Below are positions 1 through 64,000 of a DNA stretch of 64,000 bases, in pieces. The notes under the pieces were generated by a model. That model ran no database searches, had not been told where the DNA came from, and saw nothing but the letters and a program-made list of their open reading frames with translations. Each line of letters opens with the position of its first letter. Position 1 is the first letter of the stretch. The DNA comes from Rhodoplanes sp. (lineage in GTDB: Bacteria; Pseudomonadota; Alphaproteobacteria; Rhizobiales; Xanthobacteraceae): the NCBI RefSeq assembly GCF_013377085.1, contig NZ_JACAAX010000001.1:62001-126000 (forward strand), written 5' to 3'. The position numbers were made by a program, and so were the translations under genes.

Positions 1-2
1 CC

Positions 3-1004
3 GACAGCGGCGTCAGCTACGCGGTGGGCGACAGCCTCGGCGTGTTTCCGCTCAACGCACCCGGCCTGGTCGACGCCGTGATCGCCCATCTCGGCGCCCG
101 GCCCGAGGGTCTGGTCAACGGCAAGCCGCTGCACGACGTGCTGCTGCGCGACGTCTCGCTCGGGGCGGCGCCGGACGCGCTCTTTCAGCTCTTCTCCTAT
201 GTGACGGGCGGCGCGTTGCGCCAAAAAGCGCGGGCGCTCGCGGCCGGCGAGGACCCGGACGGCGACGCCGCGGGGCTCGATGTGCTCGGCGCGCTCCACA
301 AGTTCGGCGTGCGACCCTCGGCCGAGGCTTTTTGCGAGGCGCTCGATCCGCTGCAGCCGCGGCTCTACTCGATCTCGTCGTCGCCGCGCGCCAATCCCGG
401 CCGGGTGTCGCTCACGGTCGATGCGGTGCGTTACGCCGTCAACCGCCGCGGCCGCTTCGGCGTCGCCTCGACGTTTCTTGGCGAGCGGCTGCCCGAGGGC
501 GCGCGCGTTCCCGTCTATGTGCAGAAGGCGCACGGCTTCGGCGTGCCGAAAGACCCGGCGACGCCCCTGATCATGATCGGCCCCGGCACCGGCATCGCGC
601 CGTTCCGCGCCTTCCTGCAGGAGCGCGCCGCCACTGGCGCATCGGGCAAGAACTGGCTGTTCTTCGGCCACCAGCGGCGCGACAGCGATTTCTTCTACGA
701 GACCGAGCTGAACGCGCTGAAGAGCGCCGGCGTGCTGACGCGTCTGTCGCTCGCCTGGTCGCGCGACGGCACCGAAAAGTTCTACGTGCAGGACCGCATG
801 CGCGAGCTCGGTGTCGAGCTGTTTTCCTGGCTGGAGCAGGGCGCCCAGGTCGCCGTGTGCGGCGACGCCAAGCGCATGGCCAGGGATGTCGAGCGCGCGC
901 TGGTCGAGATCGTGGAACGACACGGCGGCAAGCCGGCCGATGCGGCGATCGCCTATGTGGCCGCGCTCAAGAAGGCCGGTCGTTATCAGGCCGACGTGTA
1001 TTGA
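3..1004 (+). CDS. NADPH-dependent diflavin reductase C-terminus (CysJ/sulfite reductase flavoprotein-like), 5' end cut off
   Basis: The reading frame is open from the window edge, so the N-terminus lies outside; the GTG at 24 is inside the FAD-binding domain and is not a credible start. The piece holds an FAD-binding ferredoxin-reductase domain (motif RLYSISSSP) and an NADPH-binding domain (GPGTGIAPFRAFLQER, then FFGHQRR and VAVCGDAKRMARDVE) and ends in an aromatic residue (QADVY), as CysJ/P450-reductase relatives do. The gene stops 10 bp before nasA. I infer that it passes electrons from NADPH to the assimilatory nitrate reductase rather than to a sulfite reductase, since no cysI is beside it in the window. 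Family membership is clear; the acceptor is inferred from context. Confidence 0.88.
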   Translation, partial: DSGVSYAVGDSLGVFPLNAPGLVDAVIAHLGARPEGLVNGKPLHDVLLRDVSLGAAPDALFQLFSYVTGGALRQKARALAAGEDPDGDAAGLDVLGALHKFGVRPSAEAFCEALDPLQPRLYSISSSPRANPGRVSLTVDAVRYAVNRRGRFGVASTFLGERLPEGARVPVYVQKAHGFGVPKDPATPLIMIGPGTGIAPFRAFLQERAATGASGKNWLFFGHQRRDSDFFYETELNALKSAGVLTRLSLAWSRDGTEKFYVQDRMRELGVELFSWLEQGAQVAVCGDAKRMARDVERALVEIVERHGGKPADAAIAYVAALKKAGRYQADVY

Positions 1005-1014
1005 GGAGAGACGA

Positions 1015-3693
1015 GTGCCCGTCGAAACCACGCCGGTCCGCACCACCTGCCCGTATTGCGGGGTCGGCTGCGGCCTTGTCGCGACGCGCGGGCGCGACGG
1101 CACCGTGGCGGTCGCGGGCGACCCGGCGCATCCCTCGAACTTCGGCCGGCTGTGCTCGAAGGGCGCGGCGCTCGGCGAGACGCTCGGTCACGACATGCGG
1201 TTGCTGCATCCGCAGGTCGACGGCGTGCGAACCGACTGGAACACGGCGCTCGATGCCGTCGCGGCCGGCCTGCGTGATGTGATCACGACGCATGGGCCGG
1301 AGGCGGTCGCCTTCTATCTGTCGGGCCAGCTCCTCACCGAGGACTATTACGTCGCCAACAAGCTCGCCAAGGGGTTTTTGGGGACGCCGCATGTCGACAC
1401 CAACTCGCGCCTGTGCATGGCCTCCTCGGTCGCCGGCCATCGCCGCGCCTTCGGGGCCGATGTGGTGCCGGGCTGCTACGAGGATCTCGACGAGGCCGAT
1501 CTGGTCGTGCTCGTCGGCTCCAATGCGGCGTGGTGCCACCCGGTGCTGTTCCAGCGGATCGCCGCCGCCCGCACGGCGCGCGGCACCCGCGTGATCGTCG
1601 TCGATCCGCGCCGCACCGCCACGGCCGAGGAGGCCGACCTTCACCTCGCCGTCGCGCCCGGCATGGACACGGTGCTGTTCGGTTTTCTGCTCACCCATCT
1701 CGCCGACACGGGCGCGCTCGACGAGGCGTTCGTGGCGGCGCACACGACGGGCCTCGAGGCGACGCTGGCGCAGGCGCGAAACATCGCACCGGGCGTGGCG
1801 GCGACGGCGGCACGCACGGGCCTCTCCGAAGCCGAGATCGTAGCCTTCGTCACGGCGTGGCGCGACACCGCGCGCGTCGTCACCGTCTACTCGCAGGGCG
1901 TCAACCAGTCGGCGCAGGGCACCGACAAGGTGACCGGAATCATCGCCTGCCATCTCGCCACCGGCCGCATCGGCAAGCCCGGCATGGGGCCGCTCTCCTT
2001 CACGGGCCAGCCCAACGCCATGGGCGGCCGCGAGGTCGGTGGCCTCGCCAACATGCTCGCCGCCCATATGGGCTTCTCGACCGCCGAGATCGATCGTGTC
2101 GGCCGCTTCTGGGATGCGCCGGCCGTCGTCACCCGCGAAGGCCTCAAGGCCGTCGACCTGTTCGATGCGGTCGCCGGTAGGCGCATCAAGGCGCTGTGGG
2201 TGATGGGAACCAACCCGGCCGTGTCGCTGCCGCGCGCCGATACGGTGCGGGACGCCCTCGGCAAGCTCGATCTACTGGTCGTCTCCGAGAACGTCGCCTC
2301 GAACGACACGCTTGCAGGCGGCGCGCAGGCGCGCCGCCATATCCGCCTGCCGGCGGCGGCGTGGGGCGAGAAGGACGGCACCGTCACCAATTCGGAGCGG
2401 CGCATCTCGCGCCAGCGCGCCGTTCTGCCGTTGCCCGGCGAGGCGCGGCCGGACTGGTGGATGGTCGCGCAGGTCGCCCAAAAGCTCGGGCACGGCGAGG
2501 CGTTCGCGTGGATGGGGCCCGCCGGCGTGTTCCGCGAGCATGCGGCGCTCTCCGGCTTCGAGAACGATGGCAGCCGTGCTTTCGACATCTCCGCGCTCGC
2601 GGATCTCGGCGACGATGCCTATGACGCGCTCGCGCCCGTGCAGTGGCCGGCGCCGGCCGGCCGGCCGGCCGGGACAGCGCGGCTGTTCGGCGACGGCGGC
2701 TTCGTCACGGCGGATCGCCGCGCCCGCTTCGTGCCGCCGGCCGTGCCGGCGCTCGCCGGCGCGACGTCGGAGCGGTTTCCGCTGTGGCTCAACACCGGGC
2801 GGGTGCGCGACCAGTGGCATACGATGACGCGGACCGGCCTGTCGGCCCGTCTCGGGGCGCACCGGCCGATGCCCTTCGTCGAGGTGCATCCTGCGGACAT
2901 GCTGCGCTTCGGCCTGACCGACGGCGGGCTCGCCCGCGTCGAGACTTCGCATGGCAGCGCGGTGCTGCGCGTCACCATGAGCAACGCCGTGCGCGAGGGC
3001 GAGATTTTTGCGCCGATCCACTGGACGGCGGAAACCTCGTCGCACGGCCGCGTCGGCGCGCTGGTGAATGGCGCCACCGATCCTCATTCCGGACAGCCCG
3101 AGGCAAAGGCGACGCCGGCGACGCTCGCGGCCGTCGGCATGCGGCTCGCCGGCGTGGCGCTGCTGCGCACGCCGCGGGCGCTGCCGGACGGCATCTGGTG
3201 GTCGCGGATCGCCGTCGCCGGCGGCTATGCGTATGCGCTGGCGACCGATGCGCCGCTCGACGCCGTGCGCGGCTGGGTCGATGCGCTGCTCGGCGATGCC
3301 GACCGGGCCGAGCTGCACGACCCCGCCCGCGAGGTCTTCCGCACCGCCGCCTTCGAGGGCGGAAGCCTTGCCGGGGCTTTGTTCGTCGGGCCGGCCGCGT
3401 CCCACGGCGCGCCGCGGTGGGATGCGCTGGCGCCGCTGCTGGCGATCGACGAGCTTTCCCCGGCGACGCGCCTCTCGGTGCTCTCCGGACGCGCGCCGGA
3501 CGGTGCAGCCGACTGCGGCCCGATGGTGTGCGCCTGCTTCGGGGTCGCACGCGGCACGATCGAGGCGGCGGTCGCGGCCGGCGCCGGCGATACCACGGCG
3601 ATCGGCGTCGCCGTGAAGGCCGGCACCAATTGCGGCTCCTGCATCCCGGAGCTGAAACGCCTGCTCGCGGAGGCGCCCCGTGTCGCGGCCTGA
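1015..3693 (+). CDS. nasA: assimilatory nitrate reductase catalytic subunit
   Basis: An 892-residue cytoplasmic molybdopterin (bis-MGD) enzyme reducing nitrate to nitrite. The N-terminus has the four-cysteine [4Fe-4S] motif (CPYCGVGCG, then LCSKG). NSRLCMASS supplies the expected molybdenum-ligand cysteine of the Nas/Nap type. The C-terminal ~60 residues form a BFD-like [2Fe-2S] module (CACFG ... NCGSC), an add-on typical of NADH/NADPH-linked NasA. No Tat signal is present, which fits an assimilatory enzyme. GTG at 1015 is chosen because GAGGAGAG sits just upstream and because the cluster motif follows at once; the frame itself is open further upstream through the preceding gene. The 3' end overlaps the cysG-like gene by 14 bp, so the three genes are probably one transcript. 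Confidence 0.95.
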   Translation: MPVETTPVRTTCPYCGVGCGLVATRGRDGTVAVAGDPAHPSNFGRLCSKGAALGETLGHDMRLLHPQVDGVRTDWNTALDAVAAGLRDVITTHGPEAVAFYLSGQLLTEDYYVANKLAKGFLGTPHVDTNSRLCMASSVAGHRRAFGADVVPGCYEDLDEADLVVLVGSNAAWCHPVLFQRIAAARTARGTRVIVVDPRRTATAEEADLHLAVAPGMDTVLFGFLLTHLADTGALDEAFVAAHTTGLEATLAQARNIAPGVAATAARTGLSEAEIVAFVTAWRDTARVVTVYSQGVNQSAQGTDKVTGIIACHLATGRIGKPGMGPLSFTGQPNAMGGREVGGLANMLAAHMGFSTAEIDRVGRFWDAPAVVTREGLKAVDLFDAVAGRRIKALWVMGTNPAVSLPRADTVRDALGKLDLLVVSENVASNDTLAGGAQARRHIRLPAAAWGEKDGTVTNSERRISRQRAVLPLPGEARPDWWMVAQVAQKLGHGEAFAWMGPAGVFREHAALSGFENDGSRAFDISALADLGDDAYDALAPVQWPAPAGRPAGTARLFGDGGFVTADRRARFVPPAVPALAGATSERFPLWLNTGRVRDQWHTMTRTGLSARLGAHRPMPFVEVHPADMLRFGLTDGGLARVETSHGSAVLRVTMSNAVREGEIFAPIHWTAETSSHGRVGALVNGATDPHSGQPEAKATPATLAAVGMRLAGVALLRTPRALPDGIWWSRIAVAGGYAYALATDAPLDAVRGWVDALLGDADRAELHDPAREVFRTAAFEGGSLAGALFVGPAASHGAPRWDALAPLLAIDELSPATRLSVLSGRAPDGAADCGPMVCACFGVARGTIEAAVAAGAGDTTAIGVAVKAGTNCGSCIPELKRLLAEAPRVAA

Positions 3694-4819
3694 GCATCGT
3701 TCGATCGACACCCGCGCCGCCGGGCTGGCGCCGCTCGCCGTGCTGCCCGTCTTCGTGCGGCTGCGCGGGGAGCGCGCCGTGGTGCTCGGCGGCAGCGCCG
3801 GCGCCGCCTGGAAGGCGCGTCTGCTCGCCTCGGCCGGGGCTCGGGTCGACGTCATCGCGACGGAGTTTTGCGACGAGATGCGCGCGGCGCCCGGCGCGGT
3901 GCCGGACGGCCGTGTCGCCCTGCATGCGCGCGCCTGGAGCGAGGACGACGTTCATGACGCCCGGATCGTGATCGTCGCGCTGGACGATGCCGCGGACGCC
4001 CGGCGTGCCGTCGGCGTTGCGCGAAAATGTGGAGCCATGGTCAATGCGGTCGACCGATCCGAGCTGTGCGACGTGCAGTTCGGCGCCATCGTCAACCGCT
4101 CGCCGCTGGTGATCGGCATCTCGACCGACGGCGCCGCACCCGTGCTGGCGCAGACCTTGCGGTCCAGGATCGAGGCGCTGATCCCGACCGGCCTGGCGCG
4201 CTGGCTCGCGGCGGCGAAGTCCTGGCGGGCCGAGGTGGCGGAGCGTCTGCCCGCCATGCCGGCGCGTCGCGCCTTCTGGCTGCGTCTCGCCGACCGCGCC
4301 TTCGCGGCGCATGCGGGCGAACCGTCGCGGCGCGATCTCGACGATCTGCTCGCCGGCGGCGCCGGGCCGGGCGGCATCACGGTCGTCGACGCCGGGCCGG
4401 GCGATCCGGAGCTCTTGACGCTGGCGGCCGTGCGGGCGCTGCGCAGCGCCGACGTCGTGCTCCACGATGCCGGCGTTTCCTCCGAGGTGCTCGCCTTCGC
4501 CCGCCGCGAGGCGCGCATGCTGCCGATCGGCGCCGCCGATCGTCGCGTGGCGCCTCGGCTGGACGCGGTCGGCGATCTGATGATCAGGTTCGCGCGCGAG
4601 AGCAAGCGGGTGGTGCGGCTGACGTGCGGTCCGTCGGGGGTGCCCGGTTGGACGACGGAAGGGATTGCCGCAGCGCGTACAGCCGGCGTCGTGATCACGA
4701 TCGTGCCCGGCGTTGCGGCGGTTTCGCCGGCGAGGTCCGACTGCCGTGAGAAATTTGTTTTCTCGTCCGTATCAACACGCATGGCGGACATGCGGGCCGA
4801 GGCCGCCCGCGTGTCCTGA
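3680..4819 (+). CDS. cysG: CysG-like siroheme synthase with truncated, degenerate methyltransferase half
   Basis: A 379-residue protein. The N-terminal ~210 residues match the precorrin-2 dehydrogenase/sirohydrochlorin ferrochelatase module: a nucleotide-binding stretch (VVLGGSAGAAWKA), VNAVDRSELCDVQF with the conserved Asp, and ISTDGAAPVLAQTLRSRIE. The second half begins like uroporphyrinogen-III methyltransferase (AGPGDPELLTLAA), but the usual RLKGGDPF motif reads RLTCGPSG. The protein ends soon after IVPGVAAVS, so roughly the last 100 residues of a normal SUMT domain are missing (E. coli CysG is about 457 residues). GTG at 3680 follows GGAGG with good spacing. Its place after nasA fits siroheme supply for nitrite reductase. 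I infer that only the dehydrogenase/chelatase activity is retained and that uroporphyrinogen methylation comes from another gene. Confidence 0.85.
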   Translation: MSRPEHRSIDTRAAGLAPLAVLPVFVRLRGERAVVLGGSAGAAWKARLLASAGARVDVIATEFCDEMRAAPGAVPDGRVALHARAWSEDDVHDARIVIVALDDAADARRAVGVARKCGAMVNAVDRSELCDVQFGAIVNRSPLVIGISTDGAAPVLAQTLRSRIEALIPTGLARWLAAAKSWRAEVAERLPAMPARRAFWLRLADRAFAAHAGEPSRRDLDDLLAGGAGPGGITVVDAGPGDPELLTLAAVRALRSADVVLHDAGVSSEVLAFARREARMLPIGAADRRVAPRLDAVGDLMIRFARESKRVVRLTCGPSGVPGWTTEGIAAARTAGVVITIVPGVAAVSPARSDCREKFVFSSVSTRMADMRAEAARVS

Positions 4820-5146
4820 CGCCGCCGGCGGTTCGTTTCGACCCTTTTCACGCGCCCCGCATTTACGACTCCGGCCGCGACGCCGTCGCGTCGAAGCCTC
4901 ACCCGCCATTGGCCGTTTCGTGCATCGTGACAGGTCCGCGACAGCGAGCGCGCTAACGGGTCGCGGCCGGATCGAGACAAAGTTTAAACGATGTTTCGCG
5001 TTTCTTTAGTAGTAAGTGTTATTTACGAGGGCTATCACCTGTTAAGGCTGGCTTAAAACCAAGGGGTGTAGGTCGGTGCTCGTGAAAAGCGAGTTCCGGC
5101 AAAGCGATATGTCGGAACCCGCATCGGCATCCAATAGGTGTGTTCC
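4820..5146. other. intergenic region between nitrate and chemotaxis operons
   Basis: No convincing gene is seen in these 327 bp. The stretch around 4980-5060 is richer in A/T than its surroundings and probably holds the promoter of the chemotaxis operon, but I could not pick out a clear sigma factor consensus. AGGTG at 5136-5140 is the likely ribosome binding site of the next gene. Confidence 0.4.
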
Positions 5147-5485
5147 GTGGACAATACCAACCAGGAGATCGGATTCGTCGATCTCGACGGCCTGCAGACG
5201 GTCCGCACCATAGGGGTCGCGCATGATCGGCTGAAAGCCGCCATAGCCGACCACGCTGCGGTTCGCATCGGGCTGGACGGCCTCGAAGAGTTCGATCTCA
5301 GCCTCGTTCAGCTCGTTCTCGCGGCGCGCCGCGGCGCGCTCGCGGCCGGCAAGTCGCTGATCCTCGCCGGCCCCGTTCGCGGGCCACTCTACGTCACTCT
5401 CGACCGGGCCGGGTTCCTCTCCCGCGACGCCGCCGATTCCCTCGGCGGCGCGACCTTCTGGCTGCAAGCATCGGGTGATCAATGA
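5147..5485 (+). CDS. STAS-domain protein at head of chemotaxis operon
   Basis: A 112-residue single-domain protein resembling STAS/anti-sigma-antagonist-like folds: alternating strands and helices with the pattern VRIGLDGLEEFDLSLVQLVLAARRGALA, where STAS proteins have the phosphorylatable Ser/Thr followed by a helix. It is not certain that the Ser in FDLSLVQL is phosphorylated. GTG at 5147 is preferred because AGGTG lies six bases upstream; an in-frame GTG at 5138 is the alternative. The gene overlaps cheY by 4 bp (ATGA), so the two are translationally coupled. STAS proteins heading chemotaxis operons occur in other proteobacteria, but their role there is poorly defined. Confidence 0.7.
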   Translation: MDNTNQEIGFVDLDGLQTVRTIGVAHDRLKAAIADHAAVRIGLDGLEEFDLSLVQLVLAARRGALAAGKSLILAGPVRGPLYVTLDRAGFLSRDAADSLGGATFWLQASGDQ

Positions 5486-5850
5486 GCAAGACCATCCTCA
5501 ACGTCGACGACTCCGCCAGTGTCCGCCAGATGGTGCAACTGACGCTGCAGGGCGCCGGTTACCGGGTGCTGCAGGCGAACGACGGCGCCGACGGGCTCTC
5601 CAAGGCCCAGGCGAGCGCGGTCGACATGGTCGTCACCGACCTCAACATGCCGGTGATGAACGGGCTCGCGCTGATCCGCGAGCTGCGCAAGCTGCCGGCC
5701 TATCGGGGCGTGCCGATCCTGTTCCTCACCACCGAATCCGACGCGGCGATGAAGAAGGAAGCCAAGGACGCGGGCGCGACAGGCTGGATCACCAAGCCGT
5801 TCCAGCAGGATCAGCTCGTCGCGGTGGTTCGCAAGGTGCTCGGAGCATGA
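5482..5850 (+). CDS. cheY: CheY single-domain response regulator
   Basis: A 122-residue receiver domain with the acidic pair Asp9/Asp10, the phosphoacceptor Asp53 (VVTDLNMPVMNG), a Thr in FLTTES and the conserved Lys in ITKPFQ, so all switch residues are present. It is expected to be phosphorylated by the adjacent CheA and to act on the flagellar switch or as a phosphate sink. It overlaps the STAS gene upstream and cheA downstream by 4 bp each (ATGA), indicating tight coupling. Confidence 0.94.
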   Translation: MSKTILNVDDSASVRQMVQLTLQGAGYRVLQANDGADGLSKAQASAVDMVVTDLNMPVMNGLALIRELRKLPAYRGVPILFLTTESDAAMKKEAKDAGATGWITKPFQQDQLVAVVRKVLGA

Positions 5851-7895
5851 TCACGATCGACGCCACAGACACGTTCCGGCAGGAAGCCCAGGAGCTGCTC
5901 GAGCAGCTCGAGCACGCGCTGCTCGATCTCGAGCACCGGCCCGCCGACGCCGACCTGATCGACGGCGCCTTCCGGGCGCTGCACACCATCAAGGGTTCGG
6001 GCGCGATGTTCGGCTTCGACCGGCTCGCCGCCTTCACGCATCACGTCGAGACGGCGTTCGACCTGGTCCGCAAGGGCCGGGTGAGTGCCAATGCCGAGCT
6101 GATCGCCCTGACGCTGAAGGCCAAGGACCAGATGCGCCGGCTGATCGAGGCCCCCGCCGAGGCCGACGACGCGGCCGGCGAGGCGATCCTGGCGAGCCTC
6201 CGCATCGTGCTCGACGCAGCCATGTCGCCCGGCGTCGCACCCGACGCGCCGTCTGCGCCGGCGCTCGCGACGGACGCCGCCGGGCAGTCCGGCGAGGCGA
6301 CCTGGCGGGTAAAATTCCGATTGCCCAAGGGCACCATGGCGACCGGCAGCAATCCGCTGCTGTTGATCGAGGATCTGCACGCCCTCGGCGGGGCCGTCGT
6401 GGTGGCGCAGACCGACCAGGTGCCGGCGATCGACGAGCTCGATCCGCTCGACTGCCATATCGGCTGGGAGGTGCATCTCACGACGGAGAAGCCGCGCGAT
6501 GCCATCGAGGAGGTGTTCATGTTCCTCCTCGACGACATGGAGCTGAGCATCGAGCGCCTCGACGCCGCCGCGTCGCCGACGACGCAAGCTGCCGCCGCGG
6601 CCACGCCGGTCGAGGCGACGAAGCCGGCTGCGTCCGTCCCGTCTCCGGCCGCTACGCCCTCCGGGGCGTCGCCGGCTCCCGCCCCGAGCCCCTCGGCGCC
6701 GGGCGCCACGGCGGCCCGGACGGGCGGCAGCATCCGGGTGCCGGCCGAGCGTCTCGACGAGCTGATGGACCGGGTCGGCGAACTGGTCATCGCTCAGTCG
6801 CGGCTCAAGCAGATCGCCACTGCCTCCCTGGATCCCCAGGTGAAGTCGGTGACCGAGGAGATCGAGCGGCTCGCCCGCGAGCTGCAGGACACCACCATGG
6901 GAGTCCGCATGATGCCGATCGGATCGCTGTTCGGGCGCTTCCGCCGGCTGGTGCACGACCTCTCGCGCGACCTCGGCAAGGACATCGAGCTGATCACCTC
7001 GGGCGAGGAGACCGAACTCGACAAGACCGTGATCGAGCGGCTCGCCGATCCGCTCGTCCATCTGATTCGCAATGCCGGCGACCACGGGCTGGAGCCGCCC
7101 GCGGGCCGCGCCGCCGCCGGCAAGCCGGCGACGGGCCGGATCACGCTCAGCGCGCGCCATGCCGGCGCCGCCGTGCTGATCACGGTCGGCGACGACGGCC
7201 GCGGCCTCGACCGTGCGAGGATCCAGGCGCGCGCCGAGGAGCAGGGCCTCGTCGCCGCCGGCGCCAAGCTCGCCGACGAGGAACTCTTCAAGGTCATCCT
7301 CGCCCCCGGCTTCTCGACCGCCCGCGAGGTGACCAACCTGTCCGGCCGCGGCGTCGGCATGGACGTGGTCAAGCGCACCATCGACGAGCTGCGCGGCTCG
7401 ATCGACGTGCGCAGCACGGCGGGTCACGGCTCCGAGGTGACGCTGCGGCTGCCGCTCACCCTCGCCATCATCGACGGACTTCTGGTGCGGGTCGGCAAGG
7501 GCCGCTACGTCATTCCGCTCGGCGCCGTCGAGGAGTGCGTCGAGCTGACGCCGACCGAGGATCTCCGCTCCAGGGGCCGCTGCTTCCTCAACATCCGCGG
7601 CGACCTGGTGCCCTATATCCGGCTGCGCGAGCAGTTCGCCTCGCAGGTGCCGGCCGATCCCTACCAGAAGGTCGTCATTGTGTCGGCGAACGGGATGCGC
7701 GTCGGCCTCGTCGTCGACCAGGTGATCGGCGACCACCAGACGGTCATCAAGTCGCTGTCGCGGCTGCATGCCGACATCGGGGTGTTCTCCGGAGCCACCA
7801 TCCTGGGCGACGGCAGCGTCGCCTTGATCCTCGACGTCCCGCAGCTCGTCGCCGACGGGCAGGCCGCCGAAGAGCGCCTGAAGGCCGCCGGCTGA
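5847..7895 (+). CDS. cheA: chemotaxis histidine kinase CheA
   Basis: A 682-residue kinase starting at the ATG that overlaps the cheY stop. The Hpt domain carries the phosphorylated histidine at position 46 (RALHTIKGSG). A P2-like segment follows (about 150-235), then a long Ala/Pro/Thr-rich linker, the P3 dimerisation helices (ERLDELMDRVGELVIAQSRL), the HATPase domain (N-box HLIRNAGDHGLE, G-box SGRGVGMDVVKR) and a C-terminal CheW-like P5 domain that couples to receptors. All catalytic elements look intact. It should phosphorylate the operon's CheY and CheB. The ORF is open upstream in this frame, but only the ATG at 5847 gives an Hpt domain at the N-terminus. Confidence 0.95.
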   Translation: MITIDATDTFRQEAQELLEQLEHALLDLEHRPADADLIDGAFRALHTIKGSGAMFGFDRLAAFTHHVETAFDLVRKGRVSANAELIALTLKAKDQMRRLIEAPAEADDAAGEAILASLRIVLDAAMSPGVAPDAPSAPALATDAAGQSGEATWRVKFRLPKGTMATGSNPLLLIEDLHALGGAVVVAQTDQVPAIDELDPLDCHIGWEVHLTTEKPRDAIEEVFMFLLDDMELSIERLDAAASPTTQAAAAATPVEATKPAASVPSPAATPSGASPAPAPSPSAPGATAARTGGSIRVPAERLDELMDRVGELVIAQSRLKQIATASLDPQVKSVTEEIERLARELQDTTMGVRMMPIGSLFGRFRRLVHDLSRDLGKDIELITSGEETELDKTVIERLADPLVHLIRNAGDHGLEPPAGRAAAGKPATGRITLSARHAGAAVLITVGDDGRGLDRARIQARAEEQGLVAAGAKLADEELFKVILAPGFSTAREVTNLSGRGVGMDVVKRTIDELRGSIDVRSTAGHGSEVTLRLPLTLAIIDGLLVRVGKGRYVIPLGAVEECVELTPTEDLRSRGRCFLNIRGDLVPYIRLREQFASQVPADPYQKVVIVSANGMRVGLVVDQVIGDHQTVIKSLSRLHADIGVFSGATILGDGSVALILDVPQLVADGQAAEERLKAAG

Positions 7896-7914
7896 GCCGC
7901 GAGAGGAGTTACCG

Positions 7915-8535
7915 ATGAGCGTATCGAACGCCACTGCACCGATCGGCACCGCATCGCGCGGCACGGACCCGAACGGGAGCGAATCGAACGGCGGCCGGCC
8001 CCTCGAGGTGCTGACCATGGACCTGCAGGGCCAGACCTTCGCGCTGGAAGCCACCCAGGTCCGCGAGATCCTCGATCTCGTCCCGGTCACCGAGGTGCCC
8101 GGCAGCGAGCCCTTCGTCAACGGACTCGTCAATGTCCGCGGCAAGGTCGTGCCGCTCGCCGACCTCCGACTCAAGTTCGGCATGGAGCAGGCGCCCGACA
8201 CCATCGACACCCGCATCGTGGTGATCGAGATCGACATCGACCGGGTGCCGACCGTGATCGGGATAAGGGCCGACAAGGTGCACGAGGTCACGACGCTCGA
8301 CGCCTCGGTGCTCGCCGAGGTGCCGCGCATCGGCACCCGCTGGCGCCAGGACTACATTCGCTTCATCGCCAAGCGCGGCGACGATTTCATTGTCGTTCCC
8401 GATCTCGCCCGCATTCTCGCGCCGGGCGCCGCCGAGCCGGCGGCCGACCCGTCCAAACCCGGCGCGACGCCCCCGACCACGTCCCACCGAAAGACCGCGA
8501 CCCTGGCGCTCGCCGGCCGCCCTGGAGAACTGTGA
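7915..8535 (+). CDS. cheW: CheW coupling protein (first copy)
   Basis: A 206-residue CheW-like protein: a ~30-residue polar N-terminal tail, the CheW double beta-barrel ([30 protein letters not shown]), and a ~35-residue Pro/Ala-rich C-terminal tail not usual in CheW. GAGAGGAG lies just upstream of the ATG. The stop codon overlaps the start of the following receptor gene by one base (TGATG). It differs clearly from the second cheW at 10290. I infer that each CheW serves the receptor encoded directly after it, or that both mix in one array. Confidence 0.93.
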
Positions 8536-10286
8536 TGCGTGTCACCATCAAGCTGAAGCTCGGCCTCGCCTTCGCGGTCGTCATCATTCTGTCCGCTGCC
8601 ACGGCTTGGCTCGGCATCTCGAATCTCGCCGCGCTCGACGCGACGCTGGGTCAGCTCGTCGACGGACCGATGAAGCGCCTCGAGGCGTCGCAGAAGCGCA
8701 GCCTCGACGTGATGACGTTGGTGCGTGCCGAGAAGAACCTCGTGCTGGCGACCGACAAGGATGCGAGCGCCCGCTACGAGGCCGAGATGCTCGACCTCCG
8801 CCAAACGATCCTAAAGCAGGTCGATGCCGACGAAGCCGCCTCGACGGCGGTGGGCAAGCCGATCTGGGCCGGCATCCGCACCTCGATCCAGCAGCTCGGC
8901 TCCGTGCACGACAGGATGCGCGATGCGATCCGCCGCGGCGACTCGGCCGAGGCGCGCGACCTCTCCGCCACCGCGGCGCGGCAGTCCGCCGCCGACGCGC
9001 AGAAGGGCCTCGAGCAGATCACCGGCATCCTGCGCAATTGGCTGCAGGAGGCCAAGCACGACGCCGAGCGCCAGTACGAGAGCGCCCGTACCCTGACGAT
9101 CGGCATGGTCCTGGGCTCGATCGCCTTCGCGCTCGCCATCGCGGTGTGGATGTCGATCAGCATCAGCCGCAGCCTCGCCCGCGCCGGCCTGCTCGCCCAG
9201 GCGGTGGCGGGAGGCGACCTCACCCAGACCATCGACAAGACCTCGAAGGACGAGATCGGCGACCTGATCGAGCACATCAACACCATGGTGCTGCGGCTGC
9301 GTCAGGTCGTGTCGGAGGCGCTGGGTGCTGCCGACAACGTGTCGGCGGGGAGCCAGGAGCTGTCGTCGAGCTCGGAGGAGCTGTCGCAGGGCGCGACCGA
9401 GCAGGCGGCGTCCGCCGAGGAAGCCTCCTCGTCGATGGAGGAGATGGCGTCGAACATCAAGCAGAACGCCGACAACGCCTCGCAGACCGAGAAGATCGCC
9501 CGGCAGTCCGCGGCGGATGCGGAGAAGAGCGGCGAGGCGGTGGGCCGTGCCGTCGAGGCGATGCGCACCATCGCCGAGAAGATCACCATCGTGCAGGAGA
9601 TCGCCCGGCAGACCGACCTCTTGGCCTTGAACGCGGCCGTCGAGGCGGCCCGGGCCGGCGAGCACGGCAGGGGGTTCGCCGTTGTCGCCTCGGAAGTCCG
9701 CAAGCTCGCCGAGCGCAGCCAGACGGCGGCGGCCGAGATCGGCACGGTGTCGTCGAAGACCGTGAAGGTCGCGCAGGAGGCCGGCGAGATGCTGACGCGC
9801 CTGGTGCCCGACATCCAGAAGACGGCCGAGCTGGTGTCGGAGATCAGCGCGGCCTGCCGTGAGCAGGACATCGGCGCCGATCAGATCAACCAGGCGATCC
9901 AGCAGCTCGACAAGGTGACGCAGCAGAACGCCAGCGCTTCGGAAGAGATGTCGGCGACCTCGGAGGAGCTGGCGGCGCAGGCCGAGCAGCTCCAGAGCAG
10001 CATCGCCTATTTCCGCACCGAGGACGGCGCCACCGCAGTCGTCGCGGCGCGGCGTCCGGCGCCGACGCGGGCCGGCTCGCAGGCCTCCGCCAAGTCGGCC
10101 GCAGCCATGGCCGAGCGCAGCGCGCGGCCGGTCGCCAAGCCGGCCACCGGCGGGGCCAACAAGCTGGTCGAGCAGGTGCGCGCGGCCTATGGCCAGGGCA
10201 AGGCGCCGGCGCGGACGGGCTACAAGCTCGACCTCTCGTCGGGCGGCCCCGACGCCCATGACGCGCAATTCGAGCGGGCGAGCTGA
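8535..10286 (+). CDS. methyl-accepting chemotaxis receptor 1 (4HB sensor, single HAMP)
   Basis: A 583-residue transmembrane receptor: TM1 about residues 8-28, a periplasmic four-helix-bundle (4HB_MCP-like) sensor to about 187, TM2 about 188-210, one HAMP segment, then the cytoplasmic coiled-coil with the conserved hairpin tip ([21 protein letters not shown], shortened: [18 protein letters not shown]) and a ~75-residue basic/Ala-rich tail ending QFERAS. No C-terminal NWETF-type pentapeptide for CheR/CheB is present. ATG at 8535 is chosen over the GTG at 8532 because the sister receptor starts with the same MRVTIKLKL. From 9296 to the stop the DNA is identical to the second receptor. Confidence 0.93.
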
Positions 10287-10287
10287 G
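9296..10287 (+). repeat. ~992 bp direct repeat, copy 1 (receptor signalling domain)
   Basis: This stretch matches 11719-12710 base for base wherever I compared it; the translated products agree in all frames, including the silent positions. It covers the whole kinase-control region of receptor 1 and ends one base after the stop codon. The bases on either side differ. The unit spacing is 2423 bp. Confidence 0.95.
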
Positions 10288-10289
10288 CC

Positions 10290-10817
10290 ATGGCGCAAGT
10301 GAGCAGTGCCGGCGAGACCTTTTACGTCACCATCGGGATCGGCCGGGAGGTGTTCGCGGTCCCGGTCGCGATGGTGCTCGAGATCCTCCCGATGCAGCCG
10401 CTGTTCCGCATCCCGGAAGCACCGGCGCATCTCGACGGGCTCATCGATGTCCGCGGTCGCGCCGTCGCGGTGATCGACTTGCGGACCCGGCTCCATCTGC
10501 CGCGGGTGGAGCCCGACGAGACCACCCGCATCGTCGTGCTCGACGTGCCGCTGCCCGGCCGCCGCCTCGCGCTCGGCCTCACGGCCGATCGCGTCTTTGA
10601 GGTTATGGCGCTCCACGACGGCAGCCTCGAGCCGCCGCCCGACATCGGCACGCCGTGGAATCACGATCACATCCGCGGGGTCGGGCGCCACGGCGACGGC
10701 TTCGTCGCGGTGCTCGACATTGTCCGCCTGTTCACTGCCGATCCGGCCGTCCTCACGGCGCAGCGCGCGCTGCCCGCGGGCGGCGACCATCTCCCGTCCG
10801 CCGCCGTCGCGGCCTGA
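10290..10817 (+). CDS. cheW: CheW coupling protein (second copy)
   Basis: A 175-residue CheW with the usual core ([37 protein letters not shown], and a late [18 protein letters not shown]). It starts 3 bp after the receptor 1 stop. It lacks the long tails of the first CheW and shares only family-level similarity with it, so unlike the receptor signalling domains these two genes have not been recently homogenised. Confidence 0.92.
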
Positions 10818-10840
10818 CGCCTCCTGCCAGGAATGCCCCG

Positions 10841-12709
10841 ATGCGTGTCACCATCAAGCTGAAGCTTGCGCTCGCCTTCGCGACCATCATCGTCCTGTCC
10901 GCCGTCACGGCCTGGCTCGGCATCTCGAATCTCGCGTCGCTCGACACCACGCTCAGGCGCTTGGTCGACGGGCCGGTCCAGCGCCTGCAGCTCTCGCTCG
11001 AGCTGAACAACAGCCTGCTGACCGTCGTGCGGGCCGAGAAGAACCTCATCACCTCGGCCGGCAAGGAGGAGTACGACCGCTTCGATACCGAGATGACCCG
11101 CGAGCGCCAGTCGCTGGCCGTGCGGCTCGAAAAGGGCGAGGAGACCGCGGCGGCGCAGCGCCGGCCACTGTGGGCGGCGGCGCGGGCCGCATTGCAGCAA
11201 CTCGTCGTGACGCAGGACAAGATCCGCGAGGCGGTGCGCCGCGGCGATCGTGAGGAGGCCCGGGAGCTCTCCGGCTCGGTGGCGCGCCAGCATGTCGGCG
11301 AGGTGCAGAAGAACCTCAAGGCGGTGCTGGAGGTCAATCAACGTCTGCTCGAGGAGGCCAAGAGCGACGCCGCGCAGCAATACGAGAGCGCCCGGATGCT
11401 GCTGCTCGGCCTGGTCGCTTTCGCCATGATATTCGCGGTCGCCGTCGCCGTGTGGATCGCCCTCGCCATCAGCCGCGGTCTCGGCCGCGCCGGCGCGCTC
11501 GCCCAGGCGGTCGCCATCGGCGATCTCGACCAGCAGATCGTGGTCAAGAGCAACGACGAGATCAAGGATCTGGTCGACTCGCTCAATCGCATGACGGCCA
11601 ACCTGCGCGTCACGGCGGGCGTCGCCGACACCATCGCCAATGGCGACCTCACCGTGAAGGTTACGCGCTTCTCCGACAAGGATACGCTCGGCATGTCGCT
11701 CGAGCGCATGGTGGAGAAGCTGCGTCAGGTCGTGTCGGAGGCGCTGGGTGCTGCCGACAACGTGTCGGCGGGGAGCCAGGAGCTGTCGTCGAGCTCGGAG
11801 GAGCTGTCGCAGGGCGCGACCGAGCAGGCGGCGTCCGCCGAGGAAGCCTCCTCGTCGATGGAGGAGATGGCGTCGAACATCAAGCAGAACGCCGACAACG
11901 CCTCGCAGACCGAGAAGATCGCCCGGCAGTCCGCGGCGGATGCGGAGAAGAGCGGCGAGGCGGTGGGCCGTGCCGTCGAGGCGATGCGCACCATCGCCGA
12001 GAAGATCACCATCGTGCAGGAGATCGCCCGGCAGACCGACCTCTTGGCCTTGAACGCGGCCGTCGAGGCGGCCCGGGCCGGCGAGCACGGCAGGGGGTTC
12101 GCCGTTGTCGCCTCGGAAGTCCGCAAGCTCGCCGAGCGCAGCCAGACGGCGGCGGCCGAGATCGGCACGGTGTCGTCGAAGACCGTGAAGGTCGCGCAGG
12201 AGGCCGGCGAGATGCTGACGCGCCTGGTGCCCGACATCCAGAAGACGGCCGAGCTGGTGTCGGAGATCAGCGCGGCCTGCCGTGAGCAGGACATCGGCGC
12301 CGATCAGATCAACCAGGCGATCCAGCAGCTCGACAAGGTGACGCAGCAGAACGCCAGCGCTTCGGAAGAGATGTCGGCGACCTCGGAGGAGCTGGCGGCG
12401 CAGGCCGAGCAGCTCCAGAGCAGCATCGCCTATTTCCGCACCGAGGACGGCGCCACCGCAGTCGTCGCGGCGCGGCGTCCGGCGCCGACGCGGGCCGGCT
12501 CGCAGGCCTCCGCCAAGTCGGCCGCAGCCATGGCCGAGCGCAGCGCGCGGCCGGTCGCCAAGCCGGCCACCGGCGGGGCCAACAAGCTGGTCGAGCAGGT
12601 GCGCGCGGCCTATGGCCAGGGCAAGGCGCCGGCGCGGACGGGCTACAAGCTCGACCTCTCGTCGGGCGGCCCCGACGCCCATGACGCGCAATTCGAGCGG
12701 GCGAGCTGA
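10841..12709 (+). CDS. methyl-accepting chemotaxis receptor 2 (4HB sensor, tandem HAMP)
   Basis: A 622-residue receptor built like receptor 1: MRVTIKLKL start, TM1, a 4HB periplasmic domain of similar length but diverged sequence, TM2 near residue 190-212, then two HAMP-like segments ([22 protein letters not shown], shortened: [15 protein letters not shown]; and [20 protein letters not shown]) where receptor 1 has one, which explains its ~39 extra residues. From 11719 onward it is identical in DNA to receptor 1. AGGA at 10829-10832 is the likely ribosome binding site for ATG 10841; the open frame upstream is a shadow of cheW. The two receptors therefore differ in what they sense but send the same output. 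Confidence 0.93.
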
Positions 12710-12710
12710 G
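11719..12710 (+). repeat. ~992 bp direct repeat, copy 2 (receptor signalling domain)
   Basis: This is the second copy of the block at 9296-10287 and covers the signalling domain of receptor 2. Identity begins abruptly after the second HAMP segment and stops one base after the stop codon. Confidence 0.95.
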
Positions 12711-12724
12711 GTGGGGTGGACGCC

Positions 12725-13639
12725 ATGACGGAGGCTCAACCCAGGACGTCGTCGGCCGAGCGGCAGGAGCCGCTTGCGCGGCCGGAGTCCTCCTGGGTCG
12801 ACAGCCATGACCGGCTCGGCGCCCGCGACTTCCAGCGGCTGGCGACGTTCATCCAGGACTACAGCGGCATCAAGGTGCCGCCCAGCAAGGCGACCATGGT
12901 CGAGGGGCGGCTGCGCAAGCGCGTCCGTGCCCTCGGCATGGCGAGCCTCGTCGAGTACTGCAACTATCTGTTCGCCCGCGACGGGCTCGCCGCCGAAGAG
13001 ATCCACCTGATCGACGTCGTCACCACCAACAAGACGGAATTCTTTCGCGAGCCGGAGCATTTCCGCACCCTCGCCGACGAGGTGCTGCCGCGCATCGCCG
13101 CCGAGCGCCGGGTCAGCTCGCACGCGCCGGTGAAGATCTGGAGCGCCGCGGCCTCGACCGGCGCCGAGGCCTACACGATCGCCATGGTGCTGGCCGAGCA
13201 GCGTCGGCGTCAGCCCGAGCTGGCCGGCGCCGTCTACGCGACCGACATCTGCACGGAGGTGCTCGGCACCGCCCAGGGCGGCATCTTCCCGGCCGAGATG
13301 ATCGCGCCGGTGCCGGCCGAGCTGAGGGCCCGCTACGTCATGCAGGCCAAGGATCGCGCCTCGCGGCTGGTGCGGATCGTTCCGGAGCTGCGCGCCATGG
13401 TCCGGTTCGGCCGTCTCAACCTGATGGACCAGAGCTATCCGATCGACCGCGACATGGACGTCGTCTTCTGCCGCAACGTGCTCATCTATTTCGACAAGCC
13501 TACCCAGCTCGCGGTGCTGCGCCGGCTCTGCGATCATCTCCGCCCCGGCGGCTGGTTGTTTCTCGGCCATTCCGAGACGCTGTCCGGATTCGAGCTGCCG
13601 GTCCGCACCGCCGGCACCGCAGTCTTTCGCCGGAGCTGA
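12725..13639 (+). CDS. cheR: CheR chemotaxis protein methyltransferase
   Basis: A 304-residue S-adenosylmethionine-dependent methyltransferase that methylates receptor glutamates. It shows the helical N-terminal domain ([15 protein letters not shown]), [12 protein letters not shown], the SAM-binding region ([20 protein letters not shown]; most family members have GEEPYS where this has GAEAYT) and [19 protein letters not shown] at 12725 is preferred because GAGGTGGGG lies about ten bases upstream; a GTG at 12716 would sit on top of that site. It starts 16 bp after receptor 2 and ends 2 bp before cheB. Confidence 0.94.
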
Positions 13640-13641
13640 CC

Positions 13642-14733
13642 ATGGCGGCGCCGATCCGGGTCTTGATCATCGACGACTCCGCATCGGTGCGGCAGACGCT
13701 CGCCGGGATCCTCGGCGCCGATCCCGACATCACGGTGATCGGCACGGCGTCCGATCCGTTCGTCGCGGCACGCCGCATCCAGGCCGAGCTGCCCGACGTC
13801 ATCACGCTCGACGTCGAGATGCCGCACATGGACGGCATTACGTTCCTGCGCAAGCTGATGAGCCAGCGGCCGTTGCCCGTGGTGATGTGCTCGTCGCTCG
13901 CCGAGGAGGGGTCCGAGACGCTGATGCAGGCGCTCGAGGCCGGCGCCGTCGACGTGATCCTCAAGCCGCGGCTCGGGGTGACGCAGTTCCTGATCGAGTC
14001 GCAGGTGCGCATCTGCGACGCCGTCAAGGCCGCGGCGGGGGCTCGCCTGCATTGCCTGCCGCGCCGGGCCCGTGGTCCGGGGGGCATCGCGACGCCGGCT
14101 AAGAAGCTGACGGCCGACGTGATGCTGGCGGCGCCTTCGGCCGGCCATGCGATGGCGCGGACCACCGAGACCATCGTGTGCATCGGCGCCTCGACCGGCG
14201 GTACCGAGTCGCTGCGGGCGCTGCTCGAGGTGCTGCCGGCGGATTCGCCGCCTATCCTGATCGTCCAGCACATGCCGGAGAAGTTCACGGCCGCCTTCGC
14301 GAAGCGGCTCGACGGCCTGTGCGCCGTCGAGGTGAAGGAGGCCGCCGACGGCGACACCGCGTTGCGCGGGCGCGTGCTGATCGCGCCCGGCGATCGCCAC
14401 ATGCTGCTGCAGCGCAGCGGCGCGCGCTATTACGTCAGCGTCAAGGACGGCCCGCTGGTGTCGCGCCATCGGCCCTCGGTCGACGTGCTGTTCCGCTCGG
14501 CGGCGCGCTTCGCCGGGGCGAACGCGCTCGGCATCATCATGACGGGCATGGGCGACGACGGCGCCCGCGGACTCCTGGAGATGAAGCAGGCCGGCGCCCA
14601 CACGGTGGCCCAGGACGAGGCGACCTCGGTCGTCTTCGGCATGCCCAAGGAGGCGATCGCCCTCGGCGCCGTCGACCGCGTGCTGCCGCTCGGATCGCTG
14701 GCCGGCGCGGTCCTGCGCGCCGGATCGGCATAG
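13642..14733 (+). CDS. cheB: CheB protein-glutamate methylesterase/response regulator
   Basis: A 363-residue two-domain enzyme. The receiver domain has Asp11/Asp12 and the phosphoacceptor Asp57 ([12 protein letters not shown]). After a basic linker the methylesterase domain carries the Ser-His-Asp triad: Ser in [11 protein letters not shown], His in VQHMPEKFT and Asp in GMGDDGARG. All catalytic residues are present. It removes methyl groups or deamidates receptor glutamines when activated by CheA. It is the last gene of the rightward operon and is followed by a double-hairpin repeat. Confidence 0.95.
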
Positions 14734-14776
14734 GGCAATTTTCAACGGAGATGAATTGCCCTACGAGCTCCGCTCG

Positions 14777-14841
14777 TCCCCGCGAAAGCGGGGATCCCGC
14801 GCCCCGCGCCGTGGCCCCTGGAGTCCCGCTTGCGCGGGACT
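14777..14841. repeat. double-hairpin palindromic repeat (REP-like) between convergent genes; possible bidirectional terminator
   Basis: Two strong stem-loops: TCCCCGC-GAAA-GCGGGGA at 14777-14794 with a GNRA loop, and AGTCCCGC-TTGC-GCGGGACT at 14822-14841. They lie between cheB and the convergent receptor-like gene, so the element could stop transcription from both sides. No U-rich tract follows. Confidence 0.7.
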
Positions 14842-14895
14842 GAGCGGAGTGTGGGTCGAGATCGCCGGAAAATGCTCCAGCCGGCCGCTCGCTTT

Positions 14896-16656
14896 TCAGA
14901 ACAGCATGTCGTCGAGGCTCGCTTCGGCCATCGCCGGCGCGGCGGCGGCGATCGGCGGAGCGAGGGTCGTGGCGAGGCCGCGCGGGGCCGCGCGGGCATG
15001 GACGTCGCGCTCGCGCGCCATGGTGTAGTGGGCGGCGAGCTGCGCGAACAGCGCGTCCGCGGCCTCTCCCGTCGGGATCGATCGGGCTGGCGCGGCGGCG
15101 GCGACCGCCGCAAAGGCGGCCGCGGCGTGCCGGATCGCGGCTGCGATGGTCTCGGCCCGGGCGAGTCCGGCGGCGGTCTCGTCGAGCACCGACACCACGG
15201 CGGCGCCGTCGCGGGCGAGTGCCGCGAGCGCGGCCCCGAGGGTCTCGGCGACGGCGTGCAGGCGGGCGATGGCGGTATCCATCGCCGTGATGACGGCGGC
15301 GATCTCGGCGAGCCGTGCCGCCTGGTTCTGTCCCGCCAACGCTTCGGCCGTCGCGACGATCGCCTGGACGTCCGCCGTCGCGGCGACCGCCTCGGTCGCT
15401 GTTCGGGCGGAGGACAGCGTCAGCTCCTCGGCGACGACGCCCAGCGGCTTGCCGACGGTACCGAGGCGGCTGCTCTTGAGCGTCGCGTTGACGCCCATGA
15501 TGCGGATGTCGGCCTCGACGGCCCGCACCGTGCCGATATGGTCGACCAGCCGGGTGGCGATCCGCAGCACCTCGGCGATGATCCCGTCGGCGCTTTCGCG
15601 CGCTGTGCGGAAGCCCTCGAACAACGCCCGCGCTTGGCTGACGTCCTCCTCCAGCTCGCACAGGAACGACTCGCCGCCATGCGCCGTCGAGCCGTAGACG
15701 GTCTGGCCGAGCCGGACGATCTCGCGGGCGTCGGCGGCGAGCCCGTCGAGGGTGCGGTGGACCGCGGCGATCTCGCGGGCGAGCTCGTCGGCGGCGTCCC
15801 CGAGCTGGGCCGCCTGCAGGGTGCAGCCGGCGGCCACGAGGGCGCGACGCTCCTCCGTGCCGAGATCCGCCCATGGGGCGTGCCGGTCGTCCGCCGCAGT
15901 CGCGCCGGCGAGATCGGCGAGCTGGCCGGCGCTCGCCTGGACGTGCTCCATGCGCTGGCGGGTGGCGTCGCCGACCTGCAGGGCCATGACGACGCGGCCG
16001 ACCCCGTCGGCGAGCTTGCGCGAGCGCGCGCCGACCGCGGCGGCGGCCTCGGCGGCGGCACGGGAGCGCGCCGTGATCAGGTCGAGGCTGTGCGCGAGCT
16101 GCCGCGGCACTTGTGCCATCGTCTCGGTGTGGCGGGTGGCGAACACGGTCTCGCCCGTGCTGGCGACCGCGAGATGCCGGGCGACCGCGACGAGATCGTC
16201 GCGGAAGTGCTGCAGATTGGTGTTGGTGATCGCCAGCGAGCGACCGATCCCGCCGATATAGTCCAGGAACTCGGTGCCGGCCGCGCCGATGCCGGAGGCG
16301 GTGATCCGGGCATTGATGGTCAGCACGTCGATGGTGCGGATTTCCTTGGCGATCTCGTCGATTCGCCGGCGCAGACCGGCGCTGACCCGGGTCAGGCGGT
16401 CGAGTGAGGCCCGCTCGTCGCGGCGGGCGCCGCCGAGCGCGGTCGCCTTTGCGCCGACCTGCGAGAGGTCCTCGGTGGCGCGGTGGAAGGCGTCGCCGCC
16501 CAGCTCGCCCTGAAGGCTGCCGAACAGGGATGTCAGGTGCTCCAGGAGATCGACCGAGGAGCCGAGCCGGACGCCCGTCTGCAGAAATGTCTCTTCGGCC
16601 AAGCCCGCTGCCGCACCGAGCGCTTCGGCAATGGGGAGGATGTCGTCGCGCACCAT
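14896..16656 (-). CDS. soluble receptor-like coiled-coil protein with two hairpin-like segments
   Basis: A 586-residue, mostly helical, Ala-rich protein with no membrane segment or signal peptide. Two stretches resemble the receptor hairpin tip in degenerate form: IDVLTINARITASGIGAAGT followed by EFLDYIGGIGRSLA, and IRIMGVNATLKSSRLGT followed by GKPLGVVAEELTLSS (compare LLALNAAIEAARAGE and [11 protein letters not shown]). It ends in SLDDMLF, an acidic-hydrophobic tail that recalls the CheY-binding tail of CheZ. ATG at 16656 is chosen; a TTG at 16749 would add 31 low-complexity residues, and neither has a strong ribosome site. It converges on cheB. I infer a cytoplasmic chemotaxis component that is either a degenerate receptor or a CheY-binding protein; no enzymatic role can be read from the sequence. 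Confidence 0.7.
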   Translation of the reverse strand: MVRDDILPIAEALGAAAGLAEETFLQTGVRLGSSVDLLEHLTSLFGSLQGELGGDAFHRATEDLSQVGAKATALGGARRDERASLDRLTRVSAGLRRRIDEIAKEIRTIDVLTINARITASGIGAAGTEFLDYIGGIGRSLAITNTNLQHFRDDLVAVARHLAVASTGETVFATRHTETMAQVPRQLAHSLDLITARSRAAAEAAAAVGARSRKLADGVGRVVMALQVGDATRQRMEHVQASAGQLADLAGATAADDRHAPWADLGTEERRALVAAGCTLQAAQLGDAADELAREIAAVHRTLDGLAADAREIVRLGQTVYGSTAHGGESFLCELEEDVSQARALFEGFRTARESADGIIAEVLRIATRLVDHIGTVRAVEADIRIMGVNATLKSSRLGTVGKPLGVVAEELTLSSARTATEAVAATADVQAIVATAEALAGQNQAARLAEIAAVITAMDTAIARLHAVAETLGAALAALARDGAAVVSVLDETAAGLARAETIAAAIRHAAAAFAAVAAAAPARSIPTGEAADALFAQLAAHYTMARERDVHARAAPRGLATTLAPPIAAAAPAMAEASLDDMLF

Positions 16657-16863
16657 CGGTCTCACTGGCTCGGCGAACGGTCGCCCGGCCGTGACCGACG
16701 ACGCGGAGCCGGTCGCCGCGGGGGCACGGCGAAGAGGCTCGCCCTCCAACTTGATCAGCTTCGGTTAAGTATCGGTTTAGACGGCCCCTCCGGCGACCGC
16801 AGGGGGAGGCGCGCCGCCTGAAGGGAGGTCTCCGGGTTTCCGCGTCGATCGGCCGCGTCGGCC

Positions 16864-16888
16864 GGAACAATGGACCGTCGAATTCGTT
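16864..16888 (+). promoter_or_regulatory. EcfG-type general stress response promoter candidate
   Basis: GGAAC at 16864-16868 and CGTT at 16885-16888 are separated by 16 bases, matching the alphaproteobacterial EcfG consensus (GGAAC-N16/17-CGTT). The site points towards the stress-type membrane protein at 17016, leaving an untranslated leader of roughly 120 bases. Confidence 0.55.
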
Positions 16889-17015
16889 GTTACGATGGTT
16901 CGCGTCGGGTGTGCCGCGCGTTCCGGGTGTCCCCGTCTTTTTTTTGCTCGCGGGGCGCGCAACGTCTTTGCTGCCGCACTGTGCGGCTCGATCATTTTGA
17001 AACTCGGGGGATGTA

Positions 17016-17381
17016 ATGACTTTATCGCTACCGTTTCTCGCCATTGTGCTGGTCGTCGGGGCCGGCGCCGGCTGGATTGCCGATCGGCTCGCGACCGGTA
17101 AAGGATTCGGGATGGCCGGAGATGCCGTCGTCGGCGTCATCGGCGCCTTCGCTGGCGTCTGGGCGGCCCGGCACTTCGGCGTCGCCGTGATGCCTGGCAA
17201 CGCCGGCCTCGTCATCCACGCGGCGGCTGGCGCCATCGTTCTGCTGGCCCTCGTGCGGGTGTCGCAGGGCGGCCTGAGCCTCGGCTCCAAGGCCGCTGCG
17301 CCGGCCAAGAAGGCGGCTGTCCCCGTGGCGGAGGGGCCGCGCCCGGTTCGGCCGGTGCCGCGCAGCGGACGCACCGTCTGA
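17016..17381 (+). CDS. GlsB/YeaQ/YmgE-type stress response membrane protein with basic tail
   Basis: A 121-residue protein with three hydrophobic segments (about 5-22, 33-53, 60-80) and Gly-rich helices typical of the GlsB/YeaQ/YmgE (transglycosylase-associated) family. The ~35-residue Lys/Arg/Pro/Ala-rich cytoplasmic tail is an extension beyond the usual ~85-residue family length. CGGGGG lies five bases before the ATG. Family members are small inner-membrane proteins induced by stress, with no known enzymatic activity. The EcfG-like promoter upstream agrees with this, and a long inverted repeat follows the gene. Confidence 0.82.
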   Translation: MTLSLPFLAIVLVVGAGAGWIADRLATGKGFGMAGDAVVGVIGAFAGVWAARHFGVAVMPGNAGLVIHAAAGAIVLLALVRVSQGGLSLGSKAAAPAKKAAVPVAEGPRPVRPVPRSGRTV

Positions 17382-17420
17382 TCGGCTCGGGCGTGGCTCG
17401 CGCCGCGCCGGCTTCGGCCG

Positions 17421-17460
17421 CGAGAGCGCGTTCCGTCCCATGGACACGAACGCGCTCTCG
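17421..17460 (+). terminator. hairpin, probable terminator
   Basis: A perfect 13-bp inverted repeat: CGAGAGCGCGTTC at 17421-17433 pairs with GAACGCGCTCTCG at 17448-17460 around a 14-base loop, followed by TTGATTTG. It sits 39 bp after the stress membrane gene. The T-tract is weak, so factor-independent termination is likely but not certain. Confidence 0.6.
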
Positions 17461-17782
17461 TTGATTTGTCGTGTTTATCGTGCGTGGTCGCATGCTCTTG
17501 CGGCGGGCCGATCTCGCATCGCCGGGGCATCGTGCAGGCTTGTCCGGTAGAGCCGATCTGCCGGGGCGCGATCTGCTCGGCGGTCTTCGCCACCGGAGAA
17601 GATCATCCGAGCCGCTCGTGCTGATTTGTCATGTTTCGGCACGCTCCCTCTTCTCGCCTCTTCACTCCAACACAGTGCCGCTGCAGAACGTCCGCCAGGG
17701 TGGCAGACAGATTCTGAGTACTTCTACGGAAGTGTGAGAGCGTCTCCCCCATATAGTGGCGCGATCCGCATCGGGAGCCAGC
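17461..17782. other. intergenic leader of sensor kinase
   Basis: No gene is seen in these 322 bp. They should hold the sensor kinase promoter, but no clear consensus was found. GGGAG at 17773-17777 is the kinase's ribosome binding site. Confidence 0.4.
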
Positions 17783-20455
17783 ATGACTATCGGACCGCAG
17801 CCGAGCGCAGCGTCGACGCCGGTGGCGCCGTCCGCCCGGCGTTCGACGCCGTTCATCACTGCCGTCGAGCCGGGACTGGCGCCGCACGGGCTGACGATCC
17901 GCCGACGCCTGACCTTGATCGTGCTCGCCGTCGCGCTGCCGATGCTGCTTCTGTCCGTCGCCATCGTCTGGCGGCTCGCCGTCCTCGAGCGCGACGCGCG
18001 GACGCAGGCCATCGTTTACTCCTCGCGCTCGATCATGAGCGCCGTCGAGGCGCAGCTTGGGAAGTACGTCGCGGTGGGGCAGGCGCTGGCGACGTCTCCG
18101 GCGCTTCAGGCCGCGGACATCGTCGCATTCAGAGGCGAGGCCGAGCGTGCGATCAGCGGCCTTCCGGGTGCCTGGGTGACGCTGGTCGATCCGGCCGGCC
18201 AGCAGGTGCTGAACACCCTGCTGTCGCCCGGTGCGTCGTTGCCGCGTGTTCCCCCGTCGGTGCTGGCGGAAGAGCGTCGCGCGTTCGAGACCAGGCAGGT
18301 CCAGTTCACCGACGTCGTCGTCGGTCCGGTCGCGGGCACGCCGGTGATCGGCGCCGGCGTGCCGGTGTTTCGCACCGGCGCGCCCGCCTACTATCTGCTG
18401 ATCGGCGTTCAGGCGAATGCCATTCGGGATCTTCTCAACGACCGCCGCATGCCGGAGGGCTGGCTCGCGGGGGTGATCGATCGCAGCGGAAACTTCGTCG
18501 CGCGATCTCTCGACCACGAGCGCTGGGTCGGCAAGCCGGCGTCCGCCGGATGGCTCGCGGTCAGGCGGGTCGACGGCGTCGCCGAGTTCCTGTCGGTCGA
18601 GGATCGACCGATCGTCAGCGCCAACTCGGTGTCGCCGATGAGCGGCTGGGCGATCGGTCTCGCGACGGAAAAGAGCGTCTTCGAGGCGCCGATCCGGCAG
18701 ACCATGATCGCCGCGACCGTCGCGAGCTTGGCCGTGACCGTGCTGAGCGTGCTGCTGGCGGCCTGGGCGGCCCGACGCATCACCGGCCCGATCGAGGCGC
18801 TGGTGCAGGTCGCCGGACGGCTTCAGCGGGGCGAGCCGGTGCGGTTCCAGCCGACCGGGGTGCCGGAGGTCGATCACGCCCTGCAGGCCTTCGACACGGC
18901 AGCGAAATCGCTGATTGCGCGGGAAGGCGCGCTTGCCGACAGCGAGCTGCGGATGCGGCTGGCCCAGGACGCTGCGCATGCCGGCTCCTGGGAATGGACG
19001 CTCGCCGACAACCGCAACTACTGGTCCGAGTCCTTGTGGGCCTTGTATGGGCTGACGATCGGCGCGTGCGAGCCCTCTTACGACAATTGGGTCGCCTCGA
19101 TTCATGCCGACGACCGCGAGCGGGTGGCGGGCATCGTCGGCGCGGCCGCAGCGGCCGGCCAGGAGTTCGAGGTCCAGTGGCGGGTCAATCGTCCCGCGGG
19201 CGAGCCGGTCCGATGGCTTCTCGCGCGCAGCCGGCCGATCGTCGACGCGAACGGGCGCGTGGACCGGTATATCGGCATCGTCATCGACATCACCGAGCGC
19301 ATGCGCACCGAGCAGGCGCTGCGCGAAAGCGATCGCCGCCTCGCCGTCATCATGGAGGCTCTGCCGGTCGGGGTCGGGCTCTTCGACGGTGACGGCCGCG
19401 CCATGGTCAGCAACGGGTATTTCAGGCGTTTCGTGCCGCACGTGATCGCGTCGCGCGACGAGGCCCGCCGCGCGCTGTGGGAGGGTTACGACGAGAAGGG
19501 CCGGCTGCTGAAGCCCGAGGACTACCCGGCTGCGCGCGCACTTCGTGGCGAGCCGGTATGGCCGGGCCTGGAGTTCTTCTTCCGCGGCGACGAGCACCAG
19601 GGGCCGCTGTGGACCCGCATCGCCGCGCTGCCGTTTCTCGACGAGAGCGGCGGTGTCGCCGGCGCCGTCCAGATGATCGTCGACATCGACGCGGAGAAGC
19701 GTGCGCAGGAGGAGCGGCGCACCCTCCAGGCCGAGCTGCTGCACGTGTCGCGTCTCTCGGAGATGGGCCAGATGGCGGCCGCGCTCGCACACGAGCTCAA
19801 TCAGCCGCTCACCGCGGTCGCCGTCTATATCGGCGGCTGCCAGCGGATCGTCGCCGCCGACGACATCGACGACGAGCGACGGCAGAAGCTGCGGCAAATG
19901 ATGCAGATGATCGGCGACCAGGCGCTGCGGGCCGGGGAGATCATCAAGCAGCTTCGCGATTTCGTCCGCAAGGGCGACGGCGAGCGGCGTGTCGTGAGCG
20001 CCGCGACCCTCATGCAGGAGGCCTCCACGCTGGCGCTGACGGCGGCGAAGCACAAGGGCGTCGAGGTCCGTTTCGACACCGACAAGCCGGGGACGATCCT
20101 GGTCAACCAGGTGCAGATCCAGCAGGTCGTCTTCAATCTGGTGCGCAACGCCATCGAGGCGATGGAGGACACCCCGCGCAAGGAGCTCGACATCCGGCTG
20201 TCGGCGAGCGGCGAGCGCATCGAGTTCAGCGTGGCCGACACGGGCACGGGCCTCGCGCCCGAGATCGCCGACCGGCTCTTCATGCCGTTCGCCTCGACCA
20301 AGAGCCAGGGCATGGGGATCGGCCTGTCGGTGTGCCGCAACATCGTCGAGGCTCATCAGGGGCGGATCTGGGCGGAGCCCAATCCGGGCGGCGGCACCGT
20401 GTTTCGGTTCTGGCTGCCGGTCGTCGGCGTCGACATGGCCGAGGACGCCGAGTAG
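17783..20455 (+). CDS. membrane sensor histidine kinase with two PAS domains
   Basis: An 890-residue kinase. TM1 lies at about residues 40-61 and TM2 at about 306-330, enclosing a ~245-residue periplasmic domain of the double-Cache type; then a HAMP-like segment, PAS 1 (about 393-515, with the WNRP-like WRVNRPAGE and IDITERM ending), PAS 2 (about 520-640, ending VDIDAEK), HisKA with the phosphoacceptor in AHELNQPLTAV, and HATPase (NLVRNAIEAME, DTGTGLAPE, GMGIGLSVCRNI). The AHELNQPL form is that of the NtrB/DctB/FixL-related class. ATG at 17783 follows GGGAG; the upstream GTG 17756 is less likely. No response regulator gene is adjacent, so its partner is unknown. The ligand cannot be read from the sequence. 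Confidence 0.88.
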   Translation: MTIGPQPSAASTPVAPSARRSTPFITAVEPGLAPHGLTIRRRLTLIVLAVALPMLLLSVAIVWRLAVLERDARTQAIVYSSRSIMSAVEAQLGKYVAVGQALATSPALQAADIVAFRGEAERAISGLPGAWVTLVDPAGQQVLNTLLSPGASLPRVPPSVLAEERRAFETRQVQFTDVVVGPVAGTPVIGAGVPVFRTGAPAYYLLIGVQANAIRDLLNDRRMPEGWLAGVIDRSGNFVARSLDHERWVGKPASAGWLAVRRVDGVAEFLSVEDRPIVSANSVSPMSGWAIGLATEKSVFEAPIRQTMIAATVASLAVTVLSVLLAAWAARRITGPIEALVQVAGRLQRGEPVRFQPTGVPEVDHALQAFDTAAKSLIAREGALADSELRMRLAQDAAHAGSWEWTLADNRNYWSESLWALYGLTIGACEPSYDNWVASIHADDRERVAGIVGAAAAAGQEFEVQWRVNRPAGEPVRWLLARSRPIVDANGRVDRYIGIVIDITERMRTEQALRESDRRLAVIMEALPVGVGLFDGDGRAMVSNGYFRRFVPHVIASRDEARRALWEGYDEKGRLLKPEDYPAARALRGEPVWPGLEFFFRGDEHQGPLWTRIAALPFLDESGGVAGAVQMIVDIDAEKRAQEERRTLQAELLHVSRLSEMGQMAAALAHELNQPLTAVAVYIGGCQRIVAADDIDDERRQKLRQMMQMIGDQALRAGEIIKQLRDFVRKGDGERRVVSAATLMQEASTLALTAAKHKGVEVRFDTDKPGTILVNQVQIQQVVFNLVRNAIEAMEDTPRKELDIRLSASGERIEFSVADTGTGLAPEIADRLFMPFASTKSQGMGIGLSVCRNIVEAHQGRIWAEPNPGGGTVFRFWLPVVGVDMAEDAE

Positions 20456-20517
20456 GCCGTGCGGCCGATCCACGTGTGTCTCCGGTCCCGCCGGGCGCCT
20501 CGGCCAGGACGCGCTCC

Positions 20518-21423
20518 TCACGTCCCGGGTGCCTCGTCGTGCAGGGCGGCGAGGCGGGTGACCGCCATGGCGGCGAAGTCGTGCATGAGTGACACGACGG
20601 CGTCGTTCTGCGACTGCTCGGCTGCCGCCAGATAGGCGTCGACCAGCAACTCGGCCGCCGCGAGCAGGTCATCCGTCGATGCGGGCGCATCTCCTGATCG
20701 CGTCTCTGCTGAACACGTCTCGCCGGTGAGGCTCGCCACCGGTTCCGATCCGTGGTCGAGCGCGAGCGCGTCGAGTCGTGTCACAGCTTGGCGCGCCTGC
20801 TCCGCGAGTTCGGGCCTGCGCGCCCCGGCGATCTGTTCCGGAGCCGCGGCCAGGAGCGCCGCGATGGCGCGTTCGCGCTCGGCGAGATCGGCGAGAGTCA
20901 GATGGCGGGACGGCGCGCGGGTGCCGCGCTCGGCGTGCCAGGCGCTGCGGCGCTCGCGGCGCAGGATCGCCACGTGCTCCAGCTCCTCGAGCGCCATGTG
21001 CTCGGCGGCGCGCCGCACCTCGTCGTCGGCGGCCTCGGCGGCGACGTAGCTCCAGAACGTGAAGGCGCGCTCCTCCTGCCGCACGGCGGCGGCGAGCGCG
21101 CCGTAGGGCGTGATCAGGCGCGAGCGCGAGGCCTCGCCGGCGGGCACGTCGAACGTGTCGGGCGGCGACCATCGCAGGCGAGTCGGCTCCGGCACGGCGC
21201 CGTGCTGGCGCCGGCTCCAGTCGTCGACCTGTGCGACATGGCCGCGCTCGACCGCGGCGAGACGATCGAACACGTCGGCCAGCGCTGCTGATCCGCGCTG
21301 CCGCATGGCCACGGCCATCGCGTTGTAATAGGCGACCGCGTCCGTCTCCATCGCCTGCGCGATCGCGAACAGCTCGGTCATCGAGCGGACCGGGGCAGGT
21401 GGCGGAGCTTGCAGTCGGGACAT
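20518..21423 (-). CDS. ferritin-like (rubrerythrin-type) di-iron protein
   Basis: A 301-residue helical protein with glutamates and ExxH motifs of a ferritin-like four-helix bundle: METDAVAYYNAMA, VERGHVAQVDD, RQEERAFTFWSYVA and LEELEHVAIL. The C-terminal ~130 residues are an extra helical region without a recognised domain. The start at 21423 is favoured because AGGAG lies six bases before it, whereas the ATG at 21429 would touch that site. It is divergent from nosR across a 450-bp gap that contains a perfect FNR/NNR-type palindrome 113 bp upstream of this start. I infer iron or peroxide/NO handling under denitrifying conditions; rubredoxin-type cysteines are absent. Confidence 0.72.
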   Translation of the reverse strand: MSRLQAPPPAPVRSMTELFAIAQAMETDAVAYYNAMAVAMRQRGSAALADVFDRLAAVERGHVAQVDDWSRRQHGAVPEPTRLRWSPPDTFDVPAGEASRSRLITPYGALAAAVRQEERAFTFWSYVAAEAADDEVRRAAEHMALEELEHVAILRRERRSAWHAERGTRAPSRHLTLADLAERERAIAALLAAAPEQIAGARRPELAEQARQAVTRLDALALDHGSEPVASLTGETCSAETRSGDAPASTDDLLAAAELLVDAYLAAAEQSQNDAVVSLMHDFAAMAVTRLAALHDEAPGT

Positions 21424-21535
21424 GTACATCTCCTGATCCCGGCGCGGCGGCGCCGAGCCCCCGCGTATCTGGTCGTCAGAGTAACGACCCGCCACACGCT
21501 TCGCCACGGGGGACCGGAGCCGTTCGCGGACTTGT

Positions 21536-21549
21536 TTGCGCACGCGCAA
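21536..21549. promoter_or_regulatory. FNR/NNR-family regulator binding site candidate
   Basis: TTGCGCACGCGCAA is a perfect TTGCG-N4-CGCAA palindrome, the form expected for Crp/Fnr-family regulators (FNR, NnrR, Dnr). It lies between the divergent ferritin-like gene (start 21423) and nosR (start about 21875). Such regulators commonly control nos operons. Confidence 0.6.
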
Positions 21550-21874
21550 CGAAGCTGCCCTTCGGCGACGTCAAAGTCGGCGTAGCTGGCAGATGCGAGC
21601 AGCGGTCGACTCGGCGTGCAACGCCGGCAAACCGGAGCATGCGAGCGATTGCTCGTCACAAACAGGCGATCCGTCGGCCGGCGAGGTAACGAGATGCCGA
21701 ATGCCGGATTGCTTGGGATTGTTACGTGTCGGCCCGTCGTTGACAGTGGATGGGGCCGGCGTTCAAGTGGGCTCCATTGCGCATCGCGGCGCATATCGTG
21801 GATCGATCGTGGCCGACAACGACGTCGGACCTGATTCACACCCCACCACATTCCGGCACCGACGGCGGGTTCGT

Positions 21875-24184
21875 ATGTCGCGATCCGACAGCTACGGCTA
21901 TCGATTCATGGTCTCACGCGTGAGCGGCTTTCTCGTCGTCGCGATCGCGTGGCTGTTGCTCGTCGCCGCGCCGGTTGCGGCGGCGGACTCGCGGCTGTCC
22001 GAATTCCTCGCCAAGGTGACGCCGCAGCAGTTCTTCAACGGCGCCGACCGGTTCGGGCCGTTGCAGGGCGAGCCGCCGCTGGCGCCCGTCTATGCGGGCG
22101 ACCTGCTGCTCGGCATCGTCTATCTCAACGCCGACTTCGCCACCGCCACCGGATACTCCGGTAAGCCGATCGAGGTGCTGGTCGGGCTCGACCGCGACGC
22201 CGCGGTCACGGGCCTGGCGCTGGTCGAGCACAAGGAACCGATCGTCCTGGTCGGCGTGCCCGAGAAAAAGGTCGTCGAGGCGGTCAACAAGCTCATCGGC
22301 ACCAGGATCGCGCCGATCGCGAGCGGACAGGCGAAGGCGCCGCAGCCCGACATCATCAGCGGGGCGACCGTGACGGTGCTGGTGATGGCCGACAGCGTGG
22401 TGCGCTCGGCCGTCAAGATCGTGCGCAGCGGCCGGCTCGCCGGCGCGGGCGGCGCGCCCGCCGCGGCGGCGCCCGGCGTCGTCGCGCCGGTGCTCCGCAC
22501 CGTCGACCTCGCCCGGCAGGAGCAGCGCGACTGGGAGAGCCTCCTGGGCGACGGCTCGGTGCGCCGCCTGCATCTCACCATCGCCGACATCAACGAGGCC
22601 TTCGCCAAATCGGGCAACGCCGCCGCGATCGCCAATCCCGAGCCGGGCGATCCCGACGAGACCTTCGTCGAACTCTATGTGGCGCTCGCGAGCGTGCCGA
22701 CCATCGGCGAGAGCCTGCTGGGCGAGGCAGGCTACGCGCAGCTCCTGCGGCGACTGAAGCCCGGCCAGCAGGCCCTGCTGATCGCCGGCGACGGCCTCTA
22801 CTCGTACAAGGGCTCGGGTTATGTACGGGGTGGCCTGTTCGACCGCATCCAGCTCCTGCAGGACGGCAACGCGGCACGCTTCCGCGACCGCGACCACGAG
22901 CGCATCGGCTCGCTCGCGGCGGCCGACGCGCCGGATCTTCGCGAGATCGGCGTGTTCGTCGTGCCGGAGGAGACGGGCTTCGACCCCGTCGAGCCGTTCC
23001 AGCTTCAGCTCATGGTGCAGCGCGCGACCGGCGTGCGCGACAAGGCCTTTCTGAGCGTCGACCTCGGCTACACGCTGCCCGAGGCCTATGTGAAGCGCGA
23101 ACCGCCGGCCACCACGGTCACGACGTCGGCATCCGGCTCGACATCGGCGTCCGCGCCGCCGGCCGCGGCCGCCGCCGGCGCGGGTTCGTTGGAAGAGCCG
23201 TTCTGGAAGCAGATGTGGCGGCGCGACACCGTGTCGATCGCTGTCACGATCGTGGCCCTGGTGGTGCTCACCGGCATCTTCTTCTTCCAGAACGCGCTGG
23301 TGGGCCGGCCGGTCGTCTATGTCTGGGTGCGCCGCGCGTATCTCCTGTTCACGCTGGTGTGGATCGGCTGGCACGCCAACGCCCAGCTCTCGGTCGTCAA
23401 CATTCTCACATTCGCCAACGCGCTGATGACCGGCTTCTCGTGGGACCACTTCCTCACGGCGCCGCTGATCTTCCTGTTGTGGACGGCTGTCGCGGCGGCG
23501 CTGCTGTTCTGGGGCCGCGGACCGTTCTGCGGCTGGCTGTGCCCGTTCGGCGCCCTGCAGGAGCTGACCAACACCATCGCCAAGGCGCTGCGCATCCCGC
23601 AGTTCCCGGTGCCCTGGGGCCTGCACGAGCGGCTGTGGCCGGTGAAATACATCGTCTTTCTGGGGCTGTTCGGGCTGTCGCTCTACTCGGTCGGCTACGC
23701 CGAGCAGATGTCCGAGATCGAGCCGTTCAAGACCGCGATCGTGCTGAAATTCGTGCGCGACTGGCCGTTCGTGGTCTACGCCGTGGTGCTGCTGGTCGCC
23801 GGGCTGTTCGTCGAGCGCTTCTTCTGCCGCTACCTCTGCCCGCTCGGCGCGGCGCTGGCGATCCCCGGACGGCTGCGCACCTTCGAATGGCTGCGACGCT
23901 GGTCGGAATGCGGTTCGCCCTGCCAGCGCTGCGCCGTCGAATGCCCGGTCCAGGCGATCCATCCCGAGGGGCACATCAACGTCAACGAGTGCATCTACTG
24001 CATGCACTGCCAGGAACTCTATTTCGACGACCACCGCTGCCCGCACATGATCCAGGTGAGGCTGAAGCGCGAGCGGCGCGAAGCGTTGACCTCACCGTCC
24101 ATGCGGGGCGGCAAGGGACCGACGCGCCCCGTCGTCACGGCGGGCGGCCGCCCCGCGGCGGCGCCCGCCACCGCCGACACCTGA
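21875..24184 (+). CDS. nosR: NosR, membrane iron-sulfur flavoprotein for N2O reductase
   Basis: A 769-residue polytopic membrane protein needed for nosZ expression and electron supply. It has an N-terminal signal/TM, a periplasmic FMN-binding domain with SGATVT (the Thr carries covalent FMN in the family), then several TM helices. Two cysteine motifs, [10 protein letters not shown] and [11 protein letters not shown], follow, and a C-terminal double [4Fe-4S] region ([31 protein letters not shown]) ends the protein. ATG at 21875 is used; an in-frame ATG at 21908 is possible and neither has a strong ribosome site. It starts the nosRZDFYLX operon, with 35 bp to nosZ. Confidence 0.94.
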
Positions 24185-24219
24185 CCAGCAGACGCAAGAC
24201 CGGAACCGGAGGAGACCCC

Positions 24220-26163
24220 ATGAGCACCGACGACACCAGCAGAGACTTCAACCGACGCGACCTGATCAGGACCGGTGCGGTCGCGACCGTCGCGGGCGTG
24301 GCGGGTGCGGCGACCGGCGCCGGCATGACCGGGCTCGGCACCGCCGAGGCACAGACCCGTGCGCCGGCGCCTGCGCCGGCGGTTCAACGCGGGCCGGCCA
24401 AATACGAGGTGAAGCCTGGCGAGCTCGACGAGTACTACGTGTTCTTCTCGAGCGGCCAGACCGGCGAGATGCGCATCGTCGGCCTGCCGTCGATGCGCGA
24501 GCTGATGCGCGTGCCGGTCTTCAACCGCGACAGCGCCACCGGCTGGGGCCAGACCAACGAGAGCCTGAAAATCCTCACCGAGGGGCTGACGCCCGAGACC
24601 CGCGAGTTCCTCAAGACCCGCGGCGGCACCTATCTGAACGGCGACCTGCACCACCCGCACATGTCGTTCACCGAGGGCACTTATGACGGCCGCTACGTCT
24701 TCATGAACGACAAGGCCAACACCCGCGTCGCCCGGGTGCGCTGCGACATCATGAAATGCGACAAGATCATCCAGCTCCCCAACCAGCACACGGTGCACGG
24801 TCTGCGGGTGCAGAAATATCCGCGCACCGGTTACGTCTTCGCCAACGGCGAGGACGGCGTGCCGCTGCCCAACGACGGCAAGGTGCTGAACGACCCCAAG
24901 CAGTACTACTCGATCTTCTCGGCCATCGACGGCGACACCATGAAGGTCGCCTGGCAGGTGATGGTGGACGGCAATCTCGACAATGTGGACGCCGACTTCC
25001 AGGGCAAATACGCCTTCTCGACCTGCTACAATTCCGAGGGCGGCGTGACGCTCGCCGAGATGACGGCGAACGAGCAGGACTGGGTCGTCATCTTCAACCT
25101 CAAGCGCATCGAGGACGCGGTCAAGAAGGGCGACTTCAAGGAGATGGGCGGCGTGCCGGTGGTCGACGGCCGCAAGGGCTCGCCCTACACCCGCTACGTG
25201 CCGGTCTCCAACAGCCCGCACGGCATCAACACGGCGCCGGACGGCATTCACGTGGTCGCCAACGGCAAGCTGTCGCCGACCGTCACGGTGTTCGACGTGC
25301 GGCTGTTCGACGATCTGTTCGACGACAAGATCAAGCCGCGCGACGTGGTGGTGGCGGAGCCGGAGCTCGGGCTCGGCCCGCTGCACACCGCCTATGACGG
25401 CAAGGGCAATGCCTACACCACGTTGTTCCTCGACAGCCAGATCTGCAAGTGGAACATCGAGGCGGCGCGGCGCGCCTTCAAGGGCGAGAAGGTCAACCCG
25501 GTCATCCAGAAGCTCGACGTCCATTACCAGCCGGGCCACAACCACACCTCCATGGGCCAGACCAAGGAGGCGGACGGAAAGTGGCTCATCTCGCTCAACA
25601 AGTTCTCCAAGGACCGCTTCCTCAATGTCGGCCCGCTGAAGCCCGAGAACGACCAGCTCATCGACATCTCGGGCGACCGGATGGTGGTGGTGCACGACGG
25701 CCCGAGCTTCGCCGAGCCGCATGACGCGACCATCGTGCACCGCTCCAAGGTCAATCCGCTGCATGTGTGGAAGCGCGACGATCCGTTCTTCGAGGAGGCG
25801 CGCAAGCAGGCGGCGGCGGACGGCATCAAGCTCGAGCAGGACGCCAAGGTGATCCGCAACGGCAATGTGGTGCGGGTCTACATGACGTCGTCGGCGCCGG
25901 CCTTCGCGCTCGACTCGTTCGAGGTGAACCAGGGCGACGAGGTGACGGTCTACGTCACCAATGTCGACGACGTCGAGGATCTCACCCACGGCTTCGCCAT
26001 CGTCAACTACGGCATCAACATGGAGGTGGCGCCGCAGGCGACCGCGTCGGTCTCGTTCACGGCGAGCCGACCGGGTGTCTACTGGTACTATTGCTCGTGG
26101 TTCTGTCACGCCATGCATATGGAGATGAAGGGCCGCATGCTGGTGCATCCGCGCAACGCATGA
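24220..26163 (+). CDS. nosZ: nitrous oxide reductase NosZ
   Basis: A 647-residue periplasmic copper enzyme reducing N2O to N2, of the Tat-exported clade I type: the N-terminus has [10 protein letters not shown] then a hydrophobic stretch. CuZ histidines are visible in [35 protein letters not shown] and EPHDATIV. The CuA site is at the C-terminus in [14 protein letters not shown] (two Cys, His and Met). GGAGGA precedes the ATG. Length and ligands match functional enzymes, so the protein should be active if the accessory genes, all present here, are expressed. Confidence 0.97.
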
Positions 26164-26209
26164 TGGCTCGTCTCCACCATACGGTGCCGCTCTTGGTGCC
26201 GCCTCCTGT

Positions 26210-26331
26210 CCTCTCCCGTCGGGAGAGGTTCGGCGCGCTTTCGCGCAGCGGGGTGAGGGGATCCGACGTCGGGGTAGGGACCCCCCCACCCGCCGCGCCG
26301 TGCGCGTCGACCTCTCCCCGGCGGGGAGAGG
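26210..26331. repeat. palindromic repeat between nosZ and nosD
   Basis: Two hairpins bound the element: CCTCTCCC-GTC-GGGAGAGG at 26210-26228 and CCTCTCCCC-GGC-GGGGAGAGG at 26311-26331. Both arms are of the same repeat type, 80 bp apart. The element lies inside the operon and is read through without a stop codon in the nosD frame. Confidence 0.75.
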
Positions 26332-26342
26332 TGAACGGGAGC

Positions 26343-27743
26343 GTGCCGCTTCTCCTGAGTGTCCTGGCGGTCGTTGTCATGACATCAGGCGCACAGGCCG
26401 CTACCATCGCAGTCGAGCCCGGCACGCCGCTGCAGGGCGTGCTGGACGCCGCCGCGCCGGGCGACGTGGTCGTGCTGAAGACGGGGCGCCATCGCGGCCC
26501 CGTGCGTCTCGCCGTGCCGCTGACGCTGCGCGGCGAGGACGGGGCAGTGCTCGATGGGGATCATGACGGCAGCGTCGTCACCGTGACGGCGGTCGATGCG
26601 GCGGTGGAGAGCCTGATCATCGTCGGCTCCGGCAGCAGTCTCGACACCATGGACTCGGGCGTCTTCCTGGCCCGCACGGCGGCGCGGGCGCGGGTCGCCG
26701 GCAACCGCATCGAGGGCAACCTGTTCGGCGTCTATGTGCATGGCGCGGAAGGTGCCGCGGTCGAGCGCAACGCCATCCTGGGCCGGCGCGGCGGGCGCAC
26801 CAGCGAGGCCGGCAACGGCGTCTCGGTGTGGAACGCGCCGGGCGCCCGCATCGTCGGCAACGACATCCGCTTCGGGCGCGACGGCGTCTTCGTCATCAGC
26901 AGCCGCAACAATATCTTCGCCGACAACCGATTCCAGGACGTGCGCTTCGCCGTGCACTACATGTACACCAACGACAGCACGGTCGCGGGCAATGTCTCGG
27001 CCGGCAATCATGTCGGCTTCGCCGTGATGTATTCGAGCCGGCTGAAGATCACGGGCAATCGCTCGGAGCGCGACCGCGACCACGGGTTCCTGTTCAACTA
27101 CGCCAACAACGCGACGGTCGCCGGCAATGTCGTCCTGGGCGGCCCGATCGCGGCCAGCACCGAGATCGCGGTCGACGACCAGCACGCAGCACTTCTCGAT
27201 CGGGCGCGTGAAAACTCCGGGATGGTGCGGCGCGCCGGTCCGGAGAAATGCGTGTTCATCTACAACGCCAACGCCAACCGCTTCACCGGCAACCGCTTCG
27301 AGGGCTGCGAGATCGGCATCCATTTCACCGCCGGCTCGGAGAAGAACGAGATCGTCGGCAACGCCTTCGTGCGCAACCGCCACCAGGTCAAATATGTCGG
27401 CACCCGTTCGCTCGACTGGTCGAAGGACGGGCGCGGCAATTTCTGGAGCGACAATCCGGGCTTCGATCTCGACGGCGACGGCGTCGCCGACACGGCTTAC
27501 CGGCCGAACGACATCATCGACAAGGTGCTGTGGACCGCGCCGGCCGCGAAAATCCTGGTGGCGAGCCCGGCCGTGCAGATGCTGCGCTGGGCGCAGGCGC
27601 AGTTCCCGGCGCTGTATCCGGGCGGCGTCGTCGACAGCCATCCGCTGATGGCGGCGCCGACGACGACAGCGACAACAAGAACGACAACGACGTCGGAGAC
27701 GTCGGAGACGTCGGAGACGAAGGGTCGGAGGGCCAGGCCATGA
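26343..27743 (+). CDS. nosD: NosD, periplasmic copper-site assembly protein
   Basis: A 466-residue periplasmic right-handed beta-helix protein (repeated NxI/VxGN motifs such as GNRIEGNLFGVYV and GNRFEGCEIGIHF) that works with the NosFY ABC transporter in building CuZ of NosZ. GTG at 26343 begins a signal peptide (LLLSVLAVVVMTSGAQAAT). The frame is also open back to ATGs at 26160/26163 overlapping the nosZ stop, which would add 60 residues encoded by a palindromic repeat; that extension looks non-functional. The C-terminus ends in a Thr/Ser-rich tail with three copies of SET encoded by a 9-bp tandem repeat at 27689-27718. It overlaps nosF by 4 bp. Confidence 0.9.
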   Translation: MPLLLSVLAVVVMTSGAQAATIAVEPGTPLQGVLDAAAPGDVVVLKTGRHRGPVRLAVPLTLRGEDGAVLDGDHDGSVVTVTAVDAAVESLIIVGSGSSLDTMDSGVFLARTAARARVAGNRIEGNLFGVYVHGAEGAAVERNAILGRRGGRTSEAGNGVSVWNAPGARIVGNDIRFGRDGVFVISSRNNIFADNRFQDVRFAVHYMYTNDSTVAGNVSAGNHVGFAVMYSSRLKITGNRSERDRDHGFLFNYANNATVAGNVVLGGPIAASTEIAVDDQHAALLDRARENSGMVRRAGPEKCVFIYNANANRFTGNRFEGCEIGIHFTAGSEKNEIVGNAFVRNRHQVKYVGTRSLDWSKDGRGNFWSDNPGFDLDGDGVADTAYRPNDIIDKVLWTAPAAKILVASPAVQMLRWAQAQFPALYPGGVVDSHPLMAAPTTTATTRTTTTSETSETSETKGRRARP

Positions 27744-28666
27744 CAAGCGACACGAGCGCGCCCGTGCGAACCGTCGAGATCGCCAATGTCGCCAAGCGCT
27801 ACGGCGCCGTCGAGGCGGTGCGCGACGTGTCGCTCGCCGTGCAGGCCGGCGAGTGTGTCGCCCTGGTCGGCCACAACGGCGCCGGCAAGACGACGCTGAT
27901 GAAGCTGATGCTCGGCCTGATCCGGCCGAGTGCCGGCCGTATCCATGTGCTCGGCGCCGACCCGGCGGAGCGCGACGCCGAGGCGCGGCGCCGCATCGGC
28001 TTCCTGCCCGAGAACGTCGCCTTCAATCCGGCGCTGACCGGCCGCGAGATCCTGCGTTTCTATGCGCGGCTGAAGGGCGAGCCGAAGAGCGAGGTGGCGC
28101 GCCTCCTCGGCGTCGTCGGATTGTCGGATGCCGCCGACCGCCGCGTCGGCACCTGGTCGAAAGGCATGCGCCAGCGGCTCGGCATCGCCCAGGCGCTGCT
28201 GGCCCGACCCGCTCTGATGCTGCTCGACGAGCCGACGTCGGGCCTGGATCCGGCGCTGCGTGGAAACCTTTATGGCCTGATGCGTAATCTCGCCCGCGAC
28301 GGGACGACCGTGCTGGTCTCGACCCATGCGCTGAGCGAGCTCGAAGGTGTCGCCGACCGGGTGGTCATCCTGGACCGCGGAAAGGTGCTGGCCAACGGCT
28401 CGCTCGGCGAACTGCGGCAGTTGGCGCGTTTGCCGATCCGCGTGCGCGTCAAGGTCGCAGAGCGCGCCGCGACGCCGGCCTGGCTGCGCGAGGAGGGGCT
28501 GCCGTTCAACGGCCATCACTACGACCTCGTCTGCAGCCCCGACGCCAAGATGGCGCTGCTGCGCCGCGCCGCCGCGAACGACGGGGCGATCGACGACATC
28601 GAGGTGGCGGCGCCGACGCTCGACGAGCTCTATGCCCATTTCCTCGAACGGGGGAGCGCGCGATGA
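27740..28666 (+). CDS. nosF: NosF, ABC transporter ATP-binding protein
   Basis: A 308-residue ATPase with Walker A GHNGAGKTT, the signature in NosF form (WSKGMRQRLGIAQALL), Walker B LMLLDEPTSGLD and the switch His in STHALSELE. It energises the NosFY transporter, which is thought to supply sulfur (and interact with NosD) for CuZ assembly. It starts in the nosD stop (ATGA overlap) and itself overlaps nosY by 4 bp. Confidence 0.95.
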   Translation: MTSDTSAPVRTVEIANVAKRYGAVEAVRDVSLAVQAGECVALVGHNGAGKTTLMKLMLGLIRPSAGRIHVLGADPAERDAEARRRIGFLPENVAFNPALTGREILRFYARLKGEPKSEVARLLGVVGLSDAADRRVGTWSKGMRQRLGIAQALLARPALMLLDEPTSGLDPALRGNLYGLMRNLARDGTTVLVSTHALSELEGVADRVVILDRGKVLANGSLGELRQLARLPIRVRVKVAERAATPAWLREEGLPFNGHHYDLVCSPDAKMALLRRAAANDGAIDDIEVAAPTLDELYAHFLERGSAR

Positions 28667-29493
28667 GAAGCCTTCTCGCCATCGCCGGCAAGGAGCTGAC
28701 CGAGGCGGTGCGCAACCGCTGGGTCGTCGCCGCGACGCTGCTGCTGGGGGCGCTCGCGCTCAGCCTCACGCTGCTCGGCTCGACGCCGACCGGCACGGTC
28801 GGGGTCAATGCGCTCGACGTGGTGATCGTCTCGCTGTCCAGCCTCGGCATCCTGCTCTTGCCGCTGATCGCGCTGCTGATCTCGCACGACGCGCTGGTCG
28901 GCGAGGTCGAGCGCGGCACCATGCTGCTGCTGCTCGCCTATCCGGTGACGCGCCGGCAGATCGTGCTCGGCAAGTTCCTGGGGCACATGGTCGTTCTGGC
29001 GATCGCGACTCTCGTCGGCTTCGGGGCGGCCGGCGTCGCGGTGGTCTTCACGGGCGCCGATGTCGACCGCCAGAGCTGGGAGGCTTTTGGGGCCATGATC
29101 GGTTCGTCGCTGCTGCTCGGCGGGGCGTTCGTGGCCATCGGCTACTGCACCAGCGCGCTCGCCCGCAGCCGCGCCGCCGCGGCGGCTGTGGCGATCTGCC
29201 TGTGGCTCCTGTTCGTCGTCGTCTACGACCTCGCTCTGCTCGGCGTCCTGGTGGCCGACCAGGGGGCCCACATCGGATCGGGCGTGCTGGAGACTGTGCT
29301 GCTGTTCAACCCGACCGACGCTTATCGGCTGCTCAATCTCACCGGCTTCGCCAATGTCAGCCTGTTCTCCGGCATGGCCGGCCTCGGCGGCACGGTGGCG
29401 CTCGGCAGCGGCGTGCTGCTCGCCGCACTCGTCGGCTGGATTCTCCTGCCGCTCGGCCTCGCCACGGCGCTGTTCGCCCGCAGGGAGCTTTGA
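28663..29493 (+). CDS. nosY: NosY, ABC transporter permease
   Basis: A 276-residue inner-membrane protein with about six TM helices, of the ABC-2 type, starting with RSLLAIAGKELTEAVRNRW and carrying the VERGTMLLLLAYPVTRRQI region characteristic of NosY. It pairs with NosF. It is translationally coupled to nosF and is followed 3 bp later by nosL. Confidence 0.94.
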   Translation: MRSLLAIAGKELTEAVRNRWVVAATLLLGALALSLTLLGSTPTGTVGVNALDVVIVSLSSLGILLLPLIALLISHDALVGEVERGTMLLLLAYPVTRRQIVLGKFLGHMVVLAIATLVGFGAAGVAVVFTGADVDRQSWEAFGAMIGSSLLLGGAFVAIGYCTSALARSRAAAAAVAICLWLLFVVVYDLALLGVLVADQGAHIGSGVLETVLLFNPTDAYRLLNLTGFANVSLFSGMAGLGGTVALGSGVLLAALVGWILLPLGLATALFARREL

Positions 29494-29496
29494 AAC

Positions 29497-30051
29497 ATGC
29501 TGGTCCGCATTCTCGTCGCTGCGTTCGCCGCGCTGACGCTCGCCGCCTGCAACGAGCGCGCCGCCGCGCCGCTTCCGCCGCCGCAGGCCCTGAATGCCGA
29601 GGCCATCGGCCGCTATTGCGGCATGAACGTGCTGGAGCATCCGGGCCCGAAGGGGCAGATCGTGCTGGCGAGCCGTATCGACCCGGTGTGGTTCTCCTCG
29701 GCGCGCGACGCCGTCGCCTTCACGATGATGCCGGACGAGCCGCGCGACATCCGCGCCATCTACGTCTCCGACATGGGGCGGGCGGAGAGCTGGGACACGC
29801 CCGGCGCGGAGAACTGGGTCGAGGCCCGCAAGGCCGTGTTCGTGATCGAGAGCGACAAGCGCGGCGGCATGGGCACGCCCGAGGCGGTGCCGTTCGGCGA
29901 ACGCGCGGCGGCCGAAACGTTCGCGGCCCGGCACGGCGGCCGCATCGTCGGCTTCAAGGACATTCCGCGCGACTACGTGCTCGGTTCGGCGGCCGAGGCG
30001 GAGGCCGCCCCGGCCATCGCGACCGACGGGAGCCACGCCCATGCGCGCTGA
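29497..30051 (+). CDS. nosL: NosL, copper chaperone lipoprotein
   Basis: A 184-residue outer-membrane-type lipoprotein: signal peptide with lipobox LAAC (Cys at about 19), then the YCGMNVLEHPGPKGQI segment whose Cys/Met bind Cu(I) and deliver it to NosZ. AGGGAG precedes the ATG. The C-terminal ~20 residues are Ala/His-rich (DGSHAHAR). It overlaps nosX by 11 bp. Confidence 0.94.
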   Translation: MLVRILVAAFAALTLAACNERAAAPLPPPQALNAEAIGRYCGMNVLEHPGPKGQIVLASRIDPVWFSSARDAVAFTMMPDEPRDIRAIYVSDMGRAESWDTPGAENWVEARKAVFVIESDKRGGMGTPEAVPFGERAAAETFAARHGGRIVGFKDIPRDYVLGSAAEAEAAPAIATDGSHAHAR

Positions 30052-31006
30052 TGTCCCGCGCGCGGGCGTGACCCGGCGCCGCTTCGTCGCCGTGACGGCG
30101 GCGGCGGCCGGCTTTGCGCTGCTGCCGGCCGGGCTGCGGCCGCGTGCCGACGAGGGGGCGTTGGTGACCTGGACCGGCGTCGCGCTCGGCGCCGTCGCGA
30201 GCCTGCGCATCCACCATCCCGACCGCGCCGAGGCCGAGCGGCTGGTCGCCGCGGCGGTCGCCGAGACCCGCCGGCTGGAGGCGATCTTCAGCCTCTGGCG
30301 CGACGATTCCGCGCTCGCCGTGCTGAACCGCAGCGGCGTTTTGGTCGCGCCGCCGCCCGAGCTCGTCACGCTGCTCGAGGCCTGCGGCCGCGTCAACCGC
30401 CTCACCGGCGGCGTGTTCGATCCGACCGTGCAGCCGCTGTGGGACTGTTATGTGGCGCATTTCTCGGCGCAGGGGCGCGACGCCGGACCGCCGCCGGCCG
30501 TCTCCATCGCGGCGGCGCTCGCCAAAGTCGGATTCGACAAGCTGCGGCTCGGCCGCGACCGCATCGCCTTCGCGCGGCGCGGCATGGCCGTGACCCTCAA
30601 CGGCATCGCGCAGGGGTTCATCACCGACCGGGTGGTGGCGCTGCTGCGCGACGCCGGGCTCGCCCATGCGCTGGTCGACATGGGCGAGATCCGCGCGATC
30701 GGCGATCACCCGGCCCACCGGCCTTGGCATGTCGCTTTGGAGGGCGCGGCCACACAAGAGATCGACGTGGTCGACCGCGCGGTCGCCACCTCGGCGGCGG
30801 CCGGCTTCCGCTTCGACACCGGCGGGCGGTGCAACCACCTGTTCGATCCCCGCACCGGCGGCTGCGCCGACGCCTCCCGCCGCGTCACCGTGGTGGCGGA
30901 CGACGCAACCACGGCCGATGCGCTGTCGTCCGCCTTCAGCCTGATGGACGAGGCCGCCATCGCACGGGTGCTCGGCGAGCGGCCGGACATCAAGCGGATC
31001 GCCTGA
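30041..31006 (+). CDS. nosX: NosX, ApbE-type FMN transferase
   Basis: A 321-residue Tat-exported protein (RAGVTRRRFVAVTAAAAGFA) of the ApbE family, which attaches FMN covalently to Thr in the SGAT motif of NosR. Visible motifs include TLNGIAQGFITDRVV, DMGEIRAIGDHP and FDPRTGG. GGGAG lies upstream of the ATG. It closes the nos operon. An odd palindrome (GAGCGGTCCGCTC at 31005-31017) covers the stop codon, but its loop is too small for a good terminator. Confidence 0.93.
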   Translation: MRADVPRAGVTRRRFVAVTAAAAGFALLPAGLRPRADEGALVTWTGVALGAVASLRIHHPDRAEAERLVAAAVAETRRLEAIFSLWRDDSALAVLNRSGVLVAPPPELVTLLEACGRVNRLTGGVFDPTVQPLWDCYVAHFSAQGRDAGPPPAVSIAAALAKVGFDKLRLGRDRIAFARRGMAVTLNGIAQGFITDRVVALLRDAGLAHALVDMGEIRAIGDHPAHRPWHVALEGAATQEIDVVDRAVATSAAAGFRFDTGGRCNHLFDPRTGGCADASRRVTVVADDATTADALSSAFSLMDEAAIARVLGERPDIKRIA

Positions 31007-31251
31007 GCGGTCCGCTCGTAAAACGGCGCCGCCGTCCGTCTGCAGGCCTGCGCCAGAAACCCTATGACGAAACATCGCGGCGCCGCGCCGGCGTTGTTAA
31101 CCGGGCATTGAGAAACCGTCGCCGATGCTCGGTAGGCGTTCAGCGCAGAGGGCAGGTCGGTCCGGCGCCGGACGGCATGTCGCCAGAAGGCGATCGTCCG
31201 GGCGATGTCCCGCGGGCGGGCCGTCGTTCGTGCAAGGACGGTGAGGCCCGC

Positions 31252-31638
31252 ATGTCAGGCGAACGAATCGGCATGCAGAAGCGCTCGAGACGAACTGCGG
31301 CCAATCGGCCCCTCCAGGACCGCCGGGTGCTGTTTGTCTGCGCGGTGTTCGTCGCCATGGTCGCCGCCGCCGCTCTGGTCGAGCAGAGCTTCGACGGTCC
31401 GATCCGGACGCTGCTGTCGACCCCGTCGCCCGAGGCCGAGGTCAGCCATGTCGGCACGATCCGGTTGGCTCCGGACCGTCGCGGCCGCTGTCCGGAGTTC
31501 CGCTTCGACAACGACACCGGCGTGACGGTGCCGCTCGGCTCGTCCGATTGCGACCCCGTCGATCAGCAGCCGCCGCGCTGGGGCTCGGGCGGAACCGGGC
31601 GGATGGATTCGATCCGCGAAGGCTTCCGGCGCCGCTGA
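31252..31638 (+). CDS. small single-pass membrane protein, function unknown
   Basis: A 128-residue protein: a basic N-terminus, one TM helix (LFVCAVFVAMVAAAALV, about residues 28-44) and a short outer domain with CPEFRFDNDTGVTVPLGSSD and a following Cys, i.e. two cysteines that could form a disulfide outside the cytoplasm. GTGAGG lies six bases upstream of the ATG; a second ATG at 31273 is possible. No recognised family and no clear operon partner: nosX ends 245 bp upstream and the next gene is convergent. Confidence 0.6.
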   Translation: MSGERIGMQKRSRRTAANRPLQDRRVLFVCAVFVAMVAAAALVEQSFDGPIRTLLSTPSPEAEVSHVGTIRLAPDRRGRCPEFRFDNDTGVTVPLGSSDCDPVDQQPPRWGSGGTGRMDSIREGFRRR

Positions 31639-31752
31639 GCGAGGCGCGCGCCCGCGTCACCACGGACACGCACGACAACACTCACTTCCGGACGGCCTTG
31701 CGGCGCGAGACCATCCGGATCGAAAGAACGTGCGACCTGCCCGAATGCCTGG

Positions 31753-32058
31753 TCAGAACAGCCAGAGCAGAAGCAGGATGAAGACCACCAGGCCGATCAG
31801 GAAGTTCTTCTGCTTGATCGCGAACTTGACGAAGGCCGGCTTGATCTCCGTGAACAGCACCAGGAGGTCGGCCCACACATACTTGGCGTAAGCCTTGGTG
31901 GTCTCCATCGCGGTGTCGACGATGGTCTTCGGCGGCTCCGGCCGCCGGGGCGGCTCGGACGGGCGCGGCGCGATGACGGGATCGACGGGGGCGCCCACGG
32001 GCGTCTCGATCGGGCTGGTGGAGATCGTGGGCTTGTTCACGGGCGAGGAGTCAGACAT
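31753..32058 (-). CDS. small C-terminally anchored membrane protein, function unknown
   Basis: A 101-residue protein with a Pro/Ser/Thr-rich N-terminal half (PVDPVIAPRPSEPPRRPEPP) and a C-terminal TM helix (NFLIGLVVFILLLLWLF) that ends the protein, so it is probably tail-anchored with the soluble part inside. AGGAGC lies eight bases before the ATG at 32058. The longer frame upstream is not supported. I do not recognise a family. Confidence 0.65.
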   Translation of the reverse strand: MSDSSPVNKPTISTSPIETPVGAPVDPVIAPRPSEPPRRPEPPKTIVDTAMETTKAYAKYVWADLLVLFTEIKPAFVKFAIKQKNFLIGLVVFILLLLWLF

Positions 32059-32493
32059 GGTCGAACGCTCCTGATGCGACACCTGAAATGACGTGCGGCT
32101 CAGCCGCCGTCGATGGGCAATGCGGTTCGCGACGTGTGGGCGGCGGCGGGGCGAGGCGGTCGGCGCCATCATCCCGAACAAGCGACCGACGACCAGCCGA
32201 TCGGTTCATCTTTTCTGGTCCAAATCCAAGTTGGTCCAATTCGAAGCCCAAATCGACAAATCCAAATCGTCGCCGTCGAAACCGCTTCTTTCGGAAATGT
32301 GCTCCGCGGGCGGCCGCGATCCTCGGATCACGACGCCAGCATATATTACCTTGGATGTCCGCGCGATTCGACGTTTTGCGTCAAGCGAGCCGGCGCGTCA
32401 CCATGCCGTCGTCCACCGCCACCGAGTCGCAGGCGCTGGACCGCGGGCCCGGGCCGGCCGGCGCGGTGTGTGTGATTTGGAGTGTAACGTGCG
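32059..32493. other. intergenic region with CAAATC direct repeats
   Basis: No gene is seen. The segment about 32205-32360 is richer in A/T than its surroundings and holds four copies of CAAATC in the same orientation (32221, 32249, 32257, 32263), near TTGGTCCAA. It should contain the divergent promoters of the flanking genes and may be a regulator target. Confidence 0.4.
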
Positions 32494-33525
32494 ATGAAAG
32501 CGATGGTTTTGCAGGCGGCCGGGGCGCCTTTCGTGATGGCGGAGCTGCCCGATCCGGTGCCGGGTCCGGGCGAGGCGGTCGCCCGGGTGCTGGCCTGCGG
32601 CTCCGGTCTCACCATCCAGCACGTCAAGGCGGGCCGGAAGGCGGTGACGTTTCCTCGGGTGATCGGTCACGAGATCACGGGCGAGATCGTCGCCGTCGGG
32701 GCAGGCGTCGAGGGATTGTCGGTCGGCGACGCCGTGACGGCCTATTACTACCTGAACTGCGGCCGCTGCGAGTATTGCCGCAACGAGCTCGAGCCGCTGT
32801 GCCGGCATGGCGGCGGCAATGTCGGGATCGACTGCGACGGCGGCTATGCCGAATACATCAAGCTGCCGGCCCACATCTTCATCACGCTCCCGCCCGAGCT
32901 CGACCACCGCGCCCATCCGGCCGAGATCGGCGTCGTCAGCGACGCGATAGCTACCCCCCACAAGGTGATCTCGCGCGCCCGGATCAGGCCGGGCGAGACC
33001 GTGGCGGTGTTCGGTGCCGGCGGCGGTCTCGGCATCCACCAGCTCATGATGGCCAAGCGGGCGGGGGCCCGGGTGATCGCGGTCGACACCGCCGCCTGGA
33101 AGTTCGACGCCTGCCGGAAAGCCGGCGCCGACGAGACCGTGGACCCGGGCGACGGCGATGTCGTCGCGGCGCTGCGCGACCTCACGGCCGGGCAGGGGGT
33201 CGACGTGGTCGTCGACTACGTCTCGGCGACCGCGACCTTGGAGGCCGGCGTGCGGGCGCTCGGACGGCGCGGCCGGCTGGTCACGCTGGGCGGCGCCGGG
33301 CAGACGTTCAGTGTCTCGGCGTTGGCACTTCTGGCCGGCGAGCAGGAGATTCTCGGCAGCCGCTACGTCACCCGCCGCGAGATTCGAGAGTGCCTCGACC
33401 TCGTCGCCCGCGGCGAGGTGTGGCCGCTGGTGTCAGAAATCCGCCCGCTCGCCGAGGCCGAGATCGTCCACGACAAGGTCGAGCGCGGCGAGGTCGTCGG
33501 CCGCGCCGCCGTGCTGGTCGGCTGA
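32494..33525 (+). CDS. zinc-binding alcohol dehydrogenase family protein
   Basis: A 343-residue medium-chain dehydrogenase/reductase. Catalytic zinc ligands are Cys35 and the GHE motif (His59/Glu60); the structural zinc site is the four-cysteine lobe CGRCEYCRNELEPLC. The Rossmann motif is FGAGGGLGIHQL. Substrate is not evident; the general form resembles enzymes oxidising alcohols or hydroxyacyl-CoA esters. The CobW-family GTPase that follows could help load zinc, but a palindromic repeat separates the two genes, so co-transcription is uncertain. Confidence 0.85.
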   Translation: MKAMVLQAAGAPFVMAELPDPVPGPGEAVARVLACGSGLTIQHVKAGRKAVTFPRVIGHEITGEIVAVGAGVEGLSVGDAVTAYYYLNCGRCEYCRNELEPLCRHGGGNVGIDCDGGYAEYIKLPAHIFITLPPELDHRAHPAEIGVVSDAIATPHKVISRARIRPGETVAVFGAGGGLGIHQLMMAKRAGARVIAVDTAAWKFDACRKAGADETVDPGDGDVVAALRDLTAGQGVDVVVDYVSATATLEAGVRALGRRGRLVTLGGAGQTFSVSALALLAGEQEILGSRYVTRREIRECLDLVARGEVWPLVSEIRPLAEAEIVHDKVERGEVVGRAAVLVG

Positions 33526-33585
33526 GCGGCGACACCGATTCCGTGGAGGCAAGCAGTTGATACGGGATGGCGATCAGCAATTCTC

Positions 33586-33689
33586 CGTCATTCCGGGGCG
33601 CCGCATAGCGGCGAGCCCGGAATCCATACACACGGACAGGGGTTATGGATTCCGGACAGCCGACCTTCGGTCGGCTTCCGGAATGACGG
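33586..33689. repeat. palindromic repeat, CATTCCGG family, copy 1
   Basis: Begins CGTCATTCCGGGGCG and ends CCGGAATGACG, with two internal inverted repeats (GAGCCCGGAATCCATA facing TATGGATTCCGG; CCGACCTTCGGTCGG hairpin). Related copies lie at 50810, 52162 and 53562. It sits between the dehydrogenase and the GTPase gene. Confidence 0.8.
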
Positions 33690-33714
33690 CGTTGGCTGTT
33701 CGCTCACGACCGAC

Positions 33715-34809
33715 ATGATCCCGGTCCAGATCCTCACCGGCTTTCTCGGCAGCGGCAAGACGACGCTGCTGGCGCGGCTGCTCGCCGATCCGGCGATGGG
33801 CGACACGGCCGTGCTGATCAACGAGCTCGGCGAGGTCGGCATCGATCATCTGCTGGTGCGGCGGCTGGAGGAAGACGTCGTGCTGCTCGAGTCCGGCTGC
33901 CTGTGCTGCACGGTCAGGAACGAGCTGGTCGAGACGCTGGCCGATCTCGCGGCACGCCGCGCGGCGGGCGACCTGCCGGCGTTCCGCCGCATCGTCATCG
34001 AGACCACCGGGCTCGCCGATCCGGCCCCGATCGTCCACACACTGATGACAGACGCGCGGCTCGTCCCGCACATGCGGCTCGCCGGGCTGACCACTACGGT
34101 CGACGCGACCCACGGCGAGGCGACGCTCGCGACGTGGCCGGAGGCCGTCAAGCAGGCCGCCATGGCGGACCGCCTGGTGATGACCAAGACGGACCTGACC
34201 GAGCCGTTCTTGCGCGAACGACTGTGGACGCGACTTGCTGCGCTCAATCCGGCGGCGCAGCGATTCGAGGCGTCGCGTGACGCCGGCCCGTCGCCGGCGG
34301 CCCTGTTCGAGGGCGAGATTTTCGGGCTCGATGCCCGCAACGCGGACGTGAACACGTGGTTGGCCGCCGAGGCGGCCGCGTCGCATGATCATCACGCGCA
34401 TCGCCTCGACGCGCATCACGATGACGAGTCAGACGCGCATGCACCCGACCGCCACAGCGACCGGGTCGCCAGCTTCTGCCTGCGCGCCGACGCCCCGCTC
34501 GACTGGCCCACCCTGACGCAATGGCTCGAGCTGCTGCTCGCCGCGCGCGGCGAGCAGATCCTGCGGCTCAAGGGCGTGCTGAATGTGCGCGGTCGCACCC
34601 GGCCCGTGGTGGTGCATGGCGTTCAGCACGTGCTCTATCCGCCCGAGGAACTTTTGGCCTGGCCCGACGACGACCACGCCTCGCGGCTCGTCTTCATCAC
34701 CCGGGATCTGACCAGGAGCGCGGTCGAGCGGTCGTTTGCGCGGGTGGTGGCAGGCGTAGGGCGCAATGAGCGCAGCGAATTGCGCCGAACCGACCGAATG
34801 AATTCTTGA
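33715..34809 (+). CDS. CobW/COG0523-family GTPase (putative metal chaperone)
   Basis: A 364-residue GTPase with Walker A GFLGSGKTT, the metal-binding CLCC motif (GCLCCTVRNEL), the T-K-x-D guanine motif (MTKTDLTE) and a His/Asp-rich linker (HDHHAHRLDAHHDD) that should bind zinc or a similar metal, followed by the C-terminal CobW domain. It acts in the cytoplasm as a metal insertase. The last 18 codons (from about 34756) are supplied by a palindromic repeat, so the C-terminal tail GRNERSELRRTDRMNS is probably a recent addition that replaced the original end. Confidence 0.86.
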   Translation: MIPVQILTGFLGSGKTTLLARLLADPAMGDTAVLINELGEVGIDHLLVRRLEEDVVLLESGCLCCTVRNELVETLADLAARRAAGDLPAFRRIVIETTGLADPAPIVHTLMTDARLVPHMRLAGLTTTVDATHGEATLATWPEAVKQAAMADRLVMTKTDLTEPFLRERLWTRLAALNPAAQRFEASRDAGPSPAALFEGEIFGLDARNADVNTWLAAEAAASHDHHAHRLDAHHDDESDAHAPDRHSDRVASFCLRADAPLDWPTLTQWLELLLAARGEQILRLKGVLNVRGRTRPVVVHGVQHVLYPPEELLAWPDDDHASRLVFITRDLTRSAVERSFARVVAGVGRNERSELRRTDRMNS

Positions 34810-34864
34810 GTGAGCCGACGTCGCGCCTTACTGGTGCAATTCGCTGTCGCTCATTGCACCCTAC
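34756..34864. repeat. long inverted repeat overlapping the GTPase 3' end
   Basis: The arms GTAGGGCGCAATGAGCGCAG (34756 on) and its near-complement ending CATTGCACCCTAC (34833-34864) are about 31 bp each and face each other around a 46-bp loop. The GTPase stop codon lies in the loop. This is a miniature repeat of a different family from the CATTCCGG elements. Confidence 0.75.
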
Positions 34865-34881
34865 GAAGAACGCGATCCACC

Positions 34882-36312
34882 TCAATCATACGTGGTCGTC
34901 ACCACGGGCGTCTGGCCCATCACCAGGCCGGCGCGGCGGACGACGTCGGCGGCGCGGCGGCGGGCCTCCACGTGCAGCGACTTCTCGTCGACCGTGGCGA
35001 CGCGGCCGTTCTCGAAAAGGGCGCGGCCGTTCACCCAGGTCTGCGCGATCGACGCGGGGCTCGACGAGTAGACCACCGCCTGCAGCGGGTCGCCGTACGG
35101 CACCCATTCGAAATGGTCGAGGTCGAACAGCACGAAGTCGGCGCGCTTGCCTTTCTCGATCGAGCCGATCTCGGCGGCCCAGCCGAGCGCCTGCGCCCCC
35201 TCGATGGTCGCCATGCGAAGGGCCTTGCGGGCGCCGACCAGGGTCGAGTCCATCCGGCTGTCCTTGAACATGCCGGCCACCATGTAGAGCTGGCGCATCA
35301 GGTTCATGGTGCCGCCGGCCGAGACGCCGTCGGTGCCGAGCCCGACGTCCATGCCGGCGTCCATCATCTCGGGATACTTGCCGATGCGGGTCGCGCCCTT
35401 GGCGAGTTTTACGGCGGTGCCCGGGCAGAACGCGACCTTGGTGCCGGCGTCCGCCATCAGCCCGACCTCGTCGTCCTGCACGGCGACGCAATGGGCGATC
35501 ACCAGGTTGGAGGCGAGCCCGCCATGCGCCGCGATGCGCGAGATCGGCCACAGGCCGTGCTTGCGCTCGCACACATGCGCTTCCTCGATGGAGGTCGCGA
35601 GATGATAGGTGGTGCCGACGCCGAGCTTTTCGGCGAGCGCGCGGGCCCCGACATGCAGCTCCAGGCTGCACGGCTCCTTGCCCTCGATGTTGCACCAGCA
35701 ACGGACGCGGCCGCCGCCGGCACCGTCGAAATCCTTCACGGTGCGCTCCAGCGCCTTCAGGGCCGTCGCTGCATCCGGGAAGAAGTGATGGGCCATCATC
35801 TCCTCGGTCCAGCCCGGCGGGATCACGGCGGGCCGCACGTCGGCGGCGTGGCGGCCCGTGATGCCCCGCATGCCGATTTTGTCGATCGCCTCGACGACGC
35901 CGCGCACGTCGCTCTGCGCGCCCATGTCGAGAAAGCAGGTGGTGCCGCAGCGGAGCATCTCGGCCATGCCGAGGGTGGCGCCGACCACCTCGTCCTCGCC
36001 CGTCACGTTGGCATAGAACGGCTTTGCCCAGTGGAACACCCAGGCGCGGGTGGCGAGACAATCAGGAAAGACGGCGCGTGACAGCGTTTCGGAGAGGTGC
36101 ACGTGCGAGTCGATGAAGCCCGGCGTCATGCCGAAGCGCGAGCCGTCGACGATGCGATCGAAGGTTTCGCGCCCGTAACGTGATGCGATCACGGCGGCCG
36201 GACCGACGTCGGAAAAGCGCTCGCCGTCGACCACCACCGAGGCGTTCGACAGCACCGTGTCGGTCTTGTCGACCGTGAGGACGAATTCGAGGTTTTCGAT
36301 CAGGGTGCGCAC
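34882..36312 (-). CDS. amidohydrolase of the MTA/SAH deaminase-chlorohydrolase type
   Basis: A 476-residue metal-dependent hydrolase. Metal ligands: HVHL in GFIDSHVHLSE, a His in TTYHLATSIEE, His in IAHCVAVQDDE and Asp in GLGTDGVSAGG. The layout matches cytosine-deaminase-like enzymes (SAH deaminase, guanine deaminase, triazine hydrolases) that remove an amino or chloro group from a heterocycle. Start is GTG 36312, preceded by AAGGA. Its own substrate cannot be told. It stands alone on the minus strand between two palindromic repeats; another amidohydrolase of the same superfamily lies at 48205. Confidence 0.85.
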   Translation of the reverse strand: MRTLIENLEFVLTVDKTDTVLSNASVVVDGERFSDVGPAAVIASRYGRETFDRIVDGSRFGMTPGFIDSHVHLSETLSRAVFPDCLATRAWVFHWAKPFYANVTGEDEVVGATLGMAEMLRCGTTCFLDMGAQSDVRGVVEAIDKIGMRGITGRHAADVRPAVIPPGWTEEMMAHHFFPDAATALKALERTVKDFDGAGGGRVRCWCNIEGKEPCSLELHVGARALAEKLGVGTTYHLATSIEEAHVCERKHGLWPISRIAAHGGLASNLVIAHCVAVQDDEVGLMADAGTKVAFCPGTAVKLAKGATRIGKYPEMMDAGMDVGLGTDGVSAGGTMNLMRQLYMVAGMFKDSRMDSTLVGARKALRMATIEGAQALGWAAEIGSIEKGKRADFVLFDLDHFEWVPYGDPLQAVVYSSSPASIAQTWVNGRALFENGRVATVDEKSLHVEARRRAADVVRRAGLVMGQTPVVTTTYD

Positions 36313-36442
36313 GGAAAATCGTCCTTGCTCGGAACGGCCGGGGGTGCGGGAGGACGGCGCCGCGCCGGCGCCGTTTGGGTGCCATCGAGTCTATCCGGAC
36401 GCAATCGGCGCGCCAATATGCGGGCAGTTGCCCCGGACTCCG

Positions 36443-36546
36443 CCGTCATGCGCGGGCGAAGACCCGCGCATCCATCCCTTCGAAACAACTTTTCCGAAAC
36501 GATGGATGGCCGGGTCTCGGCGCTGCGCGCCGGCCCGGCCATGACG
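36443..36546. repeat. palindromic repeat, GTCATGCGCGGG family, copy 1
   Basis: Starts GCCGTCATGCGCGGGCGAAG and ends GGCCCGGCCATGACG, with internal pairs (CCATCCCTT/GATGGATGG-like). Related copies are at 46291-46389 and 61236-61331. Confidence 0.75.
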
Positions 36547-36643
36547 AGTGGGGACCTGCCTGCCGCAATCGACGCAAGGCCATTGCGGGCGGCGAAGCGG
36601 CGGACCAAACTGGCGGTCCCGTAGCGGACCGAAGGCAATCCCC

Positions 36644-37543
36644 GTGGCTATCATCGACTGGTCGAAGCTCGTCATCGCCATGCTGGGCGGCGACCGTCGC
36701 GAGCAGGAGATCGCTCGGCTCGCCGCCGCGACCGGCGCCGAGGTGCGGGTGCACGGCTTTCCCTGGCCCGAGTGCGGGATCAAGCGCGTGACGCGGCTCG
36801 ACGACCCCGCCGCCGTGCTGAAGGGTGCCAAGTTCGCACTGTTCCCGATTCCCGGCATCGCGCCGAGCGGCGCGCTGTTCGCGCCGACCGCACCGAAGCC
36901 GATCATTCCCGATCGCGCCATGCTGGCCGGCATGCAGCCGCGCGCCCACATCATCCTCGGCTGGGCCGACGACAACCTGAAGAAGCATTGCGAGGCGCTG
37001 TCGATCGGCATCCACGAATACGAGTGGGACCGCGCCCTGATGCTGGAGCGCACGCCGGCCATCATCGAGGGGCTGCTGAAGATCGTCATCGAGAACACCG
37101 ACGTGACCATCCACAATGCCGAGGCCTGCGTGATCGGGCAGGGCACCATCGGCACGGTGCTGGCGCGCTATCTCGTGGCGCTCGGGGCGAAGACGCATGT
37201 GGTGGCACGCAATCCCGAGCAGCGGGCGGCCGCCTTCGTGGCCGGCGCGACGGCGCACGGGCTCGAGGCGCTGCCCGATCTCGCACCGCGGCTCGATCTC
37301 TTGTTCTCGACGGTGCCGTCGCGGGTCGTCGGCGCCAATGTGCTCGGCGTGCTGCGGGAGAGCGCCCTGATCGTCGATCTTGCCGCGCCGCCCGGCGGCG
37401 TCGACTTCGAGACGGCGAAGCGATTCGGCCGCAGGGCGATCTGGGGGCGCGGGCTCGGCAGCCGGGCGCCCGTCACGGTCGGGGCCAGCCAGTGGCGCGG
37501 CATCAGGGCCCGCATCGAGCACGTTCTTCAGGACGAGCACTGA
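36644..37543 (+). CDS. dipicolinate synthase subunit A-like protein
   Basis: A 299-residue protein with an N-terminal segment typical of DpaA/SpoVFA (MLGGDRREQEIARLAAATGA), PIPGIAPSGALF, and a Rossmann domain (VIGQGTIGTVLARYLVALGA, then VVARNPEQ). In Bacillus the A and B subunits make dipicolinic acid for spores; length (about 297) agrees. No subunit B (a flavoprotein) is nearby and this organism is not expected to sporulate, so it more likely serves another dehydrogenase-type reaction on a pyridine or dicarboxylate. GTG 36644 follows GAAGG with eight-base spacing; the region upstream is a palindromic repeat. The small tautomerase gene lies 84 bp downstream. Confidence 0.75.
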   Translation: MAIIDWSKLVIAMLGGDRREQEIARLAAATGAEVRVHGFPWPECGIKRVTRLDDPAAVLKGAKFALFPIPGIAPSGALFAPTAPKPIIPDRAMLAGMQPRAHIILGWADDNLKKHCEALSIGIHEYEWDRALMLERTPAIIEGLLKIVIENTDVTIHNAEACVIGQGTIGTVLARYLVALGAKTHVVARNPEQRAAAFVAGATAHGLEALPDLAPRLDLLFSTVPSRVVGANVLGVLRESALIVDLAAPPGGVDFETAKRFGRRAIWGRGLGSRAPVTVGASQWRGIRARIEHVLQDEH

Positions 37544-37627
37544 CGGATTTCTTCCGCACCGCGCACGGTACGGCCGTCGGAGCATCAGCCCTCACTTGTC
37601 GCAGGGCCACCCGCAGAAAGGAACAGC

Positions 37628-37819
37628 ATGCCCGTCGTCACCGTCGAGATGTGGACCGGCCGGTCGCAGGCGCAGAAGCGCGCGCTGGTGCGCGCCATCA
37701 CGGACGCCATGGTGGCGCATGCCGGGGCCAAGCCCGACAACCTGCACGTGATCATCCACGAGGTGCCGAAGGAGAACTGGGCGCTCGCCGGCGTGATGGG
37801 CGACGAGCGCAAGGATTGA
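37628..37819 (+). CDS. 4-oxalocrotonate tautomerase-family protein
   Basis: A 63-residue tautomerase starting MPVVTVEMW; after Met removal the catalytic base is Pro1. An Arg follows in position 11 (GRSQAQKRAL), as in 4-OT. Family members tautomerise enol/keto acids in aromatic degradation. Ribosome binding site GAAAGGAA precedes the ATG. It lies 84 bp after the dipicolinate-synthase-like gene, so the two may be co-transcribed. Confidence 0.87.
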   Translation: MPVVTVEMWTGRSQAQKRALVRAITDAMVAHAGAKPDNLHVIIHEVPKENWALAGVMGDERKD

Positions 37820-37857
37820 GGCGCGGCGTCGCGACGCGGCGCCTCCAGCCGACGGCC

Positions 37858-38274
37858 TCAATAGCCGCGCCGGCGTTCCTTCTTGGCCGCCTTGCGGGCG
37901 GCGTAGCGGGCGTCGCGCGCCGCCTTCTGCTCGGCCTTGAGGGCAGCCTCGGCCTCGGCGGCCGCAGCAGCCTCGATGGCATCGCGTTCGGCCTTCTCGG
38001 CGGCGGCCTTGGCAGCGGCCTCGTCGGCTTCCTTCTTCAGCTTTGCGGCGATCTCGGCGTCCCGGGCGGCCTTCTCGGCCGCCTCGGCCTCGCGCTTGGC
38101 GCGGGCGGCGTCGCGCTCCGCCTTGCGGGCGAGGCGCTCGGTCTCCATGGCGGCGCGGCGTTCCTCCAGGGCCGGATCGGCCACGGCGGTGCGGAATTTT
38201 TCCAAGAGGGCCTTCTTGGCGGCGGCGGCGTTGCCCTGGCGGTCCTGAAGCTCGGTGTCTCGGAAGCGGCTCAT
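37858..38274 (-). CDS. DUF6481 family protein (highly charged helical)
   Basis: A 138-residue protein, almost all Ala, Glu, Lys, Arg and Asp and therefore a single long helix or coiled coil (ERLARKAERDAARAKREAEA). The N-terminal MSRFRDTELQDRQGNAAAAK resembles the start of the DUF6481 family found in Rhizobiales. Function is unknown. It is convergent with the tautomerase gene (38 bp between). Confidence 0.72.
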   Translation of the reverse strand: MSRFRDTELQDRQGNAAAAKKALLEKFRTAVADPALEERRAAMETERLARKAERDAARAKREAEAAEKAARDAEIAAKLKKEADEAAAKAAAEKAERDAIEAAAAAEAEAALKAEQKAARDARYAARKAAKKERRRGY

Positions 38275-38434
38275 TCAATCTCCGGTCGCATGGCACGGGC
38301 CGATCCGAGGCGCCTCGCCCCGTCCTCCGGCCACCATGGTGTCTGGCGTGGAAGCGGTTGATATAAGCCGACAGCGCTCCGCCTTCAACGCCCGTCACGG
38401 CGATTCGGGCACGTCAGAGATGCAGAGCAGTGCC

Positions 38435-39454
38435 TTATTCGACCCGGGCGCCGGAAATCTTGACGAGGTCGGTCCACTTCGCCACCTCGTCGCGGCCGAA
38501 GGCCGTCAGGGCCTCCCCCTCGAGGGGCAACTGCTCGACGCCCTGGGCCTGGAGCTGGGCGGCGACCTCGGGATTGCCGAGCACGCGGCCGGTTGCCTCG
38601 CGCAGCCGCGTCACCACGGCGTCGGGCGTGCCGGTCGGCGCGTATAGGATGAACCAAGCGACCAGGTCGAAGCCCGGAAAACCCTGCTCGATCATGGTGG
38701 GGACGTCGGGAGCCGCCATGCTGCGGCGGGCGCTCGAGGTCGCGATGGCGCGCAGCGTGCCGTTCTGGACGTGCGGCATCACGGCGGCCGGATGGTAGAA
38801 CATGAACTGCACCTGGCCCGAGATGACGTCGGAAACGCCCATCCCGCCCTCCTTGTAGGGAACGTGGACCATCTTGGTGTCGGTCTTGTTCTTGAGAAAC
38901 TCGCCCGCCAGGTGGCCCGAGGTCCCGTTGCCCGCGGAGGCGAAGTTGATGCCGTCCGGCCGCGATTTCGCCAGGGCGACCAGGTCCGCCACGCTGCGCA
39001 CCGGCGTGCTGGCCGAGACGACCAGCAGGGTCGGCGTGTAGCCGATCAGTGCGATCGGCACGAAGTCCTTGAGCGGATCGTAGGGCAGACGCGGGAACAG
39101 GCCGGCATTGATGGCGTGGGTGCCGACCGTGCCCATGGTGAGCGTGTAGCCGTCGGCCGTGGACTTGGCGACCGCGGCCGTGCCGATGGCGCCGCCCGAT
39201 CCGGGCCGATTCTCGATCACCACCGGCTGGCCGAGATCGGCCGCAAGCGCGGTGCCGACCAGGCGGGTGACGATGTCGGTCGTAGTGCCGGGTCCGAACG
39301 CCACCACCATGCGGACGAATCGCGACGGATAGGTCTGCGCCCGTGCCGCGTCGGGCAGGCCGGCGAGGGTCACCGCGGCGAGGGCGACGGCGGCGAGGCC
39401 AGTTGCGAAGGATTTGGCGAGAGGTCGAATGGGGGCGCGGAACGGCACGGACAT
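38435..39454 (-). CDS. tripartite tricarboxylate transporter (Bug family) substrate-binding protein
   Basis: A 339-residue periplasmic solute receptor with a signal peptide (LAAVALAAVTLAGLPDAARA) and TTT/Bug motifs: VVAFGPGTTTDIVTR, VIENRPGSGGAIGT, YNPLKDF-like YDPLKDFVPIA, and TGTPDAVVTRL. AAGGAG lies eight bases before the ATG. No TctA/TctB membrane genes are adjacent; Bug proteins are often orphaned. The ligand is unknown, most often a carboxylate. The gene is downstream of the deacetylase on the same strand, 106 bp away. Confidence 0.9.
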   Translation of the reverse strand: MSVPFRAPIRPLAKSFATGLAAVALAAVTLAGLPDAARAQTYPSRFVRMVVAFGPGTTTDIVTRLVGTALAADLGQPVVIENRPGSGGAIGTAAVAKSTADGYTLTMGTVGTHAINAGLFPRLPYDPLKDFVPIALIGYTPTLLVVSASTPVRSVADLVALAKSRPDGINFASAGNGTSGHLAGEFLKNKTDTKMVHVPYKEGGMGVSDVISGQVQFMFYHPAAVMPHVQNGTLRAIATSSARRSMAAPDVPTMIEQGFPGFDLVAWFILYAPTGTPDAVVTRLREATGRVLGNPEVAAQLQAQGVEQLPLEGEALTAFGRDEVAKWTDLVKISGARVE

Positions 39455-39560
39455 GGGGCGGCTCCTTGGGCGACCGGGTGGGCGGATTCTTGTCCGCCTC
39501 GGCAGGCGATTTGGCTTTGGGCAGGCGGCGCCGCCCCGATCGGCTCGACGTCAGGTGGTT

Positions 39561-40241
39561 TCAGCAGTCGGCCGGCGCGACGTCCGGCAGGTCGGACTCG
39601 GACATATAGGCGTCGGACAGGTGCACGGGCGTGCCGGTCCGCATCAGCACGACATCCTCGGGAAAGTCCTGCCGGTACTCGACGCCGAGGTCGTCGAGCC
39701 GGTCGAGAAGCTCGGATAGGTGCGGCAGGCAGGCGCCGACGACGTCGTGCAGGACCACCACGGTCCAGTCGCGGGCGGTGACGTCGGCGATGCAGCGGTC
39801 GACCCAGCCGTCCGGGTCGCACCAGTCGCGCGGCACGCTCGACCACAGGATGCACGAATAGCGCTGCGCCTGCAGCAACGAGACGGCGGCGCGGCTGAGC
39901 AGATGCGGGCCGATGCGGCCCGACTTGCCGTAGGGCCGAAACAGCTTGTCGGGATGCGCCAGCGTCCCGATCAGCGCCTGGGTGTCCTCGATCTCGTGGG
40001 CCGCATAGGCGGCGTCGGTGCGCTCGCCGAGCGCGACCGAATGCGTGAAGGTGTGATTGCCGATCCAGTGGCCGGCCGCATGCGCCTCGCTCGCCAGGGC
40101 GGCGGCCGCGGGGGCGCGCAGCTTCTGCCCGATCACGAAGAAGGTCGCCTGCAGCCCGCGCCGGGCGAGGATGTCCAGCACGCCCGCGGTGACGCCCGGG
40201 GTCGGTCCGTTGTCGAACGTGAAGGTGACGCGTCGGGTCAC
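39561..40241 (-). CDS. NodB-fold polysaccharide deacetylase-like protein
   Basis: A 226-residue carbohydrate esterase 4-type domain. The family motif TFDDGP reads TFDNGPTPG here, so the second Asp, a metal ligand, is replaced by Asn; the two metal histidines are present in GNHTFTHS and the next conserved segment is RPYGKSG. Other motifs: VVVLHDVVGAC. The only in-frame starts are GTG 40241, just before the domain, and ATG 40487, which would overlap the LysR start codon and run through a LysR-type operator. I use GTG 40241; neither has a ribosome site, so the start is uncertain. Substrate unknown; activity may be altered by the Asn. Confidence 0.68.
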   Translation of the reverse strand: MTRRVTFTFDNGPTPGVTAGVLDILARRGLQATFFVIGQKLRAPAAAALASEAHAAGHWIGNHTFTHSVALGERTDAAYAAHEIEDTQALIGTLAHPDKLFRPYGKSGRIGPHLLSRAAVSLLQAQRYSCILWSSVPRDWCDPDGWVDRCIADVTARDWTVVVLHDVVGACLPHLSELLDRLDDLGVEYRQDFPEDVVLMRTGTPVHLSDAYMSESDLPDVAPADC

Positions 40242-40361
40242 GGGCTGGTCCGCGGGCTTTGCCGGTTGGGCCGGCGAAGGGTCGGCCGTGCCGGGCGAGA
40301 CAGGGCCCCGACCATAAGAGCCTTCGCCACAATGACAAAATGAATAGCCCGCATCACCAAC

Positions 40362-40376
40362 ATAGACACTGTCTAT
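40362..40376. promoter_or_regulatory. LysR-type operator candidate
   Basis: ATAGAC-ACT-GTCTAT is a perfect 6-bp inverted repeat containing the T-N11-A core of LysR-family sites. It lies 109 bp before the lysR start codon and upstream of the deacetylase domain on the opposite strand, so it could control both. Confidence 0.55.
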
Positions 40377-40485
40377 CGATCGTGCGACGGACCGTAAGGT
40401 GACGCCGATGCGAGCCCGCGTCCGCGAGGCTGCACCGTGCGGCCATGAGCGCGCATCGAGCGCGCGACGAGGAGGCGAGTGAACC

Positions 40486-41406
40486 ATGGAGCTCAGGCAT
40501 CTGCGCTACTTCGCGGCGCTCGGCGAGCGCCTGAGCTTCACGCGGGCGGCCGCCCAGGTGCACGTCACCCAGCCGACCCTGTCGCACCAGATCCGCCAGC
40601 TCGAGGACGAGCTCGGCGTGCGGCTGTTCGACCGGATCGGCAAGCGCGTGGTGATGACCGAGGCCGGCGAGACGTTGCTGCCGGGCATTGCCAAGGCTCT
40701 CCAGGACATCGACCAGGCGGTCCGCCTGGTGCGCGGCGACCCCGAGCAGATCACCGGCACGCTGCGGGTCGGTGCCGTCCACAGCGTCAATCTCGAGCTG
40801 ATGCCGCGCTGTGCTGCGATGTTCCTGGCGCGGCACCCCGCTGTCCGCCTCGTCATCGAGGATCTCGCCGCACCCGTGATCGAGACGCGGGTTTGCGATG
40901 GTGCGCTCGATGTCGCCATCGCCTACGAGCCGGTGTCCGGCGGACCGATCGCCTTCGAGCCGCTCTACGAGGAGGAGCTCGCCCTCGCGGTGCCGCCGAG
41001 CCACCCGCTCGCGGCGCGCAAGCGCCTGCGCATGAGCGAGCTGCATCGCCTCCCCGTGATCCTGCTCACCCGCAGCTTCGCCACGCGCCGCATGCTGGAC
41101 GGCTGGTTCGAGGCCGCCGGGGCCGAGCCGGCCGTCGTGGTCGAGATGAACACCATCGGCGCCATGCTGGAGATGGCGCGCCGCTCCGGCATCGCCGCGG
41201 TCGTGCCGGCGCGGGCCATCAGGGGCACCGACCTGAGCGCCGTGGCCCTCGAAGGCCCGACGCCGCGCCGTATCCCCGGCCTCCTGTGGGTGCACGGGCG
41301 CGAGCGGCCCGCCGCCCCGCGCTCCTTCGCGGCGATCGTCCGCCGCGCCGTGCGCGATGCGGCTGCTGTCCGCGAGGGACGCCGCCGCGACCGGACTCCA
41401 CCCTGA
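40486..41406 (+). CDS. LysR-family transcriptional regulator
   Basis: A 306-residue regulator of the CynR-like subgroup. The winged HTH is at the N-terminus (MELRHLRYFAALGERLSFTR; VHVTQPTLSHQIRQLEDELG), and the periplasmic-binding-protein-like effector domain follows from about residue 90. AGGAGG precedes the ATG. It sits between the deacetylase and the meta-cleavage genes with the T-N11-A operator upstream, so it may regulate itself and one or both neighbours. The effector is unknown; an aromatic acid is plausible given the ring-cleavage genes. Confidence 0.88.
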   Translation: MELRHLRYFAALGERLSFTRAAAQVHVTQPTLSHQIRQLEDELGVRLFDRIGKRVVMTEAGETLLPGIAKALQDIDQAVRLVRGDPEQITGTLRVGAVHSVNLELMPRCAAMFLARHPAVRLVIEDLAAPVIETRVCDGALDVAIAYEPVSGGPIAFEPLYEEELALAVPPSHPLAARKRLRMSELHRLPVILLTRSFATRRMLDGWFEAAGAEPAVVVEMNTIGAMLEMARRSGIAAVVPARAIRGTDLSAVALEGPTPRRIPGLLWVHGRERPAAPRSFAAIVRRAVRDAAAVREGRRRDRTPP

Positions 41407-41488
41407 AACAAGGCATCGCCTTGCAGTTTATGAGAAGTCGGATATCATTCTGGTATAGAATTATCAAAAAATCATAATGGAGGAAGAG

Positions 41489-42334
41489 ATGCTCACAGCC
41501 GTCCAGGCCGGCGCCTATCTGCATCACCTGCATCTGTACACCCCGGATCCGGCCGGCCTTGCGAGCTTCTATGCCGAGGTCATGGATATGGCCGTGGTCG
41601 ACCTGCAGTCGGGGCCGCGGGGCGGCACCTTCATGCTGGCCGGGCCGGGGCGCCGCCTGATCCTGAGCGACGGGCCGGCCAAGACGCTCGGCCATGCCGG
41701 CTTTGCGCTGCGCGACCAGGACGGGCTCGACGGCCTGTGCGCCCGGGCGGAGGCGCACGGGCTGGCGCCGACGCCGATCGTGACGCCGCTGTTCGGCCCC
41801 GGCGCCTTCGCCGTGACGGACCCGGACCACAACACCATCGTGTTCGGCCTCGCCCAGCCGGAGCCGCCGCGCCGCGGTCTGCGCGGGCCCGTCCAGCACC
41901 TGACGCTCGCCACCAAGAGCGTGCGAGCGATCGAGGGCTTCTACGCGGAAAAGCTCGGTTTTGCGGTGGCGGACCGGGTGGTCGACGCGACCGGCCGGGT
42001 GACCACCTGCTTCATGCGCGGCAATCACGAGCACCACAACCTCGCCTGCTTCCTGCAGGACCGCGCCGGCATCGACCACCACGCCTACGAGGCCGGCGAG
42101 TGGGACACGATCCGCGACTGGGCCGACCGCTTCGCCGCGCACGGCGTGACGCTGATGTGGGGCCCGGGCCGCCATGGGCCGGGCAACAACCTCTTCATCT
42201 TCATCGAGGATCCGGACGGCAACTGGATCGAGGTCTCGGCCGAGCTCGAGGTGATCCACGATCGCCCGGTGAAGGAATGGCCGCACGAGGAGCGCACCCT
42301 CAATCTGTGGGGTCGCGCCATCATGCGGTCGTGA
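41489..42334 (+). CDS. VOC-superfamily type I extradiol dioxygenase-like protein
   Basis: A 281-residue protein of two paired VOC modules. Fe(II) ligands of type I extradiol enzymes can be placed: His in VQHLTLATKS, His in IDHHAYEAG and Glu in NWIEVSAEL. It should cleave a catechol-type ring next to the hydroxyls. ATG 41489 is preferred because GGAGGAAGAG precedes it; an in-frame ATG at 41477 lies inside this site. The upstream gap is A/T-rich and contains TGGTATAGA, an extended -10-like sequence. It heads a set with a FAH-family hydrolase, IclR regulator and flavin hydroxylase. Confidence 0.86.
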   Translation: MLTAVQAGAYLHHLHLYTPDPAGLASFYAEVMDMAVVDLQSGPRGGTFMLAGPGRRLILSDGPAKTLGHAGFALRDQDGLDGLCARAEAHGLAPTPIVTPLFGPGAFAVTDPDHNTIVFGLAQPEPPRRGLRGPVQHLTLATKSVRAIEGFYAEKLGFAVADRVVDATGRVTTCFMRGNHEHHNLACFLQDRAGIDHHAYEAGEWDTIRDWADRFAAHGVTLMWGPGRHGPGNNLFIFIEDPDGNWIEVSAELEVIHDRPVKEWPHEERTLNLWGRAIMRS

Positions 42335-42345
42335 GACCAAGCCCA

Positions 42346-42442
42346 CCCTCGTCCTGAGGAGCGGACCGAAGGTCCGCGTCTCGAAGGACGGGGGCGGCCA
42401 CATGCTTCGAGACGCCCGCTGCGCGGGCTCCTCAGCATGAGG
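42346..42442. repeat. palindromic repeat, CCTGAGGAGC family
   Basis: Starts CCCTCGTCCTGAGGAGCGG and ends CTCCTCAGCATGAGG, with inner hairpins (CGGACCGAAGGTCCG and GCCCGCTGCGCGGGC). It lies between the dioxygenase and the hydrolase gene and is unrelated to the other repeat families in the window. Confidence 0.7.
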
Positions 42443-42478
42443 CCGTGAGAGTCATGTGAGAGCGGTGAGGCAATCCAA

Positions 42479-43336
42479 ATGAAATTCGTCTCGTTCACGG
42501 CGCAGGGGCGCCGCAGCTTCGGCGTCGTCGTCGGCGCCGGCGTGCACGATCTCGGCGCGCGGCTCGGCGCCGTCGTGCCGGATCTCAAGACCTATCTGCA
42601 CGCACTCTCGCTCGGCATGCACTTCGCCGACCCGTCGGGCACGACCGACTTCGCCGCCGGCGAGTTCGGCTACGATCCGGTGATTCCGAGCCCGACAAAG
42701 ATCCTCTGCGTAGGCCACAATTACGAGGAGCACCGGCGCGAGACCGAGCGCGCCCCGACCGCCTATCCCTCGATCTTCGGGCGCTTCGCCGACACGCTGA
42801 TCGGCCACGAGGCGTCGATCGTGCGGCCCGCGGTGTCGCAGGCGCTCGACTACGAGGGCGAGCTCGCCGTGATCGTCGGCCGGCCCGGCTGGCGCGTGCC
42901 GAAGGACAATGCACTGGCCCTGGTCGCCGGCTATACGGTCGCCAACGAGGCCTCGGTGCGCGACTGGCAGCGCCACACCATCCAGTTCACGCCGGGCAAG
43001 AACTTTCTCGGCACCTGTCCACTCGGCCCCGCGCTGGTGACGCCGGACGAGGTCGACGGGCTCGATCACCGCGCCATCACCACGACGCTGAACGGGCAGG
43101 TGGTGCAGAAGGCCGTGCTGGGCGATATGATCTTCTCGATCGCCGAGATCATCGCCTATGTGTCGGCCTTCACGCCGCTTGCGCCGGGCGACGTGATCGT
43201 CACGGGCACGCCCGGCGGTGTCGGCTTCAAGCGCGAGCCGCAGCTCTTCATGAAGCCCGGCGATATCGTCGAGGTCGCGGTCGAGGGCATCGGGCACCTG
43301 CGCAACGGCGTCGTCGACGAGACCGGAACCACGTGA
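42479..43336 (+). CDS. fumarylacetoacetate hydrolase-family protein
   Basis: A 285-residue enzyme with the FAH fold. The divalent metal is held by acidic residues including the E-x-E of LDYEGELAVIVG; GHNYEEHRRE and FTPGKNFLGTCPLGPALVT are family motifs and TGTPGGVGF closes the domain. Such enzymes hydrolyse or decarboxylate the products of meta ring cleavage. GTGAGG lies eight bases before the ATG. It overlaps the GTG of the IclR gene region (4 bp if GTG 43333 is used). Confidence 0.9.
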   Translation: MKFVSFTAQGRRSFGVVVGAGVHDLGARLGAVVPDLKTYLHALSLGMHFADPSGTTDFAAGEFGYDPVIPSPTKILCVGHNYEEHRRETERAPTAYPSIFGRFADTLIGHEASIVRPAVSQALDYEGELAVIVGRPGWRVPKDNALALVAGYTVANEASVRDWQRHTIQFTPGKNFLGTCPLGPALVTPDEVDGLDHRAITTTLNGQVVQKAVLGDMIFSIAEIIAYVSAFTPLAPGDVIVTGTPGGVGFKREPQLFMKPGDIVEVAVEGIGHLRNGVVDETGTT

Positions 43337-43338
43337 CC

Positions 43339-44112
43339 ATGGTGGGGCTCGCACGCTTCGTCCGCATCCTGCGCCTGTTCGACGAGGAGCGATGCGTCTG
43401 GACGGTCCCGGAGATGGCGTCGGCGCTCGGGCAGCCGGCGAGCAGCGTCTACCGGGCGGTGCGCGAGCTGGTCGCGGCGGCGTTTCTCGAGCCGGCGACC
43501 GAGGCGCATTACCGGCTCGGCGCCGCCTTCGTCGAATTCGACCGGCTGGTGCGGCTCACCGACCCGCTGATGCGCCTGGGCGAGCCGCGGCTGGCCGATG
43601 TCGCCCACCAGGCCGGCGTGCCGTGCGCCGTGCTGCTGGCGCGGCTCTTCGGCGACACCGTGATGTGCGTCGCCGACACGCGTACGGGTGCGCTGCCGCG
43701 GCGGCCGAGCTACGAGCGCGGCCGGCCGATGCCGCTGACCCGCGGCGCCACCTCGAAGACGATCCTGGCGCAGTTGCCGGCGCGCCGGTTGCTGCGGCTG
43801 ATCGCGCGCATCGAGGGCGAGGCGACGCCGCTCGCGCAGATCACCGAATTGCGCGACATCCTCTCGGTGATCAGGAAACGCGGCCACTGCGTGAGCCGCG
43901 GCGAGATCGACGACGGGCTCGCCGGTCTCGCCGTGCCGATCGCGGTTCCGGAGCTCGGCATCGCGGCGAGCCTCAGCCTGGTGGTCGAGGCCGCCCGGCT
44001 CGACGCCGGGCTCGAGCACCGACTGGTGCTGATGCTGTTGGCCTCGGCCTGCCTGCTGGTCGATCAACTCGGCGCATCCACGGGCGGCGTGGCGGGCACG
44101 GGGGCGTCATGA
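43339..44112 (+). CDS. IclR-family transcriptional regulator
   Basis: A 257-residue regulator: N-terminal winged HTH (VPEMASALGQPASSVYRAVREL) and a C-terminal IclR effector-binding domain (PLTRGATSKTILAQLPARR; ISVI-like LSVIRKRGHCVSRGEIDDG). ATG 43339 and GTG 43333 are both possible. It is coupled to the hydroxylase gene by a 4-bp ATGA overlap, so it is transcribed with the enzymes it probably controls. The effector is unknown. Confidence 0.87.
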   Translation: MVGLARFVRILRLFDEERCVWTVPEMASALGQPASSVYRAVRELVAAAFLEPATEAHYRLGAAFVEFDRLVRLTDPLMRLGEPRLADVAHQAGVPCAVLLARLFGDTVMCVADTRTGALPRRPSYERGRPMPLTRGATSKTILAQLPARRLLRLIARIEGEATPLAQITELRDILSVIRKRGHCVSRGEIDDGLAGLAVPIAVPELGIAASLSLVVEAARLDAGLEHRLVLMLLASACLLVDQLGASTGGVAGTGAS

Positions 44113-45731
44113 CGGCGCTCGCCTGCGACGTCGCCGTGGTCGGCGCCGGGCCCACCGGGCTGACGCTCGCCAATCTGCTCGGCCGCGCCGGCGTCTCCGT
44201 CGTGCTGGTCGAGCGCAACGAGGGTACGGTGCGCGAGCCGCGCGCCGTCTCGATCGACGACGAGTCGCTGCGCACCCTGCAGGCCGCCGGGCTGATCGAT
44301 GCGGTGTTGCGCGACGTCGCGCTCGACTACGGCTCGCGCTATTTCGGCCCGGACGGGCGGCGATTCCTCGCCGTCGAGCCGACCAGCCGCGAATACGGAT
44401 TTCCCAAGCGCAATGCCTTCGAGCAGCCGCGGCTCGAGGCGACTCTGCGGGCCGGCCTCGCACGCTTTTCCAATATCGCGACCCTGTTCCGCCATGCCTG
44501 CGAGAGTGCGGCGGAGGATTCTTCCGGCGTGACGCTGACGCTGCGCGATCCGGACGGCGCGCCGGTGTCGCTGCGCGCCCGTCACGTCGCCGCCTGCGAC
44601 GGCGGGCGCAGCATGTTTCGGAAAATCGTCGGCGCCACCATGGCGGGCTCGACCTACCGCCAGCGCTGGCTGATCGTCGATCTCGGCGCAACGAAAGAAC
44701 GGCTGCGCCAGACCCGGGTGGTCTGCGACCCCGCCCGCCCGCTGATCACGCTGCCGGGCCCCGGCGGCATCCGCCGCTACGAGGTCATGCTGCGCGACGA
44801 CGAGGACGACGCGGCGGCGACCGACCCGGCTTTCGTAAAAAGCCTGCTCGCGGCGCACGGGCCCGACGCCGATGCGCCTGTCGTGCGCCGGCAGGTCTAC
44901 ACCTTCCACGCTCGCATCGCCGACCGTTGGAATTCGGAGCGCATCTTTCTCGCCGGCGACGCTGCGCATCTGTCGCCGCCCTTCGCCGGGCAGGGCATGA
45001 ACAGCGGGCTGCGCGATGCCCACAATCTCGCCTGGAAGCTCGCCGCCGTGACCAGGGGAGAGCTGTCGCCGGGCCTTCTGTCGACCTATCAGGTCGAGCG
45101 CGCACCGCACGCCTGGGCATTGATAAAACTCGCCGTGACCATGGGCCGGGTGATGATGCCGACCTCGCCCCTGCAGGGCGTGCTGGTGCGCAACGGCTTC
45201 CGGCTCGCCGGCCTGGTGCCACCCGTGCAGGCCTGGTTCGCCCAGATGAAGTACAAGCCGAAGCCGTTCTACCGCGACGGCTTCGTGGTGGCCGACGACG
45301 GCGGCCTCGGCGTCGCCGGCCGCATGCTGCCGCAGCCGGAGCTGGAGCGGCTGGACCGCAGTCGCGGCCGGCTCGACGATCTTTTGGGCGACGGGTTTGG
45401 ACTGGTCGCGTACGGCGCTGGCGCGCCGGCGCTGCTCGCCGCGGCGGCCGACGTCGAGTTCGGGCTGCCAAACCTTCGTCGCGTGGCAGTGCTGCCGGCC
45501 GACCAGACTCCCGATCCCGACCCCTCGGACGTGCCGACCGGTCGCGACGTCGCCGGCCTCTTGGCCGGCTGGCTACCGCCGGGCCGGGACGTGCTCCTGG
45601 CCGTCCGGCCCGACCGCTACGTGGCGGCGGCCTGCGTCGCCGCGCCCGGCGCCACGGCTGCGCTGGGGACCACGCTTCGCGGCCTGATCGACCGCTGCGC
45701 CCTCGTCGGCCCGGGCGGTCAGACGCCCTGA
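44109..45731 (+). CDS. FAD-dependent aromatic hydroxylase (MhpA-like)
   Basis: A 540-residue class A flavoprotein monooxygenase. The N-terminal dinucleotide motif is VAVVGAGPTGLTLANLLGRA, followed by a DG-type segment (VAACDGGRSMFRK) and GDAAHLSPPFAGQGMNSG. The best match of layout is 3-(3-hydroxyphenyl)propionate hydroxylase, so the chain would be hydroxylation here, ring cleavage by the VOC enzyme and hydrolysis by the FAH protein. ATG 44109 lies in the IclR stop. The last 159 bp overlap the convergent MarR gene. Confidence 0.89.
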   Translation: MTALACDVAVVGAGPTGLTLANLLGRAGVSVVLVERNEGTVREPRAVSIDDESLRTLQAAGLIDAVLRDVALDYGSRYFGPDGRRFLAVEPTSREYGFPKRNAFEQPRLEATLRAGLARFSNIATLFRHACESAAEDSSGVTLTLRDPDGAPVSLRARHVAACDGGRSMFRKIVGATMAGSTYRQRWLIVDLGATKERLRQTRVVCDPARPLITLPGPGGIRRYEVMLRDDEDDAAATDPAFVKSLLAAHGPDADAPVVRRQVYTFHARIADRWNSERIFLAGDAAHLSPPFAGQGMNSGLRDAHNLAWKLAAVTRGELSPGLLSTYQVERAPHAWALIKLAVTMGRVMMPTSPLQGVLVRNGFRLAGLVPPVQAWFAQMKYKPKPFYRDGFVVADDGGLGVAGRMLPQPELERLDRSRGRLDDLLGDGFGLVAYGAGAPALLAAAADVEFGLPNLRRVAVLPADQTPDPDPSDVPTGRDVAGLLAGWLPPGRDVLLAVRPDRYVAAACVAAPGATAALGTTLRGLIDRCALVGPGGQTP

Positions 45732-46262
45732 GCGCAGCTCCGCCCGGCGAGCCGGCTTCGGCGCCTCCTCGACGGCGACCAGCAGCTTGGCCAGCAGTGT
45801 CGCCAGTTGCCGCCGCTCGGCCGGTGCCAGAACGGTCAGCACTCCGTCCACGCCGGCAAAATGGTCGGCGATCGCCCGGTCGGCGACGCGCTTGCCGGCC
45901 GGTGTGAGGCGGATCAGGGCGCCCCGGCGGTCGCTCGGGTCCGGGCGCCGCTCGATCAGCCCGAGCGCCTCGACCTTGTCGATGCGATTGGTGATGGCGC
46001 CCGAGGTGAGGAGCGATTCCGCCAGCAGGTCGGTCGGCCGCATCTCGTAAGGCTTGCCCGAGCGCCGCAGCGTGACGATGACGCTGAACGCCTCCCAGGA
46101 GAGGCCGAGCGGCCCCAGCCAAGAGTCGGTCTGCCGCAGCAGATGGGCGGCGAGCCGCATGATGCGACCCTGCACGCCGACCGGCGAGGGATCGATGTCG
46201 GGCCGCTCGCGTCGCCATTCGGCGAGCAGGCGTTCGACGGAGTCTGAAAGGTCGGTGGTCAT
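45573..46262 (-). CDS. MarR-family transcriptional regulator with antisense C-terminal extension
   Basis: A 229-residue protein whose first ~155 residues are a normal MarR winged HTH (TDLLAESLLTSGAITNRIDK; DPSDRRGALIRLTPAGKRV). The last ~70 residues (Arg/Gly/Ala-rich, ending HVPARR) are read antisense to the end of the hydroxylase gene and look like read-through rather than a domain. The start ATG 46262 has only a weak ribosome site; the upstream continuation of the frame is a palindromic repeat. A 19-bp palindrome at 46513 in the divergent region is its probable operator, and the neighbouring ABC/amidohydrolase genes are the likely regulon. Confidence 0.85.
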   Translation of the reverse strand: MTTDLSDSVERLLAEWRRERPDIDPSPVGVQGRIMRLAAHLLRQTDSWLGPLGLSWEAFSVIVTLRRSGKPYEMRPTDLLAESLLTSGAITNRIDKVEALGLIERRPDPSDRRGALIRLTPAGKRVADRAIADHFAGVDGVLTVLAPAERRQLATLLAKLLVAVEEAPKPARRAELRSGRLTARADEGAAVDQAAKRGPQRSRGAGRGDAGRRHVAVGPDGQEHVPARR

Positions 46263-46290
46263 GTCAGCCGTCGCGCGATCGATCCGGAGC

Positions 46291-46389
46291 GCCGTCATGC
46301 GCGGGCTCGACCCGCGCATCCATCGGAACGACGAAGAAGGGTCGTCGTCTCGAAGTGATGGATCGCCGGGTCGAGCCCGGCGATGACGC
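46291..46389. repeat. palindromic repeat, GTCATGCGCGGG family, copy 2
   Basis: Starts GCCGTCATGCGCGGGCTCG and ends GCCCGGCGATGACG, with GGGTCGAGCCCGGC pairing to the first arm. It lies between the marR start and the operator-like palindrome. Confidence 0.75.
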
Positions 46390-46512
46390 CGATCGTTCAG
46401 GCTTCCGGCGCGGCGGATCGGCGTATGCGACTGCAGACATCACGAGCCCTCGATTGCGGCACTTCGCCTGCATAATGAGCTTGACGAAGGGCCATTGCAA
46501 ATGAAAAGCTCA

Positions 46513-46531
46513 ACGTTAAGATACTTAACGT
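46513..46531. promoter_or_regulatory. MarR-type operator candidate
   Basis: ACGTTAAGATACTTAACGT is a perfect 8-bp inverted repeat with a 3-base spacer, in an A/T-rich patch of an otherwise GC-rich region, 52 bp upstream of the ABC ATPase start. Size and symmetry fit MarR dimer sites, and a divergent marR lies nearby. Confidence 0.65.
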
Positions 46532-46582
46532 CAATGGATCTGCGACACCCGCAGCTCCGGTCCGACCTGCGAGCTCCCCGCA

Positions 46583-47389
46583 ATGGACATCATCGTCGAG
46601 AAATTGGTGCAGGTGTGGGACGACGGCGGCGCCGGTGTGCGCGCGCTCGACGGCATCGACCACCATTTCAAGTCCGGCACGCTCACCTGTCTGCTCGGCC
46701 CGAGCGGCTGCGGCAAGAGCACGCTCGCCCAGATCGTCGGCGGCATCGAGACGGCGACCTCGGGCACCATCCGCATCGTCGATCCGGCGAACCCGTCGCT
46801 GCCGCCGGCGCGGCCCGGCGAGCGCTCGGTGATGATGTGGCAGTCGCTCAATCTCTTTCCTTGGCGCAACGTGATCGACAATGTCGCGTTCGGCCTGGAG
46901 ATGGCCGGCGTGGCACGGGACGAGCGCTACGACCGGGCCCGCGCGCTGATCGCCTCGGTCGGCTTGAAGAACTTCGAGGAGAAGGCGTGCAGCCAGCTCT
47001 CCGGCGGCATGCGCCAGCGCGTCGCGCTCGCCCGCGCCCTGATCATGGACCGGCCGATCCTGCTGATGGACGAGCCCTTCGCGGCGCTCGACGCGCAGAC
47101 CAAGATCGTCATGCAGGAGGAGCTGACGCGCATCTTCGAGCGCATGCGCAAGACCGTGCTGTTCGTCACCCACGCGATCGACGAGGCGATCCTGCTCGGC
47201 GACGAGGTGGTGGTGATGACGGCGCGGCCCGGCCGCATCAAGGAGGTCATCAAGATCGACCTGCCGCGGCCGCGCACCCAGGAACTCGTGAACACCCACG
47301 AGTTCGGCGAGCTCTACGACCGCATTCTTCATTTGATCCGCGAGGAGGTGCTCAACGCCATGCGTCAGCAAGACGAGGCGATCGCATGA
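46583..47389 (+). CDS. ABC importer ATP-binding protein (SsuB/TauB-type)
   Basis: A 268-residue ATPase with Walker A LGPSGCGKST, signature LSGGMRQRVALARAL, Walker B ILLMDEPFAALD and switch His VTHAIDEA. The sequence class is that of nitrate/sulfonate/taurine importers. It is coupled to the permease gene (4-bp overlap); the binding protein is two genes further on. The substrate is unknown; the operon context suggests a small nitrogen-containing organic compound. Confidence 0.92.
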   Translation: MDIIVEKLVQVWDDGGAGVRALDGIDHHFKSGTLTCLLGPSGCGKSTLAQIVGGIETATSGTIRIVDPANPSLPPARPGERSVMMWQSLNLFPWRNVIDNVAFGLEMAGVARDERYDRARALIASVGLKNFEEKACSQLSGGMRQRVALARALIMDRPILLMDEPFAALDAQTKIVMQEELTRIFERMRKTVLFVTHAIDEAILLGDEVVVMTARPGRIKEVIKIDLPRPRTQELVNTHEFGELYDRILHLIREEVLNAMRQQDEAIA

Positions 47390-48201
47390 GCGTGAGCGCG
47401 CGTGCGAGAAGCGGTCGACCGGCGAGAAAGCGCCGCGACCCGTTGTGGCTGCGGCTGTTGCCGTCGCTCTCCGTGGTGCTGTTCCTGCTGCTGTGGGAGA
47501 TCGCGGTGCGCGGCGGCGACATCGCGCCCATCATCCTGCCGGCGCCGTCGAGCGTCGCCCGCTATCTGGTCGCCATGATCGCCGACGGCTCGCTGCCCTG
47601 GAATCTCGCCGTCACCTTCATGCGCATCATGGCCGGGTTCCTGGTCGCCGGCGTGCTCGGCGTGCTGGTCGGGGTGCTGATGGGCATGTCCAAGGTTCTG
47701 GAGCGTGTGATCGATCCGTGGATCGCCGCGCTCTATCCGTTGCCCAAGATCTCCCTGATTCCGTTGCTGATCATCTGGCTCGGCACCGGCGAGGCCTATA
47801 TCCTCACCATCAGCGCCATCACGGCCTTCTTCCCGGTGGTGATAAGCACCTATGCGGGCATCCGCCAGACCAGCCAGGAGCTGGTCAAGGCGGCCCGCGA
47901 TCTCGGCGCCAACACGCGGCAGGTGCAGATGAACGTGGTGATCCCGGCCGCGATCCCCAGCATCTTCGCCGGGCTCCATCTCGGCATGGGCGTCACCATC
48001 ATCCTGGTGGTCGCGGCCGAGATGATCGGCGGCTCAAACCAGAGCGGCATGGGCTATCTGCTGATCCGCTTCGGCCAGGTGATGGAGACCGAGAAGGTGT
48101 TCGCCAGCCTGGTGGCGCTGGCGGTGTTCGGCGGCGTGATCATGAAGGCGCAGGGCGCGATCGACCGCTGGGTCGCTCCCTGGGCCGTGGGAAAGAGCTG
48201 A
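47386..48201 (+). CDS. ABC importer permease (SsuC/TauC-type)
   Basis: A 271-residue membrane protein with about six TM helices and the BPD-type inner-membrane signature (TSQELVKAARDLGANTRQVQ; AIPSIFAGLHLGMG). The Arg/Lys-rich N-terminus precedes the first helix. ATG 47386 lies in the ATPase stop (ATGA). It forms the importer with the ATPase and the binding protein at 49709. Confidence 0.92.
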   Translation: MSVSARARSGRPARKRRDPLWLRLLPSLSVVLFLLLWEIAVRGGDIAPIILPAPSSVARYLVAMIADGSLPWNLAVTFMRIMAGFLVAGVLGVLVGVLMGMSKVLERVIDPWIAALYPLPKISLIPLLIIWLGTGEAYILTISAITAFFPVVISTYAGIRQTSQELVKAARDLGANTRQVQMNVVIPAAIPSIFAGLHLGMGVTIILVVAAEMIGGSNQSGMGYLLIRFGQVMETEKVFASLVALAVFGGVIMKAQGAIDRWVAPWAVGKS

Positions 48202-48204
48202 GAC

Positions 48205-49656
48205 ATGGCCCGCATCCTGATCAACAACGGACTGGTGGTCACGGTCGACCGCGACCGCAACGTCTTTCCGGGCGGCGCCGTGCTGATCGCCGATGGCCGC
48301 ATCGAGAAGGTCGTGCAATACCTCGACGTCGCGTCGCTGCATGGCATCGACGAGGTGATCGACGCCGACGGCTGCCTGGTCATGCCGGGCCTGATCAATC
48401 TGCACCAGCACCACTGGTATGTGCTGTTCAAGGGGCTGGCCGACGGCCTGCTGCTGGAGGACTGGATCACGGATCTGGTCTTCCCGCTAGTGTCGCGGCT
48501 CTCCGACGAGGCGATGCGGGTCGCGAGCTTCCAGTGCGGCATGGAGATGCTGGCGACCGGCACGACCTGCTCGCTCAACCACTCGGTCACGGTGACGCGC
48601 CCCGAGACCGTGAAGGCGATCATCGCGCCGCAGGCCGAGCTCGGCATCCGCCAGATCTTCGCCAAGGAGCTGCGCTGCCGCAATGCCCGCTTCACGGCGC
48701 ATCCGCTGTCGCTCGACGAGTCGCTTTTGGCATTCGCCGAGGAGGCGCGGCGCTGGGATGGCACCCATGGCGGCCTCGTGCGCATGGCCATGGTGATCGA
48801 GGCGAACGCCCACTGGACCGCGTCTGGCATGAGCACCGAGGAGCTGATCGTCCGCGGCTATGCGCTCGCCCGCGACCTCGACCTGCGCATCTCCAGCCAC
48901 ATCGCCGGCGGCACATTTTCGCTGGAGAAGGGCTTCCTCAAGCATCTGCGCGAGACCGGTCGCACCGACGTGCGCTACCTGATGCAGCTCGGCGTGCTCG
49001 ACGAGCGCTGGATTCTCGCCCACTGCATCCATTGCACCGAGCTCGATCTCGAGCAGATGGCGCATGTCGGGGCGAGCCTGGTCTACACGCCGACCAGCGA
49101 GGCGATTCGCGGCGGCGGCATCGGCCCGGCCGCCAACGCCTCGCGGCTCGGCATCGTCACGGCGCTCGGCACCGACGGGCCGATGGTCGACTACACCGAC
49201 GACATGTTCGAGCAGATCAAGGCCTGCGTGCTGTTCCAGCACCAGCGCCACCTCGACCCGACCCGCATCTCGGTCGAGCGCGCCATCGAGATGGCGACCA
49301 TCGAGGGGGCGCGTGCTGCGGGGCTGGAAGCCGAGATCGGCTCGCTGGAGCCGGGCAAGCGCGCCGACATCGCGGTGTTCGACATGCGCCGGCCCCATGT
49401 CGGTCCGCTGCTGCGGCCGCTTTCCGCCTTCGTCTGCGCCGGCAAGGGGTCCGACGCCAAGGTGGTGCTGGTCGACGGCGAGGTCGTCTATCGCGACGGC
49501 GTGTTCAGCCATGGCCCCGACCCGCACGAGGTGCTACGCGAGGCCGAGGCGATCGGGCGCAGCATCGTCGAGAGCGCCGGCCTGTCGTCGCGGCTCGCCT
49601 CGGCGTGGCCGGTGACCGAGCCCGCTGCGCCCGCCGTACGGCGGGTCCCGGCGTGA
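48205..49656 (+). CDS. amidohydrolase (AtzB/8-oxoguanine deaminase-like)
   Basis: A 483-residue metal hydrolase: HQHH in MPGLINLHQHHWYVLF gives two ligands, with His in ISSHIAGGTFS, His in LAHCIHCTELD and Asp in ALGTDGPMVDY. It resembles deaminases acting on purines or triazine-like heterocycles. It starts 3 bp after the permease gene, so it is imported-substrate processing machinery in the same operon. It also shares the superfamily with the solitary gene at 34882 but the two differ throughout. Confidence 0.88.
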   Translation: MARILINNGLVVTVDRDRNVFPGGAVLIADGRIEKVVQYLDVASLHGIDEVIDADGCLVMPGLINLHQHHWYVLFKGLADGLLLEDWITDLVFPLVSRLSDEAMRVASFQCGMEMLATGTTCSLNHSVTVTRPETVKAIIAPQAELGIRQIFAKELRCRNARFTAHPLSLDESLLAFAEEARRWDGTHGGLVRMAMVIEANAHWTASGMSTEELIVRGYALARDLDLRISSHIAGGTFSLEKGFLKHLRETGRTDVRYLMQLGVLDERWILAHCIHCTELDLEQMAHVGASLVYTPTSEAIRGGGIGPAANASRLGIVTALGTDGPMVDYTDDMFEQIKACVLFQHQRHLDPTRISVERAIEMATIEGARAAGLEAEIGSLEPGKRADIAVFDMRRPHVGPLLRPLSAFVCAGKGSDAKVVLVDGEVVYRDGVFSHGPDPHEVLREAEAIGRSIVESAGLSSRLASAWPVTEPAAPAVRRVPA

Positions 49657-49708
49657 CAGTGACGTCTGCAGCAATCCACTTTGAAACGATCCATCGAAGG
49701 AGGCGGTC

Positions 49709-50773
49709 ATGAAGGCGTCAGGCTTGATGATGGCGGTCGTCGGCGCGGTGCTGTCGCTCGCAGGACCGCAACTCGCGGGACCGCAGGCGGCGCGCGCCGC
49801 CGACGTGGTGAGGGTCGGGGAGGGGCCGTTCATCACCGGCGGCGGCTTCCTGGTCGCCGAGCAGAAGGGCTACTTCAAGACGGTCGGGATCGACGTCGAG
49901 AAGCGCATGTTCATCGACGGCCAGCAGGCCGTGCCGGCGCTGATCGCCGGCGAGCTCGACCTCACCTTCATGACGGCCAATGCCAGCCTGTTCAACTCGA
50001 TCGCCCGCGGCGCGCCGCTGGTGGTCATCCTCGACCGCGGCAACAACAAGGCCGGGCGTGGCTACACGGTCATCAATGTCAGCAAGGACATGGCCGCCGC
50101 CGGGGTGAGGACGCTCGCCGATCTCGGCAAGCTGAAGGGCAAGAAGATCGGCGTCAGTGGCACGGGCAGCATCAATCAATATGTGTTCTCGCTGGCGTTG
50201 CAGCGGGCTGGGCTCGATCCCCGCAAGGACGTCACCTGGGTCACCAACGTGCCGCAGCCGGATCTCATGAAGATGCTGGGCCAGAGCCAGATCGACGGCA
50301 CCGACCTCGCCTATCAGTTCGGCTTTTTCGCCGAGAAGAACGGCTGGGGCCCGATGATCGCCACCGGCGACACCATCGATCCCGACGGCACCATCGGGGT
50401 GTTCGCGACCCGGCAGGCGCTGGTGCGTGAAAAGCGCGACGTGCTGGTGCGTTTCGCCATGGCCTATCTGCAGGGTGCGAAGGAGTTCAACGCCGCCGCC
50501 GCGGCGCCCGACCAGCATCCCGACATCGTCGACATCCTGGCTCGCACCACGGCGCTGCAGAAGCCAGAGACCGTCAAGGCGATCGCGCCGTTCTGGTCGT
50601 ACGTCAACGAGGACGGCCAGCCGAACGTCGCCTCGATCATGAAGATGCAGGACTACTGGGCCGACTATTACGACTTCGTCGAGAAGAAGGTCTCGGCCGA
50701 GCGGTTGTTCGACCTCTCCATCGCCAAGGAGGCGGTGGCGCGGCTCGAGAAGGAGAAGCCGTTCTCGAAGTGA
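49709..50773 (+). CDS. ABC importer substrate-binding protein (NMT1/SsuA-type)
   Basis: A 354-residue periplasmic binding protein with a signal peptide (MMAVVGAVLSLAGPQLAGPQAARAA) and NMT1-like features: LVAEQKGYFKTVGIDVEKRM, GQQAVPALIAGELDLTFMTA and GVFATRQALV. GGAGG precedes the ATG. It is the solute receptor for the ABC pair upstream. The ligand is not evident. Confidence 0.9.
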   Translation: MKASGLMMAVVGAVLSLAGPQLAGPQAARAADVVRVGEGPFITGGGFLVAEQKGYFKTVGIDVEKRMFIDGQQAVPALIAGELDLTFMTANASLFNSIARGAPLVVILDRGNNKAGRGYTVINVSKDMAAAGVRTLADLGKLKGKKIGVSGTGSINQYVFSLALQRAGLDPRKDVTWVTNVPQPDLMKMLGQSQIDGTDLAYQFGFFAEKNGWGPMIATGDTIDPDGTIGVFATRQALVREKRDVLVRFAMAYLQGAKEFNAAAAAPDQHPDIVDILARTTALQKPETVKAIAPFWSYVNEDGQPNVASIMKMQDYWADYYDFVEKKVSAERLFDLSIAKEAVARLEKEKPFSK

Positions 50774-50809
50774 GGCACGGCCGGGGACGTATCGCGTGTT
50801 GTTACGCCC

Positions 50810-50912
50810 TCATTCCGGGGCGCGGGTTGAAAGTCCGCGAGCCCGGAATCCATATTCACAGGCCGGGGTTATGAATTCCGGGCTCGCCGCTTCGCGGCGT
50901 CCCGGAATGACG
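50810..50912. repeat. palindromic repeat, CATTCCGG family, copy 2
   Basis: Begins CTCATTCCGGGGCGCGG and ends CCCGGAATGACG, same internal structure as the other copies (GAGCCCGGAATCCATA facing GAATTCCGGGCTC). It lies between the binding protein and the M24-like gene. Confidence 0.8.
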
Positions 50913-50945
50913 TGTGAGAGGAAGTCGGGCTCAGAGGAGGCATTC

Positions 50946-52154
50946 ATGCCGACCGTCTCCGAACTACACGCGGAGCTGAAGTCACGCTTCGGCGATCTGC
51001 TCGGCGCCGACTATCCGCACTTCTCCGATGCCGAGATGCAGCGGCGCGAAAAGATCGTCGCCGAGATGATGGCGGCGAACGGCCTCGATGCGCTGATCGT
51101 CGCCGAGGCGATGCGGGCCGGCACGGCGACCGGCTGGATCACCGGATGGCCGGTGACGGCCGAGGCCGTCACCGTGATCGTGCCGGGCACGCCGCGAAAG
51201 ATGTTCGTGCAGCACTACAACCATCTGCCGCTCGCCAAGAAGCTCGCCCGGAGCACCGAGGTGCTGTGGGGCGACCGCAGCGCCGTCGCCCGGGCGGTCG
51301 AGACGATCGGTATAGCGACGAGCGACCTCGCCATCACGGGGCGCGCCACCGTCGGCGTCATCGGGCGCTTGCCATATGCCGAGGGCGAGCGGCTGGCGTC
51401 GCGGTTTCGCCTGCTCGACATGAACCGCGCCTATGCTCAGGCCCGGATGATCAAGTCACCCGAGGAGGTGCGTTGGCTGGAGCTCGCCGCCGGCCTCACG
51501 GATATCGCCGTCACGGCGCTCGCCGAAGGCGCGCGGACTGGGCTGAACGAGCGCGAGCTCGTCGCGCTGGTGCAGGGCGCGTATCTGTCCACCGGCGGCA
51601 CCAATTTCATCCACTACGTCCACACGGCCACCATGGATGCGCCCGACGTCGCGGTGCCGCGTCAGTATCCGTCGGGCCGCGTGCTGACGGTCGGCGACGT
51701 ATTGAGCTGTGAGCTCTCCGTCGACTATTGGGGCTATACGGGGCAGGTCCTGCGCACCTTCTTCATCGGCCGCGAGCCCAATGCGCTCTATCGCGAGCTG
51801 CATGCGGTGGCGGACGCGACGCTCGACGCCGTGCTGGCGCGGGTAAAGCCCGGCACGCATGCGCGCGAGCTGGTCGAGGCCTCGCGCGGCATCGAGGAGG
51901 CCGGTTTCACCGTGATCGACGACCTGGTGCACGGCTATGGCGGCGGCTATCTGCCGCCCGTGCTCGGCACCGCGAGCCGTCCGTCGGCGACCATCCCGGA
52001 TCTCGTGCTCGAGGCCGGCATGGCGCTGGTCGTCCAGCCCAACGTCGTCACCCGCGACGGCAGGGCCGGCGTGCAGACCGGCAATCTGGTGCTGGTCACC
52101 GACGACGGATTCCGTACGCTGCAGCAGTTTCCGCGCGGGTACAGGGTGGTGTGA
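50946..52154 (+). CDS. M24 (Xaa-Pro peptidase/creatinase-fold) protein lacking metal ligands
   Basis: A 402-residue two-domain protein of the pita-bread fold; N-terminal creatinase domain, catalytic-type domain from about 175. Metallopeptidases have D-x10-D, H, E and E. Here the first Asp pair aligns with Glu and Gln (ELSVDYWGYTGQVLRTF), the His is retained (HGYGGGYLPP), and the last two Glu align with Gln (VVQPNVV) and Gln/Thr (GVQTGNLVLV). So it cannot bind the usual dinuclear metal and is more like creatinase, which hydrolyses creatine without metal. AGAGGAGG precedes the ATG. In context it likely hydrolyses an amide or amidine in the imported compound's pathway; the substrate is unknown. 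Confidence 0.82.
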   Translation: MPTVSELHAELKSRFGDLLGADYPHFSDAEMQRREKIVAEMMAANGLDALIVAEAMRAGTATGWITGWPVTAEAVTVIVPGTPRKMFVQHYNHLPLAKKLARSTEVLWGDRSAVARAVETIGIATSDLAITGRATVGVIGRLPYAEGERLASRFRLLDMNRAYAQARMIKSPEEVRWLELAAGLTDIAVTALAEGARTGLNERELVALVQGAYLSTGGTNFIHYVHTATMDAPDVAVPRQYPSGRVLTVGDVLSCELSVDYWGYTGQVLRTFFIGREPNALYRELHAVADATLDAVLARVKPGTHARELVEASRGIEEAGFTVIDDLVHGYGGGYLPPVLGTASRPSATIPDLVLEAGMALVVQPNVVTRDGRAGVQTGNLVLVTDDGFRTLQQFPRGYRVV

Positions 52155-52161
52155 TGAGCTG

Positions 52162-52268
52162 GTCATTCCGGGGCGCGGGCCAAAGGCCCGCGAGCCCGGA
52201 ATCCATACTCACAGACACCGTGGTTATGGATTCCGGGCTCGCTGCTTCGCAGCGCCCCGGAATGACGG
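52162..52268. repeat. palindromic repeat, CATTCCGG family, copy 3
   Basis: Begins GGTCATTCCGGGGCGCGGG and ends CCCCGGAATGACGG, 8 bp after the M24-like stop. Very similar to the copy at 50810. Confidence 0.8.
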
Positions 52269-52293
52269 AATCCTTCAGTAGGCTCGCCCGGCT

Positions 52294-53460
52294 TCACCTC
52301 TTCACGGCGTACTTCGCGATCTTGGCTTCGTCGGCGGCGATGCCCATGCCGGGGCCGTCGGGCAGCACGATGGCGCCGTCGACGAGACGCATCGGCGCGG
52401 CGATCAGGTCGTCCTTGTAGTAGATGCCGCCGACGCGCTCGCCCAAGAACTCCACAGGCGTCGACACCGGCACGACGCAGGACAGCACCACGGCGGGCGC
52501 CGCCGCGGCGAGTTGAATATTGGCGAGATTGCCGATGCCGGTCTCGACCGAGCCGTTGACGTTGCAGATGATGCCGGCGGCGCGGCAGACCGCCGCGACC
52601 TCCATGGCCTTGAACAGACCGCCCGGCTTGGTGGTGTAGATCGACACGATCTGGGCGGCGCGCTTCTCCACGATCTGGATCACGTCATGGGCGTTCCAGG
52701 CGCTCTCGTCGGCCATCACGGGGGCGTCGATGGCGCGCGCCACCTCGGCCAGCCGTTCGATGCCTTCGACCGGCTGCTCGAAATACTTCAGCTCGCAGTG
52801 CTCCATCTTTCTGAACGTGCGGATCGCCTCGCCCGGCGTCGCATAGCCCTGGTTGGCGTCGACGCACAGCGTCGTCTTCGGGCCGACCGTGTCGCGGATG
52901 CGCTTCACCATCTCGACGTCGCGCTCCGGATCGACGCCCACCTTGATTTTTATGGTGCGAATGCCCTCAGCGACAACCTTCGCCACCTCGCGCTCGGCCT
53001 CCTCGAAACCGAGGAGCCCGATCGAATGCGTCACCGGGATTGTTTTGCGCGCGGCGCCGCCGAGCAGGCGGTGCACCGGCAGGCCGCACTGCTTGCCGGC
53101 GAGATCCCAGGCGGCGAACTCGACGGCTGCCTTGGCGTAGGGAAAGCCCTTGATGATGCGGTCCATGCGGGCATGCAGGTCGATGATGTCGCCGGGCAGC
53201 GCGCCCGTGACGGCGGGCGCCAGATAGGCCTCGATCACCTGCATGGTGGTGCCGGGGCTCTCGCCGAAATAGCGGCCGAACTCGCCGCCCCAGTCCTTCA
53301 GGGCCGGCGCCTCGCCCCAGCCGATGCGGCCGTCGCGGTCCGTCATCTTCACCAGCACATAGCCGCCGATCGGCTCGGTGAGGCCGGTCCATTTGTGCTC
53401 GCGCCTTGTGGGCAGGGCGATGTGCACGAGGTCGACGGAGGCGATGGGAGAGTCGGTCAT
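52294..53460 (-). CDS. mandelate racemase/muconate lactonizing enzyme family protein
   Basis: A 388-residue enolase-superfamily enzyme. The K-x-K motif is in IKIKVGVDPERD, and metal ligands are Asp in CVDANQG, Glu in YFEQPVEG and Asp/Glu in MADESAWN; the second base Lys lies in YTTKPGG. The general form is that of muconate cycloisomerases or dipeptide epimerases. Substrate cannot be assigned. It is convergent with the M24-like gene but on the other strand, so it belongs to a separate transcript next to the ABC cluster. Confidence 0.87.
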   Translation of the reverse strand: MTDSPIASVDLVHIALPTRREHKWTGLTEPIGGYVLVKMTDRDGRIGWGEAPALKDWGGEFGRYFGESPGTTMQVIEAYLAPAVTGALPGDIIDLHARMDRIIKGFPYAKAAVEFAAWDLAGKQCGLPVHRLLGGAARKTIPVTHSIGLLGFEEAEREVAKVVAEGIRTIKIKVGVDPERDVEMVKRIRDTVGPKTTLCVDANQGYATPGEAIRTFRKMEHCELKYFEQPVEGIERLAEVARAIDAPVMADESAWNAHDVIQIVEKRAAQIVSIYTTKPGGLFKAMEVAAVCRAAGIICNVNGSVETGIGNLANIQLAAAAPAVVLSCVVPVSTPVEFLGERVGGIYYKDDLIAAPMRLVDGAIVLPDGPGMGIAADEAKIAKYAVKR

Positions 53461-53561
53461 GGGTTTCGCGGTGTGGTTGGCGGGGCGCAGGGCGGGAGCG
53501 GCAGCATAGGGGTGGGGGCGGGAGGGTGCAAACGTGGGGGCGCGGCGTCACCCATGCTCCG

Positions 53562-53677
53562 GTCATTCCGGGCGAGGCTGCGTCAGCAGCCGAGACCCGG
53601 AATCCAGCCGCACAGCGGGCGCCAGCGCACGGGGCTGGATTCCGGGTTCGCGCCGTTCGGCGCGCCCCGGAATGACG
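53562..53677. repeat. palindromic repeat, CATTCCGG family, copy 4
   Basis: Begins GGTCATTCCGGGCGAGGC and ends CCCCGGAATGACGA, more diverged inside than copies 2 and 3. It ends 4 bp before the molybdenum enzyme's stop codon and lies between two minus-strand genes. Confidence 0.78.
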
Positions 53678-53680
53678 ACA

Positions 53681-55981
53681 TCATTCTGTCTCGGTCTCCG
53701 CCTCCTTGATCATCTGCCACACGCGCTGGGGCGACAGCGGCAGCGCGCACGGCTCGATGCCGAGATACGACAGCGCGTTCGCGACCGCATTGGCGATGAC
53801 GCCGCCGACCGGGATGATGCCGCCTTCGCCGCCGCCCTTGGCGCCGAGCGGATTGCCGGGCGCGCGCACCAGATCGATCGCCTGCGCCGAGATCGGCGGC
53901 ACGTCGGCCGCGGTCGGCAGCAGGTAGTCGGCGAGCGAGGCGGTCAAGAGCTCGCCGTCGTCGTTGTAGACGAGCTCTTCCAGCAGCGTGCCGCCGAGCC
54001 CCTGGACGATGGCGCCGACCGTCTGGCCGTGCAGGGTCGCCGGATTGATCACCCGCCCGACATCCTCGACGGCGACGTAGGAGATCACCTGCACGTGCCC
54101 TGTCGCGGGATCGACCGCGACCTGCGCAGCATGGGCGCCGTAGCTGTAGGCGCGGGCATTGGCCGCGAACGTGCCCTCGGCGTCCGGCACGCCGCCGGCG
54201 AGATTTTTCAGCGCGATGCTGCGGCCGTCGGGAGCGCGCACGATCTCGTCGTCGAGTGTCAGCTCCTCAGCTTTGCATCCTAGCTTTTCGGCCGCCGTGG
54301 TGCAGATGGATGCTCTCAGTATCTCGGCCGCCGCCAGCACGGCGGAGCCGCCCATCACCACCGAGCGCGACGAGTAGGAGCCGAAGCCGTCGCGCACCGC
54401 GTCGGTCGAGCCGTGGACGACGCGGGCGATGGCGGCGAGCGGCCGCTCCAGCGCGTCGGCGGCGATCTGCGCCATCACGGTCTCGAGCCCCTGGCCGAGG
54501 GCCGACGAGCCGACATGGACGCTGACGCGGCCATCCTGTTCCAGCCGCAGCATGGCGTTTTCGCGCGGACCCGGCGAGCCTCCCTCGAAATAGCAGCCGA
54601 CCGCGATGCCGTGCCGGCGGCCGTCGATCAGCGCGCCTTGCAGCGCGGTCTTCTCGGCCCAGCCGAACTCTTTCAGGCAACGTGCGAAGGTCTCGGGGTA
54701 GTCGCCGCTGTCGCATTCGGAATCGAGGCCGAGCGGCGTGACGGTGGAAAGTCGCCACGGCATCTCGTCTCGGGTGACGAGGTTCCTGCGGCGGAATTCC
54801 ACCCGATCGAGGCCGAGATCCTTGGCAGCCATGTCGATCAGCCGTTCGCGCAGGAAATCCGGCTCGAACCGGCCGGGTCCGCGGTAGGTGCCGACCGGCG
54901 TCTTGGTGGTGAGCATCAGGTCGACGTCGAGCGCGACATCGGGAATGCGATACGGCCCGGCCAGGAACTGGGCGAGGCTGCGGGCCGGGGTGGCGCCGGT
55001 GGTGCGCACATAGGCGCCGAGGTCGATGCTGGCGTGGCCGCGCAGCGCCAGCATGGTGCCGTCGCGCATGCAGGCGATCTCCAGATCACACTCCATCTCG
55101 CGCGCATGGTTGGTGGCCAGAAAATGCTCGCGGCGGTCCTCGATCCACTGCACCGGTCGCGCCAGCGCCTTGGCGGCGAACGGGATCAGAAAGTCTTCCG
55201 GATAGAACTCGCCGCGCACCCCGAAACCGCCGCCCACGTCATCCTCGATGAGCGTCACCGCGTCCTCGGCCAGGCCGAGCTGGGCAGCCAGGATGCGCCG
55301 GTTGGCGGACGGAACTTTCGCCGCGCCGTGCACCGTGAGACGGCCGGCCGCGGCGTCCCAGTCGGCGAGCAGGCCGCGCGGCTCCATCGGCATCGCGGTG
55401 TGGCGGTGAATCCGGAACGTTTCGCGGCGGGTGTAGTCGGCGCGCGAAAAAGCCGCGGCGGCGTCGCCGCGCAGGCCGTGCAGCGTGCCGGCCCGGTTGT
55501 CGGGGATTTTCTCGAAGAGCTGTGCCCGCATGTCGCGCGCCGCCGCGATGCTGGCGATGGCCGGCCGCGCCTCGATATCGAGCCCGACCAGCTCGGCCGC
55601 GTCCTCGGCCAGTGCCGCGCTTTCGGCGACGACCAGGGCCACCGGCTCGCCGACATAGCGGACATGGTCGCTCGCCAAGACCGGTTGCGCGGCGCGCACA
55701 AAGTCGGGCGAGGAATCCTGCCGCAGCGGTATTTTGGGAACGGCGCCCAAGTCGCGAACAATGTCGGCGGCGGTAATGACGGCGTGCACGCCCGGCGACG
55801 CGCGGGCGGCCCCGGTGTCGACGCCGCGCAAAACGCCGTGGGCGAGCGGGCTTCGCACCAAAACGGCGCACAACCGTCCGGGCACGGCGACGTCGCCGAC
55901 ATACTTGCCGCGGCCCGTGACGAAGCGGCGGTCCTCGAGGCGCGGAACGGGGCTGCCGATCAGGACGTTTTTCAGGGCCAT
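53681..55981 (-). CDS. xanthine dehydrogenase family molybdopterin-binding large subunit
   Basis: A 766-residue CoxL/XdhB-type large subunit (aldehyde oxidase/xanthine dehydrogenase superfamily). Visible features: RLEDRRFVTGRGKYVGDV start, GGGFGVRGEFYPED, TYRGPGRFEPDFLRERL, and the GAKGGGEGG (molybdenum pocket with Glu) near the C-terminus. ATG 55981 is chosen; a GTG at 56023 would overlap the gntK stop (GTGA) and could couple the two. The iron-sulfur and FAD subunits are not adjacent, so partner subunits would have to come from elsewhere. Substrate unknown. Confidence 0.83.
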   Translation of the reverse strand: MALKNVLIGSPVPRLEDRRFVTGRGKYVGDVAVPGRLCAVLVRSPLAHGVLRGVDTGAARASPGVHAVITAADIVRDLGAVPKIPLRQDSSPDFVRAAQPVLASDHVRYVGEPVALVVAESAALAEDAAELVGLDIEARPAIASIAAARDMRAQLFEKIPDNRAGTLHGLRGDAAAAFSRADYTRRETFRIHRHTAMPMEPRGLLADWDAAAGRLTVHGAAKVPSANRRILAAQLGLAEDAVTLIEDDVGGGFGVRGEFYPEDFLIPFAAKALARPVQWIEDRREHFLATNHAREMECDLEIACMRDGTMLALRGHASIDLGAYVRTTGATPARSLAQFLAGPYRIPDVALDVDLMLTTKTPVGTYRGPGRFEPDFLRERLIDMAAKDLGLDRVEFRRRNLVTRDEMPWRLSTVTPLGLDSECDSGDYPETFARCLKEFGWAEKTALQGALIDGRRHGIAVGCYFEGGSPGPRENAMLRLEQDGRVSVHVGSSALGQGLETVMAQIAADALERPLAAIARVVHGSTDAVRDGFGSYSSRSVVMGGSAVLAAAEILRASICTTAAEKLGCKAEELTLDDEIVRAPDGRSIALKNLAGGVPDAEGTFAANARAYSYGAHAAQVAVDPATGHVQVISYVAVEDVGRVINPATLHGQTVGAIVQGLGGTLLEELVYNDDGELLTASLADYLLPTAADVPPISAQAIDLVRAPGNPLGAKGGGEGGIIPVGGVIANAVANALSYLGIEPCALPLSPQRVWQMIKEAETETE

Positions 55982-56019
55982 GCGGGAGGCGGGCGCGAGG
56001 ACAGGGCGCCCACCATGGA

Positions 56020-56535
56020 TCACGCCGCCGGCGGCGACAAGCCGGGCTGCGCGATCCGGCCGAGCTTGCCCAAAATGTCGGCGACGATCTCGCCGGGGGT
56101 GCCGGCGATGTCGACCGTGAGGGCGCCGGCCGGCTCCTCGAGGGCCGCGAACTGGCTGTCGAGCAGCTTTGGATTCATGTAGTGGCCGGTACGCGCGGCG
56201 AGGCGTGGCCCGATCACGGCGGCCGATCCCTTCAGGTACACGAAGGTCACATCGTCGCGCGGCGCGAGGATGTCGCGATAGACCTGCTTCAGGGCCGAGC
56301 AGGCGACGACGCGGTCGACGCCCTCGCGTTCCCAGCCCTCGATGGCGGCCCGCAGCGCGTGCAGCCACGGCCAGCGGTCGTCGTCGGTCAGCGGGATGCC
56401 GGCCCGCATCTTCTCGACATTCTTCGGCGGGTGAAAGCCGTCGGCATCCGAAAAGCCGCAGCCGAGCCGTTCGGCCAACAGGAGCCCGACCGTGGTCTTG
56501 CCCGACCCCGAGACGCCCATCAGCACGACGATCAT
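56020..56535 (-). CDS. gntK: gluconokinase
   Basis: A 171-residue kinase of the GntK/shikimate-kinase type: Walker A GVSGSGKTT, SDADGFHPPKNVEKM and GIPLTDDDRWPWL. It converts gluconate to 6-phosphogluconate in the cytoplasm. It overlaps the gluconate permease gene by 4 bp on the same strand, so both are one transcript. Confidence 0.94.
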   Translation of the reverse strand: MIVVLMGVSGSGKTTVGLLLAERLGCGFSDADGFHPPKNVEKMRAGIPLTDDDRWPWLHALRAAIEGWEREGVDRVVACSALKQVYRDILAPRDDVTFVYLKGSAAVIGPRLAARTGHYMNPKLLDSQFAALEEPAGALTVDIAGTPGEIVADILGKLGRIAQPGLSPPAA

Positions 56536-57911
56536 GGCGATGCTCCGGTTCCGACGACGGCGGCGAGCAGCAGCGTGAAGCAGAAGGCCGACACGGCGAG
56601 AATTGTCTCCAGCGCCGTCCAGGTCTTCAGCGTCTGCTCGACCGACATGTTGAAATACTCCTTGATCAGCCAGAAGCCGCTGTCGTTGACATGCGACAGG
56701 ATGATCGAGCCGGCGCCGGTGGCGAGCACCAGCAGTTCCGGCCGCACCGTGCCCGGCACGGCGGCGGCGATCGGGGCGACGATCCCGGCCGCCGTGGTGA
56801 GCGCGACGGTCGCCGAGCCGGTGGCGACGCGGATCACCGAGGCGACCACGAAGGCGAGGACGAGCAGCGGCACCTGGAGCTGCAGGGCGAGGTCGGCGAT
56901 CGCCTTGCCGACGCCCGAGTCGAGCAGCACGCGGTTGAAGCCGCCGCCTGCACCGATCACCAGCAGGATGGTCGCGGTCGGCGCGAGGCAGTCGGTCGTG
57001 AACTTCAACAATTGGTCGCGGTCGAAGCCGCGCCGCACGCCAAAAGTCCAGAAGGCGACCAGCAGGGCGACGAGCAGCGAGATCACCGGGTTGCCGATGA
57101 AGTTCAGCGTGTTGCGCAGCGGCGTGCCGGCCGCCAGCGTGAGGTCGGCGAGGCTCGATCCGACCATCAGGATCACGGGCAGCAGGACGGTGAAGACCGA
57201 GACGCCGAAGCCGGGAAGGTCTTCACGCGGCTGGCCGACGAGCTGCTCGGCGAGCGGATTGTGCTCGGGCAGTTTTATGCGCGGCGAGATCCATTTCCCA
57301 TAGATCGGGCCGGCGAGGGCGGCCGCCGGCAGGCCGACGATGATGGCGTAGATGATGGTCAGGCCGACATCCGCCTTGAAGGCGCCGACCGCCAGCATGG
57401 CGGCCGGATGCGGCGGCACGATGCCGTGCACGATCGACAGGCCGGCGACCAGCGGCACCCCGACCATGATCAGCGACGTGCCGGTGCGCTTGGCGATGGC
57501 GAACACCAGCGGCACCAGGAGGACGAAGCCGACCTGGAAGAACACCGGCATGCCGACGATGAAGGCGACGAACATGATGGCCCAGTGCACCCGCTTCTCG
57601 CCGAACAGGTCGATCAAGGTCTTGGCGATGCGTTCGGCGCCACCGGATTCGGCCAGGAGCTTGCCCAGCATGGTGCCGAGCGCCACCACCACGGCGATGA
57701 AGCCGAGCACTCCGCCGACGCCGTTCTGGAACGACGTCACGATGGTCGGCAGCGGCATGCCGGCCGCCACGCCCATGGCGAGCGAGACGACGATCAGGGC
57801 GATGAAGGGGTTGAGCTTGAACCGCGCGATCAGGACGATCAGGGCGACGATCGCGAGAAAGGCGTAAAGGAGCAGGAGCTCTCCGTTCGCCAAAGCGGTC
57901 GCGGATGGCAT
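56532..57911 (-). CDS. gluconate permease (GntP family)
   Basis: A 459-residue transporter with about twelve TM segments and GntP-type motifs (FQNGVGGVLGFIAVVVALGT, GIVPPHPAAM, SHVNDSGFWLIKEYFNM). AGGAGG precedes ATG 57911. It moves gluconate with protons into the cell and feeds GntK. The operon is gntP-like, gntK, then possibly the molybdenum enzyme. Confidence 0.92.
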   Translation of the reverse strand: MPSATALANGELLLLYAFLAIVALIVLIARFKLNPFIALIVVSLAMGVAAGMPLPTIVTSFQNGVGGVLGFIAVVVALGTMLGKLLAESGGAERIAKTLIDLFGEKRVHWAIMFVAFIVGMPVFFQVGFVLLVPLVFAIAKRTGTSLIMVGVPLVAGLSIVHGIVPPHPAAMLAVGAFKADVGLTIIYAIIVGLPAAALAGPIYGKWISPRIKLPEHNPLAEQLVGQPREDLPGFGVSVFTVLLPVILMVGSSLADLTLAAGTPLRNTLNFIGNPVISLLVALLVAFWTFGVRRGFDRDQLLKFTTDCLAPTATILLVIGAGGGFNRVLLDSGVGKAIADLALQLQVPLLVLAFVVASVIRVATGSATVALTTAAGIVAPIAAAVPGTVRPELLVLATGAGSIILSHVNDSGFWLIKEYFNMSVEQTLKTWTALETILAVSAFCFTLLLAAVVGTGASP

Positions 57912-58095
57912 CGTGTCGCCTCCTCCTGCACCGGGACGCAATCCCGGGCGACAAGGCGGAGAGAGACGTCTCCGGTCCGGCCAGGATGCGCGCCTTGTCG
58001 TTTGACGACATGATGCGCGTCCGGGGACCGGGCGCAAGAATTTCGACGGAACGGAAACTCGCCGCGGGCCTTGCGCGGCTGCAGAACGCCTCGGC

Positions 58096-59079
58096 TCAGC
58101 GGGCGCTCTGCCGGGTCGGGCCGGGCTCGGAGGCCTGGGCGAACGAGAAGTCGTCCGTCATGGCCGAGAACACGGCCGGCACCTGAGTGCCGCCGGTCGC
58201 GCGGGCGACCGTCACGCGGGTGCGGTTGAACACCTCCTCGACCGTCAGGCCGGGGGCGCGGATCTGGGCGATCAGCTCGCGGGCGAACACGCTGGTATCG
58301 CCGTTCTCCTGGTCGGCGACCTTGCCGGGGGCGACCGCGTAGAGCACCAGGGTGCCTTCCGGGCCGGCGATCGGGGCAAGCCCGCTGGAGAAGCCGCGCA
58401 GCCGCCGCTCGAACGGGTTACGGCGGGCGGCGTCGACGATCACCAGCTTGCGCACGGCGCCGCGGGTGTTCATCTCGGCGACCAGCGGCTCGAGGCCGAC
58501 GCCGTCGCGGCGCACGTCCTCCGGCCGCCAGATCTGGGCGCTGACCGGGACGAGATAGTTCTCGCGGCCGACCTGCAGACCGTGGCCGCTGAAATAGACG
58601 AGCGCCGTGGCGCCGGGCGTGATCTTCGCCTCGAAGCGCTGGATGGCGCGCTCCATCGCCTGCTTGCTGAGATTCTCGCCGAGCTCGACGTCGAAGCCGC
58701 GGGTGCGCAGCTCGCCGGCGACTGCCCGGGCGTCGTTGATGGGGGCCGCGAGCGGCGCCTCGCCGTCCGGATAGGCGCCGTTGCCGATCACCAGCGCGAG
58801 GAGCGGACCCGCGACGGCGGTCTCCGCCGTGCTGGCGACTGCGACGGGCGCTGCCGCCCCGGTGGCCGGCGCCGCCTGCTCGGGGCTGCCGCCCCGCGCG
58901 GCCACGCGCCGCTCGTCCGTGCCGGCGTTTCCGCGGCTCGGGGCCAGGGCCAATCGGGTGCCCATCTCGGTGCCGGGCTCGAACTGTTGTCCGACCGCGG
59001 TCCGGATGATTTCCGCCGAAACCAGCGTCAGGCTCACAAATGCGAGCGCCGCTGCCCCGGCGAATTTCACTGTCCGCAT
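58096..59079 (-). CDS. caspase-family (C14-like) protein with catalytic Cys replaced by Ala
   Basis: A 327-residue protein with an N-terminal signal or membrane segment, a ~60-residue Ala/Pro-rich linker and a caspase p20-type domain (ALVIGNGAYPD, PINDARAVAGELRTRGFDV). The catalytic His is at 166 in VYFSGHGLQVG. The cysteine expected in DACRxNPF is missing: the sequence is DAARRNPF, with Ala218 in its place. It should therefore be non-proteolytic, a pseudo-enzyme or binding protein, probably facing the periplasm. ATG 59079 is chosen because GGAGGG precedes it and MRTVKF starts the signal; the longer frame upstream is unlikely. Confidence 0.83.
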   Translation of the reverse strand: MRTVKFAGAAALAFVSLTLVSAEIIRTAVGQQFEPGTEMGTRLALAPSRGNAGTDERRVAARGGSPEQAAPATGAAAPVAVASTAETAVAGPLLALVIGNGAYPDGEAPLAAPINDARAVAGELRTRGFDVELGENLSKQAMERAIQRFEAKITPGATALVYFSGHGLQVGRENYLVPVSAQIWRPEDVRRDGVGLEPLVAEMNTRGAVRKLVIVDAARRNPFERRLRGFSSGLAPIAGPEGTLVLYAVAPGKVADQENGDTSVFARELIAQIRAPGLTVEEVFNRTRVTVARATGGTQVPAVFSAMTDDFSFAQASEPGPTRQSAR

Positions 59080-59492
59080 GATCCCTCCAACTCGTCTATG
59101 GAGGGCGACATACAGACAAGCCGGACGGATGGCAAGCTTTAATGAATTTTGACAGGAATGGGGCATGGCGTCGTCGTCGCGTCCATCGTGTCGTGATCAA
59201 GTGTATCGATGTATAAATACGTTCTAACTGGTTAAAGTACGTTGTGGAGAATTTACTATACAGAATTATGGCAGTTGACCGGATCTCGGTACAATTCCGT
59301 GTGACGAGATGTCTGTGCGTGTTGCCTCCGCCGTCGCGTGAGCGGCTGTCGACCGTAAACATGAGGGGCGCGCGAGGCTTGTTGCACTGCAGCACGAGCC
59401 GGCGGCGCCGGCTCGCGGGGCCGCGGGGCCGCAATGCAGCCCCGCCAGGTCGGACGATGCGGTTGGAGGCCCGGGCGGAGCCGGGCCGATCC
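59080..59492. other. intergenic region with A/T-rich patch
   Basis: No gene is seen. About 59195-59290 is clearly A/T-rich (for example TATAAATACG and TTTACTATACAG) in an otherwise GC-rich stretch and probably holds the caspase-like gene's promoter on the minus strand, but no consensus could be assigned. Confidence 0.4.
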
Positions 59493-60452
59493 TCAACCGC
59501 CCAGCACCCGCACCGGCTTGCCGTCCAGGAAGGCGCGGATGTCCTCGACCATGTCGCGGAAATAGAGGGCGTAGTTCTGCCGTGTGACGTAGCCGAGATG
59601 CGGCGTGGTCACCACGCTGTCGAGCGTGCGGAAGGGATGGTCGGCCGGCAACGGTTCGATGTCGTAGACGTCGAGCCCGGCGCCGCCGATCTTTCCGGCC
59701 GTCAGGGCGGCCAGCAGGGCCGCCTCGTCGACGATCGGGCCGCGCGAGGTGTTGATCAGCAGTGCGTCCGGCTTCATCAGGCCGATCTCGCGGGCCCCGA
59801 CCAGACCGCGCGAGCGGTCCGAGAGCTGGACATGGATGGTCAGGATGTCGGCGCGGGCGAACAGCTCGTCCTTGGACACCAGGGTGGCGCCGGCGGCTTC
59901 GGCCTTCTCGGCCGTCAGGTTGGGGCTCCAGGCGACCACGGGCATGCGGAACGCCTGGGCGATGCCGGCGACCCGCGTGCCGAGCTTGCCGAGCCCGAGA
60001 ATGCCGAGGGTCTTGCCCTCGATGTCGTCGCCGACCGTCGCCTGCAGCGGCTCGCCGGCCTTCATGCGGGCGTTCTCGAAGCCGATCCGCCGGGTCAGCT
60101 CGAGGATCAGGCCGAACACGATGCCGATGGTCGGGTTGCCGAAGCTGGCGGTGCCGCACACCGTGATGCCGCGCTCGCGCGCCGCCGCAAGGTCGATCGC
60201 CCGGTTGGCCTGGCCCGTGGTGATCAGCAGCTTCAGGTTCGGCAGCGCCTCGACCATGCTGCGCGGGAACGGGGTGCGTTCGCGCATCAGGCAGACGATC
60301 TCGAACGGTTCCAGGGCTTTCTGGGCGGCGGCGGGGGATCCGAACGGCGCATTGAACACCGTGACGTCGACGTCGCCCGTGACGGGCGACCAGTCGGCGC
60401 TGGACAGCGCCACCTTCTGATAGTCGTCGAGGACGGCGCAGCGCACGCGCAT
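59493..60452 (-). CDS. D-2-hydroxyacid dehydrogenase family protein
   Basis: A 319-residue NAD-dependent dehydrogenase. The Rossmann motif is GILGLGKLGTRVA, and catalytic residues can be placed: Arg in LLINTSRGPIVD, the Glu region near YDIEPLPADHP, and His in VTTPHLGY. AGGGAG lies upstream of ATG 60452. Substrate is unknown; similar enzymes act on phosphoglycerate, glyoxylate or hydroxypyruvate. Confidence 0.88.
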   Translation of the reverse strand: MRVRCAVLDDYQKVALSSADWSPVTGDVDVTVFNAPFGSPAAAQKALEPFEIVCLMRERTPFPRSMVEALPNLKLLITTGQANRAIDLAAARERGITVCGTASFGNPTIGIVFGLILELTRRIGFENARMKAGEPLQATVGDDIEGKTLGILGLGKLGTRVAGIAQAFRMPVVAWSPNLTAEKAEAAGATLVSKDELFARADILTIHVQLSDRSRGLVGAREIGLMKPDALLINTSRGPIVDEAALLAALTAGKIGGAGLDVYDIEPLPADHPFRTLDSVVTTPHLGYVTRQNYALYFRDMVEDIRAFLDGKPVRVLGG

Positions 60453-60607
60453 GTGTCGGAACTCCCTTGTTCGGAAAGAGAACGAACGGCCGGTCCGCGA
60501 GCTAGCCCGCGGCCGGACCGGTGACAAGGGATTTCACGAGAAGAGGGGCGTGCCGGCAAGGCGGCCGCGGCGGTCGCGCGGCCAGCCGGCGAAACGGCGC
60601 GGGGCGA

Positions 60608-60826
60608 TCAGATGCGGACGCGGATACGGGCGAGCTGTGGCCGCATGGTGCGGGACGGGCGCATCACGACGTGGTGGACCAGGTTCTTCTCGCGCCACTT
60701 CGGGCCGGGGCCGCGCATGTAGTGGCGCTCGGGATGATAGCGGACGAACAGATCGGTCAGCAGGGACCGGCACGCGGCGAAGAGAGTTGCGCCGAGGGGG
60801 GGGCCTGAGGGACTGGAGGCGTTCAT
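60608..60826 (-). CDS. small basic protein, function unknown
   Basis: A 72-residue Arg/His-rich protein (YHPERHYMRGPGPKWREK) beginning MNASSPSGPP, with GGAG six bases before ATG 60826. It lies alone between the dehydrogenase and EttA. I do not recognise it; a real gene is plausible because the frame has a proper start and ribosome site, but it is short. Confidence 0.45.
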   Translation of the reverse strand: MNASSPSGPPLGATLFAACRSLLTDLFVRYHPERHYMRGPGPKWREKNLVHHVVMRPSRTMRPQLARIRVRI

Positions 60827-61235
60827 GACACGCTCCGCGGTTTGGCGATCCTGATCCGGCGTTCTGCCCGTTGATCCCATGGACCGCTGTAAAGCCTTTT
60901 GTCGGTCATAATCGTTAAAAATGCGTTCATTTCCGCCGCCGGCAGCGACTTCCTCGCTCACCGTTACCCGGGCGTTACAGTCGGGCGTTGCCGCCGCGCG
61001 ACAGTCGCGCCCGGATCGCCGGGCGGCTTTGTCGAGAAGGCTTGCGCGTTGCGGGACCGACACGGGCGTTGCTCCAACAGGACATGCTGATTGGAGCACG
61101 CAGACGGGTCCGCCGTTTGTGATTCGGGTCACGCAGGCGCGGGCTGATGCCTCGCCATCCGCTCGTCCGGGACGCCGCGGCGTCTCCCATCACCACGCGG
61201 CGACTGCTTCGGTTTACGACGCCGCGTGATTTATC
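60827..61235. other. intergenic region before palindromic repeat
   Basis: No credible gene is seen. The short frames here are Arg/Ala-rich shadows. It should hold the promoter of the small minus-strand gene. Confidence 0.35.
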
Positions 61236-61331
61236 AACGTCATCGCCGGCTTGACCCGGCGATCCATCGTCCTGCGAACAAAGGAATATTTACGTTTTGG
61301 ATGGATGCGCGGCTCACGCCTGCGCATGACG
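61236..61331. repeat. palindromic repeat, GTCATGCGCGGG family, copy 3
   Basis: Starts AACGTCATCGCCGGCTTGAC and ends CCTGCGCATGACG, with GGCTTGACCCGGCGATCC internal arms. It lies between the small gene and ettA, more diverged than copies 1 and 2. Confidence 0.68.
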
Positions 61332-61467
61332 CTTCGATGCATGGGCAGTCTGAGAGCATGCTGAGGCGTTAGCCCCGGAACGGCCCGCCGGCCCGGCTTG
61401 CCCTTTGGCCGGCCGCTCGCTACATCAGCCCTCGATCCCGACAACCGACGGCAAGGACGAAGCGGCG

Positions 61468-63120
<1,653 letters not shown>

Positions 63121-63224
63121 TTCGACCTGCCGCGTTTCTTAGATCACGCATTCCCACGGCAAATAAAGCTCGTGGCTTCCGCTTGCCAAAAGACTGGGCT
63201 GTATGACGCCATTTAATTCGAACG

Positions 63225-63626
63225 TCACACGCCCAGCTTCTCTTTCGCGGCGGCGGCCAGGAAATCCGCGCGGCTGAGGCCGGCGCGGGCCGCCGCGTCA
63301 TCGACCGCGGCGACCAAGCCCTCGTCGAAGGTCACGTCGACGGGCACGGACTTGCCGGACAGGTCGACCGGCAACGCGACGATCATGCTGTCCTCGGCAT
63401 CCTCGTGGAAGCTGGGATCGGCCTTGAGCCGGTCGAGCGTTCGCGGTGTCGGGACCGGCTCGCCATCCTCGATCAGGCTGTCGATATAAGCAGTCGCGGC
63501 GGCTGCGCCGCGCCGCAAGACCTCGTCGAGGCTGTCACCCGCAGCGATGCAGCCCGGAAAATCCGGAAACGAAATGCCATAGATGCCCGCTTCCTCGTGC
63601 ACGATCGCGATCACGTGTGTCGTCAT
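63225..63626 (-). CDS. hicB: HicB-family antitoxin
   Basis: A 133-residue protein: the N-terminal half is a HicB partial RNase H-like fold (IHEEAGIYGISFPDFPGCIA in essence: GIYGISFPDFPGCIAAGDSL), and the C-terminal half is a ribbon-helix-helix-like DNA-binding part (VDDAAARAGLSRADFLAAAA). It neutralises HicA and represses the operon. The start at 63626 is preferred; an upstream ATG at 63653 overlaps hicA. It lies directly behind the disrupted hicA, with 14 bp between their coding parts. Confidence 0.85.
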   Translation of the reverse strand: MTTHVIAIVHEEAGIYGISFPDFPGCIAAGDSLDEVLRRGAAAATAYIDSLIEDGEPVPTPRTLDRLKADPSFHEDAEDSMIVALPVDLSGKSVPVDVTFDEGLVAAVDDAAARAGLSRADFLAAAAKEKLGV

Positions 63627-63640
63627 GCTCGGTCCCGCTG

Positions 63641-63847
63641 TCACCAGTCCCATCCAGCCATCCGGTATATCGATCGAAGCGTTCCGATCGGGATTTCCTT
63701 CTTTCCGGGGTCGACCAAGACACGGTCCGGCCGATCCGGATGACGAAAAACGATGTGATCACCCTTGCCGGGTCGCCGGACCCAGCCGTCGCGCTCCAGG
63801 CGGCGGATCAGTTACCGCGTTTCGTACAGCCGAGGCGACCGCGCCAT
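63641..63847 (-). pseudogene. hicA: hicA toxin gene with in-frame nonsense codon
   Basis: The frame after the stop reads a complete HicA: LIRRLERDGWVRRPGKGDHI with the catalytic His in GKGDHIVFRH, then LVDPGKKEIPIGTLRSIYRM and AGWDW before TGA at 63641. The codon before LIRR is TAA at 63812-63814, where HicA proteins usually have Glu (R-E-L-I-R-R). A frame from ATG 63847 gives only eleven codons before it. The next possible starts after the TAA are not standard, so the toxin is probably not made, or only as a trace from CTG. This is a single-base GAA to TAA event in all likelihood. A sequencing error is possible. Confidence 0.75.
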
Positions 63848-63856
63848 GGCGACATG

Positions 63857-63896
63857 ATACGTAATACGTCTGCGGCATACGTAATACGTCTACGGC
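63857..63896. promoter_or_regulatory. tandem 20-bp operator-like repeats upstream of hicAB
   Basis: Two adjacent 20-bp units, ATACGTAATACGTCTGCGGC and ATACGTAATACGTCTACGGC, differ at one base. Each contains the palindrome ACGTAATACGT. They lie 10 bp upstream of the hicA ATG, where HicB is expected to bind as a repressor. Confidence 0.65.
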
Positions 63897-63924
63897 GTGC
63901 AATTCAGGCCCGGAGGCCTGCCCG

Positions 63925-64000
63925 TCACCCCGGCCTGTCCGCCGTGTCCACCGTGATGCTGCCGCCGGCGACGCGGGACACGCAGGTACAGAGTTTTGCG
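63925..64000 (-). CDS. C-terminal end of an unidentified gene (partial)
   Basis: A frame open from the window edge on the minus strand reads LCTCVSRVAGGSITVDTADR before TGA at 63925. It could be the 3' end of a gene transcribed towards the hicAB operon. Only about 24 codons are visible and no family can be named. Confidence 0.3.
   Translation of the reverse strand, partial: AKLCTCVSRVAGGSITVDTADRPG

Follow-up and report, generated by a model that had tools for sequence, protein, structure and literature searches.

Two tandem chemoreceptors with an identical signalling module and unequal HAMP relays in a che operon of Rhodoplanes sp.

The operon and its exact repeat

The window (the whole stretch of 64,000 nucleotides that was analysed, C1:62001-126000 of a 6.48 Mb draft genome in 89 contigs) carries a chemotaxis operon on the forward strand, in the order STAS, response regulator, CheA-like, CheW1, MCP1, CheW2, MCP2, CheR, CheB. 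At its head are a STAS-domain protein (5138..5485; PF13466) and a single-domain, CheY-like response regulator (5482..5850; PF00072). The CheA-like kinase (5850..7895) was named from its translated sequence and its place, which is conserved in relatives. CheW1 (7915..8535; PF01584) precedes receptor 1 (MCP1, 8532..10286), which is 584 residues long when read from the GTG at 8532 (the next ATG is at 8535). CheW2 (10290..10817; PF01584) lies between the receptors and is followed by receptor 2 (MCP2, 10841..12709), the CheR methyltransferase (12716..13639; PF01739 and PF03705) and the CheB methylesterase (13642..14733; PF01339 and PF00072). Both receptors consist of a 4HB_MCP_1 sensor, a HAMP relay and a signalling module, as seen from the open reading frame (receptor 1), Pfam and a count of HAMP spacing.

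The operon matches the F8-like che class in gene content and order (as distinct from the phylogeny that defines the class), since cheA, cheR, cheB, a CheY-like gene, two cheW genes and the receptors stand in one cluster. F8 clusters of Bradyrhizobium diazoefficiens, Rhizobium leguminosarum and Agrobacterium fabacearum carry an additional cheW gene and between one and three receptors, according to the available text of PMC8429497. The arrangement CheA-CheW-MCP-CheW-MCP-CheR-CheB with a one-HAMP and a two-HAMP receptor was the commonest order, found in 59 loci (the window and duplicates included).

We observed by exact extension that positions 9296..10287 and 11719..12710 are the same 992 bp on the same strand, with zero mismatches and a spacing of 2423. 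A scan of the 64 kb window for exact repeats of 40 bases, covering direct repeats only, gave none with any other spacing. The block starts where the last HAMP ends and stops one base beyond the stop codon; in both receptors it holds the signalling module (MCPsignal, PF00015), the tail and the stop codon. A perfect duplication of about 992 bp had been claimed in the original prediction, and the alignment of both blocks bore this out. If the two copies were truly 99% alike, an exact match over 992 bp would have a probability of about 5e-5, and chance identity could be ruled out. A search of the genome gave these two full-length copies only (the next match was 84% over 102 bp), which rules out a further one elsewhere.

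The identity is confined to this tract. The modules were 100% identical, while the sensor and HAMP parts of the two receptors, when properly aligned, were 67.6% identical in DNA and 50% identical in protein over 250 residues, and the two CheW proteins were 32% identical (BLASTP). The divergence of sensors, HAMP segments and cheW genes was therefore also as predicted. Ahead of the block, the receptors were 85% identical over the first 117 aligned bases; flank identity at a fixed offset reads low and understates the kinship of the receptors.

The receptors also differ in HAMP number, a feature that the original prediction had overlooked. Receptor 1 has one HAMP and receptor 2 has two, and receptor 2 is longer by 39 residues just upstream of the block, where the pairwise alignment leaves a gap of exactly that length. 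The extra unit (11588..11704, forward strand) is present in receptor 2 only and ends in a ten-residue string (not shown). Pfam returned two HAMP stretches in receptor 2 at a permissive cut-off (E up to 10). Receptor 2 thus has the poly-HAMP arrangement of a canonical HAMP followed by a divergent HAMP unit.

Origin of the identical modules

The identity of the modules is best explained by recent gene conversion between two old tandem receptor paralogues, and we consider this very probable. An assembly artefact, in which two similar, non-identical modules were merged and the merged sequence was placed twice, has a small chance of being correct. The genome is a draft, short reads cope poorly with exact repeats of about 1 kb, and a few real differences could have been collapsed by the assembler. 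The 16S rRNA was not found in this genome either, although the same search also missed it in 5 of 14 control genomes. Against this, the window is without any N, and another contig of the assembly (C45) keeps two transposase-bearing stretches, about 18 kb apart, that are 99.88% identical over 842 bp, with their single difference retained. Copies that are 85-90% alike, as they are in the sister species, would hardly be collapsible. In four related drafts, contigs break in or near the module, and yet the copies were still 83-90% alike in three of them (G139, G235 and G411); those of the fourth (G003) were not comparable.

The evidence for conversion comes from two same-genus relatives, G001 and G002 (the window's genome being G000). 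In both of them MCP1 and MCP2 stand at the corresponding positions, next to the same cheW genes, and there is a third receptor in addition. On the sensor tree, receptor 1 of all three genomes grouped together (100/99), as did receptor 3 of G001 and G002 (100/99) and receptor 2 of all three genomes (92/93, not starred). Since the sensors group by receptor across three species, the receptors must be older than both the species split and the identity of the modules. These results also make it improbable that a receptor was recently doubled and one copy gained a new sensor, which would make receptor 2 (or 1) young. Such an event would likewise produce identical modules, and sensors and HAMP numbers do swap partners on the tree; however, both receptors are found at the same places beside the same cheW genes in the two relatives, and both sensors group with their counterparts there.

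The modules themselves gave a different picture from the sensors. Module copies within G001 or within G002 were only 85-90% alike, with a third-position identity of 74-81%, and third-position identity was 69-76% between G001 and G002 and 68-71% between the window's modules and those of the two relatives. The window's two modules differed at 0 of 329 third positions, as against roughly 30% to the sister species, so that the event is recent when measured against that difference. In addition, the two window modules share 15 residues that none of the six modules of G001 and G002 has. The original prediction, a recent gene conversion confined to the output module, is well supported by the survey of relatives, the identities, the sensor tree and the diagnostic sites described below. 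The patterns of the window's own sites add little. In the module none of them sorted by receptor, and 47 (against G001) and 44 (against G002) sorted by genome, the zero being a consequence of the identity; in the sensor the counts by receptor and by genome were 15 and 15 against G001, which favours neither, and 18 and 6 against G002.

It had also been suggested that recombination between the copies might act as a switch. A crossover would delete 2423 bp, that is cheW2, the sensor of receptor 2 and one module, and leave receptor 1, as a programmed or frequent event. The geometry was confirmed, as long exact direct repeats do lie 2423 bp apart in the same frame. The switch itself did not stand up and appears very improbable, since a single cheW was found in 0 of 105 complete operons (two in 104, three in 1), and the 21 complete operons with one receptor all retained at least two cheW genes. 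No alternative form of the switch was seen among these 105 operons, which were drawn from the survey of loci. Moreover, the identified neighbours of the two copies, including those in the interval that separates them, are che genes. Finally, selection at the nucleotide level (an overlapping antisense gene or RNA) has next to no chance of being what keeps the copies identical: long antisense ORFs do overlap the module, but these are common at 70% G+C, and such constraint on silent sites is rejected by the difference at about 30% of third positions from the modules of the sister species.

Gene conversion would then have proceeded as follows. The starting state would be two old paralogues, the tandem chemoreceptors of an F8-like che operon, and the signalling module of one of them would have been recently copied over that of the other in this lineage, presumably by homologous recombination without crossover. 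On its left the tract ends at the second HAMP unit of receptor 2, which has no counterpart in receptor 1, and on its right at the gene end, where homology ceases; these features would account for the two edges. Since the tract ends where homology ends, special targeting of the output module would seem unneeded.

The direction of transfer was examined at sites where G001 and G002 both distinguish receptors 1 and 2. The window agrees with receptor 2 at 21 of these diagnostic sites and with receptor 1 at 8 of them, and on this ratio receptor 2 was probably the donor and receptor 1 probably the recipient. The donor sites were clustered, and they did not separate a donor of the receptor 2 type from one of the receptor 3 type (3:3).

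The outcome would be a pair of receptors with unlike sensors and unlike relays whose identical modules dock to the same CheA/CheW machinery. The idea that two inputs feed one invariant unit was incomplete: as the relays are also unlike, with one HAMP in receptor 1 and two in receptor 2, the inputs do not necessarily have the same effect on the shared module. We regard the operon as a clean natural case of an output module being overwritten between receptors with sensor and relay kept apart, which lets the evolution of these three layers of a signalling receptor be told apart.

Module exchange and HAMP number in related operons

We surveyed 151 loci, including the window and duplicate records, of which 139 had at least one module. 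Of the 385 genomes covered by a class-wide protein search, only 5 gave matches, with the window's own among them, and the survey was not widened from that search; it was widened by ten plasmid loci, hand-picked from 30 listed of 1006 records. Among the 151 loci, the window's was the only identical module pair within an operon. The next-best pair was 96.4% identical (L042, over 704 aligned bases), and most pairs were at 81-92%.

We observed signs of exchange outside the window's lineage as well. For receptors 1 and 2 of G001 and G002, third-position sites in the module sorted 12 by receptor, 21 by genome and 5 as noise, against 30, 6 and 8 in the sensor (Fisher P 8e-5). Over 27 disjoint genome pairs the totals were 673 by receptor, 223 by genome and 159 noise for the module, and 1338, 124 and 105 for the sensor; the by-genome share was greater in the module in 25 of the 27 pairs. 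The 223 by-genome module sites were, however, only modestly above the 159 of the noise pattern. In a run test taken alone, 33 of 112 within-operon pairs reached P <= 0.01 (29 of 112 on a rerun; the window pair is uninformative here), as against 18 of 300 in an unmatched control of different-genome pairs. After matching for divergence the numbers were 25 of 89 within operons and 16 of 167 between genomes, and since the matched different-genome pairs also score, part of the signal must be uneven conservation.

On the module tree the copies of one genome did not group together, either for G001 or for G002 (2 and 3 changes, with one change in 20% and 21% of bootstrap trees). The receptor 3 modules of the two species were no less similar to each other than the copies within G002, and third-position identity between the modules of the two species overlapped with the values within each. 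For these reasons, exchange outside the window's lineage appears older, weaker and partial, and concerted evolution can be claimed strongly only for the window's lineage, as the module tree cannot resolve G001 and G002.

The difference in HAMP number between the window's receptors was a recurrent feature of these operons. HAMP units were counted back from the module by conserved Gly-Asp-Leu-like motifs, with a spacing rule that was drawn up once the sequences had been seen. The loci were gathered by similarity searching and are not a random sample; many are from Bradyrhizobium. The 208 counted receptors (15 without a recognised start were left out) showed only four spacing patterns, from one to four units, with 39 residues per added unit. 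An enlarged, module-anchored count that included the ten plasmid loci covered 241 receptors in 131 unique loci, of which 239 were countable; a two-receptor locus (L031) and a single-receptor locus (L103) were not fully countable. Of the 94 multi-receptor loci that could be counted in full, 91 had a different HAMP number in each of their receptors, the sets being {1,2} in 79, {1,2,3} in 11 and {1,2,3,4} in one. The exceptions were L141 (2,1,1), L214 (2,1,1) and L106 (1,1), and in L214 and L106 the linker of one receptor is of another kind. When one locus was taken per genus label, with all plasmid loci as one label, 15 of 17 were all-distinct, against a shuffled mean of 8.3, and 0 of 20000 shuffles were as high. 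Three receptors counted as having three HAMPs gave Pfam stretches of only 1, 2 and 2.

HAMP number was not randomly distributed over the sensor tree (79 receptors): it required 25 changes, below the shuffled mean of 32.9 (as low in 0 of 200 shuffles) and yet far more than the minimum of 3. Without shuffles it required 30 on the module tree and 14 on a short tree of the first HAMP. As so many changes are needed, sensors and modules swap partners while the ladder of HAMP numbers persists. Much of the ladder may be explained by inherited HAMP segments with exchanged sensors and modules. We tentatively propose, as a possible but less than probable reading, that the operon encodes a modular receptor set in which each receptor has its own HAMP rung, the module is homogenised within the genome, sensors move between rungs, and HAMP number is a selected device for addressing or coding.

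Any function of the ladder we only infer. Receptors of different length segregate into independent arrays, with 35 angstroms per HAMP (available text of PMC6628036), and HAMP number may likewise set the height of each receptor, giving it a separate array on the same CheA/CheW plate. Alternatively, each added HAMP unit may flip the sign of the signal; two HAMP conformers have been proposed to send opposite signals (available text of PMC3570549). The same text describes divergent HAMPs that keep one glycine, and the extra HAMP units here also keep one. If sorting by height or a change of sign were true, an identical module on unequal relays would be useful, and homogenisation would preserve the same docking in receptors that differ in height or sign. 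If the ladder is true, the operon offers a test of HAMP number, with the same kinase module, a shared operon, similar sensors and a relay stepped by one unit, and how HAMP chains pass, invert or place signals would become directly testable.

Relation to known systems

The operon resembles the F8 clusters che3 of B. diazoefficiens and Che2 of R. leguminosarum (PMC8429497), and the window shares its operon order with Bradyrhizobium loci of the survey. Unlike the F8 descriptions in the available text of that paper, the window has two receptors with an exact module pair; near-identical modules and a HAMP ladder are unmentioned in that text. In the open-access literature, at the level of titles and the beginnings of abstracts, we found no description of a HAMP ladder, nor of module homogenisation in bacterial chemoreceptors outside Campylobacter.

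The relay of receptor 2 is like that of Pseudomonas aeruginosa Aer2, in which a canonical HAMP with a DE motif is followed by divergent, single-glycine HAMP units. Aer2 itself is described as soluble, with three N-terminal HAMPs (available text of PMC3570549). In the receptors described here, by contrast, the chain follows a sensor that lies between membrane helices, and its length varies within the operon in steps of 39 residues.

The closest likeness for the modules is found in Campylobacter jejuni, where Tlp2, Tlp3 and Tlp4, chemoreceptors of one genome, have identical signalling domains and diverged sensors, and where the tlp genes are said to have C-terminal halves that form large repeat regions in which homologous recombination can occur (available text of PMC9769880 and PMC6433261). 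In Campylobacter, according to these texts, such genes lie at the borders of an invertible element of about 92 kb, whereas the receptors of the window stand in tandem in one che operon, with a cheW gene between them and with different HAMP numbers. Identical modules on different sensors are already known from Campylobacter, and the HAMP ladder is the less expected finding.

HAMP number across tandem receptors

We observed that receptors lying in tandem in one operon differ in their number of HAMP units, in steps of 39 residues. This ladder was seen at 8532-12709 of the window, where MCP1 has one HAMP unit and MCP2 has two, as well as in our survey of 131 unique loci, with HAMP numbers all different within the locus in 91 of the 94 multi-receptor loci that were fully counted. 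The four receptors of the L140 operon (genome G065) had counts of 1, 3, 4 and 2. The cheW genes of L140 are scattered among these receptors.

Two loci from relatives in the window's genus (L021 and L022) carry an extra third receptor, located between MCP2 and cheR, and its HAMP count is three. The window has no such third receptor.

ORF adjoining cheB and a genomic repeat

A 617-aa ORF (14896-16749, minus strand) adjoins cheB, and a Pfam search with it gave no match at E 0.001. One plasmid operon from Methylosinus and one from Sphingomonas each have, after cheB, a hypothetical protein comparable in size to this ORF.

Elsewhere in the window's genome, two transposase-bearing stretches (L201 and L202, contig C45) are 99.88% identical over 842 bp and lie ~18 kb apart.

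Receptor C-terminal motif

In the window and at the module ends of relatives, the receptors have a conserved terminal motif preceded by a variable linker. MCP1 ends in DAQFERAS at 10260-10286, as does MCP2 at 12683-12709; the commonest endings in the set were DRDAEFQR (88) and DRDADFQR (72; counts include duplicates). This motif may serve to tether an adaptation enzyme, but it differs from the usual pentapeptide.
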